From an uncultured Actinomycetes bacterium (GTDB lineage Bacteria; Actinomycetota; Actinomycetes; Nanopelagicales; Nanopelagicaceae), in the NCBI GenBank assembly GCA_903821145.1, contig CAIJKC010000034.1:1-43851 (forward strand): a stretch of 43,851 nt of DNA. Direction: 5' to 3'. This document shows, piece by piece, positions 1 to 43,851 of the stretch. Numbering within the stretch: the stretch's first letter is position 1; each line of letters starts with the position of its first letter. The notes beneath the pieces are model-generated. The model saw nothing but the letters and a program-made list of their open reading frames with translations, had not been told where the DNA came from and did no database searches. A program made the translations under genes and the position numbers.

Positions 1-1288
1 AGGCATTCAGGTATCAGGATCGGATGTGAAGGCTTCAACGGTTACGGAGAATCTTCACACTATGGGGGCACAGATCTTTATCGGTCACCGTGCTGAAAAT
101 GTTGATGAAGCAGATCTGGTGGTCCTCTCAACGGCTATCGCTGCCAATAACCCAGAGCGAATTGCTGCTCAGGAGCGGGGAATTACGCTGATTGCTCGGG
201 CCCAAGCTTTGGCCCTCTTAATGCAAGGCAAAGAATCTGTTGCAGTCGCTGGCACACACGGCAAGACCACTACGACATCAATGCTCACAGTTGCGCTGCA
301 AAGTGCAGGCATGGATCCATCCTTTGCCATTGGCGGAATGATCAACGCTTCAGGAGTAAATGCCTACTCTGGCTCTGGCTCAATCTTCGTCGCGGAGGCC
401 GATGAGAGTGATGGTTCTTTCTTGGCCTATAAACCACTTGGTGCCATCATCACAAATATCGAGCTCGATCATGTGGATCATTTTGCAACTCTGGAATCGA
501 TCTACTCGGTATTTACTGACTTTGTTGCCTCCATTGCATCTGGTGGTTTCCTCGTCGCTTGCGGTGATGACCAAGGGGTGTTGGCACTTTTGGCTCGCAT
601 TGATCGCAGCGACATCACCATCATTACATATGGCGAAGGTGAAAATGATTGGCAGATCACAAGGCTTGGGCTCGAGGCAGAGAGATCATCAGCCCGCGTT
701 CTCCACAATGGCAAAGTAGTTGGCGAATTAGAGTTATTGGTTCCTGGCAAACATAACGCTCTGAATGCACTGGCTGCTCTTGCAGCAAGTAGCGCCCTTG
801 GAGTTCCTGCTCGCTCGATTCTCGACGGACTTGCCACATTCTCTGGTTCCCGTCGCAGATTTGAATTGAAAGGTGAGGCCAGGGGAGTAAGAGTCATTGA
901 TGATTACGGACATCACCCAACCGAGATTCGCGTGACACTAGAGACCGCCCGTCGGTATGCCGGAAGTGGGCGATTGATCGTCGTATTTCAGCCCCATCGC
1001 TATAGTCGCACGCAGGCTTTTGCCAAAGAGTTTGCGACCGCTCTATCCCTGGCAGATGAGATCTATCTCCTTGAAGTCTATGCAGCCAGTGAAGATCCGA
1101 TTCCTGGGGTCTCATCGCTGCTCATCTCCTCACAGATGTCAGGATCACACGTCCACTACGAGCCTTCGATGATCGCAGTTGTGGAAGCAATCGCTGCCAC
1201 CGCAAAAATGGGCGATGTTGTGATGACCATGGGCGCCGGTGATGTGAACGCTCTTTCTCCCGTTATTTTGAAGACCCTCGCCCAATAA
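1..1288 (+). CDS. murC: UDP-N-acetylmuramate--L-alanine ligase, 5' end missing
   Basis: This cytoplasmic Mur ligase joins L-alanine to UDP-N-acetylmuramic acid using ATP, the first step of the peptidoglycan stem peptide. The reading frame is open from base 2 to the window edge, so the gene is truncated at its 5' end. About 428 residues are present. Roughly 35-40 N-terminal residues, with the glycine-rich UDP-binding loop, lie outside the window, and the GTG at 26 is internal. Visible motifs are the ATP loop GTHGKTTTT (codons near 251-277), EADESDGS, the DDYGHHPTE segment of the C-terminal domain and FQPHRYSRT. These are diagnostic for MurC rather than MurD, E or F. The stop codon directly abuts the ftsQ start, so the two are probably translationally coupled in the division/cell-wall operon. 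Confidence 0.96.
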   Translation, partial: GIQVSGSDVKASTVTENLHTMGAQIFIGHRAENVDEADLVVLSTAIAANNPERIAAQERGITLIARAQALALLMQGKESVAVAGTHGKTTTTSMLTVALQSAGMDPSFAIGGMINASGVNAYSGSGSIFVAEADESDGSFLAYKPLGAIITNIELDHVDHFATLESIYSVFTDFVASIASGGFLVACGDDQGVLALLARIDRSDITIITYGEGENDWQITRLGLEAERSSARVLHNGKVVGELELLVPGKHNALNALAALAASSALGVPARSILDGLATFSGSRRRFELKGEARGVRVIDDYGHHPTEIRVTLETARRYAGSGRLIVVFQPHRYSRTQAFAKEFATALSLADEIYLLEVYAASEDPIPGVSSLLISSQMSGSHVHYEPSMIAVVEAIAATAKMGDVVMTMGAGDVNALSPVILKTLAQ

Positions 1289-2053
1289 ATGAAGAGAGTG
1301 AGAATTGCTCGGCGCGAGAAATCAGAGCTTGAGAAAAGGCGTCGTCTGCGAAAGCGCTCCTTTCAGATTCGCCACTTTCCAGGGATCTTCCTCTCCGTTC
1401 TCCTTATTTCACTACTTGCCTACCTATTAGGCTGGTCACAACTCCTCTCCCTCAAAGCGATTCAGATAGATGGAACCACGCAGGTATCTGCAATTCAGAG
1501 TTCTATCGATTCACTTAATCCGGTTGTCAAAATTGGCGAACCCTTGGCCCGCATCGATGTTCATGCTATCGAACGCAAAATTTCAGAGAATTCTTGGATT
1601 CAAGCAACTCATATAGGACGTAGTTGGATTCATGGGAAGCTAAATATTTCAGTCATCGAAAAGCATCCAGTCGCCTCCTATCTGCGTGCAGATTCGACAA
1701 CAGGATATTTCGACTCTGAGGGAAAAGATTTCATATCGCCACTGAGCTATACAGGTATTCCTACCATTGATCTTCAATCACCTACGGTGGCTGCAAAGCA
1801 GGCAATCGCTCTATTCTTGACTCAACTACCTCCTACTTATCTGCAGAAGGCTCAATCATTTACTGTGACGAAGGCGACTGCCATCGAGATGACCTTGGCG
1901 ATTTCAAAGAAGAGGATAGTCACCATCTCGTGGGGAGAGGCGACTGATATTCCTTTGAAAATACAGGTTTATGAGAAGTTATTGGCCATGAAAGAGAATA
2001 GGCAATCACTTCATTTTGATCTGACAGATCCATTGGCACCGATTACAAAATAA
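1289..2053 (+). CDS. ftsQ: Cell division protein FtsQ (DivIB)
   Basis: FtsQ is a bitopic membrane protein of the divisome that links FtsB/FtsL and the septal synthase to the Z ring. The 254-residue product has a very basic cytoplasmic tail (residues 1-28, rich in Arg/Lys), one membrane segment at about 31-50, then an extracellular POTRA-like domain beginning near residue 53 (LKAIQIDGTTQVS) and a beta domain. Length and architecture fit actinobacterial FtsQ, whose sequence is weakly conserved. The identification therefore rests on architecture plus its place between murC and ftsZ. The ATG follows the murC stop with no gap and no Shine-Dalgarno of its own, which suggests reinitiation. A gap of 118 nt follows before ftsZ. 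Confidence 0.9.
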   Translation: MKRVRIARREKSELEKRRRLRKRSFQIRHFPGIFLSVLLISLLAYLLGWSQLLSLKAIQIDGTTQVSAIQSSIDSLNPVVKIGEPLARIDVHAIERKISENSWIQATHIGRSWIHGKLNISVIEKHPVASYLRADSTTGYFDSEGKDFISPLSYTGIPTIDLQSPTVAAKQAIALFLTQLPPTYLQKAQSFTVTKATAIEMTLAISKKRIVTISWGEATDIPLKIQVYEKLLAMKENRQSLHFDLTDPLAPITK

Positions 2054-2171
2054 GTTCAGCCATTTCGTGTCGGTCATTGCACGAGAGCGGTAGCACCCTT
2101 ACTTTCTGCTATCGGATTAACTTTTACTTTAACTCTCAAGTAGAGATTTAGAGAACAGAAAGAGGCTTATT
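2054..2171 (+). promoter_or_regulatory. ftsQ-ftsZ intergenic region, likely ftsZ promoter
   Basis: This 118-nt gap is long for this window and probably holds a dedicated ftsZ promoter. The best hexamer pair I see is TTGCAC (2087-2092) and TATCGG (2110-2115) with a 17-nt spacer; the second box is imperfect. A TACTTT at 2125-2130 is an alternative -10 without a good -35. A clear Shine-Dalgarno AGAGG (2161-2165) lies 6 nt before the ftsZ GTG, so ftsZ is not leaderless, unlike several other genes here. No hairpin terminator is visible after ftsQ. Confidence 0.35.
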
Positions 2172-3335
2172 GTGGCAACACCGCAGAATTATCTTGCAGT
2201 AATCAAGGTCGTCGGAATCGGCGGCGGCGGTGTGAATGCTGTGAATCGAATGATTGAAGCAGGACTCAAAGGTGTTGAGTTCATTGCAATCAATACAGAT
2301 GCACAACAGCTCATCATGTCGGATGCAGATGTCAAATTAGATATCGGTCGTAAATCAACTCGCGGTCTTGGCGCAGGCGCTGCACCAGAAGTTGGTCGAC
2401 AGGCGGCACTCGATCATGTTGAAGAAATTGAAGAGATGTTACGCGGTGCAGATATGGTCTTTGTAACTGCTGGTGAAGGTGGTGGAACCGGAACTGGTGG
2501 TGCACCTGTCGTCGCAAAGATTGCAAAGGATCTTGGCGCACTTACCGTCGGTGTTGTGACTAAGCCGTTCTCATTCGAAGCAAAGCACCGTACTGCTCAA
2601 GCCGAAGAGGGCATTGCAAATCTGCGTGCAGAAGTTGATACCTTGATTGTTATTCCCAACGATCGCCTTCTCGCAATATCTGATCGCACCATTACAACAG
2701 TTGATGCCTTCAAGAGCGCGGATGCCGTTCTTCTTGCCGGTGTCCAAGGAATTACAGATCTGATCACAACTCCTGGTCTTATCAACCTAGATTTTGCCGA
2801 TGTGAAGAGTGTGATGTCAGGAGCAGGATCGGCGCTCATGGGAATTGGTTCAGCACGAGGTGAAGCACGCGCAATCCGCGCAGCTGAACTCGCTATTGCA
2901 AGCCCATTGCTTGAGGCATCTATCGATGGCGCCCGAGGCGTCCTCATGTTGATTGCTGGCGGATCAGACCTTGGACTCTTTGAACTTTCAGAGGCAGCCG
3001 AGATGGTTGAGAAGTGTGCTCATCCTGATGCCAACTTCATTCTAGGAGCCGTAATCGACGACGCTCTCGGTGATGAGATACGCATTACTGTGATTGCAGC
3101 TGGCTTTGATGGCGGGGAGCCTAAGAAGGTGGAGATGCCAGTGATTAACGCAGCATCTCTTTCAGGCCAGGCAAACCCAATTGCCTCAAATGACCCAATC
3201 GCTGTCGCACTCGACCTTGGCATCAACGAGAACACTGGTGGAATTCCAACAGTGCAAACCCCACGTCGAAAGATCACCTTCGAAGATCTTGTTGCCCAAG
3301 ACGAAGATGATGATATTCCTGACTTTATGAAGTAA
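2172..3335 (+). CDS. ftsZ: Cell division GTPase FtsZ
   Basis: FtsZ is the tubulin-like GTPase that polymerises into the cytokinetic Z ring at mid-cell. The 387-residue protein has the N-terminal nucleotide-binding loop [11 protein letters not shown] (residues 17-27), NTDAQ, the tubulin signature GGGTGTG (103-109), and the catalytic T7 loop NLDFADVKS near residue 205. A variable acidic linker ends in DDDIPDFMK, the actinobacterial C-terminal peptide that binds partners such as SepF, encoded downstream. The GTG start is chosen because the N-terminus matches actinobacterial FtsZ ([13 protein letters not shown]) and because AGAGG sits 6 nt upstream. Length is normal for the family and nothing looks unusual. 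Confidence 0.98.
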
Positions 3336-3344
3336 TTCTTTGGA

Positions 3345-3980
3345 ATGCCAAAGATTCATTTCACTTCCGCTCCAAAGAACCTTGCTCTGCACACTGGGGA
3401 TAATCCTGAGCTCGTGCGCAAGAACCGTTCTGAGCTGCAAGAAGAATTGCATGTAGATTCACTGCAATTCATGCACCAGACACACAGTGATGTCGTAGCA
3501 ATGGTGAATGCCCATAGCGATCGAGATATCAATGCTGATGCGCTGATAACGCAGACACCAGGCTTGGGACTTGCCGTCCTTGTCGCCGACTGTATTCCGC
3601 TGCTCTTGAGCTCACCCACGTGTGTTGCAGCAGTTCACGTCGGCAGGGTTGGAATGACAAATGGCATTATTGATAAGACTCTCGATGCCATGGAGGGGTT
3701 AGGTGCTACAGGCATCTTTGCCTGGATTGGACCTTCAATCTGTGGCTCATGTTATGAAGTCTCACCAGAGATGTATGAAGAAGTTACGACATTCTTTCCA
3801 GGATCTGCTACGACCTCTGCCAAGCATTGCCTAGATCTTCCGAGGGGAACGATTGCAATTTTGCGTGAACGAGGTATTGATACTCATGCCTTGGGCCTTT
3901 GCACGGTGGAGAATTCACAGTTCTTCTCCCATCGCAGAGATAAATCTCTTGGAAGGCAGGCGGGAGTGATCTGCTTATGA
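3345..3980 (+). CDS. pgeF: Peptidoglycan editing factor PgeF (YfiH/laccase-domain family)
   Basis: This 211-residue protein belongs to the YfiH/DUF152 'laccase-domain' family. The E. coli member is a peptidoglycan editing factor that removes L-Ser-containing muropeptide precursors; other members were described as polyphenol oxidases or purine nucleoside-active enzymes. The expected metal ligands are visible: a His in MHQTHSDVV (H47), Cys in VADCIP (C83) and His in AVHVGRVGM (H98). The usual HAGWRG segment reads HVGRVG, so the Trp is missing, while the His and first Gly are kept. IGPSICGSCYEV matches the C-terminal family motif. The gene follows ftsZ by 9 nt and shares ATGA with yggS, the usual actinobacterial arrangement. 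There is no convincing Shine-Dalgarno; a weak TAATTC lies 6 nt before the ATG. Confidence 0.88.
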   Translation: MPKIHFTSAPKNLALHTGDNPELVRKNRSELQEELHVDSLQFMHQTHSDVVAMVNAHSDRDINADALITQTPGLGLAVLVADCIPLLLSSPTCVAAVHVGRVGMTNGIIDKTLDAMEGLGATGIFAWIGPSICGSCYEVSPEMYEEVTTFFPGSATTSAKHCLDLPRGTIAILRERGIDTHALGLCTVENSQFFSHRRDKSLGRQAGVICL

Positions 3981-4657
3981 ATGAACGCTTTGACGAGCTA
4001 CGGATCAATCTGCGTGCGGTACAGGAGAAGATCGAAAAAGCTGCGAGTGCTGCTGGGCGAGAGCCTGATGAGATCACGCTGATTGCCGTGACGAAGTTCT
4101 TCCCGTTATCGGATGTGAGAGCTCTTTATGATCTTGGAATCCGAAACTTTGGTGAAAATAGGGATGAAGAAGGAGCACAGAAGGCTGGAGAGCTTGCTTC
4201 GGATGCACTCTGGCACTTCCAAGGACAGATTCAAGGACGAAAGATCCCATCACTTCTTGAATGGGCTGACTACATCCATTCACTTGATTCACTGGACCAT
4301 GCCACAAAGTGTGAGCGAAGGCTGGCCGAGATGGGGGAGAGTCGTGCTTTCTTCATCCAGATCAACCTAGAGCCAGAACGCACAGACCGAGGCGGGATCA
4401 CTCTCTCGCAGTTACCAGAGTTCATCTCTGCAGTTCGTGAGTTACGCCACCTGCAGGTCAGTGGTTTGATGACGGTGCCACCAGTGGATGCAGACCCGGC
4501 ACGATCGTTTGCCCAGATCGCCGCCGCCGCAGATCTTGTGGGTGTTGAAGGATTATCGATGGGGATGAGCGGTGACTTTGAAGCTGCCATCTGCGCCGGT
4601 GCGACACATATCCGGGTGGGTAGTTCAATCCTCGGATCACGTCCGACCCCCGCCTAA
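3977..4657 (+). CDS. yggS: YggS/PROSC family pyridoxal-phosphate homeostasis protein
   Basis: This is a PLP-binding TIM-barrel protein without known catalytic activity that buffers cellular pyridoxal phosphate and influences amino-acid and keto-acid pools. The 226-residue sequence has the PLP lysine in LIAVTKF (K40), the FGENRDEE segment, the HFQGQIQGRK motif (a variant of the usual FIGxxQxNK) and the C-terminal phosphate-binding stretch SMGMSGDFEAAI followed by IRVGSSILG. The start overlaps the pgeF stop by 4 nt (ATGA), indicating coupled translation. Its place between pgeF and sepF is standard in actinobacteria and firmicutes. The stop codon TAA forms the first three bases of the presumed sepF -10 box. 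Confidence 0.94.
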   Translation: MNERFDELRINLRAVQEKIEKAASAAGREPDEITLIAVTKFFPLSDVRALYDLGIRNFGENRDEEGAQKAGELASDALWHFQGQIQGRKIPSLLEWADYIHSLDSLDHATKCERRLAEMGESRAFFIQINLEPERTDRGGITLSQLPEFISAVRELRHLQVSGLMTVPPVDADPARSFAQIAAAADLVGVEGLSMGMSGDFEAAICAGATHIRVGSSILGSRPTPA

Positions 4658-4660
4658 ACT
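4655..4660 (+). promoter_or_regulatory. Putative leaderless -10 box of sepF (TAAACT)
   Basis: TAAACT fits the actinobacterial -10 consensus TAnnnT and ends 6 nt before the sepF ATG, so a transcript starting about 7 nt downstream would begin at the start codon. No Shine-Dalgarno is present in the 9-nt gap (4658-4666). The first three bases are also the yggS stop codon. No clear -35 is seen. Confidence 0.55.
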
Positions 4661-4666
4661 TCTCTT

Positions 4667-5164
4667 ATGGCTAAAGGACTAAAGAAGATCGCAGGTTACC
4701 TCGGACTCGTTGATGATGAGGCAGATTTTGAGACGACCGTAGCACTTGAGATTCCTCAGAAGAGTGTGCGCGTCACTCCACCTGCAACGGCAGTGCGCGT
4801 CACTGAAGCGGCACCCATTCGCACTCGAGTCGCACCTGCATCTGTGGCACCAGTTGCTCCTGCGATGCAGACAGAGTTGCCAATCATGGATTCAATCTTC
4901 ACCATTCACCCACGTTTTTATAGCGAAGTTCGTGTTGTTGGAGAGCATTTCCGTGAAGGTCAGCCAGTTTTGATGAACCTCACCGACATGGATGATGCAG
5001 AGCGCAGACGTATTGTTGATTTTGCCTCAGGTCTTGTCTTTGGACATTTCGGAAGCATCGAACGCGTCACCTCCAAGGTCTTTCTTCTCACTCCAGCCAA
5101 TGTTCGCGTCTCATCTGAACATAAGGTCGCTGCAACTGAGGCAAGTTTTTTTAACCAGAGCTGA
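4667..5164 (+). CDS. sepF: Cell division protein SepF
   Basis: SepF anchors and bundles FtsZ filaments at the membrane and is the likely main Z-ring tether in actinobacteria, which lack FtsA. The 165-residue protein begins with a short amphipathic membrane-targeting helix (MAKGLKKIAGYLGL). A low-complexity linker rich in Ala, Pro, Val and Thr (about residues 30-75) follows. The SepF core (about 82-155) includes HPRFYSEVRVV, VLMNLTDMDDAERRRIVDF and LVFGHFGSIERV. Its natural partner, the FtsZ C-terminal peptide, is encoded three genes upstream. The gap to yggS is 9 nt and contains a -10-like box but no ribosome-binding site, so expression from a leaderless transcript is likely in addition to readthrough. 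Confidence 0.94.
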   Translation: MAKGLKKIAGYLGLVDDEADFETTVALEIPQKSVRVTPPATAVRVTEAAPIRTRVAPASVAPVAPAMQTELPIMDSIFTIHPRFYSEVRVVGEHFREGQPVLMNLTDMDDAERRRIVDFASGLVFGHFGSIERVTSKVFLLTPANVRVSSEHKVAATEASFFNQS

Positions 5165-5189
5165 TCAGAAGTAATACGAGCGATTCCCA

Positions 5190-5474
5190 ATGACAATCGT
5201 TGTTCTTCTCCTGCATTTTGTTCTGCGCATTTTTGTCCTCGCCTTATTTGGACGATTGATACTGGATTACGTTCGAGTCTTTGCAGCGCAATGGCGACCT
5301 AAGGGGATTCTCTTAGCTATAGCAGAGGCAATTTACGCAATAACCGATCCAGTTATTCGTTTTGTCAGGCGCTTTATTCCACCACTTCGCCTGGGGCCAG
5401 TTGCGATTGATCTATCGTTTATCGTGATCTTTATTGTTGTGCAGATGCTCTCTAACGCAGTGAGCAGACTCTAA
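5190..5474 (+). CDS. yggT: YggT family integral membrane protein
   Basis: This 94-residue protein has two strongly hydrophobic segments (about residues 3-27 and 71-92) flanking a loop with ITDPVIRFVRRFIPPL, the YggT family signature. The molecular function is unknown; homologues sit next to sepF in many bacteria and have been linked to division-site placement and osmotic tolerance. The ATG at 5190 gives the expected family length. No good Shine-Dalgarno is seen. The gene is the last of the plus-strand division block and converges on ileS. In most actinobacteria divIVA (wag31) would follow at this point but it is absent here. Confidence 0.88.
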   Translation: MTIVVLLLHFVLRIFVLALFGRLILDYVRVFAAQWRPKGILLAIAEAIYAITDPVIRFVRRFIPPLRLGPVAIDLSFIVIFIVVQMLSNAVSRL

Positions 5475-5488
5475 ACTTTACGTAAGTT
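5474..5488. terminator. Short inverted repeat between convergent yggT and ileS
   Basis: The arms AACTT and AAGTT flank TACGT, overlapping both stop codons of the convergent genes. The stem is short, with one unpaired T, and is followed by ATTTCTTC on the plus strand. It may act as a weak bidirectional terminator. Confidence 0.3.
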
Positions 5489-8400
5489 ATTTCTTCTCAA
5501 TGCGTGCAAGTGAGAGCGCAAGGCCAATCTCAGTATCCTCGATCACAAGAGATTCATCTCTGTGCAGGGCAGTTGCCAACACTTCATCGCCAATAAAACC
5601 AGACTCTGCACCGAATGCTGCGATCACTTCTGGTGTGCCATTCCAGGCCACAGTAATCCGATCTGAGATATCAAAGTCTGAGTTCTTACGCTCTTCTTGA
5701 ATAGCGCGAATAATTTCGCGCACAAGGCCGGCCTGGATGAGTTCTGGCGTCAGCTGGAGATCAAGAGCCAAGCTCTCACCAGCATGAGAGGCAACCGACC
5801 AGCCTGACTTCGGGGTCTCGGTGATGACCAAATCATCGAGTTCAAGTTCTGCGCTCTTGCCATCGTAGGAGATAGCCAGTTTTCCTTGAGTTCTAATGGA
5901 TCGCACAGTTTCGGTGTGATCGGTAGCAAGGAGTACTTTAGCGATCGCCTGCACATCGCTTCCAAACTTTGCACCGATGGTGCGGAAATTTGCTTTGATC
6001 GAAACATCAACGAGATCGCCATCAGCCTTCGCAAGATCATCGAGATCAAGAACATTGAGTTCATCGGCGATGTGGGCACGAATCTCAGGATCCATCGCCT
6101 CAAAGCCTTGAGCGGCGACGAGAGCTCGACCTAGGGGCTGGCGAATCTTGATCTTTGATTCAGCACGGGCTGCTCGGCCGAGTTCAACCAATCGACGTGA
6201 AAGCTGCACCGAGCGTGAGAGTGAGAGATCAATGAGTGTTGGATCTGCGATTGGGAAATCGGTGAGGTGAACAGATTCAGGAGCTGTTTGATCTGCAACA
6301 CGAACAAGTTCTTGCCAGACATGCTCTGTGATGAAGGGAATCATCGGAGCAAGCAGTTGCGTTAACTTTGTGAGCGCTTCAAAGAGCGTGGTCAGTGCTG
6401 CGCTATCGCCATCCCAGAAGCGACGGCGCGAGCGACGAACATACCAATTGGAGAGATCATCGATAAAGGCAGCAAGTAGCTTTCCAGCTTGTTGGGAATC
6501 AAACTCTGTATAGGCCTGATCAACACCCTTGATGAGTTGATTGAGTTCAGAGAGGATCCAGCGATCCATCGTTGCAGTCGATGGCGCGCTCTTTTGGTCA
6601 AGGGTGAAATCAGCAGCCTTGGCGTAGAGGGCGAAGAAGGAGACGGTGTTCCAGTAGGTAAGAAGGGTCTTGCGCACCACATCAGAGAGGGCGTCATGTC
6701 CCACGCGACGAGAAGACCATGGAGAGCCGGCGGCAAGCATGTACCAGCGAACGGCATCTGCACCGTGTTGATCCATCAGTGGAATTGGCTCAAGGACGTT
6801 ACCCAGATGCTTGCTCATCTTGCGTCCATCCTTATCCAGGATGTGGCCCAAACAGAGAACAGTCTCGTAGGAGCTCTGGTCAAAGACGAGGGTACCAATC
6901 GTCATCAAGGTATAGAACCAACCTCGCGTCTGATCGATCGCTTCGGCGATAAAGTCGGCAGGATAGGCAGCTTTAAACTTCTCTACCGATCCCTCTTTGT
7001 GAGGATAGCCCCACTGTGCAAATGGCATTGCGCCAGAGTCATACCAGCAGTCGATTACCTCATTGACTCGTACCATCGTCTCAGAACATTCGGTGCATGG
7101 AATGGTGATGTCATCAACAAATGGTCGGTGAGGATCAGTCGCAGTGAGTTCTTTACCGCTGAGAGCGGAGAGTTCAGCAAGTGAACCTACGCAATAGAGA
7201 TGGCCTTCAGGACAGCGCCAGATCGGAAGTGGTGTTCCCCAATATCGATTGCGCGAGACCGCCCAGTCAATATTGTTGGTAAGCCAATCACCATAGCGGC
7301 CAGTCTTAATTGTCTCTGGGTGCCAATCAGTCTTGGCATTTTCACGTAGAAGTGCATCTTTGATTTCAGTAGTGCGGATATACCAAGAAGGTTGCGCGTA
7401 GTAGATCAGGACTGTGTGGCAACGCCAGCAATGTGGGTAGGAGTGCTCATATTGCGTATGTTTAAACATCAAGCCACGCGCCTTGAGATCCTTAATTAAA
7501 ATCTTATCTGCATCCTTAAAGAAGATGCCACCGATCAGGCCAACCTCAGGCAAGAAGGTGCCATCTGGTGCCACTGGGTTAACAACAGGCAGTCCATAGG
7601 CACGGCAGACCTGTAGGTCATCGGCGCCAAATGCGGGGGATTGGTGAACTAATCCGGTTCCATCTTCGACGGTGACATAGTCCGCGAGAACGATGAAGTG
7701 TGAGTCAGGGATCTCAATGAGATCAAAGGGACGGGTGTAGGTGGAGCGCTCAAGGTCGCTGCCGATCACTGTGGCAAGGATTGTGATCTCATCACTTTTG
7801 GCAATCGTGGAGACGAGATTTTCAGCAACGACAAGTCGCTCAGAACCTTCATCGGTGGTGATCTCGATAATTTGATAATTGACCTTGGGGTTTACGGCGA
7901 TCGCAGTATTTGAGACCAGAGTCCAGGGTGTTGTTGTCCACACGAGGAAGGATGCGCCATGTTCTGCAGCAACCCCTGATGTGGCTTTAAATCGCACATA
8001 GACAGATGGATCTTGAACTGTCTCATACCCCTGCGCAAGTTCATGGTCGGATAGACCCGTTCCACACCGTGGGCAATAGGGAGCAACGCGATGATCTTGA
8101 ACAAGCAGTCCCTTTTTGAAGATCTGCTGGAGAGACCACCAAACACTCTCAACATATTCAGGAGACATCGTCCAATAGGCTTCCTCGAAATCAACCCAAA
8201 AGCCCATGCGATGGGTCATCTGACTAAATTCGCCGACATGGCGTTGAACAGATTCACGGCACTTCTCATTGAAAGCTGCGATTCCAAATTTTTCGTTATC
8301 GCCTTTGCCAGTAAATTCAAGTTCCTTCTCAACAGCAATCTCAACGGGTAGTCCATGACAATCCCAGCCCGCTTTACGGATGACCTGATTGCCCTTCATC

Positions 8401-8648
8401 GTCTGATAGCGCGGGAAGAGATCTTTAAAGACGCGAGCTTCAATATGGTGAGTGCCAGGTTTACCGTTGGCTGTAGGCGGACCTTCATAGAAGGTCCAAC
8501 GTGGGGCTCCATCGCGGGCCGCGATCGTCTTAGCGAAGATTGAGTTCTCTTCCCAGAAAGTGAGGATCTGGTGCTCGGTTGCTGGCAGGTCGATGGCAGG
8601 GGCGAGAGCCTTAAATCTGCCCATTCCTGCGCTCTCCACGATTGCCAC
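5487..8648 (-). CDS. ileS: Isoleucyl-tRNA synthetase
   Basis: This class Ia synthetase charges tRNA-Ile and edits misactivated valine. The product has about 1053 residues. The first catalytic motif appears as GTHH (residues 65-68) in PPTANGKPGTHH, and the second as KMSKH (610-614). Zinc-ligand-like clusters PYCPRCG and PHCWRCH, and IPCTECSETM, are present, followed by a C-terminal anticodon-binding region. The overall pattern matches the mycobacterial, eukaryote-like IleS type rather than E. coli IleS. The GTG start at 8648 has a TATAAG box 5 nt upstream and could be leaderless. An ATG at 8624 (residue 9) has GGAG nearby and is an alternative. The gene is inverted relative to its neighbours. 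I saw no T-box leader in the 132-nt upstream gap. Confidence 0.97.
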   Translation of the reverse strand: MAIVESAGMGRFKALAPAIDLPATEHQILTFWEENSIFAKTIAARDGAPRWTFYEGPPTANGKPGTHHIEARVFKDLFPRYQTMKGNQVIRKAGWDCHGLPVEIAVEKELEFTGKGDNEKFGIAAFNEKCRESVQRHVGEFSQMTHRMGFWVDFEEAYWTMSPEYVESVWWSLQQIFKKGLLVQDHRVAPYCPRCGTGLSDHELAQGYETVQDPSVYVRFKATSGVAAEHGASFLVWTTTPWTLVSNTAIAVNPKVNYQIIEITTDEGSERLVVAENLVSTIAKSDEITILATVIGSDLERSTYTRPFDLIEIPDSHFIVLADYVTVEDGTGLVHQSPAFGADDLQVCRAYGLPVVNPVAPDGTFLPEVGLIGGIFFKDADKILIKDLKARGLMFKHTQYEHSYPHCWRCHTVLIYYAQPSWYIRTTEIKDALLRENAKTDWHPETIKTGRYGDWLTNNIDWAVSRNRYWGTPLPIWRCPEGHLYCVGSLAELSALSGKELTATDPHRPFVDDITIPCTECSETMVRVNEVIDCWYDSGAMPFAQWGYPHKEGSVEKFKAAYPADFIAEAIDQTRGWFYTLMTIGTLVFDQSSYETVLCLGHILDKDGRKMSKHLGNVLEPIPLMDQHGADAVRWYMLAAGSPWSSRRVGHDALSDVVRKTLLTYWNTVSFFALYAKAADFTLDQKSAPSTATMDRWILSELNQLIKGVDQAYTEFDSQQAGKLLAAFIDDLSNWYVRRSRRRFWDGDSAALTTLFEALTKLTQLLAPMIPFITEHVWQELVRVADQTAPESVHLTDFPIADPTLIDLSLSRSVQLSRRLVELGRAARAESKIKIRQPLGRALVAAQGFEAMDPEIRAHIADELNVLDLDDLAKADGDLVDVSIKANFRTIGAKFGSDVQAIAKVLLATDHTETVRSIRTQGKLAISYDGKSAELELDDLVITETPKSGWSVASHAGESLALDLQLTPELIQAGLVREIIRAIQEERKNSDFDISDRITVAWNGTPEVIAAFGAESGFIGDEVLATALHRDESLVIEDTEIGLALSLARIEKK

Positions 8649-8653
8649 CCATT

Positions 8654-8659
8654 CTTATA
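8654..8659 (-). promoter_or_regulatory. Possible ileS -10 box
   Basis: On the minus strand TATAAG ends 5 nt before the GTG start of ileS. It resembles a -10 element but ends in G instead of T, and no -35 partner is convincing. The 132-nt gap to the divergent dksA-like gene must contain both promoters. Confidence 0.3.
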
Positions 8660-8711
8660 GCTTCCACACGCTCATCTGCTGAGGTAAGAGGGGAAGTCTA
8701 GCGCGGCGAAG

Positions 8712-8741
8712 TTGGCGTTTAGCGCTTATAAGTTCTAGCCT
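8712..8741 (+). promoter_or_regulatory. Putative promoter of the dksA-like/lspA/rluD operon
   Basis: TTGGCG (8712-8717) and TAGCCT (8736-8741) are separated by 18 nt and face the dksA-like gene. The predicted leader is about 33 nt and keeps the Shine-Dalgarno AGAGG just before the ATG at 8781. This is one of the few places in the window with a recognisable -35/-10 pair. Confidence 0.45.
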
Positions 8742-8780
8742 GTGCCTCTCGCTCATCAGAGGTAACCCAAAGAGGTAACT

Positions 8781-9701
8781 ATGAAGAAGGCAGTGAAAAA
8801 AGCATTGAATAAATTGATAGCCGGGAAGAGCGCCAAGAATGCGAAAAAGGCAGCCCCCGCCAAGAAGAGTCCTGCCAAAAAGAGCGCTCCAGTAGCGAAG
8901 AAGGCTACCCCTGCAAAACCTGCCGCCAAGAAGGTGGCCAAGAAAGCCCCTGCAAAACCAGCCGCCAAGAAGGTGGCCAAGAAGGTGGCCAAGAAAGCAC
9001 CTGCAAAACCGGCAGTAAAGAAAGTTGCAAAAGCCGCCCCAGCAAAAGCTGTGAAGAAAGTGGCCCCCACCCGTTCTCCTAATATTGTGAAGCCACAGTT
9101 GGCCAAGAAGGCGCCAGGCAAGCCGTCTCCGGCAAAGCTTCAGAGCACCACAACTGGTGACTCAACGACCATTACCGTCACACCTCGTGAGGTGAACAAT
9201 GGACCAGAGGTAGTCGTAGAAGAACGACGCTTGGTGATGCCGCCCCCACCTCGTCCCATCAAGGCAGGTAAGAAGGTCGCACCGCTTAAGCCAATCAAAT
9301 CAGCACCCGCACCTTTCGTTATTGCAGAGAGTGAAGGGGTATGGACTGCGGCTGAATTGAAGTCGATGCGCACTGAGTTGGCGAAGGATCTGGTACGCCT
9401 GAAGGCAGAACTGACTGAGGCCGAGGGGGAGATGGAAGATCTCATCGTCTCTGCCGGCGTAGGAGCCGGAGATGATCAGGCTGACGCTGGAACGAAGACC
9501 TTTGAACGCGAACATGAGATGAGCCTGGTCTATAACGCACGAGATATGGTCCTGCAGACTGAACGTGCAATCTCTCGTATTGATACGAAGAGTTATGGCC
9601 GTTGTGAAGAGTGCTCCAATCCCATTGGTAAGGCTCGCTTGCAGGTATTCCCTCGCGCAACCCTCTGTATGTCATGCAAGCAAAAAGAAGAACGTCGCTG
9701 A
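8781..9701 (+). CDS. Histone H1-like tail fused to a DksA/TraR-type zinc-finger domain
   Basis: This 306-residue protein has two unlike halves. Residues 1-120 are dominated by Lys, Ala, Pro and Val in repeats such as AAKKVAKKAPAKP, resembling histone H1 tails and likely to bind DNA nonspecifically. Residues 121-185 form a Pro/Thr-rich linker. Residues 187-306 resemble DksA/TraR proteins: a helical stretch (about 195-225) then a C4 zinc finger with C275, C278, C296 and C299 (GRCEECSNPIG ... TLCMSCK). DksA-type proteins bind in the secondary channel of RNA polymerase, so a role in transcription or nucleoid organisation is plausible, but this is inference. A good Shine-Dalgarno (AGAGG) precedes the ATG. 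The 3' end overlaps lspA by 28 nt. A DksA-like gene before lspA is common in actinobacteria. Confidence 0.85.
   Translation: MKKAVKKALNKLIAGKSAKNAKKAAPAKKSPAKKSAPVAKKATPAKPAAKKVAKKAPAKPAAKKVAKKVAKKAPAKPAVKKVAKAAPAKAVKKVAPTRSPNIVKPQLAKKAPGKPSPAKLQSTTTGDSTTITVTPREVNNGPEVVVEERRLVMPPPPRPIKAGKKVAPLKPIKSAPAPFVIAESEGVWTAAELKSMRTELAKDLVRLKAELTEAEGEMEDLIVSAGVGAGDDQADAGTKTFEREHEMSLVYNARDMVLQTERAISRIDTKSYGRCEECSNPIGKARLQVFPRATLCMSCKQKEERR
8898..9040 (+). repeat. In-frame imperfect repeats encoding Lys/Ala/Pro-rich tail
   Basis: Units reading roughly GCCAAGAAGGTGGCC and AAAGCCCCTGCAAAACC recur several times and encode AKKVAKKAPAKP-type blocks (about residues 40-86). One unit (AAGGTGGCCAAG) is locally duplicated. 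Such repeats expand and contract by slippage, so the tail length may differ between strains. Confidence 0.75.
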
Positions 9702-10237
9702 TCCCTGCCCGTCGTCAGCTTCTCACCACACTCTTCCTTGTTGCCGGACTCGACTGTGCGACGAAATCGGCTGCGCTCGCTACCTTAGGAAATGATCCTG
9801 TTCGTGTCATTGGCAATTTCCTCACCTTTCACCTGCTCTACAACTCTGGAGCAGCCTTTAGCATCGCAACGAATAGAACCACCCTCTTGAGCGCATTCTC
9901 ATTAGTCGTCGCCACCTTGATTCTGATCAGGGCCTGGCGGATGACCAATCGCGCCTGGATCTCTGGGGCAGGCCTGGTTGTTGGGGGGATAGCAGGCAAT
10001 CTCTTCGATCGTATCTTTAGACCGCCAGGTGCACTTTCTGGCCAAGTCGTGGACTGGATCGAGGTCCCGCATTGGCCCACATTTAACCTGGCAGATTCCT
10101 CTATTGTTATCGGAGCACTTCTTGTGGCGGTCCTCGTTATAAGAAATATCCCGCCAGAGGGTTCTCGCCGTTCAGGCACTACGAGTGATCTCAATGGCGT
10201 TGATGATGAAGCACATAAAGGTGGCCCTAATGAATGA
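9674..10237 (+). CDS. lspA: Lipoprotein signal peptidase (signal peptidase II)
   Basis: LspA is an integral membrane aspartyl protease that cleaves the signal peptide of lipoproteins after Lgt has lipidated the conserved Cys; lgt lies about 16 kb downstream. The 187-residue protein has four hydrophobic segments and the family motifs LDCATK (usually LDQxTK), YNSGAAFSI, GGIAGNLFDR, VVDWIEV and FNLADSS. The catalytic Asp pair is D127 and D141. The ATG at 9674 overlaps the end of the dksA-like gene by 28 nt and no clear Shine-Dalgarno is seen, so the exact start is uncertain. The downstream rluD gene overlaps by 8 nt. Confidence 0.93.
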   Translation: MQAKRRTSLIPARRQLLTTLFLVAGLDCATKSAALATLGNDPVRVIGNFLTFHLLYNSGAAFSIATNRTTLLSAFSLVVATLILIRAWRMTNRAWISGAGLVVGGIAGNLFDRIFRPPGALSGQVVDWIEVPHWPTFNLADSSIVIGALLVAVLVIRNIPPEGSRRSGTTSDLNGVDDEAHKGGPNE

Positions 10238-11183
10238 GCTGAGTGAGCGCGAAGTAAAGATCCTTTCTATTCCAGAAGGACTTGATCAGGAGCGGGTAGA
10301 TGCTGCCCTCGCGCGCCTCTTAGGACTCTCTCGTTCAGTTGTTGTTTCGCTGCTTGAAGCTGGGGAAGTTCGCCGTAAAGGTAAGTCCCTTGGTAAATCT
10401 GACAAGGTTGGTACCGGCGATCATTTAGAAATTACGATGCCGGCTGCAAAGAGTGCGCCCACATTAACTCCGACTCCTGTTGAAGGATTGAGTGTCATCT
10501 ATAACGATGACCACATTATTGTTATTGATAAGCCAGCTGGTGTTGCAGCTCACCCAAGTCCTGGATGGACTGGCCCCACAGTTATTGGTGCAATCATCGC
10601 CGCAGGCTATAACGTCTCAACAAGCGGGGCTGCCGAACGACAAGGTGTTGTGCACCGTCTCGATGTTGGAACGACTGGATTAATGGTTGTTGCCAAAGAC
10701 GAGGCCGCATATTCGCATCTCAAAGATCAATTTAGAGACCGCACTGTTGGCAAGGTGTATCACGCGCTAGTACAAGGCCACATGGATCCATCAGAGGGAA
10801 CGATTGACGCCCCAATCGATCGCCATCCGAAGGAAGATTATCGATTTGCGGTTGTTGCCGAGGGCAAGCCCAGCATTACGCACTACAAAGCATTGGAGTA
10901 TTTCCGTGCAGTCTCGCTTCTGGAGATTGAGCTAGAGACCGGTCGTACCCACCAGATCAGGGTTCACTTCTCGGCGCTGCATCACCCACTCGTTGGAGAC
11001 CTCACCTATGGCGCTGACCACACGATCGCTGATCGACTTGAGATGACCCGCCCATGGCTTCACGCTAAGGAGCTCTCGCTGACCCACCCCATAACTGGCG
11101 CGGATCTGCACTTCTCATCCCCATACCCTGCCGACCTGACACGCACGTTGAGCCTGCTCGAGGCCAATCAAGAGCGCGACTAA
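10230..11183 (+). CDS. rluD: RluD-type 23S rRNA pseudouridine synthase
   Basis: This RluA/RluD family enzyme isomerises specific uridines to pseudouridine, probably in helix 69 of 23S rRNA. The 317-residue protein starts with an S4-like RNA-binding domain (about 15-75) followed by the catalytic domain with HRLDVGTTGLMVVAKD, where D145 is the catalytic Asp. ETGRTHQIRVH and HPLVGDLTYG follow. The ATG at 10230 is preferred over an in-frame ATG at 10185 because it follows AAAGGTGG at suitable spacing and gives the usual N-terminus. It overlaps lspA by 8 nt. The lspA-rluD-dnaE order is conserved in actinobacteria. The exact target uridines cannot be read from sequence. Confidence 0.92.
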   Translation: MNELSEREVKILSIPEGLDQERVDAALARLLGLSRSVVVSLLEAGEVRRKGKSLGKSDKVGTGDHLEITMPAAKSAPTLTPTPVEGLSVIYNDDHIIVIDKPAGVAAHPSPGWTGPTVIGAIIAAGYNVSTSGAAERQGVVHRLDVGTTGLMVVAKDEAAYSHLKDQFRDRTVGKVYHALVQGHMDPSEGTIDAPIDRHPKEDYRFAVVAEGKPSITHYKALEYFRAVSLLEIELETGRTHQIRVHFSALHHPLVGDLTYGADHTIADRLEMTRPWLHAKELSLTHPITGADLHFSSPYPADLTRTLSLLEANQERD

Positions 11184-11193
11184 GACACAGTAG

Positions 11194-11199
11194 TAATCT
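11194..11199 (+). promoter_or_regulatory. Possible -10 box of dnaE
   Basis: TAATCT fits TAnnnT and ends 8 nt before the dnaE GTG. The 24-nt gap after rluD lacks a Shine-Dalgarno, so a leaderless dnaE transcript is possible, although the spacing is 1-2 nt longer than in the clearest cases in this window. Confidence 0.35.
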
Positions 11200-11207
11200 C
11201 ACCAACC

Positions 11208-14200
11208 GTGTCAGATAGCTTCGTACACCTCCACGTACATACCGAGTACTCGATGCTCGACGGTGCCGCACGTGTTGATGAGCTGGTCAAAGAGGTAGCA
11301 CGCCTGGAAATGCCGGCGATTGCTATTACCGACCATGGCAATGTCTTTGGTGCGTATGAATTTGATAAGCAGGCCCGTAAGGCTGGGGTGAAACCGATCA
11401 TTGGTATTGAAGCCTATGTCGCACCGGATTCTCGATTTAATAAGAGTCGTGTGAAATGGGCAGATGGTGGCGAAGATGACGTCTCTGGTGGTGGCGCATA
11501 TACCCACATGACACTACTTGCCGAGAATAATGAAGGCCTTGGTAATCTTTTCAGACTTTCATCGCTGGCATCTCTTGAAGGTTTCTATTACAAGCCTCGC
11601 ATGGACCGCGAACTCCTTGCGCAGTATTCAAAAGGAATCATCGCGACAACGGGATGCCCTGGTGGAGAGGTGCAGACCAGACTTCGTATGGGTGCTTATA
11701 AAGAGGCGCGCCAAGCAGCAAGTGAGCTTCGGGATATCTTTGGTAAAGAGAACTTCTACCTGGAAGTTATGGATCACGGAATTGAGATTGAGACTCGGGT
11801 AAAGGCCGAACTTCTCAAGCTGGGTAAAGATCTTGGTTTGCCACTGCTTGCAACAAATGACCTTCACTACACAAAGCATGAAGATGCTGGTGCCCATGAG
11901 GCACTTCTCTGCGTTCAAAGTGGCTCCACGATCGCCGATCCCAAGCGATTCAAATTCGATAACGATGAGTTCTACCTCAAGACACCTGCTCAGATGCGAG
12001 AAGCGTTTAGTGAACTCGAAGGTGCCTGCGATAACACTCTTCTCATTGCCGAGCGTTGCAACACCACGATGCGCGAGCATGAGAACCTTCTTCCGCAATT
12101 TGAAGTTCCTGCGGGGGAGACTGAGGATTCATGGCTTCGCAAGCGTGCAACAGAAGGCATGAAGAATCGCCTAGGCAGTGAAATTCCTAGCGAGTATCAG
12201 GAGCGCCTGGATTACGAACTTACAACGATGATTTCTATGGGATTCCCTGGTTACTTCCTCGTGGTTGCAGACCTGTGCGAACACGCGCGTGAAGTGGGAA
12301 TTCGAGTTGGACCTGGCCGTGGGTCAGCAGCAGGATCTCTCGTCTCGTACGCTCTCGGTATCACCGCACTTGATCCGATTCGCCACGGTTTGCTCTTTGA
12401 GCGCTTCCTCAACCCTGAACGTATATCGATGCCAGATATCGACTTGGACTTTGATGAAAGACGTCGCAGCGAGATGATCGCCTATGCCACAGATAAATAT
12501 GGCGAAGATCGTGTTGCGCAGATCATCACCTACTCAAACATTAAGTCAAAGCAAGCACTTAAGGATTCCAGCAAAGTGCTGGGCTATCCCTATGCAAGTG
12601 GCGAAAAGTTGACGAAGGCGCTGCCGCCAACGGTGATGGGCAAGGACATTACTCTTGCAGGAATATTCAACCCCAAAGATGAACGCTACGGCGAAGCCGG
12701 CGAATTTAGAGCAATGTATGAAAGTGATCCTGATTCAAAACGGATCGTGGATACTGCTCGAGGACTTGAAGGCCTCAAACGCCAATCTGGAGTTCATGCA
12801 GCTGGTGTGATCTTGAGTAAGTATCCGCTGCTTGATGTGATTCCCATTCACCGCCGTGAGGCAGATGGCGCAATCATTACCCAATTTGATATGGGTGCAT
12901 GTGAGGCGATAGGTCTTCTCAAGATGGATTTCTTGGGTCTTCGCAACCTGTCAGTCTTAGATGAAGCGCTCCTGAACATTCAAGCAAACCAAGGAATTAC
13001 TATCGTCTTAGAAGATCTGGAACTTGCCGATCAGAAGACCTTTGAGTTGCTCAGTCGTGGTGACACGCTAGGCGTCTTCCAGCTCGATGGTGGACCTATG
13101 CGTGCACTCCTTCGCCAGATGGCCCCGGACTCCTTTGAAGATATTTCAGCCGTTATTGCACTTTATCGACCAGGGCCAATGGGCGTTAACGCGCATAACG
13201 ACTATGCCGATCGCAAAAATCAGCGCAAGCTAGTCGTGCCTATTCACCCAGAACTCTCTGAGCCACTGGCGGATATTTTGGGTAATACCTATGGCTTGAT
13301 CGTCTATCAAGAGCAGGTTATGGCGATTGCTCAGAAGGTTGCCGGCTTCTCACTTGGTCGTGCAGATCTCCTGCGTAAGGCCATGGGCAAGAAGCAGAAA
13401 GATATTCTGGATAAAGAATTTGTGAACTTTGAAGCTGGCATGATTGCCAATGGATTCTCCAAAGCTGCGATCTCAAAGTTATGGGAGACACTCATTCCCT
13501 TCGCTGATTACGCCTTTAACCGAGCACATAGCGCCGGGTATGGTGTCGTCTCATTCTGGACCGCCTATTTAAAGGCTAATTTCCCTACCGAATACATGGC
13601 AGCACTGCTGACGAGCGTCCGTGATGATAAGGATAAGAGTGCGCTCTACCTGAGCGAGTGTCGTCGTATGGGTATCAAGGTGCTTGCACCAGATGTTAAT
13701 GAGTCTGAATCAGATTACACACCACGTGGCACCGATATTCGCTTTGGTCTCAGTGCTATTCGTAATGTTGGCGAGAATGTCACCGCCTCGATCGTTGCTG
13801 CTCGTAAGGAGAAGGGCCGCTACACATCCTTTGGCGACTTCCTATCAAAGGTCGATCAACAAGTGTGCAATAAGAAGACGATTGAGTCATTGATCAAATC
13901 AGGCGCCTTTGACTCTCTTGGCCATAGCCGTCGCGGCCTCATGATGGTCTATCTGACCGCGATTGACTCTGTGATGGAGAGCAAGCGAGCAGAATCTATT
14001 GGTCAATACGATCTCTTTGGTGCATCACAGACCAGTTCTTCAGTGAGCGGTGTCGAGCTCGACATTCCTTCTGGAGAGTGGGAAAAGTCGCTGCTACTGA
14101 GTTACGAGCGGGAGATGCTCGGACTCTATGTGTCAGATCATCCACTCTTCGGTGTTGAACATATCCTTCGTGCCGCAGTGGATGTGCCGATATCGGCTCT

Positions 14201-14714
14201 TTCTGACGAGTCAGTTGGTCATGAATCCATCGTCTCCATTGGTGGCCTCATCACTCAGGTGCAACGTAAGGTCTCCAAGAATGGAAACTCATGGGCAATC
14301 GTCTCGATCGAAGATCTTGAAGGTTCAGCCGATGTCATGTTCTTTGCGAATACCTACACAACCCACGCAATGAACCTTGTCGAAGATCGCGTTGTCGTTA
14401 TCCGCACGCGAATCGATCGACGGGAAGAGAATGTGCGGATCACAGCCCTTGATATGTCGATGCCTGATGTGAGCGCTGCGCCAACTGGGCCAGTCATGAT
14501 TACCATCGACTCAGCCCGAGTGACTGCACCGATTGTTGAGCGGATGAAGGAGATCCTTCGCTCCCACCCAGGAAACCGTGAAGTTCACCTGCGGATCGAG
14601 GATGGGAAGGGGAGCACGGTTATGACTATTGATGACAATCTCCGCGTTACCTCATCACCTAGTCTCTCAGCCGATCTCAAGCAGATTCTTGGAGCCGACT
14701 GCCTGCTTGCCTAA
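11208..14714 (+). CDS. dnaE: Replicative DNA polymerase III alpha subunit (DnaE1 type)
   Basis: This is the catalytic subunit of the replicative polymerase, 1168 residues, close to mycobacterial DnaE1. It opens with an intact PHP domain (HLHVHTEYSMLDG, H7/H9/H11). In mycobacteria this domain is the replicative proofreading exonuclease. The palm motif GPGRGSAAGSLVSYALG and the catalytic PDIDLDF with D410 and D412 follow. A helix-hairpin-helix region, an OB-fold (near VSIGGLITQVQRKVSKNG) and a C-terminal domain complete the usual order. The GTG start gives the canonical N-terminus just before the first PHP histidine. The length and PHP domain argue against the error-prone DnaE2/ImuC paralogue. 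Confidence 0.97.
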   Translation: MSDSFVHLHVHTEYSMLDGAARVDELVKEVARLEMPAIAITDHGNVFGAYEFDKQARKAGVKPIIGIEAYVAPDSRFNKSRVKWADGGEDDVSGGGAYTHMTLLAENNEGLGNLFRLSSLASLEGFYYKPRMDRELLAQYSKGIIATTGCPGGEVQTRLRMGAYKEARQAASELRDIFGKENFYLEVMDHGIEIETRVKAELLKLGKDLGLPLLATNDLHYTKHEDAGAHEALLCVQSGSTIADPKRFKFDNDEFYLKTPAQMREAFSELEGACDNTLLIAERCNTTMREHENLLPQFEVPAGETEDSWLRKRATEGMKNRLGSEIPSEYQERLDYELTTMISMGFPGYFLVVADLCEHAREVGIRVGPGRGSAAGSLVSYALGITALDPIRHGLLFERFLNPERISMPDIDLDFDERRRSEMIAYATDKYGEDRVAQIITYSNIKSKQALKDSSKVLGYPYASGEKLTKALPPTVMGKDITLAGIFNPKDERYGEAGEFRAMYESDPDSKRIVDTARGLEGLKRQSGVHAAGVILSKYPLLDVIPIHRREADGAIITQFDMGACEAIGLLKMDFLGLRNLSVLDEALLNIQANQGITIVLEDLELADQKTFELLSRGDTLGVFQLDGGPMRALLRQMAPDSFEDISAVIALYRPGPMGVNAHNDYADRKNQRKLVVPIHPELSEPLADILGNTYGLIVYQEQVMAIAQKVAGFSLGRADLLRKAMGKKQKDILDKEFVNFEAGMIANGFSKAAISKLWETLIPFADYAFNRAHSAGYGVVSFWTAYLKANFPTEYMAALLTSVRDDKDKSALYLSECRRMGIKVLAPDVNESESDYTPRGTDIRFGLSAIRNVGENVTASIVAARKEKGRYTSFGDFLSKVDQQVCNKKTIESLIKSGAFDSLGHSRRGLMMVYLTAIDSVMESKRAESIGQYDLFGASQTSSSVSGVELDIPSGEWEKSLLLSYEREMLGLYVSDHPLFGVEHILRAAVDVPISALSDESVGHESIVSIGGLITQVQRKVSKNGNSWAIVSIEDLEGSADVMFFANTYTTHAMNLVEDRVVVIRTRIDRREENVRITALDMSMPDVSAAPTGPVMITIDSARVTAPIVERMKEILRSHPGNREVHLRIEDGKGSTVMTIDDNLRVTSSPSLSADLKQILGADCLLA

Positions 14715-14750
14715 CCCAAATTTACGGGGCGGGCAGGCTCACCGAACCTC

Positions 14751-14756
14751 TAGACT
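14751..14756 (+). promoter_or_regulatory. Putative leaderless -10 box of hisD (TAGACT)
   Basis: TAGACT ends exactly 6 nt before the hisD ATG, in a 48-nt gap after dnaE without a Shine-Dalgarno. The predicted transcript begins at or next to the ATG. This would be the main promoter of the his cluster. A -35 is not evident; the upstream part is GC-rich. Confidence 0.6.
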
Positions 14757-14762
14757 TGGCAC

Positions 14763-16085
14763 ATGAGCTTTGCAATCCGCACCGTTGACCTACGTGCTAG
14801 CAAACTCTCAAAATCTGAGTACCAGAAGAGATTGCCCCGGGCCCAGCTAGATATTGCGACTGCGATGAAGGCGATTGAACCGATCCTGGAGCAGGTGAAG
14901 AACGGCACAGAGGCCGACCTCATGGCGCTAGGTGAGAAGTTTGATGGTGTGCGTCCACCAAGTATTCGAGTGCCAGAGAGTGTCATCGCTAAATCTCTTG
15001 CCGCACTTGACCCAGAAGTTCGTACAGCCCTTGAAGAGGCAATCCGTCGCGTCACGAAGGTGCATGCTGACCAATCACGCGGTGTCACGCTCACTCACGT
15101 TGTTGAAGGCGCAACTGTCGAGCAGAAGTGGATACCGGTTGATCGTGTGGGACTTTATGTTCCCGGTGGTCGGGCCGTTTATCCAAGCTCAGTCATTATG
15201 AATGTTGTGCCAGCTCAAATTGCAAAAGTTCCTAGCATCGCTGTCGCATCGCCACCACAGATCGAAAATGGTGGTTACCCCAACCCAACAATTCTTGCGA
15301 CGTGTGCACTCCTTGGCATTACTGAGGTCTACGCAGTGGGTGGAGCGCAAGCAGTTGCGATGTTTGCCTATGGCGTTGAAGGTCTCTGTGAGAACGCAGA
15401 TATGGTGACAGGCCCCGGAAATATTTATGTTGCTGCAGCCAAGCGCGCGCTTCGCGGCAAGATCGGAATAGATTCAGAGGCAGGACCAACAGAGATTGCA
15501 GTCCTCGCAGATGAGAGCGCTATTGCAAGTGAGGTCGCCGCGGATCTCATTAGCCAAGCAGAGCATGACACTATTGCCGCATCCATTCTTGTAACAACAT
15601 CAGAGGCGCTTATCAATGAGGTTCGCCGCGAACTTGAAGTTCGAAGTGCCCAGACTAAGCACCGTGAACGCGTTCAGATCGCACTCTCTGGGATTCAATC
15701 TGCGTTAGTACTCGTCGAATCACTTGAGCAAGGCATCGATGTCGTGAATGCCTATGCCGCCGAACACTTGGAGTTGATCGTGAAGGATCCGCGTGCGGTT
15801 GCCTTGAAGATCCGCAATGCGGGAGCAGTCTTCCTAGGCCGATTCTCTCCAGTCTCTTTAGGTGACTATTCTGCGGGTTCTAATCACGTTCTCCCAACCG
15901 GTGGTTGTGCCTGCCACTCAAGTGGTCTCTCGGTGCAGAGTTTCCTTCGTGGCCTTACCTTTATCGAATACAACGAGCAGGCATTTATGGATATTTCACG
16001 CAATGTCATCACCCTTGCTAACGCGGAAGATCTACCAGCACATGGTGAAGCGATCAGCGTCCGTATTGAGAATGTAGGAGAGTAA
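14763..16085 (+). CDS. hisD: Histidinol dehydrogenase
   Basis: HisD catalyses the last two steps of histidine synthesis, oxidising L-histidinol to L-histidine with two NAD+ and a zinc ion. The 440-residue protein has family segments [32 protein letters not shown], the signature [14 protein letters not shown] with ISQAEHD, and the C-terminal [15 protein letters not shown] and YAAEHLEL that carry active-site and metal His/Glu residues. Length is normal. The start has a -10-like box 6 nt upstream and no ribosome-binding site. It is the first gene of the his cluster and hisC follows after 5 nt. Confidence 0.97.
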
Positions 16086-16090
16086 ACCCG

Positions 16091-17203
16091 ATGGAGAAGA
16101 ATGATTTCGCAAATTGGCCTACCTGGCTACCACTTCGCGCAGCGCTGAAGTCATCAACGCCGTACGGTGCCCCACAGCTTCCCAATGTCATTCACCTCAA
16201 TACCAATGAGAATCCCAACCCACTCCCAGAGAGTGTTCGAGATTCGATCATGGACGCCGTTGCTGGAGTCGCTGCAAACCTGAACCGATATCCCGATCGC
16301 GATGCATTGTCTTTGCGTGCGGCGCTTGCTGGTTATATCAATGCCAAGTCAGAAACTTTCTTTGAGGCAGAAAACATTTGGGCGGCAAATGGAAGTAATG
16401 AGATCTTGCAGACCCTCTTCCTGGCTTTTGGAGGGACAGGCCGAACAGCAATCGGATTTACTCCCTCATACTCAGTCCATCCAATGATCGCGAACATCAC
16501 GGGAACGTCATGGATCGTTGGGAGCCGGGACTCAGAATTTGCCATTGATGCCGATGGCGCAGCAGCTGGTATTCGAGAAGTGAAACCTTCCCTTGTCTTC
16601 TTAACTACTCCCAACAATCCATCAGGCACAGCGACATCGATTGTTGATATTGAGACGATTGCTCGGGCTGCCGGAGATGTCCGCGCATTGCTCGTCGTTG
16701 ACGAGGCCTATGCAGAGTTCTCTGATGAAGAGTCCGCTGTCTCGCTTATTAAGCGTCATCCACACGTCGTCGTTTCGCGCACCATGAGTAAGGCATTTGC
16801 CTTTGCTGGCGTTCGCCTTGGTTACCTCGTTGCGAACCCAGCAGTGATTAATGCAATGCTCGTCACGCGACTTCCGTATCACTTGAGCGCACTTACGCAA
16901 GCTGCTGCGCAGGTTGCAATCGCGAACGCCGATCTTCTTCAGGCAGGGTTAGATGAGATCAAGGTAGAGCGTGAGCGCGTGAGCGCGGCACTCAAACTTG
17001 CTGGATATAAGCCGATGCCAAGTGCTGCGAACTTCATTCTCTTCACAGGATTTAAGCCTGAGAGCAAAGAGCTCTGGCAGGCGATCTTGGATAGAGGAGT
17101 CCTCATCCGTGATGTTGGCCTACCGGGATATCTGCGCGTAACTATCGGGACTCCTGCCGAGAACGATGAATTTTTAGCGGCAATCCACTCACTTGAGTCA
17201 TAA
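16091..17203 (+). CDS. hisC: Histidinol-phosphate aminotransferase
   Basis: This PLP-dependent fold-type I aminotransferase converts imidazole acetol-phosphate to histidinol-phosphate with glutamate as donor. The 370-residue product has LNTNENPNPLP near the N-terminus, the nucleotide-like PNNPSGT motif (residues 174-180), VVDEAYAEF with the PLP-contacting Asp, and the Schiff-base lysine in SRTMSKAFAFAG (K234). A conserved Arg for the substrate carboxylate is in the C-terminal GYLRVTIGT. AGGAG at the hisD 3' end provides the Shine-Dalgarno. A broader aromatic aminotransferase activity cannot be excluded, but its place between hisD and hisB supports the His role. Confidence 0.95.
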   Translation: MEKNDFANWPTWLPLRAALKSSTPYGAPQLPNVIHLNTNENPNPLPESVRDSIMDAVAGVAANLNRYPDRDALSLRAALAGYINAKSETFFEAENIWAANGSNEILQTLFLAFGGTGRTAIGFTPSYSVHPMIANITGTSWIVGSRDSEFAIDADGAAAGIREVKPSLVFLTTPNNPSGTATSIVDIETIARAAGDVRALLVVDEAYAEFSDEESAVSLIKRHPHVVVSRTMSKAFAFAGVRLGYLVANPAVINAMLVTRLPYHLSALTQAAAQVAIANADLLQAGLDEIKVERERVSAALKLAGYKPMPSAANFILFTGFKPESKELWQAILDRGVLIRDVGLPGYLRVTIGTPAENDEFLAAIHSLES

Positions 17204-17215
17204 TAGGAACCTATT
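17202..17215. repeat. Small inverted repeat after hisC
   Basis: AATAGG and CCTATT are separated by 2 nt immediately after the hisC stop, inside the 55-nt hisC-hisB gap, the largest gap within the his cluster. It is too short and tight-looped for a terminator and may be a protein-binding site or chance. Confidence 0.25.
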
Positions 17216-17258
17216 CACTGAGCTGTTAGCAAGAACGAGAGACTGAGAAAGAGGAAGC

Positions 17259-17855
17259 ATGAGCGCACGCATAGCTCGAACCGCGAAGGTTCTCCGCGAG
17301 ACGAAAGAGTCCAGCGTGTCAGTAGAGATCAATCTCGATGGAACCGGTCAGATTAGCGTAGAGACTGGGGTTCCCTTCTTTGATCACATGCTCTCTCAAT
17401 TAGGTAAGCACTCAGGCTTTGACCTCACCGTTCTCACTAAGGGCGATGTCGATGTCGACTCACACCATAGCGTTGAAGATACCTCCCTTGCATTTGGTCA
17501 GGCGCTTCGCGAAGCCCTTGGCGATAAATCTGGTATTCGTCGCTTCGGTGATGCCATGGTGCCACTTGATGAGGTGCTCGTTCAGGCGGCAGTAGATCTC
17601 TCTGGCCGGCCATATCTAGTCCACCGCCAACCTGAAATTGTTGAACTCATTGGCACTTTTGATACAACACTTGGTCGCCACATCTGGGAGTCGATAGTCG
17701 CTGAAGCTCATATTGCTTTGCATGTTCGCGTCCTTGAAGGACGAAACGCCCACCACGTCTTTGAAGCGCAATTCAAGGCAGTCGCACGCGCACTTCGCGA
17801 CGCTGTTTCACGCGATGGCGTAGCAGGGATACCGTCAACAAAAGGCGTTCTTTGA
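17259..17855 (+). CDS. hisB: Imidazoleglycerol-phosphate dehydratase
   Basis: HisB dehydrates imidazole glycerol phosphate to imidazole acetol-phosphate in the histidine pathway. The 198-residue protein is the monofunctional form, without the histidinol phosphatase domain of enteric HisB. The manganese-binding repeats are visible: [14 protein letters not shown] (about 40-53), DSHHSVEDT (67-75), and in the second half [12 protein letters not shown] and [13 protein letters not shown] strong Shine-Dalgarno (AGAGGAAG) precedes the ATG. The stop overlaps the hisH TTG start by 4 nt. No gene for histidinol phosphatase is in the window, so that step must be encoded elsewhere. Confidence 0.97.
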
Positions 17856-18457
17856 TAGCGATTCTCGACTACGGATCTGGAAATCTTCGCTCTGCAGAAC
17901 GAGCCTTTGAACTCACAGGCCAGAAAGTCGTCATCACCTCTGATTCAGAGACTGCTCTCTCTGCCGATGGCCTTGTGGTCCCCGGCGTTGGTGCGTTTGG
18001 TGCCTGCATGGATCAACTCAATGCCATCGGGGGAGCTGAGATCATCCGAGAGCGAGTGAGCTCTGGCAAGGCAACTCTCGGGATTTGTGTTGGCATGCAG
18101 ATACTTTTCTCGTCAGGAAGTGAAAAGGGTGCTCATCAAGGCGTCGGAATCTTTGATGGTGAGGTATCGCTGATTGCGGCACCAGTGTTGCCACATATCG
18201 GTTGGAACTCCGTCTCAGTTGCGACTGGCTCACAACTCTTTGCTGGGATAGAAGATGAACTCTTTTACTTCGTTCATTCCTATGCGGCTAAGAGTGATCC
18301 AAGCCTGAATTCGGGATCGAAGGTGACCACCACCTCATACGGAGAGAGATTTGTAGCGGCGATTGAACGCGGACATGTCAGCGCAACTCAATTTCACCCA
18401 GAGAAGAGTGGAAATGCCGGTGCACGACTTATTCAGAATTGGGCAAAGAGCTTATGA
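17852..18457 (+). CDS. hisH: Imidazole glycerol phosphate synthase, glutaminase subunit
   Basis: HisH is a class I glutamine amidotransferase that supplies ammonia to HisF. The 201-residue sequence starts [13 protein letters not shown], the canonical N-terminus. It has the oxyanion region PGVGAFG, nucleophile C79 in LGICVGMQ, and the His/Glu pair H182 and E184 in TQFHPEKSG. The start is TTG, overlapping the hisB stop (TTGA). AAAGG (17841-17845) is 6 nt upstream and no better start exists. The partner hisF lies one gene downstream, and hisH also overlaps priA by 4 nt. Confidence 0.96.
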
Positions 18458-19176
18458 CCTCACTTGAACTACTTCCAGCTATTGATGTGAAAGACGGTAA
18501 GGCTGTGCGACTGGTGCAGGGAGAGCTCGCTGCCGAGAGCCAATATGGCGATCCGCGTGAAGTCGCTCTTGAGTTTCTTGCTGCAGGGGCGCAATGGATT
18601 CATCTGGTCGATCTTGATGCGGCATTTGGTATTGGTAGTAATGCCGCACTGCTTGAAGAGGTCATCAAGAGTGTTGATCTTCGTGTCGAGCTTTCAGGTG
18701 GTATCCGTGATGATGAGTCACTACGGCGAGCACTAGCCACTGGTTGTGAACGCGTGAATTTGGGTACGGCGGCACTTGAAGATCCCGAGTGGACTGCAAA
18801 GGTAATCGCTGAATTTGGTGATCGCATCGCAGTTGGACTTGATGTACGCGGCCATACACTGGCAGCGCGGGGCTGGACTCGTGAAGGTGGGGACCTCTTT
18901 GAAACTCTCGCCAGACTCGATCGTGATGGCTGTGCACGCTACATCGTTACTGATGTAGCAAAGGATGGCACCCTCACTGGTCCAAATCTTGAACTCTTGC
19001 GTGAGGTCTGCGCAGCGACTTCAAAGCCTGTTGTCGCAAGTGGAGGCGTATCGACACTCGCTGATCTTGAAGCGATCAAAGCTCTCACAAGTATTGGTGT
19101 TGAAGGTGCAATTGTTGGTAAGGCTCTCTACGCAGGAGCTTTCACCCTCCCCGAGGCGATTGCGACGTGCCGCTAG
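18454..19176 (+). CDS. priA: Bifunctional phosphoribosyl isomerase A (HisA/TrpF)
   Basis: PriA is the actinobacterial TIM-barrel isomerase that serves both the HisA step (ProFAR to PRFAR) and the TrpF step (phosphoribosyl anthranilate isomerisation). The 240-residue sequence closely follows mycobacterial PriA. D11 and R19 match in number. RGW (139-141) with GGDLFE corresponds to the loop that supplies the dual-substrate Arg and Trp, and D171 in [11 protein letters not shown] is the second catalytic Asp. The ATG at 18454 overlaps the hisH stop (ATGA) and is preferred over an upstream TTG. No trpF occurs among the adjacent trp genes, which supports the dual role. That role is inferred, not shown. 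Confidence 0.9.
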
Positions 19177-19934
19177 TGCTCGCTAAGCGAATCATCCCGT
19201 GCCTTGATGTCGCCGGTGGCCGTGTTGTTAAAGGTGTTAACTTTGAGAACTTGCGAGATGCGGGTGATCCAGTTGAACTTGCCAAGCTCTACGGGCAAGC
19301 CGGTGCAGATGAATTAACTTTTCTCGATATTTCAGCCTCAGTAGAAGATCGCTCCACAACGATCGAGATGGTGAGTCGTACCGCAGAACAGGTCTTCATT
19401 CCACTCACAGTAGGTGGTGGCATCCGGGAAGTGAAGGATGTTGATCAGTTACTACGCGCCGGTGCGGATAAAGTTTCGATCAACACTGCGGCGATTGCGA
19501 ATCCTGATCTCATCAATCAGATTGCAGATCGCTTCGGTAATCAAGTCTTAGTTCTTTCAGTAGATGCGCGCCGAGCGCCAACTCAATCTGGATTTGAAGT
19601 CACCACCCATGGTGGACGCAAAAGCGCGGGTATCGATGCATTGACGTGGGTTGAAGAAGGAATCAGACGTGGTGTGGGTGAGATTTTGCTTAATTCGATG
19701 GATGCCGATGGAACAGGCTCTGGCTTTGATCTGGAGATGATTCGGGCAGTTCGCGCGATCTCATCTGTGCCAGTGATAGCAAGTGGTGGCGCAGGAAAGC
19801 TCGATGACTTCTCAGCCGCTCTTGATGCCGGAGCTGATGCGCTCCTGGCGGCGAGTGTCTTTCACTTTGGAACCGTTACGATTCAAGCGGTGAAGGCAGA
19901 CCTTACCGCCAAGGGATATTCGATCCGCCTGTAG
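19167..19934 (+). CDS. hisF: Imidazole glycerol phosphate synthase, cyclase subunit
   Basis: HisF is the TIM-barrel partner of HisH. It uses ammonia from HisH to convert PRFAR to imidazole glycerol phosphate and AICAR. The 255-residue sequence has [16 protein letters not shown]-type N-terminal motif (catalytic D14), [37 protein letters not shown] (second catalytic Asp) and [13 protein letters not shown]. The GTG start at 19167 overlaps priA by 10 nt. A second GTG at 19176 overlaps the stop by a single base and is an equally possible start, three residues shorter. A 24-nt gap follows before hisI. Confidence 0.96.
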
Positions 19935-19946
19935 CCGTTCATAGGG

Positions 19947-19952
19947 CAGAAT
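19947..19952 (+). promoter_or_regulatory. Weak -10-like box before hisI
   Basis: CAGAAT ends 6 nt before the hisI ATG, the same placement as the clear TAnnnT boxes elsewhere in the window. It departs from the consensus at the first base, so the call is weak. No Shine-Dalgarno is seen. Confidence 0.25.
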
Positions 19953-19958
19953 AGGCAC

Positions 19959-20318
19959 ATGACCTCGCCTTCTTCGAGCAGCCCGATCCTCCCTCGCGAG
20001 ATTGAGGCTATTTTTGAACGCGGTGAATTACTTGCGGCGATCGCTCAAGATCATCAGAGTGGTGACGTCCTCATGCTTGCGTGGATGAACCGCGAAGCGC
20101 TCATGCTCACCTTGGAGCGCTCCAGAGTTACATATTGGAGTAGAAGTAGGGGAGAGCTGTGGGAGAAGGGTTTGACCTCAGGTCACACTCAAAGGTTGAT
20201 ATCACTTTCCTATGATTGCGATGGCGATGCAGTTCTCTTGCACGTTGAGCAAGTTGGCGCGGCCTGTCACACGGGCGAGAAGAGTTGTTTTCACCGCAGG
20301 ATTGATCCACAGTCATGA
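19959..20318 (+). CDS. hisI: Phosphoribosyl-AMP cyclohydrolase
   Basis: HisI opens the purine ring of phosphoribosyl-AMP in the third step of histidine synthesis, using zinc. The 119-residue protein is the stand-alone cyclohydrolase without a fused HisE domain. Recognisable segments are [42 protein letters not shown] and the metal-ligand motif [12 protein letters not shown]. The stop overlaps the trpE ATG by 4 nt (ATGA), so the his and trp genes are translationally joined here. hisE and hisG are not in the window. Confidence 0.95.
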
Positions 20319-21805
20319 TGACCCTCGATGAGTTTCGCTCGCACGCACAATCAAACAACGTAATTCCGGTCTGGCGGACAATTCTCGCTGATCAAGAAAC
20401 ACCACTGACGGTCTATCGCAAACTTGCTGGACGCAGAAGTGGAACTTTTCTCTTGGAATCTGCTGAGCATGGCGGAACGTGGTCGCGTTACTCATTTATT
20501 GGTGTGAACAATCTGGCCACCCTCACTGAGGAAAATGGAGTCGCAGTGTGGAAGGGGAGAGCGCCTGCAGGAGTTCCCAAAGGTATTGATCCACTTGAAG
20601 CACTCAAGATCACTGCTGCTCACTTGAAGAGCCCAACGATTCCAGGACTTCCGCCTCTTACTGGAGGTCTTGTTGGATATGCAGGATATGAGATTGTTAG
20701 ACGGCTTGAGAAGATTCCACAGATTGCAGACAATGATGTTGAGCTGCCAGAAATCGCCTACATGCTCACTTCAGACCTTGCTGTCTTTGATCACTTAACG
20801 GGATCTCTCACGCTTATTGCAAATGCGATCAACTGGGATGGAACCTCAGCGAGAATCGATGAGGCTTATCAAGAGTCTCTTGCACGTTTAGATCAGATGG
20901 TTGCTGCGCTGAATACCCCAACAGCTCCAACTATCTTTGAACCGATGGAGAGATCGACCCCTGTATTTACTAGGAACATTACTTCAGATGATTATCGTGC
21001 GAAGGTAGAGCTCATCAAAGAAGAGATTCGAGCAGGTGAGGCCTTCCAGGTTGTCCTCTCACAACGCTTCACTATGGATGCGACAGCCGATGCCTTTGAT
21101 ATTTATCGCACACTTCGTCTTCGCAATCCAAGTCCCTATATGTATCTCTTTAGATTTGATGGCGGCCTTGAGATTGTTGGCTCCAGCCCTGAGGCGTTAG
21201 TAAAGATCACAGGCGATGAGGTCATGGTTCACCCCATTGCCGGAACTCGGCCAAGGTCGCATGATCCAGAGGTTGACCACCGCAATGGTGAAGAGCTCTT
21301 GGCTGATCCTAAGGAGCGAGCAGAGCACTTGATGCTTGTGGATCTTGGAAGAAATGACTTAGGGCGAGTATGTGAGCCAGGATCAGTTGAGGTTGTGGAG
21401 TTTATGCACCTTGAGCGTTACTCCCATGTGATGCATATTGTTTCAACAGTTATTGGAAAGCTCTCAAAGAAGTCGACACCTGCAGATGCGCTCTTTGCGG
21501 TCTTCCCGGCTGGAACCCTCTCCGGTGCGCCAAAGCCGCGAGCTATGGAGATCATCGAGAAGTTGGAACCTACTCGCCGGGGAATATACGGTGGAACAAT
21601 TGGTTACTTCGATTTCTGTGGAAATATCGACTCCTGTATAGCTATTCGTACTGCTGTCATCAAGGATGGCAAGGCATATGTTCAAGCCGGCGCAGGGATA
21701 GTTGCTGATTCAGTTGCTGAATCTGAAGATCTTGAGTGCCAGAGCAAAGCAGCTGCAGTCTTGGGTGCAATTGCATCTGCAAATACTTTAGTGAGGATTT
21801 CATGA
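20315..21805 (+). CDS. trpE: Anthranilate synthase component I
   Basis: TrpE makes anthranilate from chorismate, with ammonia supplied by the glutaminase TrpG, which is not encoded nearby. The 496-residue protein has the N-terminal feedback motif LLES (46-49), in which the Ser contacts inhibitory tryptophan in well-studied homologues, so end-product inhibition is expected. The chorismate-binding domain shows [29 protein letters not shown] and the C-terminal [29 protein letters not shown] and [11 protein letters not shown]. The length and LLES argue for TrpE rather than PabB. The start overlaps hisI, and the stop overlaps the next small gene by 4 nt. Confidence 0.96.
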
Positions 21806-21951
21806 GTAAGAGTCTGGTTCTGATGATAATGATTATTTTTGCTGGACTCCTCTTAAGGCGTTCTGTGAAGGGCGAGAAGAAGCGTACGTATGATCGCAAG
21901 CCACAGACACCGTGGTCATCACTTAACGAAGACAAGGATCCGACGTTGTGA
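21802..21951 (+). CDS. 49-residue single-pass membrane protein between trpE and trpC
   Basis: This small gene is supported by a Shine-Dalgarno (GAGGA, 21793-21797, 4 nt before the ATG) and by 4-nt overlaps with both neighbours (ATGA with trpE, GTGA with trpC). The product has one hydrophobic segment at residues 4-18, then a basic, polar tail (RRSVKGEKKR...) predicted to be cytoplasmic, with PWSSL near the end. Its function is not known. Actinobacteria often encode a larger 'Trp operon-associated' membrane protein at this position, and this may be a reduced analogue. I do not recognise a family in the sequence itself. Confidence 0.75.
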   Translation: MSKSLVLMIMIIFAGLLLRRSVKGEKKRTYDRKPQTPWSSLNEDKDPTL

Positions 21952-22721
21952 GCGATGTCCTCACCTCGATCATTGAAGGCGTCTTAGAAGATCTAGAGCG
22001 TCGCACTATTCCGCTTGTTCAGTTGCAAGCACAGCTTCGTGATGCCGGACCTCTGCGCGGTGCGAAGTTGGCGCTGGGCGGATCCGGAATGAAGATTATT
22101 TCAGAAGTGAAGCGAGCATCGCCATCGAAGGGTGATCTAAGCGCCATTACAGATCCAATCGGCTTGGCACTCACCTATGAGGAGGCTGGTGCCAGTGTGG
22201 TCAGCGTCCTCACAGAGGAACGTAGATTTAAAGGATCGATCAAAGATTTTACCGATGTCAGATCTGCCGTTTCTATACCGATGCTGCGCAAAGACTTTAT
22301 CGTTACTGAATATCAAGTGATTGAGTCTCGAGTACTGGGCGCAGATCTGCTGCTCTTAATAGTTGCTGGATTGACGCAATCGCAATATGTTGATTTTCAT
22401 CAGATGGCTTATGAATTAGGGATGGATGTTTTAGTTGAGATCCACAATCAAGAGGAGCTTGAGCGGGCGATGGCGGCAAGCCCATCTATCATTGGGGTTA
22501 ACTCCCGCAATTTGAAGACCCTTGATGTAAGCCCTGCGGCATTTCATGAGCTTCTTCCGATGATCCCAGCCGGGATCATTCGCGTCGCCGAATCTGGAAT
22601 CTCAGAGCGGGCCGAGGTTGAGATGGTCCAAGAACTTGGGGCAGATGCCATATTGGTGGGGGAGACTCTGGTTAAGGCAGGAAACGCTCGTGAGGCAATA
22701 TCTAGACTGCTCGGTTTATAG
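21948..22721 (+). CDS. trpC: Indole-3-glycerol phosphate synthase
   Basis: TrpC closes the indole ring, converting CdRP to indole-3-glycerol phosphate. The 257-residue TIM-barrel protein shows [13 protein letters not shown] (catalytic Lys), [63 protein letters not shown] and [12 protein letters not shown]. These are all expected for a monofunctional IGPS without a fused TrpF domain. The GTG start overlaps the preceding small gene. A 20-nt gap follows, containing the presumed trpB promoter. Confidence 0.97.
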
Positions 22722-22729
22722 GCTGCTGG

Positions 22730-22735
22730 TACTTT
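22730..22735 (+). promoter_or_regulatory. Putative leaderless -10 box of trpB (TACTTT)
   Basis: TACTTT fits TAnnnT and ends 6 nt before the trpB ATG. The 20-nt trpC-trpB gap has no Shine-Dalgarno. This suggests an internal promoter that lets trpBA (and following genes) be transcribed separately from hisI-trpEC. No clear -35 is seen. Confidence 0.55.
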
Positions 22736-22741
22736 AAGCCT

Positions 22742-23950
22742 ATGAATCCAGAGGCAACGATTGATAAGTCAGCAATTCTGGGCCACTTCGGCAGCTACGG
22801 CGGCCGCTTTGTGCCAGAGGCTCTGATCGGCGCGCTCGATCAATTAGAGGCTGCTCACCTTGCCGCAAAGAGTGATCCATCATTCCAAGCAGAGCTCGCT
22901 GAACTTCATCGCACGTACACCGGCCGTCCAAGCATCATCACTGAAGTCAAGCGCTTTGCCGAGCATGCAGGTGGTGCACGGATATTTTTGAAGCGCGAAG
23001 ATCTTAATCACACAGGCAGTCACAAGATCAACAATGTTTTAGGTCAGGCACTCCTCACCAAGCGCATGGGCAAGAAGCGAATTATTGCTGAAACCGGAGC
23101 GGGCCAACATGGTGTTGCATCAGCAACAGCTGCTGCATTGATGGGACTTGAATGTGTTGTCTATATGGGCGAGGAAGATACGAAGCGCCAGGCGCTCAAC
23201 GTTGCTCGTATGAAGCTGCTCGGCGCTGAAGTTGTTCCAGTGACTCAAGGATCTAGGACGCTTAAAGATGCAATCAATGAGGCGATGCGTGACTGGGTCA
23301 CCAACGTCGAAACTACCCATTATCTTCTTGGAACAGTTGCCGGCCCTCATCCATTTCCCGAGATGGTTCGCGATTTCCACCGTGTGATAGGTGTTGAAGC
23401 ACGAGAGCAGATGCTCGCCGAGGTTGGACGTCTTCCAGACGCTGTTCTTGCATGTGTGGGTGGTGGATCCAATGCCATCGGTATCTGGCATCCCTTTATC
23501 GATGATGCAGGTGTTCGGCTAATCGGTTTTGAAGCTGGCGGAAGTGGTGTTGAAACTGGCAAGCATGCAGCGACCATCACCGGTGGTTCACCTGGTGTCC
23601 TGCACGGAACTCGCACATACGTCTTGCAGGATGCCAATGGCCAAACCATTGAGTCACATTCGATCTCAGCTGGCTTGGATTACCCAGGTGTTGGGCCTGA
23701 GCATGCATATCTGCATGACATTGGCCGCGCTGAGTATCGTGCGATCAATGATGATCAGGCTATGGAGGCCTTCTCTCTACTTTCTCGCACTGAAGGAATC
23801 ATTCCTGCGATTGAGACGGCACATGCTTTGGCTGGCGCTTTAATCATTGGCCGCGAACTGGGCCCGGATGCAATCTTGCTGATAAACCATTCTGGCCGCG
23901 GCGATAAAGATGTTCAAACAGCCGCGCAATACTTTGGAATCCCGCTCTAA
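22742..23950 (+). CDS. trpB: Tryptophan synthase beta subunit
   Basis: TrpB joins indole and serine to make tryptophan, using PLP. The 402-residue sequence starts with [16 protein letters not shown], typical of TrpB1. The PLP lysine is K95 in [11 protein letters not shown]. The indole-tunnel and phosphate-binding segments [14 protein letters not shown] and [10 protein letters not shown], and the C-terminal [12 protein letters not shown], are present. The length is that of TrpB1, the form that needs the alpha subunit, whose gene follows after 5 nt. The predicted leaderless start makes this the head of a possible sub-operon. Confidence 0.97.
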
Positions 23951-23955
23951 TAGAT

Positions 23956-24756
23956 ATGTACTCCACTCCACTCTCCGAACTCTTCATTCACACGAAGGCC
24001 GAGAATCGCGCTGCCCTTATTGGGTATTTACCTGCTGGATTTCCGACGATTGCAGATTCCTCCAAAGTGATTGCTGCGATGGTTGAGGGTGGTGTTGACG
24101 CAATTGAGATCGGATTCCCTTATAGCGATCCGGTTATGGATGGCCCTGTTATTCAAAATGCTGCCGAGCAGTCTTTGAAGAATGGAACAGGCGCATCTGA
24201 TGTCTTTGATCTGATGGCGGCGACAACAAAACTTGGTGTTCCTGCCGTTGTCATGACGTATTGGAATCCTATTGAGCGATACGGCGTGGAAGCTTTTGCA
24301 CAATCCTTGAAGGCTGCAGGTGGATCAGGTGTCATCACGCCCGATCTCACTGTAGAAGAGTCAACGCAGTGGTCCCAAGCCTCGCAAGATTCACAGATTA
24401 ATCGCATTTACGTTGTTGCGCCGAGCACATCAGAGGCCAGAATGCCATTGGTGACTTCACAGTGCTCTGGATTTATTTATGCCGCATCCCTCATGGGAGT
24501 CACTGGAACACGTAACTCTGTTTCGGGAGATGCTCGCGCTCTTGTAGCGCGCATTAGATCCACAAGTGATTTACCGGTTGCGGTCGGACTTGGGGTATCA
24601 AACGCAGCCCAGGCCCATGAAGTTGCAGATTACGCCGATGGCGTCATTGTTGGATCAGCTTTTATTCGCGAGGTGCAAGAGAGCGTAAATATTGAAGAGG
24701 CTTGCGAGCGAGTTAGAGAACTTGCACGTTCACTTTCACAAGGGGTCCGCCGGTGA
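23956..24756 (+). CDS. trpA: Tryptophan synthase alpha subunit
   Basis: TrpA cleaves indole-3-glycerol phosphate and channels indole to TrpB. The 266-residue TIM barrel carries the catalytic acids in AIEIGFPYSDPVMDGP (E51 and D62). It also has IQNAAEQSLKNG, YWNPIERYG, FIYAASLMGVTGTR and VAVGLGVSNAAQA. The ATG at 23956 lies 5 nt after trpB. The stop overlaps the GTG of the next gene (GTGA), so the MauE/DsbA/lgt genes are joined to the trp operon. Confidence 0.96.
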   Translation: MYSTPLSELFIHTKAENRAALIGYLPAGFPTIADSSKVIAAMVEGGVDAIEIGFPYSDPVMDGPVIQNAAEQSLKNGTGASDVFDLMAATTKLGVPAVVMTYWNPIERYGVEAFAQSLKAAGGSGVITPDLTVEESTQWSQASQDSQINRIYVVAPSTSEARMPLVTSQCSGFIYAASLMGVTGTRNSVSGDARALVARIRSTSDLPVAVGLGVSNAAQAHEVADYADGVIVGSAFIREVQESVNIEEACERVRELARSLSQGVRR

Positions 24757-25241
24757 AAAATTTTAAAGCGGTCCAACCCTGGCTCACTCTCGCTGGTCGG
24801 ATTCTGCTTGGCGTCGTTCTTATTCTCGCCGGCTACCTCAAGGCTAAGTCGCCCGATCAAGCGCAGATGGCCGTTCGCGCTTATGAGTTATTGCCGATAT
24901 CACTTGCCAACTTTTTTGGTCTTGCGCTGCCGTGGTGTGAAATGGGAGCTGGCCTACTTCTGGTGGTTGGGCTCTCGGTTCGGTACGCGGCCATTTTCGG
25001 CGGATTACTCATGCTCCTTTTTGTTGGAGCTATCTCCCAGGCGTGGGCTCGTGGTCTGAGCATCGATTGTGGTTGTTTCGGTGGTGGAGGACAGGTAGCA
25101 GCGGGTCACACTAAGTATCTTCAGGAAATTCTGAGAGATTTAGGCCTGACGCTGACCGCGGTTTTTCTCTACCGCTACCCGCAGGGTAAGTTAGGTTTTG
25201 AAAGAGAGAGCGCGCCAACCCAAGGAGATGCCGTTGACTGA
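24753..25241 (+). CDS. MauE/DoxX-like membrane protein
   Basis: The 162-residue product has four hydrophobic segments (about 12-28, 50-75, 78-97 and 128-142) and the motif DCGCFGGG (C106, C108), typical of the MauE/DoxX membrane superfamily. MauE proteins are thought to pass reducing or oxidising equivalents to extracytoplasmic thiol proteins, much like DsbB, DsbD or VKOR. The next gene encodes a DsbA-like protein with a CPNC site, so the two probably form a thiol-redox pair; this is inference. The GTG start overlaps trpA. The 3' end overlaps the DsbA-like gene by 8 nt. Confidence 0.8.
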   Translation: MKNFKAVQPWLTLAGRILLGVVLILAGYLKAKSPDQAQMAVRAYELLPISLANFFGLALPWCEMGAGLLLVVGLSVRYAAIFGGLLMLLFVGAISQAWARGLSIDCGCFGGGGQVAAGHTKYLQEILRDLGLTLTAVFLYRYPQGKLGFERESAPTQGDAVD

Positions 25242-25920
25242 GAAGAAGAAGACCGCTAAAAAGACAAAGGACAATACGACTCGTAATTTAACGATTGGCA
25301 TGGTCCTCTTCGTTGTTGTCATCGGAGTGGCTTTCTCCGTCCTCTCCAATAAGACAAATAGTCATGTTTCCATCCCTTCTGCAGTCTCTGCCACTGATGG
25401 GTATGGAATTGTCATTAACAAGGATGCAAAGGTTCGCGTTGATATTTGGGAAGATTTCCAGTGCCCTAATTGCCGCAACTTTGAGACAGTGGCTGGAAAT
25501 TATCTGAATGGTCTAGCGCGAGATGGAAAGATTAAAGCTGTGTTTCATCCGTTGACATTTATCGGACCTGAGTCAATTCTGGCTGCGGCAGCTGCCGCCT
25601 GCACCTCAGATCAAGGAAAATTCCTGGATATGCATACTGCCCTGTATAACAATCAGCCATCAACCGAAAATTCTGGTGCCTGGACGAATATTAAGTTGAA
25701 GCTTCTGGCCATTACCGCAGGCGATACAAGCAAGAGTACTCAGTCGTGCATTGATTCAGGTAAATATACAAACTGGACGAATAACGTCGCTGCAGATGGC
25801 GCAAAGAAGAATGTCAATGCAACTCCAACGGTCTTTATCAATGGAGTTCAACTCAATCAAGCGCACTATCTTAATCTCCCAGCACTCCAAGCAGATTTAG
25901 CGGCAGCCGGAGTTAAGTAA
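25234..25920 (+). CDS. DsbA-like membrane-anchored thiol oxidoreductase
   Basis: This 228-residue protein has a basic N-terminus, one membrane anchor (about residues 18-37) and an extracytoplasmic thioredoxin fold. The active site is CPNC (C77-C80) in DFQCPNC, with the cis-Pro loop ATPTVFING further on. It belongs to the DSBA-like thioredoxin_4 group common in actinobacteria and likely oxidises or isomerises disulfides in exported proteins. The start is placed at TTG 25234, because AAGGAG (25222-25227) is 6 nt upstream. The in-frame ATG at 25228 directly abuts that Shine-Dalgarno and is less likely. It probably works with the MauE-like protein encoded just before. Confidence 0.88.
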   Translation: MTEKKKTAKKTKDNTTRNLTIGMVLFVVVIGVAFSVLSNKTNSHVSIPSAVSATDGYGIVINKDAKVRVDIWEDFQCPNCRNFETVAGNYLNGLARDGKIKAVFHPLTFIGPESILAAAAAACTSDQGKFLDMHTALYNNQPSTENSGAWTNIKLKLLAITAGDTSKSTQSCIDSGKYTNWTNNVAADGAKKNVNATPTVFINGVQLNQAHYLNLPALQADLAAAGVK

Positions 25921-25924
25921 CCGA

Positions 25925-26734
25925 GTGGAGAGTTTCATCCCGACGCCAACGCACTCTGCGTTGGCGTTTGGTCCTTTTACACTTCACTACTATGCGCTCT
26001 GCATTCTCGTGGGCGTAATTGTCGCCCTCATCATTGGACGAAGTCGCTACACACAAATGGGCGCTGACCCAGATGAGATTACGGATATCGCCATATTCGC
26101 TATCCCTGCAGGAATTGTTGGCGGACGGCTCTATCACGTTCTCACCTCGCCACAGAGGTACTTTGGCAAAGATGGCCATCCACTCGATGCCATCAAAATT
26201 TGGGATGGCGGTATGGGTATCTGGGGAGCGATTGCCCTCGGGACTCTGGTCGCTTATCTCGTCTTCAGATCACATGCTCGATCAGCAAGCTTTGCAACCT
26301 TTGCCGATGCCCTTGCTCCTGGCTTACTTCTTGCTCAAGGTATAGGCCGCATTGGCAATTGGTTTAACGGTGAACTTTTTGGTGGGCCAACCAAGCTTCC
26401 GTGGGGCCTTGAAATACCGCAGCCACTTCGCCCACCTGGTTTTGAAAGTTTTTCAACCTTCCACCCGACCTTTCTCTATGAGGCTCTCTGGTGTTTCCTC
26501 TGCGCGGGGGTACTTATTTATCTCACCCCTAGATTCAAGACCAGGCCAGGAAATATTTTCTACGCCTATATCGCGCTCTATTGTCTGGGGCGCTCGGGAA
26601 CGGAGTATCTGCGCATTGACGCGGCGGAGCATATCTTTGGCTTGCGACTCAATCAGTGGGTGAGCCTGCTCGGATTAATTTCTGCAGTGTTCACCTTGTC
26701 ACGACGCAAAGAAATAAGGGGAGAGGTAGACTGA
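25925..26734 (+). CDS. lgt: Prolipoprotein diacylglyceryl transferase
   Basis: Lgt transfers diacylglycerol from phosphatidylglycerol to the lipobox cysteine of prelipoproteins, before LspA cleavage. The 269-residue integral membrane protein shows the family signature GRIGNWFNGELFGGPT, with the substrate-binding Arg and Asn, plus an early HYYALCILVG segment and PTFLYEALWC. About seven membrane helices are expected. The GTG start is 4 nt after the DsbA-like gene. The trpA-(dsbA)-lgt association is familiar from actinobacteria. The last codons contain the TAGACT box proposed to drive the next gene. Confidence 0.95.
   Translation: MESFIPTPTHSALAFGPFTLHYYALCILVGVIVALIIGRSRYTQMGADPDEITDIAIFAIPAGIVGGRLYHVLTSPQRYFGKDGHPLDAIKIWDGGMGIWGAIALGTLVAYLVFRSHARSASFATFADALAPGLLLAQGIGRIGNWFNGELFGGPTKLPWGLEIPQPLRPPGFESFSTFHPTFLYEALWCFLCAGVLIYLTPRFKTRPGNIFYAYIALYCLGRSGTEYLRIDAAEHIFGLRLNQWVSLLGLISAVFTLSRRKEIRGEVD
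26727..26732 (+). promoter_or_regulatory. Putative leaderless -10 box of the VIT gene (TAGACT)
   Basis: TAGACT lies within the final codons of lgt and ends 6 nt before the ATG of the VIT-family gene. A GAGG (26733-26736) follows but is only 2 nt from the ATG, too close for a good Shine-Dalgarno. The spacing matches the sepF, hisD and trpB cases. Confidence 0.55.
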
Positions 26735-26738
26735 GGCC

Positions 26739-27443
26739 ATGATTGAAGATGTCTATCAGCGCAACCTCCACCACAAGACTCACAACTCTGGGTGGTTGCG
26801 CGCTGCAGTGCTCGGTGCAAATGATGGTTTGGTTGCAACTGCATCCTTGATGATCGGCATAGCTACTGCCGCACCCACTGCCAGTCTTACAGTGACTGGC
26901 GTTGCGGCGATTGCAGCCGGTGCGATGTCTATGGCAGTCGGGGAGTACATCTCGGTTCAGTCGCAAAGTGATATTGAAGAGAGTGATCGCCGGATGGAGA
27001 TCGAGCATCTCGCTGCCGATCCCGAAGGTGAAGAGGCCGAACTCGCTCAGATTTATGTCGAGCGCGGACTCTCACCGGAGCTTGCTCAAGAGGTCGCTCG
27101 GGTCATGCATGAGAAAGATCCGCTAGAGGCACACCTACGTGATGAGCTTGGACAATTTGAACACACCAAGGCTCGACCAACTCAGGCCGCCATTGCCTCG
27201 GCTCTCTCATATACCGCAGGCGGCATCGTGCCTCTGGTCGGGGCGCTTGCCTGGCATGCCTCCCATAAATCCCTTGGAATCGTCATCGCGACGATGCTCG
27301 GCCTCGCCGGAACTGGCTTAATCAGCTCACGCCTATCTGGCTCACGACTAGGAATCACGATCCTGCGCGTCACTCTCGGCGGCGGGCTAGGCATGGCGAT
27401 TACTGCCGGAATTGGTTCGCTAGTTCACCTTTCTGGCCTCTAA
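26739..27443 (+). CDS. VIT1/CCC1 family Fe2+/Mn2+ transporter
   Basis: The 234-residue product belongs to the VIT1/CCC1 family. The first helix carries LGANDGLVATASL, followed by GAMSMAVGEYISVQSQ. A central hydrophilic, acidic region (about 80-145) corresponds to the metal-binding domain with Glu-rich helices (HLAADPEGEEAEL, VMHEKDPLEAHL). Three C-terminal hydrophobic helices follow. Homologues move Fe2+ or Mn2+ out of the cytoplasm, so the likely role is metal detoxification or export; the exact metal cannot be read. It follows lgt by 4 nt but has its own -10-like box. It has no evident functional link to lgt. Confidence 0.9.
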   Translation: MIEDVYQRNLHHKTHNSGWLRAAVLGANDGLVATASLMIGIATAAPTASLTVTGVAAIAAGAMSMAVGEYISVQSQSDIEESDRRMEIEHLAADPEGEEAELAQIYVERGLSPELAQEVARVMHEKDPLEAHLRDELGQFEHTKARPTQAAIASALSYTAGGIVPLVGALAWHASHKSLGIVIATMLGLAGTGLISSRLSGSRLGITILRVTLGGGLGMAITAGIGSLVHLSGL

Positions 27444-27502
27444 TTGGTAACCTTTCCTACTCACTGATTCAGGAGCCCAGCTAGTCCGGGGGATCTGACG
27501 GT

Positions 27503-27547
27503 AGTTCTAGAAGTTCTAAAAGTTCTAGTATTTTTCAAAGTACTAGT
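27503..27547 (+). repeat. Phased 9-bp tandem repeat upstream of gltB
   Basis: Three contiguous units AGTTCTAGA, AGTTCTAAA and AGTTCTAGT (27503-27529) are followed, after exactly one further 9-bp unit of unrelated sequence, by AGTACTAGT (27539-27547) in the same phase. The last units also form CTAGTA/TACTAG arms (27525-27530 and 27541-27546). The rest of the 157-nt VIT-gltB gap shows no gene. The array lies 54-98 nt before the gltB ATG and may be a multi-site operator or part of the gltB promoter. Confidence 0.6.
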
Positions 27548-27600
27548 GCAAGTAACGGGCCATTGTCGTCCCAATCGTTCACTCTCGATTTATCCAGACA

Positions 27601-30600
27601 ATGGGAGCAGTTGTGACTCTTTTTAGTGCGTTGCCAGCCCAGCAGGGGCTTTATAACCCTGCCGATGAACATGATGCATGCGGCGTTGCACTTGTTGCGA
27701 CTCTCAATAAAGTCGCAACACATGAGATCGTGGCGCAGGCACTACAGGCACTTCGCAACTTGGAACACCGTGGCGCAACAGGTGCTGAGCCAGACAGTGG
27801 CGATGGTGCTGGAATCCTTATTCGCATTCCCGATGAGTTTTACCGGGAAGTTGCCGGCTTCACCCTTCCAGCGGTTGGTAGCTACGCAACAGGCGTCGCC
27901 TTTATCGACCCATCATTTTCAGATTACGAAGCCATCCGTGAAATTGTTGAAGCAGAAGATGCAACCGTGCTTGGTTGGCGTGAGCTCCCTATTGATTCGC
28001 AAGGGCTCGGAAGAACCGCCCTCTCGGTCATGCCTAAATTTATGCAGATCTTCATTGCAGGTAATAAGAATGAATCCGATCTCTCACTCGATCGCCTAGC
28101 TTTCGTGATTCGAAAGCGCATCGAACACGCTCTTCCTATCTACTTCCCATCACTCTCATCTGCCACGATCGTATACAAGGGCATGTTGACGACGGGTCAA
28201 CTCGAAGAATTCTTCCCAGATCTCTCAGATCCACGAGTGAAGTCACCTCTTGCACTTGTGCACTCCCGTTTCTCAACAAATACCTTCCCATCCTGGCCTT
28301 TGGCTCATCCCTATCGCTTCATCGCTCACAATGGTGAGATCAATACCGTCAAAGGAAACCGAAACTGGATGCGCGCACGCGAAGCGCTTCTAACAAGTGA
28401 TCTCATCCCTGGCGATATCAACCGCATCTTTCCGATCGTGGATGCTGAAGGCAGTGACACCGCATCATTTGATGAAGTTCTTGAGCTTCTCTACCTAGGT
28501 GGCCGCTCGCTCCCACACTCCATCTTGATGATGATTCCTGAAGCATGGGAGAACCATGCAACGATGTCGAAGGAGCGCAGAGATTTTTATGCATTCCACG
28601 CAACGATGATGGAGCCTTGGGATGGCCCTGCGTGCGTGACATTCACCGATGGCAAGCAGGTTGGAGCGGTTCTCGACCGAAATGGCCTTCGACCATCCAG
28701 ATTCTGGGTCACCGATGATGGCCTCGTTGTTTTGGCATCTGAAGTTGGCGTGCTCGATATTCCTGCGCAGAAGGTTGTTCGCAAGGGTCGACTCCAGCCA
28801 GGCCGAATGTTCCTCGTTGATATTGAAGCTGGTCGCATCATTGAAGATGATGAGATCAAAGATCAACTCGCATCTGCCGAGCCGTACGGCAAGTGGTTGC
28901 AAGATGGCTTGGTAAAGCTCGCTGACCTACCAGCACGTGAACACATCATCTATCCTCACTCATCCGTTGTTCGCAGACAGCGAGCATTTGGATATACCGA
29001 GGAAGAGCTGCGCATCATCGTTGCTCCTATGGCGCGAAATGGTTTGGAGCCACTGGGCTCAATGGGAACTGATACACCGATCGCAGCGCTCTCGGATAAG
29101 CCTCGCCTTATCTATGATTATTTTGCGCAGCTCTTCGCGCAAGTAACAAACCCACCACTTGACGCTATTCGTGAAGAACTCGTCACAAGTCTTGGCGGAA
29201 GTATTGGCCCAGAATCAAATCTGCTCTCCCCAGGTCCGGATTCATGCCGACAGATCTCACTGGATTTCCCAGTCATTGATAATGATGAACTTGCAAAGAT
29301 AGTTCACGTCAATGCCGACGGCGATAACCCAGGTTTTCAGGCACACGTAGTTCGAGGTCTCTTCCCAGCAAGTGGCGGAGGAGAAGCGCTACGTGAGCGC
29401 ATCCAGGAGATTCGACTTGAGGTATCAGAGGCAATCGCCAACGGCGCTCATATCATCGTGCTCTCAGACCGCGATGGTGACGCTGAAGATGCTCCTATTC
29501 CCTCGTTACTTCTGACATCTGCGATCCATCACCATTTGATCCGCGAGAAGACTCGTACACAAGTTGGTCTCATCGTTGAATCCGGTGAAGTTCGCGAAGT
29601 TCACCATGTTGCACTACTCATTGGCTTTGGCGCAGCTGCAGTAAACCCATATCTTGCGATGGAGTCAGCTGAAGATCTAGTCAGACAAGGGGTCATTACT
29701 GGCATCACACCGGAGAAAGCTGTTGCCAACCTCATTAAGTCCCTTGGAAAAGGTGTTCTCAAGGTCATGTCAAAGATGGGTATCTCCACCATCGCCTCAT
29801 ATACCGGTGCCCAGGTCTTTGAAGCGATCGGGCTCTCACGCGAGGTGGTTGATGAGTACTTTGTTGGTCTCACATCACGCCTTGGTGGAGTTTCACTTGA
29901 TGTGATTGCAGAAGAGACAATCAAGCGACATCACATTGCCTACCCACCAGGTGGGGAAGTTCCAGGAACGATGAAGTTGCCGATTGGTGGCGAGTATCAA
30001 TGGCGCCGCGAGGGTGAGCATCATCTCTTTGATCCAGAAACTGTCTTCACACTTCAGCACTCCACACGCGCCAAGCGTTATGACATCTTTAAGCGATACA
30101 CAAGACACATCGATGATCAATCACAGCGTCTCATGACATTGCGTGGTCTCTTTGAGTTCAAGCAGGGGATTCGCCCGGAAGTGCCACTGGATCAGGTTGA
30201 GCCAGCCTCATCGATCATTAAGCGCTTTGCCACAGGTGCGATGTCCTATGGCTCTATCTCGCAAGAAGCGCACGAGACTCTTGCGATTGCTATGAACCGC
30301 ATCGGCGGAAAGTCGAATACAGGCGAAGGCGGTGAAGATCCAGATCGTTTTACCCGCGATGCCAATGGTGACTCACGTCGTTCGGCGGTTAAGCAAGTTG
30401 CTTCAGGTCGCTTTGGTGTTACCTCCAATTATTTGGTGAATGCTGATGATATTCAGATCAAGATGGCGCAAGGTGCTAAGCCTGGTGAGGGCGGTCAACT
30501 TCCAGGTAACAAGGTCTATCCATGGATCGCGCAGGTTCGATACTCGACACCAGGTGTTGGTCTTATCTCACCTCCTCCTCATCACGATATCTACTCCATT

Positions 30601-32127
30601 GAAGATCTTGCTCAGCTCATTCACGATCTCAAGAATGCCAACCGAAATGCGCGCATTCACGTCAAACTCGTGGCAGAAGTTGGTGTTGGAACTGTTGCAG
30701 CAGGTGTTTCCAAGGCACATGCCGATGTTGTTCTGATCTCCGGTCATGATGGCGGTACGGGTGCTTCACCACTTACCTCCCTCAAGCACGCGGGAGCGCC
30801 GTGGGAGTTAGGTCTTGCCGAGACTCAACAGACTTTGATGCTCAATGGTCTACGCGATCGTATTGTTGTTCAAGTTGATGGCCAGATGAAGACCGGTCGC
30901 GATGTTGTCATCGCTGCCCTTCTCGGCGCCGAAGAGTTTGGATTCGCGACTGCGCCACTTGTGGTCTCTGGATGCGTCATGATGCGCGTTTGTCATCTTG
31001 ATACCTGTCCGGTCGGTGTTGCAACTCAGAATCCAGAACTGCGTGCAAAGTTCTCCGGTAAACCAGAGTTTGTTGAAACCTTCTTCGAATATATTGCAGA
31101 AGAGGTTCGTGAATGGCTATCTAAGCTCGGCTTTAGAACAATCGATGAAGCGATTGGCCAAGTTGAACTTCTGGACACCAAGGCAGCGGTTGATCACTGG
31201 AAGGCAAGTGGACTCGATCTTGCGCCACTTCTTTCAGCACCTGCAAGCATGGCCTACCCAGATCGCAAGAACACAACTACTCAAGATCACAACCTTGACG
31301 CGGCTCTCGATAACGAATTGATCACACGTGCAGCAAGTGCTCTCATGGACGCTAAGCCTGTGAAACTTTCAGTGGATGTGCGCAATGTGAACAGAACTGT
31401 TGGAACGATGCTCGGTGCTGAGCTCACCCGCAAATACGGGGGAGAGGGCCTGCCTCATAACACCATTGATATCACCCTTCATGGTGCTGTGGGTCAATCA
31501 CTCGGAGCATTCCTTCCCAAGGGAATCACCTTGCGCCTCTTTGGTGATGCAAATGACCATGTGGGCAAGGGCCTCTCTGGTGGTCGTGTAATCGTCAGGC
31601 AGAGCGAAAAGGCGATTGTGAAATCTGAGGAGAACGTCATCGCAGGAAACGTCGTTGCATATGGCGCAACAAGTGGTGAGGTCTTCATCCGTGGAATGGT
31701 TGGCGAGCGATTCTGTGTAAGAAACTCTGGCGCAACTGCCATTGTTGAAGGCGTTGGCGATCACGGGTGCGAATATATGACTGGCGGAACGGCAATCGTG
31801 CTTGGTCAAACTGGTCGTAACTTTGCTGCGGGCATGTCTGGCGGCCGAGCCTTCGTCTTAGACCTTGATCCACGCCTTGTGAATACCGAGATGGTGGATG
31901 TCCTTGCCCTACCTGCAGATCAAGAGGGACGAGTGAAGATGCTGATTGCAAGCTTTGCTACCGAAACTGGATCAGTTGTTGCAGGCAATCTCATCGCAGA
32001 TTGGGATTCTCAGAAGAACAGAATCTCACTTGTGATGCCACGTGATTACGCACGCGTACTTGCTGCAATGGAGCGGGCAGAACGTGAAGGACTCGATGTT
32101 AACAAGGTAGTTATGGAGGCATTGTAA
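27601..32127 (+). CDS. gltB: Glutamate synthase large (alpha) subunit
   Basis: GltB makes two glutamates from glutamine and 2-oxoglutarate with electrons delivered by GltD. The product has about 1508 residues. A short N-terminal propeptide precedes the nucleophile Cys of the class II amidotransferase domain in [10 protein letters not shown] (C27 counted from the ATG). [16 protein letters not shown] and [14 protein letters not shown] follow. The central domain and FMN-binding synthase domain include [20 protein letters not shown] and [12 protein letters not shown]. The 3Fe-4S cysteines are C1125, C1131 and C1136. The C-terminal GXGXG beta-helix domain ends the protein. A GTG at 27613 has GGGAG 5 nt upstream and may be the true start. 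gltD follows after 1 nt. Confidence 0.97.
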
Positions 32128-32128
32128 A

Positions 32129-33586
32129 ATGGCTGATCCAAAGGGATTCCTTACTACACCGCGGGCTACACCGACACGTCGCCCAGTCGATGTTCGAATC
32201 AAGGACTGGAAAGAAGTTTACGAGCCACAGGAATTTGGTGATCTACAAAAGCAAGCTGGTCGTTGCATGGATTGTGGTATTCCGTTCTGCCATAACGGCT
32301 GTCCATTGGGTAACTTGATTCCAGAGTGGAATGACTTAATCTGGCGCGGTGAAAAGCGCGAGGCGATCGATCGCCTCCATGCGACTAATAATTTCCCAGA
32401 GTTCACAGGAAGACTTTGTCCAGCGCCATGTGAAACAGCATGTGTCGTAGGAATTAATGCTGATGCTGTGACAATCAAGCAGGTAGAACTTCGCACAATC
32501 GAAGAGGCATTTGGGGCTGGTGTTGTTACTCCGCTCCCACCAGATCGCCTCACAGGTAAGACTGTTGCTGTCATTGGATCAGGACCGGCAGGTCTTGCCG
32601 CAGCTCAGCAACTCACGCGTGCAGGCCACACAGTCGCCGTCTATGAGCGTGCTGATCGCATTGGTGGATTGCTTCGTTACGGAATTCCAGAGTTCAAGAT
32701 GGAGAAGTCGATCGTTGATCGACGTTTGGCGCAGATGGAAGCAGAGGGAACGCGGTTTCGTGCGGGTGTAAACGTCGGTGTTGATATCACAGGTGAGCAA
32801 CTTCGTTCGAAGTATGACGCTGTTGTTCTTGCAGTCGGATCAACAAATTGGCGTGATATTCCAGTCCCAGGCCGTGAATACACCGGGATTTATCAAGCTA
32901 TGGAGTACTTGCCATGGGGCAATAAGCAAGCGCTATCAGAACTCGATGCTGCCCCTGCGATTAATGCAGCAGGAAAGCATGTTGTGATTCTTGGTGGTGG
33001 CGACACCGGTGCAGACTGTCTGGGAACTGCAATTCGGCAGGGCGCTGCGAGTGTGACTCAACTAGAAATCATGCCTCGCCCAACTGAGGAGCGCCCAAGT
33101 TCTCAACCATGGCCAACATATCCCATGATCTACCGGGTCAGCTCGGCACATGAGGAAGCAGGGGAGCGTCTCTACGCCGTCTCGACAGAACAATTCCTTG
33201 GGAACGCTGATGGAAGTGTCCGTGCACTACAGCTTGTTGAAACTACTTTCGTCAATGGAAAGTTTGAGAAGGTTGAAGGATCGGAACGTGAGATTCCAGC
33301 CGATCTCGTCTTCTTGGCCATGGGATTTGTTGGTCCAGAGAAGAGTGAACTTTTGGCTCAACTTGAAGTCGATCTTGATGAACGCGGCAATATCAAGCGC
33401 GATAAGAACTTCACCACAAGTGTTGAGGGAGTCTTCGTAGCAGGGGATGCTGGTCGCGGTCAGTCACTCATCGTCTGGGCGATTGCTGAGGGTCGAAGTT
33501 GCGCAGCATCGGTTGATCTCTTCCTTGAGGGGTCGACACAATTGCCTTCACCAATTTTGCCTACTGAACGTCCATTGATGGTGTAG
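32129..33586 (+). CDS. gltD: Glutamate synthase small (beta) subunit
   Basis: GltD takes electrons from NADPH through FAD and passes them via 4Fe-4S clusters to GltB. The 485-residue protein has N-terminal ferredoxin-like cysteines C46, C49, C54 and C58 (CMDCGIPFCHNGC) and C97, C101 and C105 (CPAPCETAC). The FAD Rossmann motif VIGSGPAGLAAAQQL, the second nucleotide fold VVILGGGDTGADCLG, and the C-terminal GVFVAGDAGRGQSLIVWAI FAD motif follow. The length is typical. The ATG is 1 nt after the gltB stop, so equal synthesis of both subunits is likely. Confidence 0.97.
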   Translation: MADPKGFLTTPRATPTRRPVDVRIKDWKEVYEPQEFGDLQKQAGRCMDCGIPFCHNGCPLGNLIPEWNDLIWRGEKREAIDRLHATNNFPEFTGRLCPAPCETACVVGINADAVTIKQVELRTIEEAFGAGVVTPLPPDRLTGKTVAVIGSGPAGLAAAQQLTRAGHTVAVYERADRIGGLLRYGIPEFKMEKSIVDRRLAQMEAEGTRFRAGVNVGVDITGEQLRSKYDAVVLAVGSTNWRDIPVPGREYTGIYQAMEYLPWGNKQALSELDAAPAINAAGKHVVILGGGDTGADCLGTAIRQGAASVTQLEIMPRPTEERPSSQPWPTYPMIYRVSSAHEEAGERLYAVSTEQFLGNADGSVRALQLVETTFVNGKFEKVEGSEREIPADLVFLAMGFVGPEKSELLAQLEVDLDERGNIKRDKNFTTSVEGVFVAGDAGRGQSLIVWAIAEGRSCAASVDLFLEGSTQLPSPILPTERPLMV

Positions 33587-33625
33587 TTCACGTCGAATTC
33601 TTCTCAATCCACTTCAAAACTAAGG

Positions 33626-33641
33626 ATTACCACGCGGTAAT
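33626..33641. promoter_or_regulatory. Palindromic operator candidate upstream of pyk
   Basis: ATTACC (33626-33631) and GGTAAT (33636-33641) form an inverted repeat around ACGC, almost a perfect 16-bp palindrome. Its last base is the first base of the TAGATT box proposed as the pyk -10. A dimeric repressor bound here would block the promoter. No regulator is encoded nearby to name. Confidence 0.45.
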
Positions 33642-33646
33642 AGATT
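33641..33646 (+). promoter_or_regulatory. Putative pyk -10 box (TAGATT)
   Basis: TAGATT fits TAnnnT and ends 11 nt before the pyk ATG. The AAGG at 33647-33650 could be a Shine-Dalgarno, but a start 7 nt after the -10 would leave it outside the mRNA. Either this box gives a very short leader or transcription starts farther upstream. Confidence 0.35.
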
Positions 33647-33657
33647 AAGGTTGCATT

Positions 33658-35100
33658 ATGCGTAGAGCGAAGATTGTTTGCACGATGGGTCCTGCAGTTG
33701 AGGCTCCAGAGAAGATTGATGAACTGATTGCAGCCGGCATGAATATGGCCCGACTCAATCTCTCACACGGGGGATATGAGGAGCACCAGGCTCGCTTTGA
33801 TGGCGTTCGCGCCTCAGCGGCGAAGAGTGGCAAGGCCGTGGCGATTTTGGTCGATCTACAAGGGCCAAAGATTCGCTTGGCACGGTTTAAGGATGGGCCC
33901 CACGAGCTCTTCCGTGGCGATATCTTCACAATTACTACCGATGACGTTGAAGGCACAAAAGAACGTTGCGGCACCACCTACAAGGGCCTGCCAGGAGATT
34001 GCAAGCCTGGAGATCGCATCCTGATCGATGATGGCAAAGTTTCTGTTGAAGTTATCGAAGTAAAGGGAAATGATGTTGTCACGAAGGTAACTCAACCTGG
34101 TTTTGTCTCAAATAATAAGGGCATCAATCTTCCAGGAGTCGCCGTATCGGTTCCAGCGATGTCTGAAAAAGATATTGAGGATCTGCGCTGGGGACTTCGT
34201 GCTGGAGCAGATTTCATCGCGCTCTCATTTGTCCGAAATGCAAAAGATATTGATGATGTTCACGCCATTATGGATGAAGTCGGAATCCGTCGCCCGGTGA
34301 TTGCAAAGATCGAGAAGCCACAGGCTGTCGATAATCTTGCTGAGATCGTCGCTGCCTTTGATGGAATCATGGTCGCCAGAGGTGATCTTGGTGTTGAGAT
34401 GCCGATTGAAGAAGTTCCTCTCGTTCAAAAGCTCTGCATCACGCTCAGCCGAGAAGCTGCGAAGCCGGTAATCGTCGCAACACAGATGCTCGATTCCATG
34501 ATCACTAACTCATCACCAACGCGCGCTGAAGCAACTGACTGCGCAAATGCAGTGCTTGATGGCGCAGATGCGCTCATGCTCTCTGGCGAGACCTCTGTCG
34601 GTGCCTTCGCAATCGAAGCAGTGAAGACAATGGGTCGTATTATTGAACGCACTGAAGAGGCAATGCTTGATCGCATTCCTCATATCCAAGGTGCGCCGAC
34701 AACAAAGGGCGGGGCAATCACTAAGGCCGCTACTGAAATCGGTGCCACAGTTGGGGCGAAGTATCTCGTCGCCTTTACTCAGAGCGGTGAATCTGCCCGT
34801 CGCATCTCACGCTTTCGCTCACCCATCCCAATCTTGGCCCTTACTCCAGAAGTGCCCGTGTACAACCAACTTGCACTCAGTTGGGGCGTGGAGCCACTTA
34901 TTACCCCAACGGTCTCCCATACAGATCAGATGGTGAAGCAGGTAGATAACCTCCTTCTCGACTCTGGGCGTGGAACGAAGGGGGAGCCAGTAGTGATCGT
35001 TGCTGGTGCGCCTCCAGGAATTCCAGGTTCGACCAATGCTGTGCGCGTACACATCATCGGAGATGCCGTCGATGGTGTCGCTGCTGCCTATCGCAGCTAA
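33658..35100 (+). CDS. pyk: Pyruvate kinase
   Basis: Pyruvate kinase converts phosphoenolpyruvate and ADP to pyruvate and ATP, the last step of glycolysis. The 480-residue protein shows RRAKIVCTMGPA, MNMARLNLSHGG, the B-domain inserted after VDLQGPKIRL, the catalytic VIAKIEKPQAV, MVARGDLGVEMP, and the allosteric C-terminal domain with AFTQSGESARRISRFR. The ATG start gives the standard N-terminus. A terminator-like hairpin follows. Its position after gltBD and before pdtaR is familiar from actinobacteria. Confidence 0.97.
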   Translation: MRRAKIVCTMGPAVEAPEKIDELIAAGMNMARLNLSHGGYEEHQARFDGVRASAAKSGKAVAILVDLQGPKIRLARFKDGPHELFRGDIFTITTDDVEGTKERCGTTYKGLPGDCKPGDRILIDDGKVSVEVIEVKGNDVVTKVTQPGFVSNNKGINLPGVAVSVPAMSEKDIEDLRWGLRAGADFIALSFVRNAKDIDDVHAIMDEVGIRRPVIAKIEKPQAVDNLAEIVAAFDGIMVARGDLGVEMPIEEVPLVQKLCITLSREAAKPVIVATQMLDSMITNSSPTRAEATDCANAVLDGADALMLSGETSVGAFAIEAVKTMGRIIERTEEAMLDRIPHIQGAPTTKGGAITKAATEIGATVGAKYLVAFTQSGESARRISRFRSPIPILALTPEVPVYNQLALSWGVEPLITPTVSHTDQMVKQVDNLLLDSGRGTKGEPVVIVAGAPPGIPGSTNAVRVHIIGDAVDGVAAAYRS

Positions 35101-35137
35101 ACATTGCGCTAAGGATCAATAGGAATTCGCTGATTAG

Positions 35138-35164
35138 GGGCAAGGGTTATAAACTCTTGCCCTT
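35138..35164 (+). terminator. Hairpin after pyk
   Basis: Arms 35138-35146 (GGGCAAGGG) and 35154-35162 (CTCTTGCCC) pair over 9 bp with one G-T wobble around a 7-nt AT-rich loop. The following bases are TT then CACCCTTTT, so the T tract is interrupted. It lies 38 nt after the pyk stop and probably ends that transcript before the tRNA gene. Confidence 0.55.
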
Positions 35165-35172
35165 CACCCTTT

Positions 35173-35178
35173 TAGCCT
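35173..35178 (+). promoter_or_regulatory. Possible -10 box of the tRNA-pdtaR transcript
   Basis: TAGCCT fits TAnnnT and lies 23 nt before the mature 5' end of the tRNA, leaving a 5' trailer of about 16 nt for RNase P. No clear -35 is seen, and the upstream hairpin occupies that area. Confidence 0.35.
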
Positions 35179-35201
35179 TCACTAAAGAGAGTGAAAGAGC
35201 G

Positions 35202-35274
35202 GCCTCGGTACTCCAACGGTAGAGAGGGCGGACTCAAAATCCGCACAGTGTCGGTTCAAATCCGACTCGAGGCA
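35202..35274 (+). tRNA. tRNA-Leu with CAA anticodon and short variable loop
   Basis: A cloverleaf folds cleanly. The acceptor stem is GCCTCGG (35202-35208) with TCGAGGC (35267-35273), and the discriminator is A35274. The D arm has a 3-bp stem CTC/GAG and a GGTAGA loop. The anticodon stem is GCGGA/TCCGC with loop CTCAAAA (35233-35239). The T arm is GTCGG-TTCAAAT-CCGAC. The anticodon CAA reads the leucine codon UUG. The 3-bp D stem with a long loop resembles bacterial tRNA-Leu. The variable region is only 5 nt (35245-35249), however, whereas bacterial tRNA-Leu normally has a long arm. CCA is not encoded. The gene ends 1 nt before the pdtaR ATG. Confidence 0.85.
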
Positions 35275-35275
35275 C

Positions 35276-35914
35276 ATGTCAGATAAAACAGGATCGGCTG
35301 AAGTTCCATCGCAAGGCGATGGCGAAGTTCGCAGTGCCCGAATCCTTGTTGCCGAAGATGAGGCGATTATCCGCCTTGATCTTGTGGAAATGCTCACCGA
35401 GGCTGGCTACACCGTCGTCGCGGAAGCAACCAATGGAGTTGAGGCAATTGCTCTCGCAGAAGAGCACAAGCCGGATTTAGCAATCCTTGATGTCAAGATG
35501 CCAGAGCTTGATGGAATATCTGCTGCCGAGAAGATTATTGAAATCGCACCTGTATTGATGCTCACCGCCTTTAGTCAGCGGGACTTGGTTGAGCGTGCAC
35601 GCGATGCGGGCGTGATGGCATATGTGGTGAAGCCTTTTGGCATCGCAGACCTTATTCCTGCGATTGAGATTGCAATGAGCCGTCACACGCAGATGAAATC
35701 ACTTCAAGAAGAAGTAGCTGATCTTCACGAGCGGCTAGAGAGTCGCAAAGTCATTGATCGAGCCAAAGGCATTCTGATGGCGGCTCTCAATCTCACTGAA
35801 CCTCAGGCTTTCACCTGGATTCAACGTGCCGCGATGGATCGACGGATCTCAATGAAGCAGGTCGCTGAGGCTGTTATTTCCCCCGATGCGGTCCCTGACA
35901 ACGCCAAGAAGTAG
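35276..35914 (+). CDS. pdtaR: ANTAR-domain response regulator (PdtaR type)
   Basis: The 212-residue protein has an N-terminal receiver domain (about 20-140) with VAEDEA acids and the phosphoacceptor D72 in LAILDVKMPELDG. A coiled-coil linker (HTQMKSLQEEVADLHERL) and a C-terminal ANTAR RNA-binding domain (ESRKVIDRAKGILM ... EPQAFTWIQRAAMDRR) follow. ANTAR regulators bind paired hairpins in nascent RNA and prevent termination. The sequence is very close to mycobacterial PdtaR, which works with the kinase PdtaS (not in this window). The ATG lies 1 nt after the tRNA. The only Shine-Dalgarno-like bases (GAGG, 35269-35272) are in the tRNA acceptor stem. Confidence 0.93.
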   Translation: MSDKTGSAEVPSQGDGEVRSARILVAEDEAIIRLDLVEMLTEAGYTVVAEATNGVEAIALAEEHKPDLAILDVKMPELDGISAAEKIIEIAPVLMLTAFSQRDLVERARDAGVMAYVVKPFGIADLIPAIEIAMSRHTQMKSLQEEVADLHERLESRKVIDRAKGILMAALNLTEPQAFTWIQRAAMDRRISMKQVAEAVISPDAVPDNAKK

Positions 35915-36016
35915 CCACTGTCGCCAAGGGTTTGCATGAGAACGTCCACATAATGGATTTAACCCAAAAGTAATAAAAAACAAGGCCACCTGCGCGTGAT
36001 CGGGGCCCTAAAAGGC
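35915..36016 (+). other. pdtaR-livK intergenic segment
   Basis: I see no gene here. The region has an A-rich stretch (about 35963-35986) and GC-rich bases beyond. No strong terminator for pdtaR is visible, and no convincing pair of ANTAR-target hairpins (six-base loops with A1 and G4) was found. Confidence 0.5.
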
Positions 36017-36046
36017 TTGTCCAGTTTGGGTGGTTCGGGCTACCCT
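36017..36046 (+). promoter_or_regulatory. Putative livK promoter
   Basis: TTGTCC (36017-36022) and TACCCT (36041-36046) are 18 nt apart. The predicted start near 36053 leaves a leader of about 42 nt that keeps the Shine-Dalgarno AAAGG (36085-36089). An inverted repeat GGGTGG/CTACCC (36028-36033 and 36040-36045) overlaps the spacer and -10 and could be an operator. Confidence 0.5.
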
Positions 36047-36094
36047 TCTCTCCTCCCTGTCCCGGGAAACAACAGGTTAGTAAGAAAGGTTTAC

Positions 36095-37255
36095 ATGAAT
36101 AAGAATTCAACTCGCGTTCTTGGCGCTGCTGCAGCGGCGTTCCTAGCTCTAGGAACATTGACTGCAACTTCTGCTCACGCGGCAACAACAGTAACAATCG
36201 CATTCCAGGGTCCATTGACTGGCGATGCAGCACAGGCTGGTCAAGATGAACTTGCAGGCTTTAAATATGCTCTTGCTGTTTACAATGCAAGCAAGCCAGC
36301 TGTAAAGGTCAACATGATTCAGGTTGACGATCAGGGTTCAGGATCTGTGGCAGCAACAGTTGCTCCAGGTGTTGCTAAGAATAAGGCAGTTATCGGCCTC
36401 GTCGGTTCTGCTTATTCAGGTGCTTCTGCAAACTCATTCCCTTCATACATCGCTGCTGGCCTCACTATGGTCTCGCCTTCAGCTTCACGCGTAACCCTCA
36501 CAACACCACAGGCTCCTGATTTTGGTGGCCCAGTGTTCCACCGCGTTGTTGGTAACGACAGCGTCCAGGGTCCAGCTCTTGCTCGTTACGCAACAAAGGG
36601 TGTAACTGCACCTGCTGTTTACTTGGTAGATGACCAATCTCCTTACGGTGCTGGTCTCGCTCAGTACACAGCTCCTGGCCTTACTAAGGTGAAGGCAACA
36701 ACTGTCGGAACAGATCACATCCTTCCAACAACAGGTACAGACTGGTCTGCAACAACTGCAAAGGTTCTTGCATCAAAGGCTAATGTCGTTATCTACTGTG
36801 GTTACGATGTAGATGCTGGCGCATTCGTTAAGTCACTTCGTGACGGCGGATACACAGGTGTCTTCGCATCAGGCGATGGATCAGCTACTGCTTCATTCGC
36901 TAAGGCTGCTGGAAACGCTGCTGCAAAGGATGCTCGTTTGACCGAAGGTGACACACCTTTCGATAACGTCGCAACTGCTGCTCAGAAGAAGGCTTTCACA
37001 GCTGCAAGCGGAGTTAAGGTTGCTGGCGGATACGTCACCAACACAATCAACGCTTTGAACGTATTCCTTACTTGCATCAAGCAGGGTAAGACAACACGTG
37101 CTGCAATCGCTACTTGCGTTTCAACAGGCAAGTTCCCTAACTTCACAGGTGGAACCTTCTCCTTTGAAGCATGGGGCGATGTCAAGGGTGGAGCGCCAAT
37201 CGGTGCGTACAAGGTTGACGCTACTGGCGCCATCATTTACGTAGGCCAGGCATAA
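36095..37255 (+). CDS. livK: Branched-chain amino acid ABC transporter, substrate-binding protein
   Basis: This 386-residue extracytoplasmic binding protein of the LivJ/LivK (periplasmic-binding type I) family delivers substrate to the LivHMGF permease encoded downstream. It has a signal peptide with hydrophobic Ala/Leu core and a cleavage site after SAHA (about residue 29). No lipobox cysteine is present, which is unusual for a monoderm binding protein. The mature part starts TVTIAFQGPLTGD, typical for the family, with VDDQGSGS and GLVGSAYSG. The ATG at 36095 has AAAGG 5 nt upstream; in-frame upstream codons would not give a signal peptide. Codon choice (many GCT, ACA, AAG) suggests high expression. 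The exact substrate is not certain. Confidence 0.93.
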   Translation: MNKNSTRVLGAAAAAFLALGTLTATSAHAATTVTIAFQGPLTGDAAQAGQDELAGFKYALAVYNASKPAVKVNMIQVDDQGSGSVAATVAPGVAKNKAVIGLVGSAYSGASANSFPSYIAAGLTMVSPSASRVTLTTPQAPDFGGPVFHRVVGNDSVQGPALARYATKGVTAPAVYLVDDQSPYGAGLAQYTAPGLTKVKATTVGTDHILPTTGTDWSATTAKVLASKANVVIYCGYDVDAGAFVKSLRDGGYTGVFASGDGSATASFAKAAGNAAAKDARLTEGDTPFDNVATAAQKKAFTAASGVKVAGGYVTNTINALNVFLTCIKQGKTTRAAIATCVSTGKFPNFTGGTFSFEAWGDVKGGAPIGAYKVDATGAIIYVGQA

Positions 37256-37300
37256 CCAACCAAAACTTGGGAGGGTAGGCCTTCCTAGGTTCTGAAAGTC

Positions 37301-37341
37301 GTGAAGTGCCTGCGGAGAGATCCGTAGGCACTTCACTTATT
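37301..37341 (+). terminator. Strong hairpin between livK and livH
   Basis: Arms 37301-37316 and 37321-37336 form a 16-bp stem (one G-T wobble) with loop GAGA, followed by TTATT. It lies 46 nt after the livK stop. It is either the livK terminator or a partial one that lowers permease expression relative to the binding protein and protects livK mRNA. Confidence 0.85.
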
Positions 37342-37370
37342 TACTCGTGATGTTATGTAGTATCTGCTCC

Positions 37371-37399
37371 TTGGGCACACATCCTTTGTTCGATAGGAA
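37371..37399 (+). promoter_or_regulatory. Possible livH promoter
   Basis: TTGGGC (37371-37376) and TAGGAA (37394-37399) are 17 nt apart, upstream of livH. The second box lacks the final T of TAnnnT. AGGGAG (37402-37407) lies 3 nt before the ATG. A start near 37406 would cut into that site, so the real start may lie elsewhere. Confidence 0.3.
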
Positions 37400-37410
37400 A
37401 TAGGGAGAAA

Positions 37411-38364
37411 ATGAATTTTTCCGTTCTGACCAGCCAATTCTGGTCGCTCTGTTTGAGCGGTCTGAGTTTGGGATTGATCTACGTACTGATCTCCCTTGGT
37501 TACACCATGGTCTATGGCGTACTGCGCCTTATTAACTTTGCCAACTCCGAAATTTTCATGGTTGGAACTTTTGCAACAGTTTGGGTTGAGACTGGCCTTA
37601 CCGGCCACACCTCGAATTCGAATCCACTTCACGGGTTCCAATTGGTTTATACATTGCTCTTTGCCCTCGTTGTCTCGATGCTCGCATCTGGGCTGACCGC
37701 CATCGCAGTTGAATTCCTGGCTTATCGCAGATTACGTGCAAGAGGAACAAATCGATTGGCAAGCTTGATCTCTGCGATCGGAATGTCGATCATTTTGAGC
37801 GAAAGCGCCCGTATCTTGACGCATTCTCGCCCTCAGGCAAGTCCACGTTTGATGGAGAAGACTTCCTTTGGCCATATCGCTGGTGCAAATTTCCGTATTG
37901 ATACTGTGCTGGTGGTCATCTCTGCTCTACTTATGTTCTTTGCTCTAGACCGATTCGTTAATAAGAGTCGTCTTGGCAAGGCAATTCGCGCAGTGTCGAT
38001 GTCGGAAGAGAATGCCAAGCTCATGGGCATCAACCTCAATCGCGTGATCTCCGTAACCTTCCTCATCGGTGGACTTATGACCGGAGCAGCAGCTTTCTTC
38101 TTCATGACTGTCTATGAGACGACCAAGTTCAACGTTGGCTTCAACTTAGGACTCGCCGCATTCACCGCTGCCGTTCTTGGTGGAATCGGTAATCTGCGAG
38201 GCGCATTCTTCGGTGGCATCGCACTTGGACTGCTTGAGACGATGTCTGCAGCGGTCCTTGGTAGCCAATGGAAGTCAGTGACAGTTTTTGTGGTCTTAGT
38301 ACTTGTCCTATTAGTTCGACCAAATGGAATATTTGGCGAAGCGATCCAGCAGACGAGGGTCTAA
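37411..38364 (+). CDS. livH: Branched-chain amino acid ABC transporter permease LivH
   Basis: LivH is one of two membrane subunits of the LIV-type importer. The 317-residue protein has about eight hydrophobic helices and the family segments LSLGLIYVLISLGYTMVYGVLRLINFANSE at the N-terminus (in pieces) and VSMSEENAKLMGINLNRVI, the cytoplasmic loop that contacts the ATPases. GLAAFTAAVLGGIGN and GALLE-type segments follow near the C-terminus. The ATG has AGGGAG 3 nt upstream. It is separated from livK by a strong hairpin but followed by livM after 2 nt. Confidence 0.95.
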   Translation: MNFSVLTSQFWSLCLSGLSLGLIYVLISLGYTMVYGVLRLINFANSEIFMVGTFATVWVETGLTGHTSNSNPLHGFQLVYTLLFALVVSMLASGLTAIAVEFLAYRRLRARGTNRLASLISAIGMSIILSESARILTHSRPQASPRLMEKTSFGHIAGANFRIDTVLVVISALLMFFALDRFVNKSRLGKAIRAVSMSEENAKLMGINLNRVISVTFLIGGLMTGAAAFFFMTVYETTKFNVGFNLGLAAFTAAVLGGIGNLRGAFFGGIALGLLETMSAAVLGSQWKSVTVFVVLVLVLLVRPNGIFGEAIQQTRV

Positions 38365-38366
38365 TC

Positions 38367-39416
38367 ATGAAACTCACTGATATTAATCTTCGTGATAAGG
38401 GCGCAGCGATCTGGGAAGGTTGGGATCGCCCACGACGCACTATCTTCGTCATAGCCCTTATAGCTTTGGTGGGAATCATGCCGTTTGCGGGCAACTTCTC
38501 CTTCACAAGCATTCTCGATACTCCGATCTCCTCCTACCAAGATGTCCTGGTCTATCCAATCGGGATGTTCGTACTCATGGGCCTTGGGCTCAATATTGTT
38601 GTGGGTAAGAGCGGACTGCTCGATCTGGGTTACGTAGCCTTCTTCGCTATCGGCGCCTATACGATGGCGATTCTTTCAACTCGAACGCACCTTAATGCGT
38701 GGGAGATCCTTCCAATCGGAATGGGTCTTGCAATGCTCTCTGGCGTCTTGCTTGGTCTTCCAACCTTACGTCTGCGCGGTGATTACCTTGCGATTGTGAC
38801 ACTTGGCTTTGGTGAGATCGTCCGTATCGTCACTCTTAATATTTCAGTTACTGGTGGAACAAATGGAATCGCTCGAATCCCTAATCCACCTGCGATTGGG
38901 CCATTGAAGTTTGGCTTGATGAATTCCGTGAACTTCTTCTGGTTGGTCTTTGCAATGATCCTTCTCGTTATTTGGATGATCCGTCGACTCTCTGTTCGTC
39001 GTCCAGGCCGCGCCTGGGAGGCGATCCGCCAGGACGAAGACGTAGCCATGCTTATGGGTGTTCCTACTCTTCGCTACAAGATTTGGTCCTTTAGCATCGG
39101 CGCCGCTGTCGGTGGGGCTGCCGGTGTTATCTATGCTTCCAAGGTCATGGTTATTGCGCCGCAGATGTTCACCTTCAACGTTTCTGTGCTCATCCTTTCC
39201 TGTATCGTCTTTGGCGGTATGGGAAATATGTGGGGAGTTGTCTTCGGGGGAGTGATCTTGGCTTATCTGCCAGAGCGAATCCGCTTCATCACGGATGCCC
39301 GCCAGCTCGTCTATGGCATCGTGCTCGTTGTTATTATGAACGTGCGACCAGATGGGCTCTTGCCACGCAAGAAGCGAGAGAAGATCAAGGCAAAGACGGG
39401 AGCCAAGAATGTCTAA
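38367..39416 (+). CDS. livM: Branched-chain amino acid ABC transporter permease LivM
   Basis: LivM is the second membrane subunit. The 349-residue protein carries a hydrophilic N-terminus, then about nine hydrophobic segments. Family motifs are GLNIVVGKSGLLDLGYVAFFAIGAY (in pieces), LRLRGDYLAIVTLGFGEIVR, the coupling loop GRAWEAIRQDEDVAMLMG, and FGGMGNMWG. The ATG at 38367 follows the livH stop by 2 nt and has GAGGG upstream; an in-frame ATG inside livH is rejected because it adds a non-homologous tail. The C-terminus is Lys-rich. It overlaps livG by 8 nt. Confidence 0.95.
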   Translation: MKLTDINLRDKGAAIWEGWDRPRRTIFVIALIALVGIMPFAGNFSFTSILDTPISSYQDVLVYPIGMFVLMGLGLNIVVGKSGLLDLGYVAFFAIGAYTMAILSTRTHLNAWEILPIGMGLAMLSGVLLGLPTLRLRGDYLAIVTLGFGEIVRIVTLNISVTGGTNGIARIPNPPAIGPLKFGLMNSVNFFWLVFAMILLVIWMIRRLSVRRPGRAWEAIRQDEDVAMLMGVPTLRYKIWSFSIGAAVGGAAGVIYASKVMVIAPQMFTFNVSVLILSCIVFGGMGNMWGVVFGGVILAYLPERIRFITDARQLVYGIVLVVIMNVRPDGLLPRKKREKIKAKTGAKNV

Positions 39417-40194
39417 TAATTCTGAACTTGTTCTCGAACTCGACAATGTTGTTATGCAATTTGGAGGCGTTCGCGCACTCGATACCGTCAATCTCTCAGT
39501 CAAAAAAGGCGAGATCTGCGCCCTTATCGGTCCAAACGGTGCTGGCAAGACGACAGTCTTTAACGTAATCACTGGGGTTTACGCGGTAACAGAAGGCGAG
39601 ATCCGCTTCAACGGTCTAAACCTTGCTGGCAAAAAGCGCAACAAGATTACCCAGATGGGTATTGCCCGTACTTTCCAGAACGTGCGCCTCTTTGGTGATA
39701 TGACTGCGCTTGAGAATGTTATTACAGCAACCGATGTTCACAAGAAGTCCGGATTGGTGGGAGCACTCTTTGGCTCACCTAAGTCGCGTAGAGAAGAGAG
39801 AGAGTCGGCGGCCAAGGCCCATGAACTCTTAGCCTTCCTAGGCATTGATCACCGTGCAGATCAACTTGCACGCAATCTGCCTTATGGTGATCAACGCAGA
39901 CTTGAGATCGCCCGTGCCCTGGGAACAAATCCTCAACTTCTTCTTCTTGATGAGCCTGCTGCGGGATTCAACCCTGCAGAGAAAGTGGCACTCGCCGCAG
40001 ATATCAAGCGAATTCGTGATGCTGGATACACCGTTCTCCTGATCGAACACGATATGTCCCTCATCATGGGTATTTCAGATCGTGTGATTGTGCTCGACTT
40101 TGGTAAAAAGATTGCTGATGATCTGCCAAGCGTTGTTCAAAATGATCCAAAGGTTATTGAAGCCTATTTAGGAGTGCCCACCGATGCGTCTTGA
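39409..40194 (+). CDS. livG: Branched-chain amino acid ABC transporter ATPase LivG
   Basis: LivG is one of two cytoplasmic ATPases that power the importer. The 261-residue protein has Walker A GPNGAGKTT, the Q-loop region IARTFQNVRLF, a LivG-type signature LPYGDQRRLEIARAL in place of LSGGQ, Walker B LLLLDEPAAG and the switch His in LLIEHDMSL. The ATG at 39409 overlaps livM by 8 nt and follows GGGAG at suitable spacing. The next gene, livF, overlaps it by 11 nt. Confidence 0.96.
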   Translation: MSNNSELVLELDNVVMQFGGVRALDTVNLSVKKGEICALIGPNGAGKTTVFNVITGVYAVTEGEIRFNGLNLAGKKRNKITQMGIARTFQNVRLFGDMTALENVITATDVHKKSGLVGALFGSPKSRREERESAAKAHELLAFLGIDHRADQLARNLPYGDQRRLEIARALGTNPQLLLLDEPAAGFNPAEKVALAADIKRIRDAGYTVLLIEHDMSLIMGISDRVIVLDFGKKIADDLPSVVQNDPKVIEAYLGVPTDAS

Positions 40195-40906
40195 AATTAA
40201 AGATCTTCACGTCTTTTACGGCAAGATTGAAGCCATCAAGGGAATTAGCGTTGTCGTCAACCAAGGCGAGATCGTCACCCTTATCGGGGCCAATGGTGCT
40301 GGCAAGACGACGACCCTTAAGACGATTTCAGGACTTCGCCCAGTTTCATCCGGAGCAATTCTCTTCGATGGCCAGGATATTTCTGGCATGTCAGCCCATC
40401 AACGTGTGGAGATTGGCATCTCACAGGTTCCTGAAGGACGTGGAATTTTCCCTGGCATGAGCGTTCTTGAGAACCTTGAGATCGGCAAATATTTCCGCAA
40501 GGATCGCAAATCAGAGATGCAGGAGGATCTGGAGAAGGTCTACTCGCTCTTCCCTCGCTTGAAGGAGAGAACATCTCAGTCAGGTGGAACCCTTTCGGGA
40601 GGCGAGCAGCAGATGTTGGCAATCGGGCGAGCCTTGATGTCACGTCCTAAGGTTTTGCTTCTTGATGAACCATCGATGGGTCTAGCCCCAATGATGATCC
40701 AAAATATCTTCAACATCATCACGGAGATCAACAAGAGTCTTGGAACCACAATCCTTCTCGTTGAACAAAATGCGCAACAAGCGCTACAACGTGCTGACCG
40801 CGCCTATGTTCTTGAGACAGGTAAAGTCGTTAAAGAGGCAAAGGCCTCAGATCTTCTCAATGATCCAGCGGTTCGCGAGGCATATCTTGGAACTGGTGCT
40901 CACTAA
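40184..40906 (+). CDS. livF: Branched-chain amino acid ABC transporter ATPase LivF
   Basis: LivF is the second ATPase. The 240-residue protein carries Walker A GANGAGKTT, the Q-loop ISQVPEGRGIFPGMSVLENL (typical LivF), signature LSGGEQQMLAIGRAL, Walker B VLLLDEPSMGLAP and switch His replaced by Gln in LLVEQNAQQAL. That substitution is normal for LivF. The start overlaps livG by 11 nt with AGGAG upstream. The stop lies inside a palindrome that likely terminates the operon. Confidence 0.96.
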   Translation: MRLEIKDLHVFYGKIEAIKGISVVVNQGEIVTLIGANGAGKTTTLKTISGLRPVSSGAILFDGQDISGMSAHQRVEIGISQVPEGRGIFPGMSVLENLEIGKYFRKDRKSEMQEDLEKVYSLFPRLKERTSQSGGTLSGGEQQMLAIGRALMSRPKVLLLDEPSMGLAPMMIQNIFNIITEINKSLGTTILLVEQNAQQALQRADRAYVLETGKVVKEAKASDLLNDPAVREAYLGTGAH

Positions 40907-40916
40907 ATTTAGTGAG
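40899..40916. terminator. Perfect palindrome at the livF stop, convergent gene end
   Basis: An 18-bp perfect palindrome (CTCACTAAA then TTTAGTGAG) spans the livF stop codon and lies 6 nt from the stop of the convergent thioesterase gene. As RNA it forms a hairpin from either strand. A T-rich stretch (GATTATTT) follows only on the plus strand. It may terminate both genes. Confidence 0.5.
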
Positions 40917-40921
40917 TGAGA

Positions 40922-41329
40922 TTATTTACGTTCTGCCAAGATGAGGCAGGTGATGCGCGAGGTACATGTGCGCTCACCTGCCTCATTTGTTATAACGATC
41001 TCATAGACGCAGAGCGTCTTGCCAAGGGATATGGCGGTCGCAACCCCCGTCACAAATCCTTCGGTAGCTGACTTGTGGTGGGTTGCATTGATATCGACGC
41101 CGACAATTTTGCGATCAGGGCCGGCATGAAGACTTGTTCCCACCGATCCAAGGCTCTCTGCCAAGACCACATTGGCACCGCCATGGAGGAGTCCGAAGGG
41201 TTGGGTATTACCCTCAACTGGCATGCGAGCGACGAGGCGCTGAGGAGAAGCCTCAAGGAATTCAATTCCCATCTTCTTGTCCAAGGCTCCACTGCCACGC
41301 TGACGAATAATTTCAAGATAGTCGGTCAT
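40922..41329 (-). CDS. Hotdog-fold thioesterase (PaaI family)
   Basis: The 135-residue protein is a single hotdog domain of the PaaI-type acyl-CoA thioesterase family. It has the characteristic GLLHGGANVVLAES, in which the HGG segment and following acid form the active site, then VGVDINATHHKSATEG and CTSRITCLIL. The natural acyl-CoA substrate cannot be read. The ATG at 41329 is preferred over a TTG at 41353 because a TAGACT box ends 7 nt upstream of it. The TTG would place coding sequence through both promoter boxes. It is divergent from polA, and a small thioesterase next to polA is seen in other actinobacteria. Confidence 0.87.
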   Translation of the reverse strand: MTDYLEIIRQRGSGALDKKMGIEFLEASPQRLVARMPVEGNTQPFGLLHGGANVVLAESLGSVGTSLHAGPDRKIVGVDINATHHKSATEGFVTGVATAISLGKTLCVYEIVITNEAGERTCTSRITCLILAERK

Positions 41330-41336
41330 GAGGGTA

Positions 41337-41342
41337 AGTCTA
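41337..41342 (-). promoter_or_regulatory. Putative leaderless -10 box of the thioesterase gene
   Basis: On the minus strand TAGACT ends 7 nt before the ATG at 41329. It is the mirror copy of the polA box, two bases away. No Shine-Dalgarno is present. Confidence 0.6.
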
Positions 41343-41344
41343 AC

Positions 41345-41350
41345 TAGACT
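41345..41350 (+). promoter_or_regulatory. Putative leaderless -10 box of polA
   Basis: TAGACT ends 7 nt before the polA GTG at 41358, with no Shine-Dalgarno between. With the minus-strand copy it forms an inverted repeat AGTCTA-AC-TAGACT (41337-41350). Confidence 0.6.
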
Positions 41351-41357
41351 CAACCTC

Positions 41358-43851
41358 GTGACTGTAGAGAAACGCTTACTTCTAGTCGATGGCCACTCGC
41401 TGGCCTATCGGGCTTTCTACGCCCTACCCGTGGAGAACTTCTCTACCGCCTCGGGTCAGGCAACAAATGCTGTCTATGGATTCACTTCGATGCTGATCAA
41501 TCTGATCAAAGAGGAGAAGCCGACCCATATTGCGACAGCCTTCGATGTTTCACGCAAGACCTTCCGATCTGAGCTCTTTCCTGAATACAAATCCCAGCGA
41601 AGTGCGACACCCGATGAGTTCAGATCTCAGATGGGATATATCTTTGAAGCAGTTGCTGCGTTAGGTGTGCGCCACTTTGCGATGGAAGGCTTTGAGGCCG
41701 ACGACATTATTGCCACGATCTCAACACATGCTGCCGACCAGGGATATGAAGTATTGATCTGCACCGGCGATCGAGACTCATTCCAGTTAGTCAACGAGAA
41801 AGTCACAGTGCTCTATCCCAAGAAGGGCATGACTGACTTAGCACGAATGACGCCTGCGGCAGTCCTTGATAAGTATGGATTGACACCTGAGCAATACCCA
41901 GATTTCGCAGCGCTGCGTGGTGATCCAAGCGATAACTTGCCATCTGTTCCCGGTGTTGGCGAGAAGACGGCGACCAAATGGATTCAGGAGTATGGCAATC
42001 TCGATGCGCTTCTGGAAAATGCTGGTGAGCTCTCGGGGAAGGTAGGTGAATCTCTTCGGGCACATAGTGATGCCGTTCGTCTCAATCGCATCCTGACACA
42101 GCTCAAACATGATCTCTCTTTTGGAGCCAGCGTCACAGAACTTGAATGGGCTGGAGTTGATTATCCAAAGCTGAACGCTTTGATGGATCAATTGGAGATC
42201 AAAGCCCTGAAAGAGAAGGCGAAGGTTCTCGGTGGAGGATCGGCCGTTCTTCCGATGCCTGAGATCGCCCCAATGGATAGAGCAACATCCCATGAAAGCA
42301 CCCATAAAGAGCTTTCGAAGATCTTGAATGGCCGAACTGATCCGATCGCCCTCTTCGCCGAAGTTATTGATGAAAAGGTCAATGCGTTCTCTGTCGCAGT
42401 CAGCGAATCAGAAATCTACACAGTGATTGGCTCACCAGAAGGGGAGTGGCTACTTGATCCGGCTCTTCCAAAATGGGTTCATGGGGGCAAGGAACTTGCT
42501 CGCAGTATTGCGATCGCAGGTATTACCTTTGACACAGAACTGGCCGGTTATCTCATCAATCCAGGCGGGCGAAACCTTGAGATTGCAGATCTCTCTGAGC
42601 GCTACCTCGGGCAGAGTGTTGATGTTGAGAGTGAGGATCTCTTCACCTCCTTTGATGGCTCACTGGCTGCAGTCATCTACACCCTCGTCCCTGTCCTGTC
42701 TTCGGAGATCAAAGAACGGGATATGCAGTCGCTGCTGACTGACCTGGAGATTCCCACCATGCTTGAGCTCTCACTGATGGAGCGCGATGGCATTGCCGTG
42801 GACAGAAAGAAACTGAATGAGCTCGCGGACTTCTTCCGTGGGGAGGTAGAGCGGGAGACGAGCGCCGCCCATAAAGAGGCAGGTCGCGAGTTTAATGTCG
42901 GCTCACCTAAACAACTTCAGGTCATTCTCTTTGATGAACTTGGCTTACCGAAGACGAAGAAGATCAAGACTGGATACACCACCGATGCCGAGAGCCTTGA
43001 AACGCTCTTCGCTAAAACCTCGCATCCCATACTCTCTCATCTCTTACGCATCCGTGAAACAACAAAGCTACTGACCACCATCGATGGCTTGCTCAACGCC
43101 ATCGCAACTGATGGCCGGATTCACACCACCTTCCAACAAACAACGACCGCTACTGGTCGTCTCTCGTCGACCGATCCCAACCTGCAAAATATTCCAGTTC
43201 GCACCGAAGAAGGACGCAAGATCAGAGATTGTTTCGTTGCGGCTAAACCCTTCGTAGACCTGCTCACAGCCGACTACAGCCAGATTGAGATGCGCATCAT
43301 GGCCCACCTCTCCAAAGATGCTGCGCTGATTGCCGCCTTTAAGAGTGGTGAAGATTTGCATACGACTGTCGGCGCCCAAGTTTTTGGCGTGAAAGCATCA
43401 GAGGTCGATCCTGAGATGCGCAGACAGATTAAGGCGATGTCGTATGGATTGGCTTATGGATTATCTGCCTTTGGCCTGGCGCAGCAATTGAACCTTTCGC
43501 CGACCGAAGCCTCAGCCTTAATGGGAAGTTACTTCGATCGCTTTGGCGGAATCCGCGATTACTTAAAGAGCGTCGTAATTGAAGCTCGCGAGCGTGGTTA
43601 TACCGAGACGATCTTGGGTCGCAGACGTTACTTACCAGATCTGAACTCTGAGAACCGCCAGCAACGTGAAGTGGCCGAACGCATGGCCCTGAACGCTCCG
43701 ATTCAAGGGTCAGCCGCTGACATTATGAAGGTAGCAATGCTCAACGTCGCACGGCGCATGGCAAAAGAGAAGTTGAAATCACGGCTACTGCTCCAGGTTC
43801 ACGATGAACTGATCTTTGAGATCGCGGCAGGGGAGAGCGAGAAGCTCTCTG
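41358..43851 (+). CDS. polA: DNA polymerase I, 3' end missing
   Basis: Pol I fills gaps and removes RNA primers during replication and repair. 831 codons are present and the window ends inside the gene, probably about 60 residues short. The N-terminal 5' nuclease domain (LLLVDGHSLAYRAFYALP, FEADDIIAT, CTGDRDSFQL, GDPSDNLPSVPGVGEKTA) is intact. The middle domain (about 310-480) lacks the DxE and other acidic exonuclease motifs, so proofreading is probably lost, as in other actinobacterial Pol I. The polymerase domain has motif A TADYSQIEMR, the O-helix RRQIKAMSYGLAYG with Tyr696, and motif C VHDELIFE. The GTG start gives a standard N-terminus and has a TAGACT box 7 nt upstream. Confidence 0.96.
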   Translation, partial: MTVEKRLLLVDGHSLAYRAFYALPVENFSTASGQATNAVYGFTSMLINLIKEEKPTHIATAFDVSRKTFRSELFPEYKSQRSATPDEFRSQMGYIFEAVAALGVRHFAMEGFEADDIIATISTHAADQGYEVLICTGDRDSFQLVNEKVTVLYPKKGMTDLARMTPAAVLDKYGLTPEQYPDFAALRGDPSDNLPSVPGVGEKTATKWIQEYGNLDALLENAGELSGKVGESLRAHSDAVRLNRILTQLKHDLSFGASVTELEWAGVDYPKLNALMDQLEIKALKEKAKVLGGGSAVLPMPEIAPMDRATSHESTHKELSKILNGRTDPIALFAEVIDEKVNAFSVAVSESEIYTVIGSPEGEWLLDPALPKWVHGGKELARSIAIAGITFDTELAGYLINPGGRNLEIADLSERYLGQSVDVESEDLFTSFDGSLAAVIYTLVPVLSSEIKERDMQSLLTDLEIPTMLELSLMERDGIAVDRKKLNELADFFRGEVERETSAAHKEAGREFNVGSPKQLQVILFDELGLPKTKKIKTGYTTDAESLETLFAKTSHPILSHLLRIRETTKLLTTIDGLLNAIATDGRIHTTFQQTTTATGRLSSTDPNLQNIPVRTEEGRKIRDCFVAAKPFVDLLTADYSQIEMRIMAHLSKDAALIAAFKSGEDLHTTVGAQVFGVKASEVDPEMRRQIKAMSYGLAYGLSAFGLAQQLNLSPTEASALMGSYFDRFGGIRDYLKSVVIEARERGYTETILGRRRYLPDLNSENRQQREVAERMALNAPIQGSAADIMKVAMLNVARRMAKEKLKSRLLLQVHDELIFEIAAGESEKLS

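Follow-up and report, generated by a model that had tools for sequence, protein, structure and literature searches.

The window, a 43,851-nucleotide stretch of DNA from an uncultured member of the Nanopelagicaceae, carries on its forward strand (35202–35274) a gene for what is very probably an ordinary, working leucine tRNA, one that decodes UUG but whose class II variable arm has been lost. Together with an equally armless tRNA-Leu(UAA), it would make up the UUR-decoding set of this organism, with the CUN isoacceptors retaining their long arms. Outside animal mitochondria, leucine tRNAs are taught to have the long arm invariably (PMC9976931). The bacteria found here to carry an armless UUR tRNA-Leu include Mycolicibacterium, Nocardia, Gordonia and Arthrobacter. 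As UUG and UUA still mean leucine, the long arm is dispensable in nature for leucine tRNAs.

The gene is a clean tRNA with the anticodon CAA, a leucine-type D arm, an A15–U48 pair, A73 and a variable loop of five nucleotides; CCA is not encoded. ARAGORN calls tRNA-Leu (CAA) at 35202–35275, and the Rfam tRNA model RF00005 spans 35202–35274 with 55.7 bits (cut-off 29). The 5' strand of the acceptor stem (GCCTCGG, 35202–35208) pairs with TCGAGGC at 35267–35273 to give seven base pairs, one of them G-U. The D arm (35211–35227) has the leucine layout, with a three-base-pair stem (CTC/GAG) and the loop CAACGGTAGA, followed by G26; its residues include A14, A15, G18 and G19, and U20, A20a, G20b and A21, and the loop contains GGTAGA. 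Comparative alignment places the D stem at 10–12/23–25 with a ten-nucleotide loop, in place of the slipped GAG pairing given by a single-sequence fold. The anticodon arm (GCGGA-CTCAAAA-TCCGC, 35228–35244) presents CAA and is supported by ARAGORN and covariation. The variable loop, ACAGT (35245–35249), lies where the long arm would be, and its U48 preserves the A15–U48 pair. The T arm (GTCGG-TTCAAAT-CCGAC) occupies 35250–35266, and the discriminator at 35274 is A73, a leucine determinant. A prior reading of the letters alone (the sequence-only reading) had described this cloverleaf, its anticodon, variable loop and A73, and both its coordinates and its anatomy are confirmed.

The tRNA structure is not a product of chance. 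The folding z-score of 35202–35274 is -2.5, and all four helices hold across 23 homologues with many double changes: 99.3% of helix cells pair, and both sides have changed in 17 of 20 pairs. The covariation score in these homologues is 0.758, against 0.224 after shuffling; with the partners slid it stays at or below 0.117, so that the signal is gone once they are displaced. The leucine-type D arm (three-base-pair stem, GGYAGA loop) is present in 23 of 23 aligned homologues, of which almost every one also has U48.

By structure the molecule falls outside class II, for which a variable region of at least ten nucleotides is required, and takes the class I form, in which this region measures four to five nucleotides. 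It is also not an allo-tRNA; these have 8/4 or 9/3 acceptor/T arms, and the tRNA described here has the ordinary 7/5 arrangement. By function, its anticodon is that of a leucine tRNA. At the level of sequence, the E. coli leucine determinants A73, A14, A15–U48, G18G19 and A20a are all present.

The source genome, a draft of 1.34 Mb that is 98.5% complete and has 38 tRNAs, contains a second armless leucine tRNA, tRNA-Leu(UAA), of the same short form. Its CUN tRNA-Leu genes (UAG and GAG) keep the long arm. Two single-contig relatives that belong to the family but to other genera show exactly the same division, with UAA and CAA armless and UAG and GAG long. When all tRNAs of at least 79 nucleotides in these two relatives were examined, no long-arm UUR tRNA was found, which indicates that the armless UAA and CAA pair does all UUR decoding there; a search of the genome for a second, class II tRNA-Leu(CAA) had been proposed by the sequence-only reading. 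In the source draft, tRNA-Pro and tRNA-Lys(UUU) were not found, probably because of assembly gaps. In the locus L035 (267–341, minus strand) we observed a second tRNA of the Val(GAC) type, with U37 and an anticodon loop that is either closed by an A-A mismatch or nine nucleotides long.

The meaning of the UUR codons was examined in the DnaE and GltB genes of the window, whose UUR residues were masked ahead of alignment to homologues. In 32 UUA/UUG columns the mean frequency of leucine is 0.60 and that of isoleucine 0.14, and the mean leucine frequency at 223 CUN positions is 0.63. Leucine is the best BLOSUM residue for UUA and for UUG, and 19 of the 22 strongly conserved UUR columns are leucine. 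UUA and UUG therefore specify leucine in the source genome with the same profile as CUN, and the tRNA is not of the recoding kind, whose codon aligns with a non-standard amino acid. Given leucine at UUR columns and no other UUR reader found, leucine must be the amino acid on the armless tRNAs.

These data bear directly on the proposal that an amino acid other than leucine is attached to the tRNA, with UUG, or UUR as a whole, reassigned or ambiguous. A leucine anticodon on a class I body invites this reading. However, the UUR columns match the CUN columns as leucine, A73, A15–U48 and A20a are retained, and, both UUR readers being armless, a reassignment would affect every UUR codon; we consider it highly improbable. 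The same low probability attaches to a pseudogene or a tRNA-like element with a purely regulatory role. The gene does border directly on a response regulator's start codon, but the compensatory covariation is strong and the complete relatives have no long-arm UUR tRNA to do the decoding in its stead. Thus, of the outcomes entertained by the sequence-only reading, a different amino acid or a role outside translation finds no support, whereas acceptance of the shortened body by leucyl-tRNA synthetase (LeuRS) is favoured by the retained leucine determinants, by the leucine meaning of UUR and by the armless tRNAs being the only UUR readers found in the complete relatives.

A further alternative concerns origin and leaves function the same: a class I tRNA, for example of the Met or Thr type, may have gained a leucine anticodon and later the leucine determinants. 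Apart from each other, the tRNAs nearest to the two armless genes by whole-sequence similarity in the source genome include Met, Thr and Lys, and this measure gives no pointer to a class II leucine parent. Similarity to class I tRNAs is, however, to be expected after arm loss, and the leucine-type D arm in every aligned homologue, with U48 in nearly all, argues against such a conversion, which we regard as unlikely. Loss of the arm from a class II ancestor is instead suggested by the D-arm layout and the A15–U48 pair rather than by a tree.

The single bacterial LeuRS probably recognises the armless tRNA by A73 and the core formed by the D and T loops (A14, A15–U48, G18G19 and A20a), features that need no arm. 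In E. coli, leucine identity resides in A73, A15–U48, G18G19 and A20a, and the sequence and folding of the long arm show no correlation with leucylation; sequence-specific recognition of the arm is unique to Archaea (PMC9976931). E. coli variants without the anticodon arm and the variable arm are still charged, according to the same review (PMC9976931). By analogy, charging by the LeuRS of this clade appears likely from the determinants present. Without the arm, the tRNA would also lack the feature that SerRS uses to identify its class II tRNAs. We found one bacterial LeuRS in the source genome, of 823 amino acids (962 bits to TIGR00396) and T. thermophilus-like. This protein (L423, 264–2732) has no insert ahead of the KMSKS loop, where T. 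thermophilus LeuRS has one, and distant members of the class have a longer, divergent LeuRS. We rejected the idea that armless tRNAs go with a particular type of LeuRS, since both the compact form (source genome and relatives, G040, G041) and the longer divergent form (G039, G066) co-occur with armless tRNAs.

Compared with bacterial class II tRNA-Leu of the E. coli type, the tRNA shares CAA, A73, A14, A15–U48, G18G19, A20a, the three-base-pair D stem and the GGYAGA loop, and differs in having a variable region of five nucleotides rather than at least ten. Animal mitochondrial tRNA-Leu(UUR) likewise reads UUR without a long arm and is leucylated via A73 and A14 (PMC9976931). However, it is organellar and loosely folded, whereas the tRNA described here is cellular and fully paired and has long-armed CUN isoacceptors. 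A tRNA-Leu(UAG) with a short variable loop was reported in 2019 from a mycobacterial tRNA cluster (PMC6582537); it is an extra copy beside a normal chromosomal gene, in contrast to the main chromosomal UUR gene described here. MiaA accepts in vitro a transcript of an M. tuberculosis tRNA-Leu(CAA) whose anticodon fragment, as printed, looks like that of the armless type (PMC9336784). In a 2024 account of the M. tuberculosis tRNA-Leu set, only Leu-2, 3 and 5 are named as long-looped, which would imply that the others are short (PMC11541572).

A 2023 review holds long arms to be universal for tRNA-Leu outside animal mitochondria (PMC9976931), and we found in the open literature no description of a bacterial phylum whose normal UUR reader is an armless tRNA-Leu, subscription papers lying outside the search; priority of description is uncertain. 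Standard tools name the armless genes tRNA-Leu. Isotype models trained on long-arm leucine tRNAs may misjudge them. Another tRNA that shares the Leu CAA anticodon and the absence of a long arm differs from the one described here, being seven changes away from a Met tRNA and assigned by the isotype model to Met and not Leu. The armless tRNAs provide a natural counterpart to the minimal-tRNA experiments in E. coli, and their handling by LeuRS, SerRS, modification enzymes and tRNA-targeting toxins becomes testable.

Whether relatives carry such a gene had been left undecided by the sequence-only reading; they do so widely, at the level of genus, class and phylum. Nearly all of 32 genomes of the genus carry the armless tRNA, as does a sister genus. 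For the class and phylum we used a strict 45-base pattern with the variable loop fixed at five nucleotides, which replaced earlier variable-gap patterns that missed genera with GGCAGA loops. It detected armless UUR tRNA-Leu in 207 of 297 genomes and 84 of 114 genera of the class and in about 59 of 336 genomes from the rest of the phylum; D-loop and T-loop variants escape it, so that a non-match does not mean absence. A reversed control pattern gave no matches in either scan.

A scan of named organisms was confined to loops without A46, to widen the sample. About 60 of the 80 records listed are Actinomycetota, nearly all with the armless gene as the sole tRNA in 8 kb. The named matches, mostly lone chromosomal genes, include Nocardioides, Arthrobacter, Gordonia, Nocardia and Mycolicibacterium. 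The remaining records come from Planctomycetes, Cyanobacteria, Acidobacteria, Chloroflexi and Myxococcota, mostly with 9–34 tRNAs per locus; outside Actinomycetota the armless UUR tRNA-Leu thus sits mostly in dense tRNA arrays. Array loci from the first four of these groups include L283, L297, L302, L304, L319, L330 and L345. In addition, at least 120 stretches of viral contigs (L157–L236 among them) match the pattern for armless tRNA-Leu(UUR). Vertical descent is suggested by several genera of the class in which a short CAA gene lies within about 20–120 nucleotides of pyruvate kinase, on the opposite strand. The armless state probably has a long history of inheritance within Actinomycetota; tRNA arrays and viruses carry it as well.

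In the window the tRNA follows a pyruvate kinase gene (pyk, 33658–35100, forward strand; TIGR01064, 538.9 bits), a conserved neighbour. Downstream, on the same strand, are a response regulator with a receiver and an ANTAR RNA-binding domain (35276–35914), whose start codon lies one nucleotide past A73, and branched-chain amino acid ABC transporter genes (35996–40906) for a binding protein, LivH-like and LivM-like proteins and two ATPases. The order at 33658–40906 sets a leucine tRNA beside genes for leucine transport.

All complete loci of the family, 26 of 26, have the regulator start exactly one nucleotide past A73 (24 ATG, 2 GTG; 35274–35278 of the window, L039–L068 and L143), although the sequences that follow differ (24 distinct). 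For tRNA-Leu(UAA) no fixed one-nucleotide spacing to a start codon is seen, and outside the family the distance from tRNA to regulator is about 350–380 nucleotides in the three loci where both were seen. Near the tRNA gene we found no match to a sigma-70 promoter or a terminator, and the nearest Shine-Dalgarno-like GAGG upstream of the regulator start lies within the tRNA acceptor stem. If processing cut the transcript just behind A73, the regulator mRNA would begin with C-AUG and be near-leaderless, and such processing-coupled expression is plausible from this arrangement. That tRNA-Leu(CAA) maturation also serves a regulatory purpose in this family is possible but doubtful; if it does, production of a leucine tRNA would be tied to a regulator adjoining the genes for branched-chain amino acid (leucine) transport.
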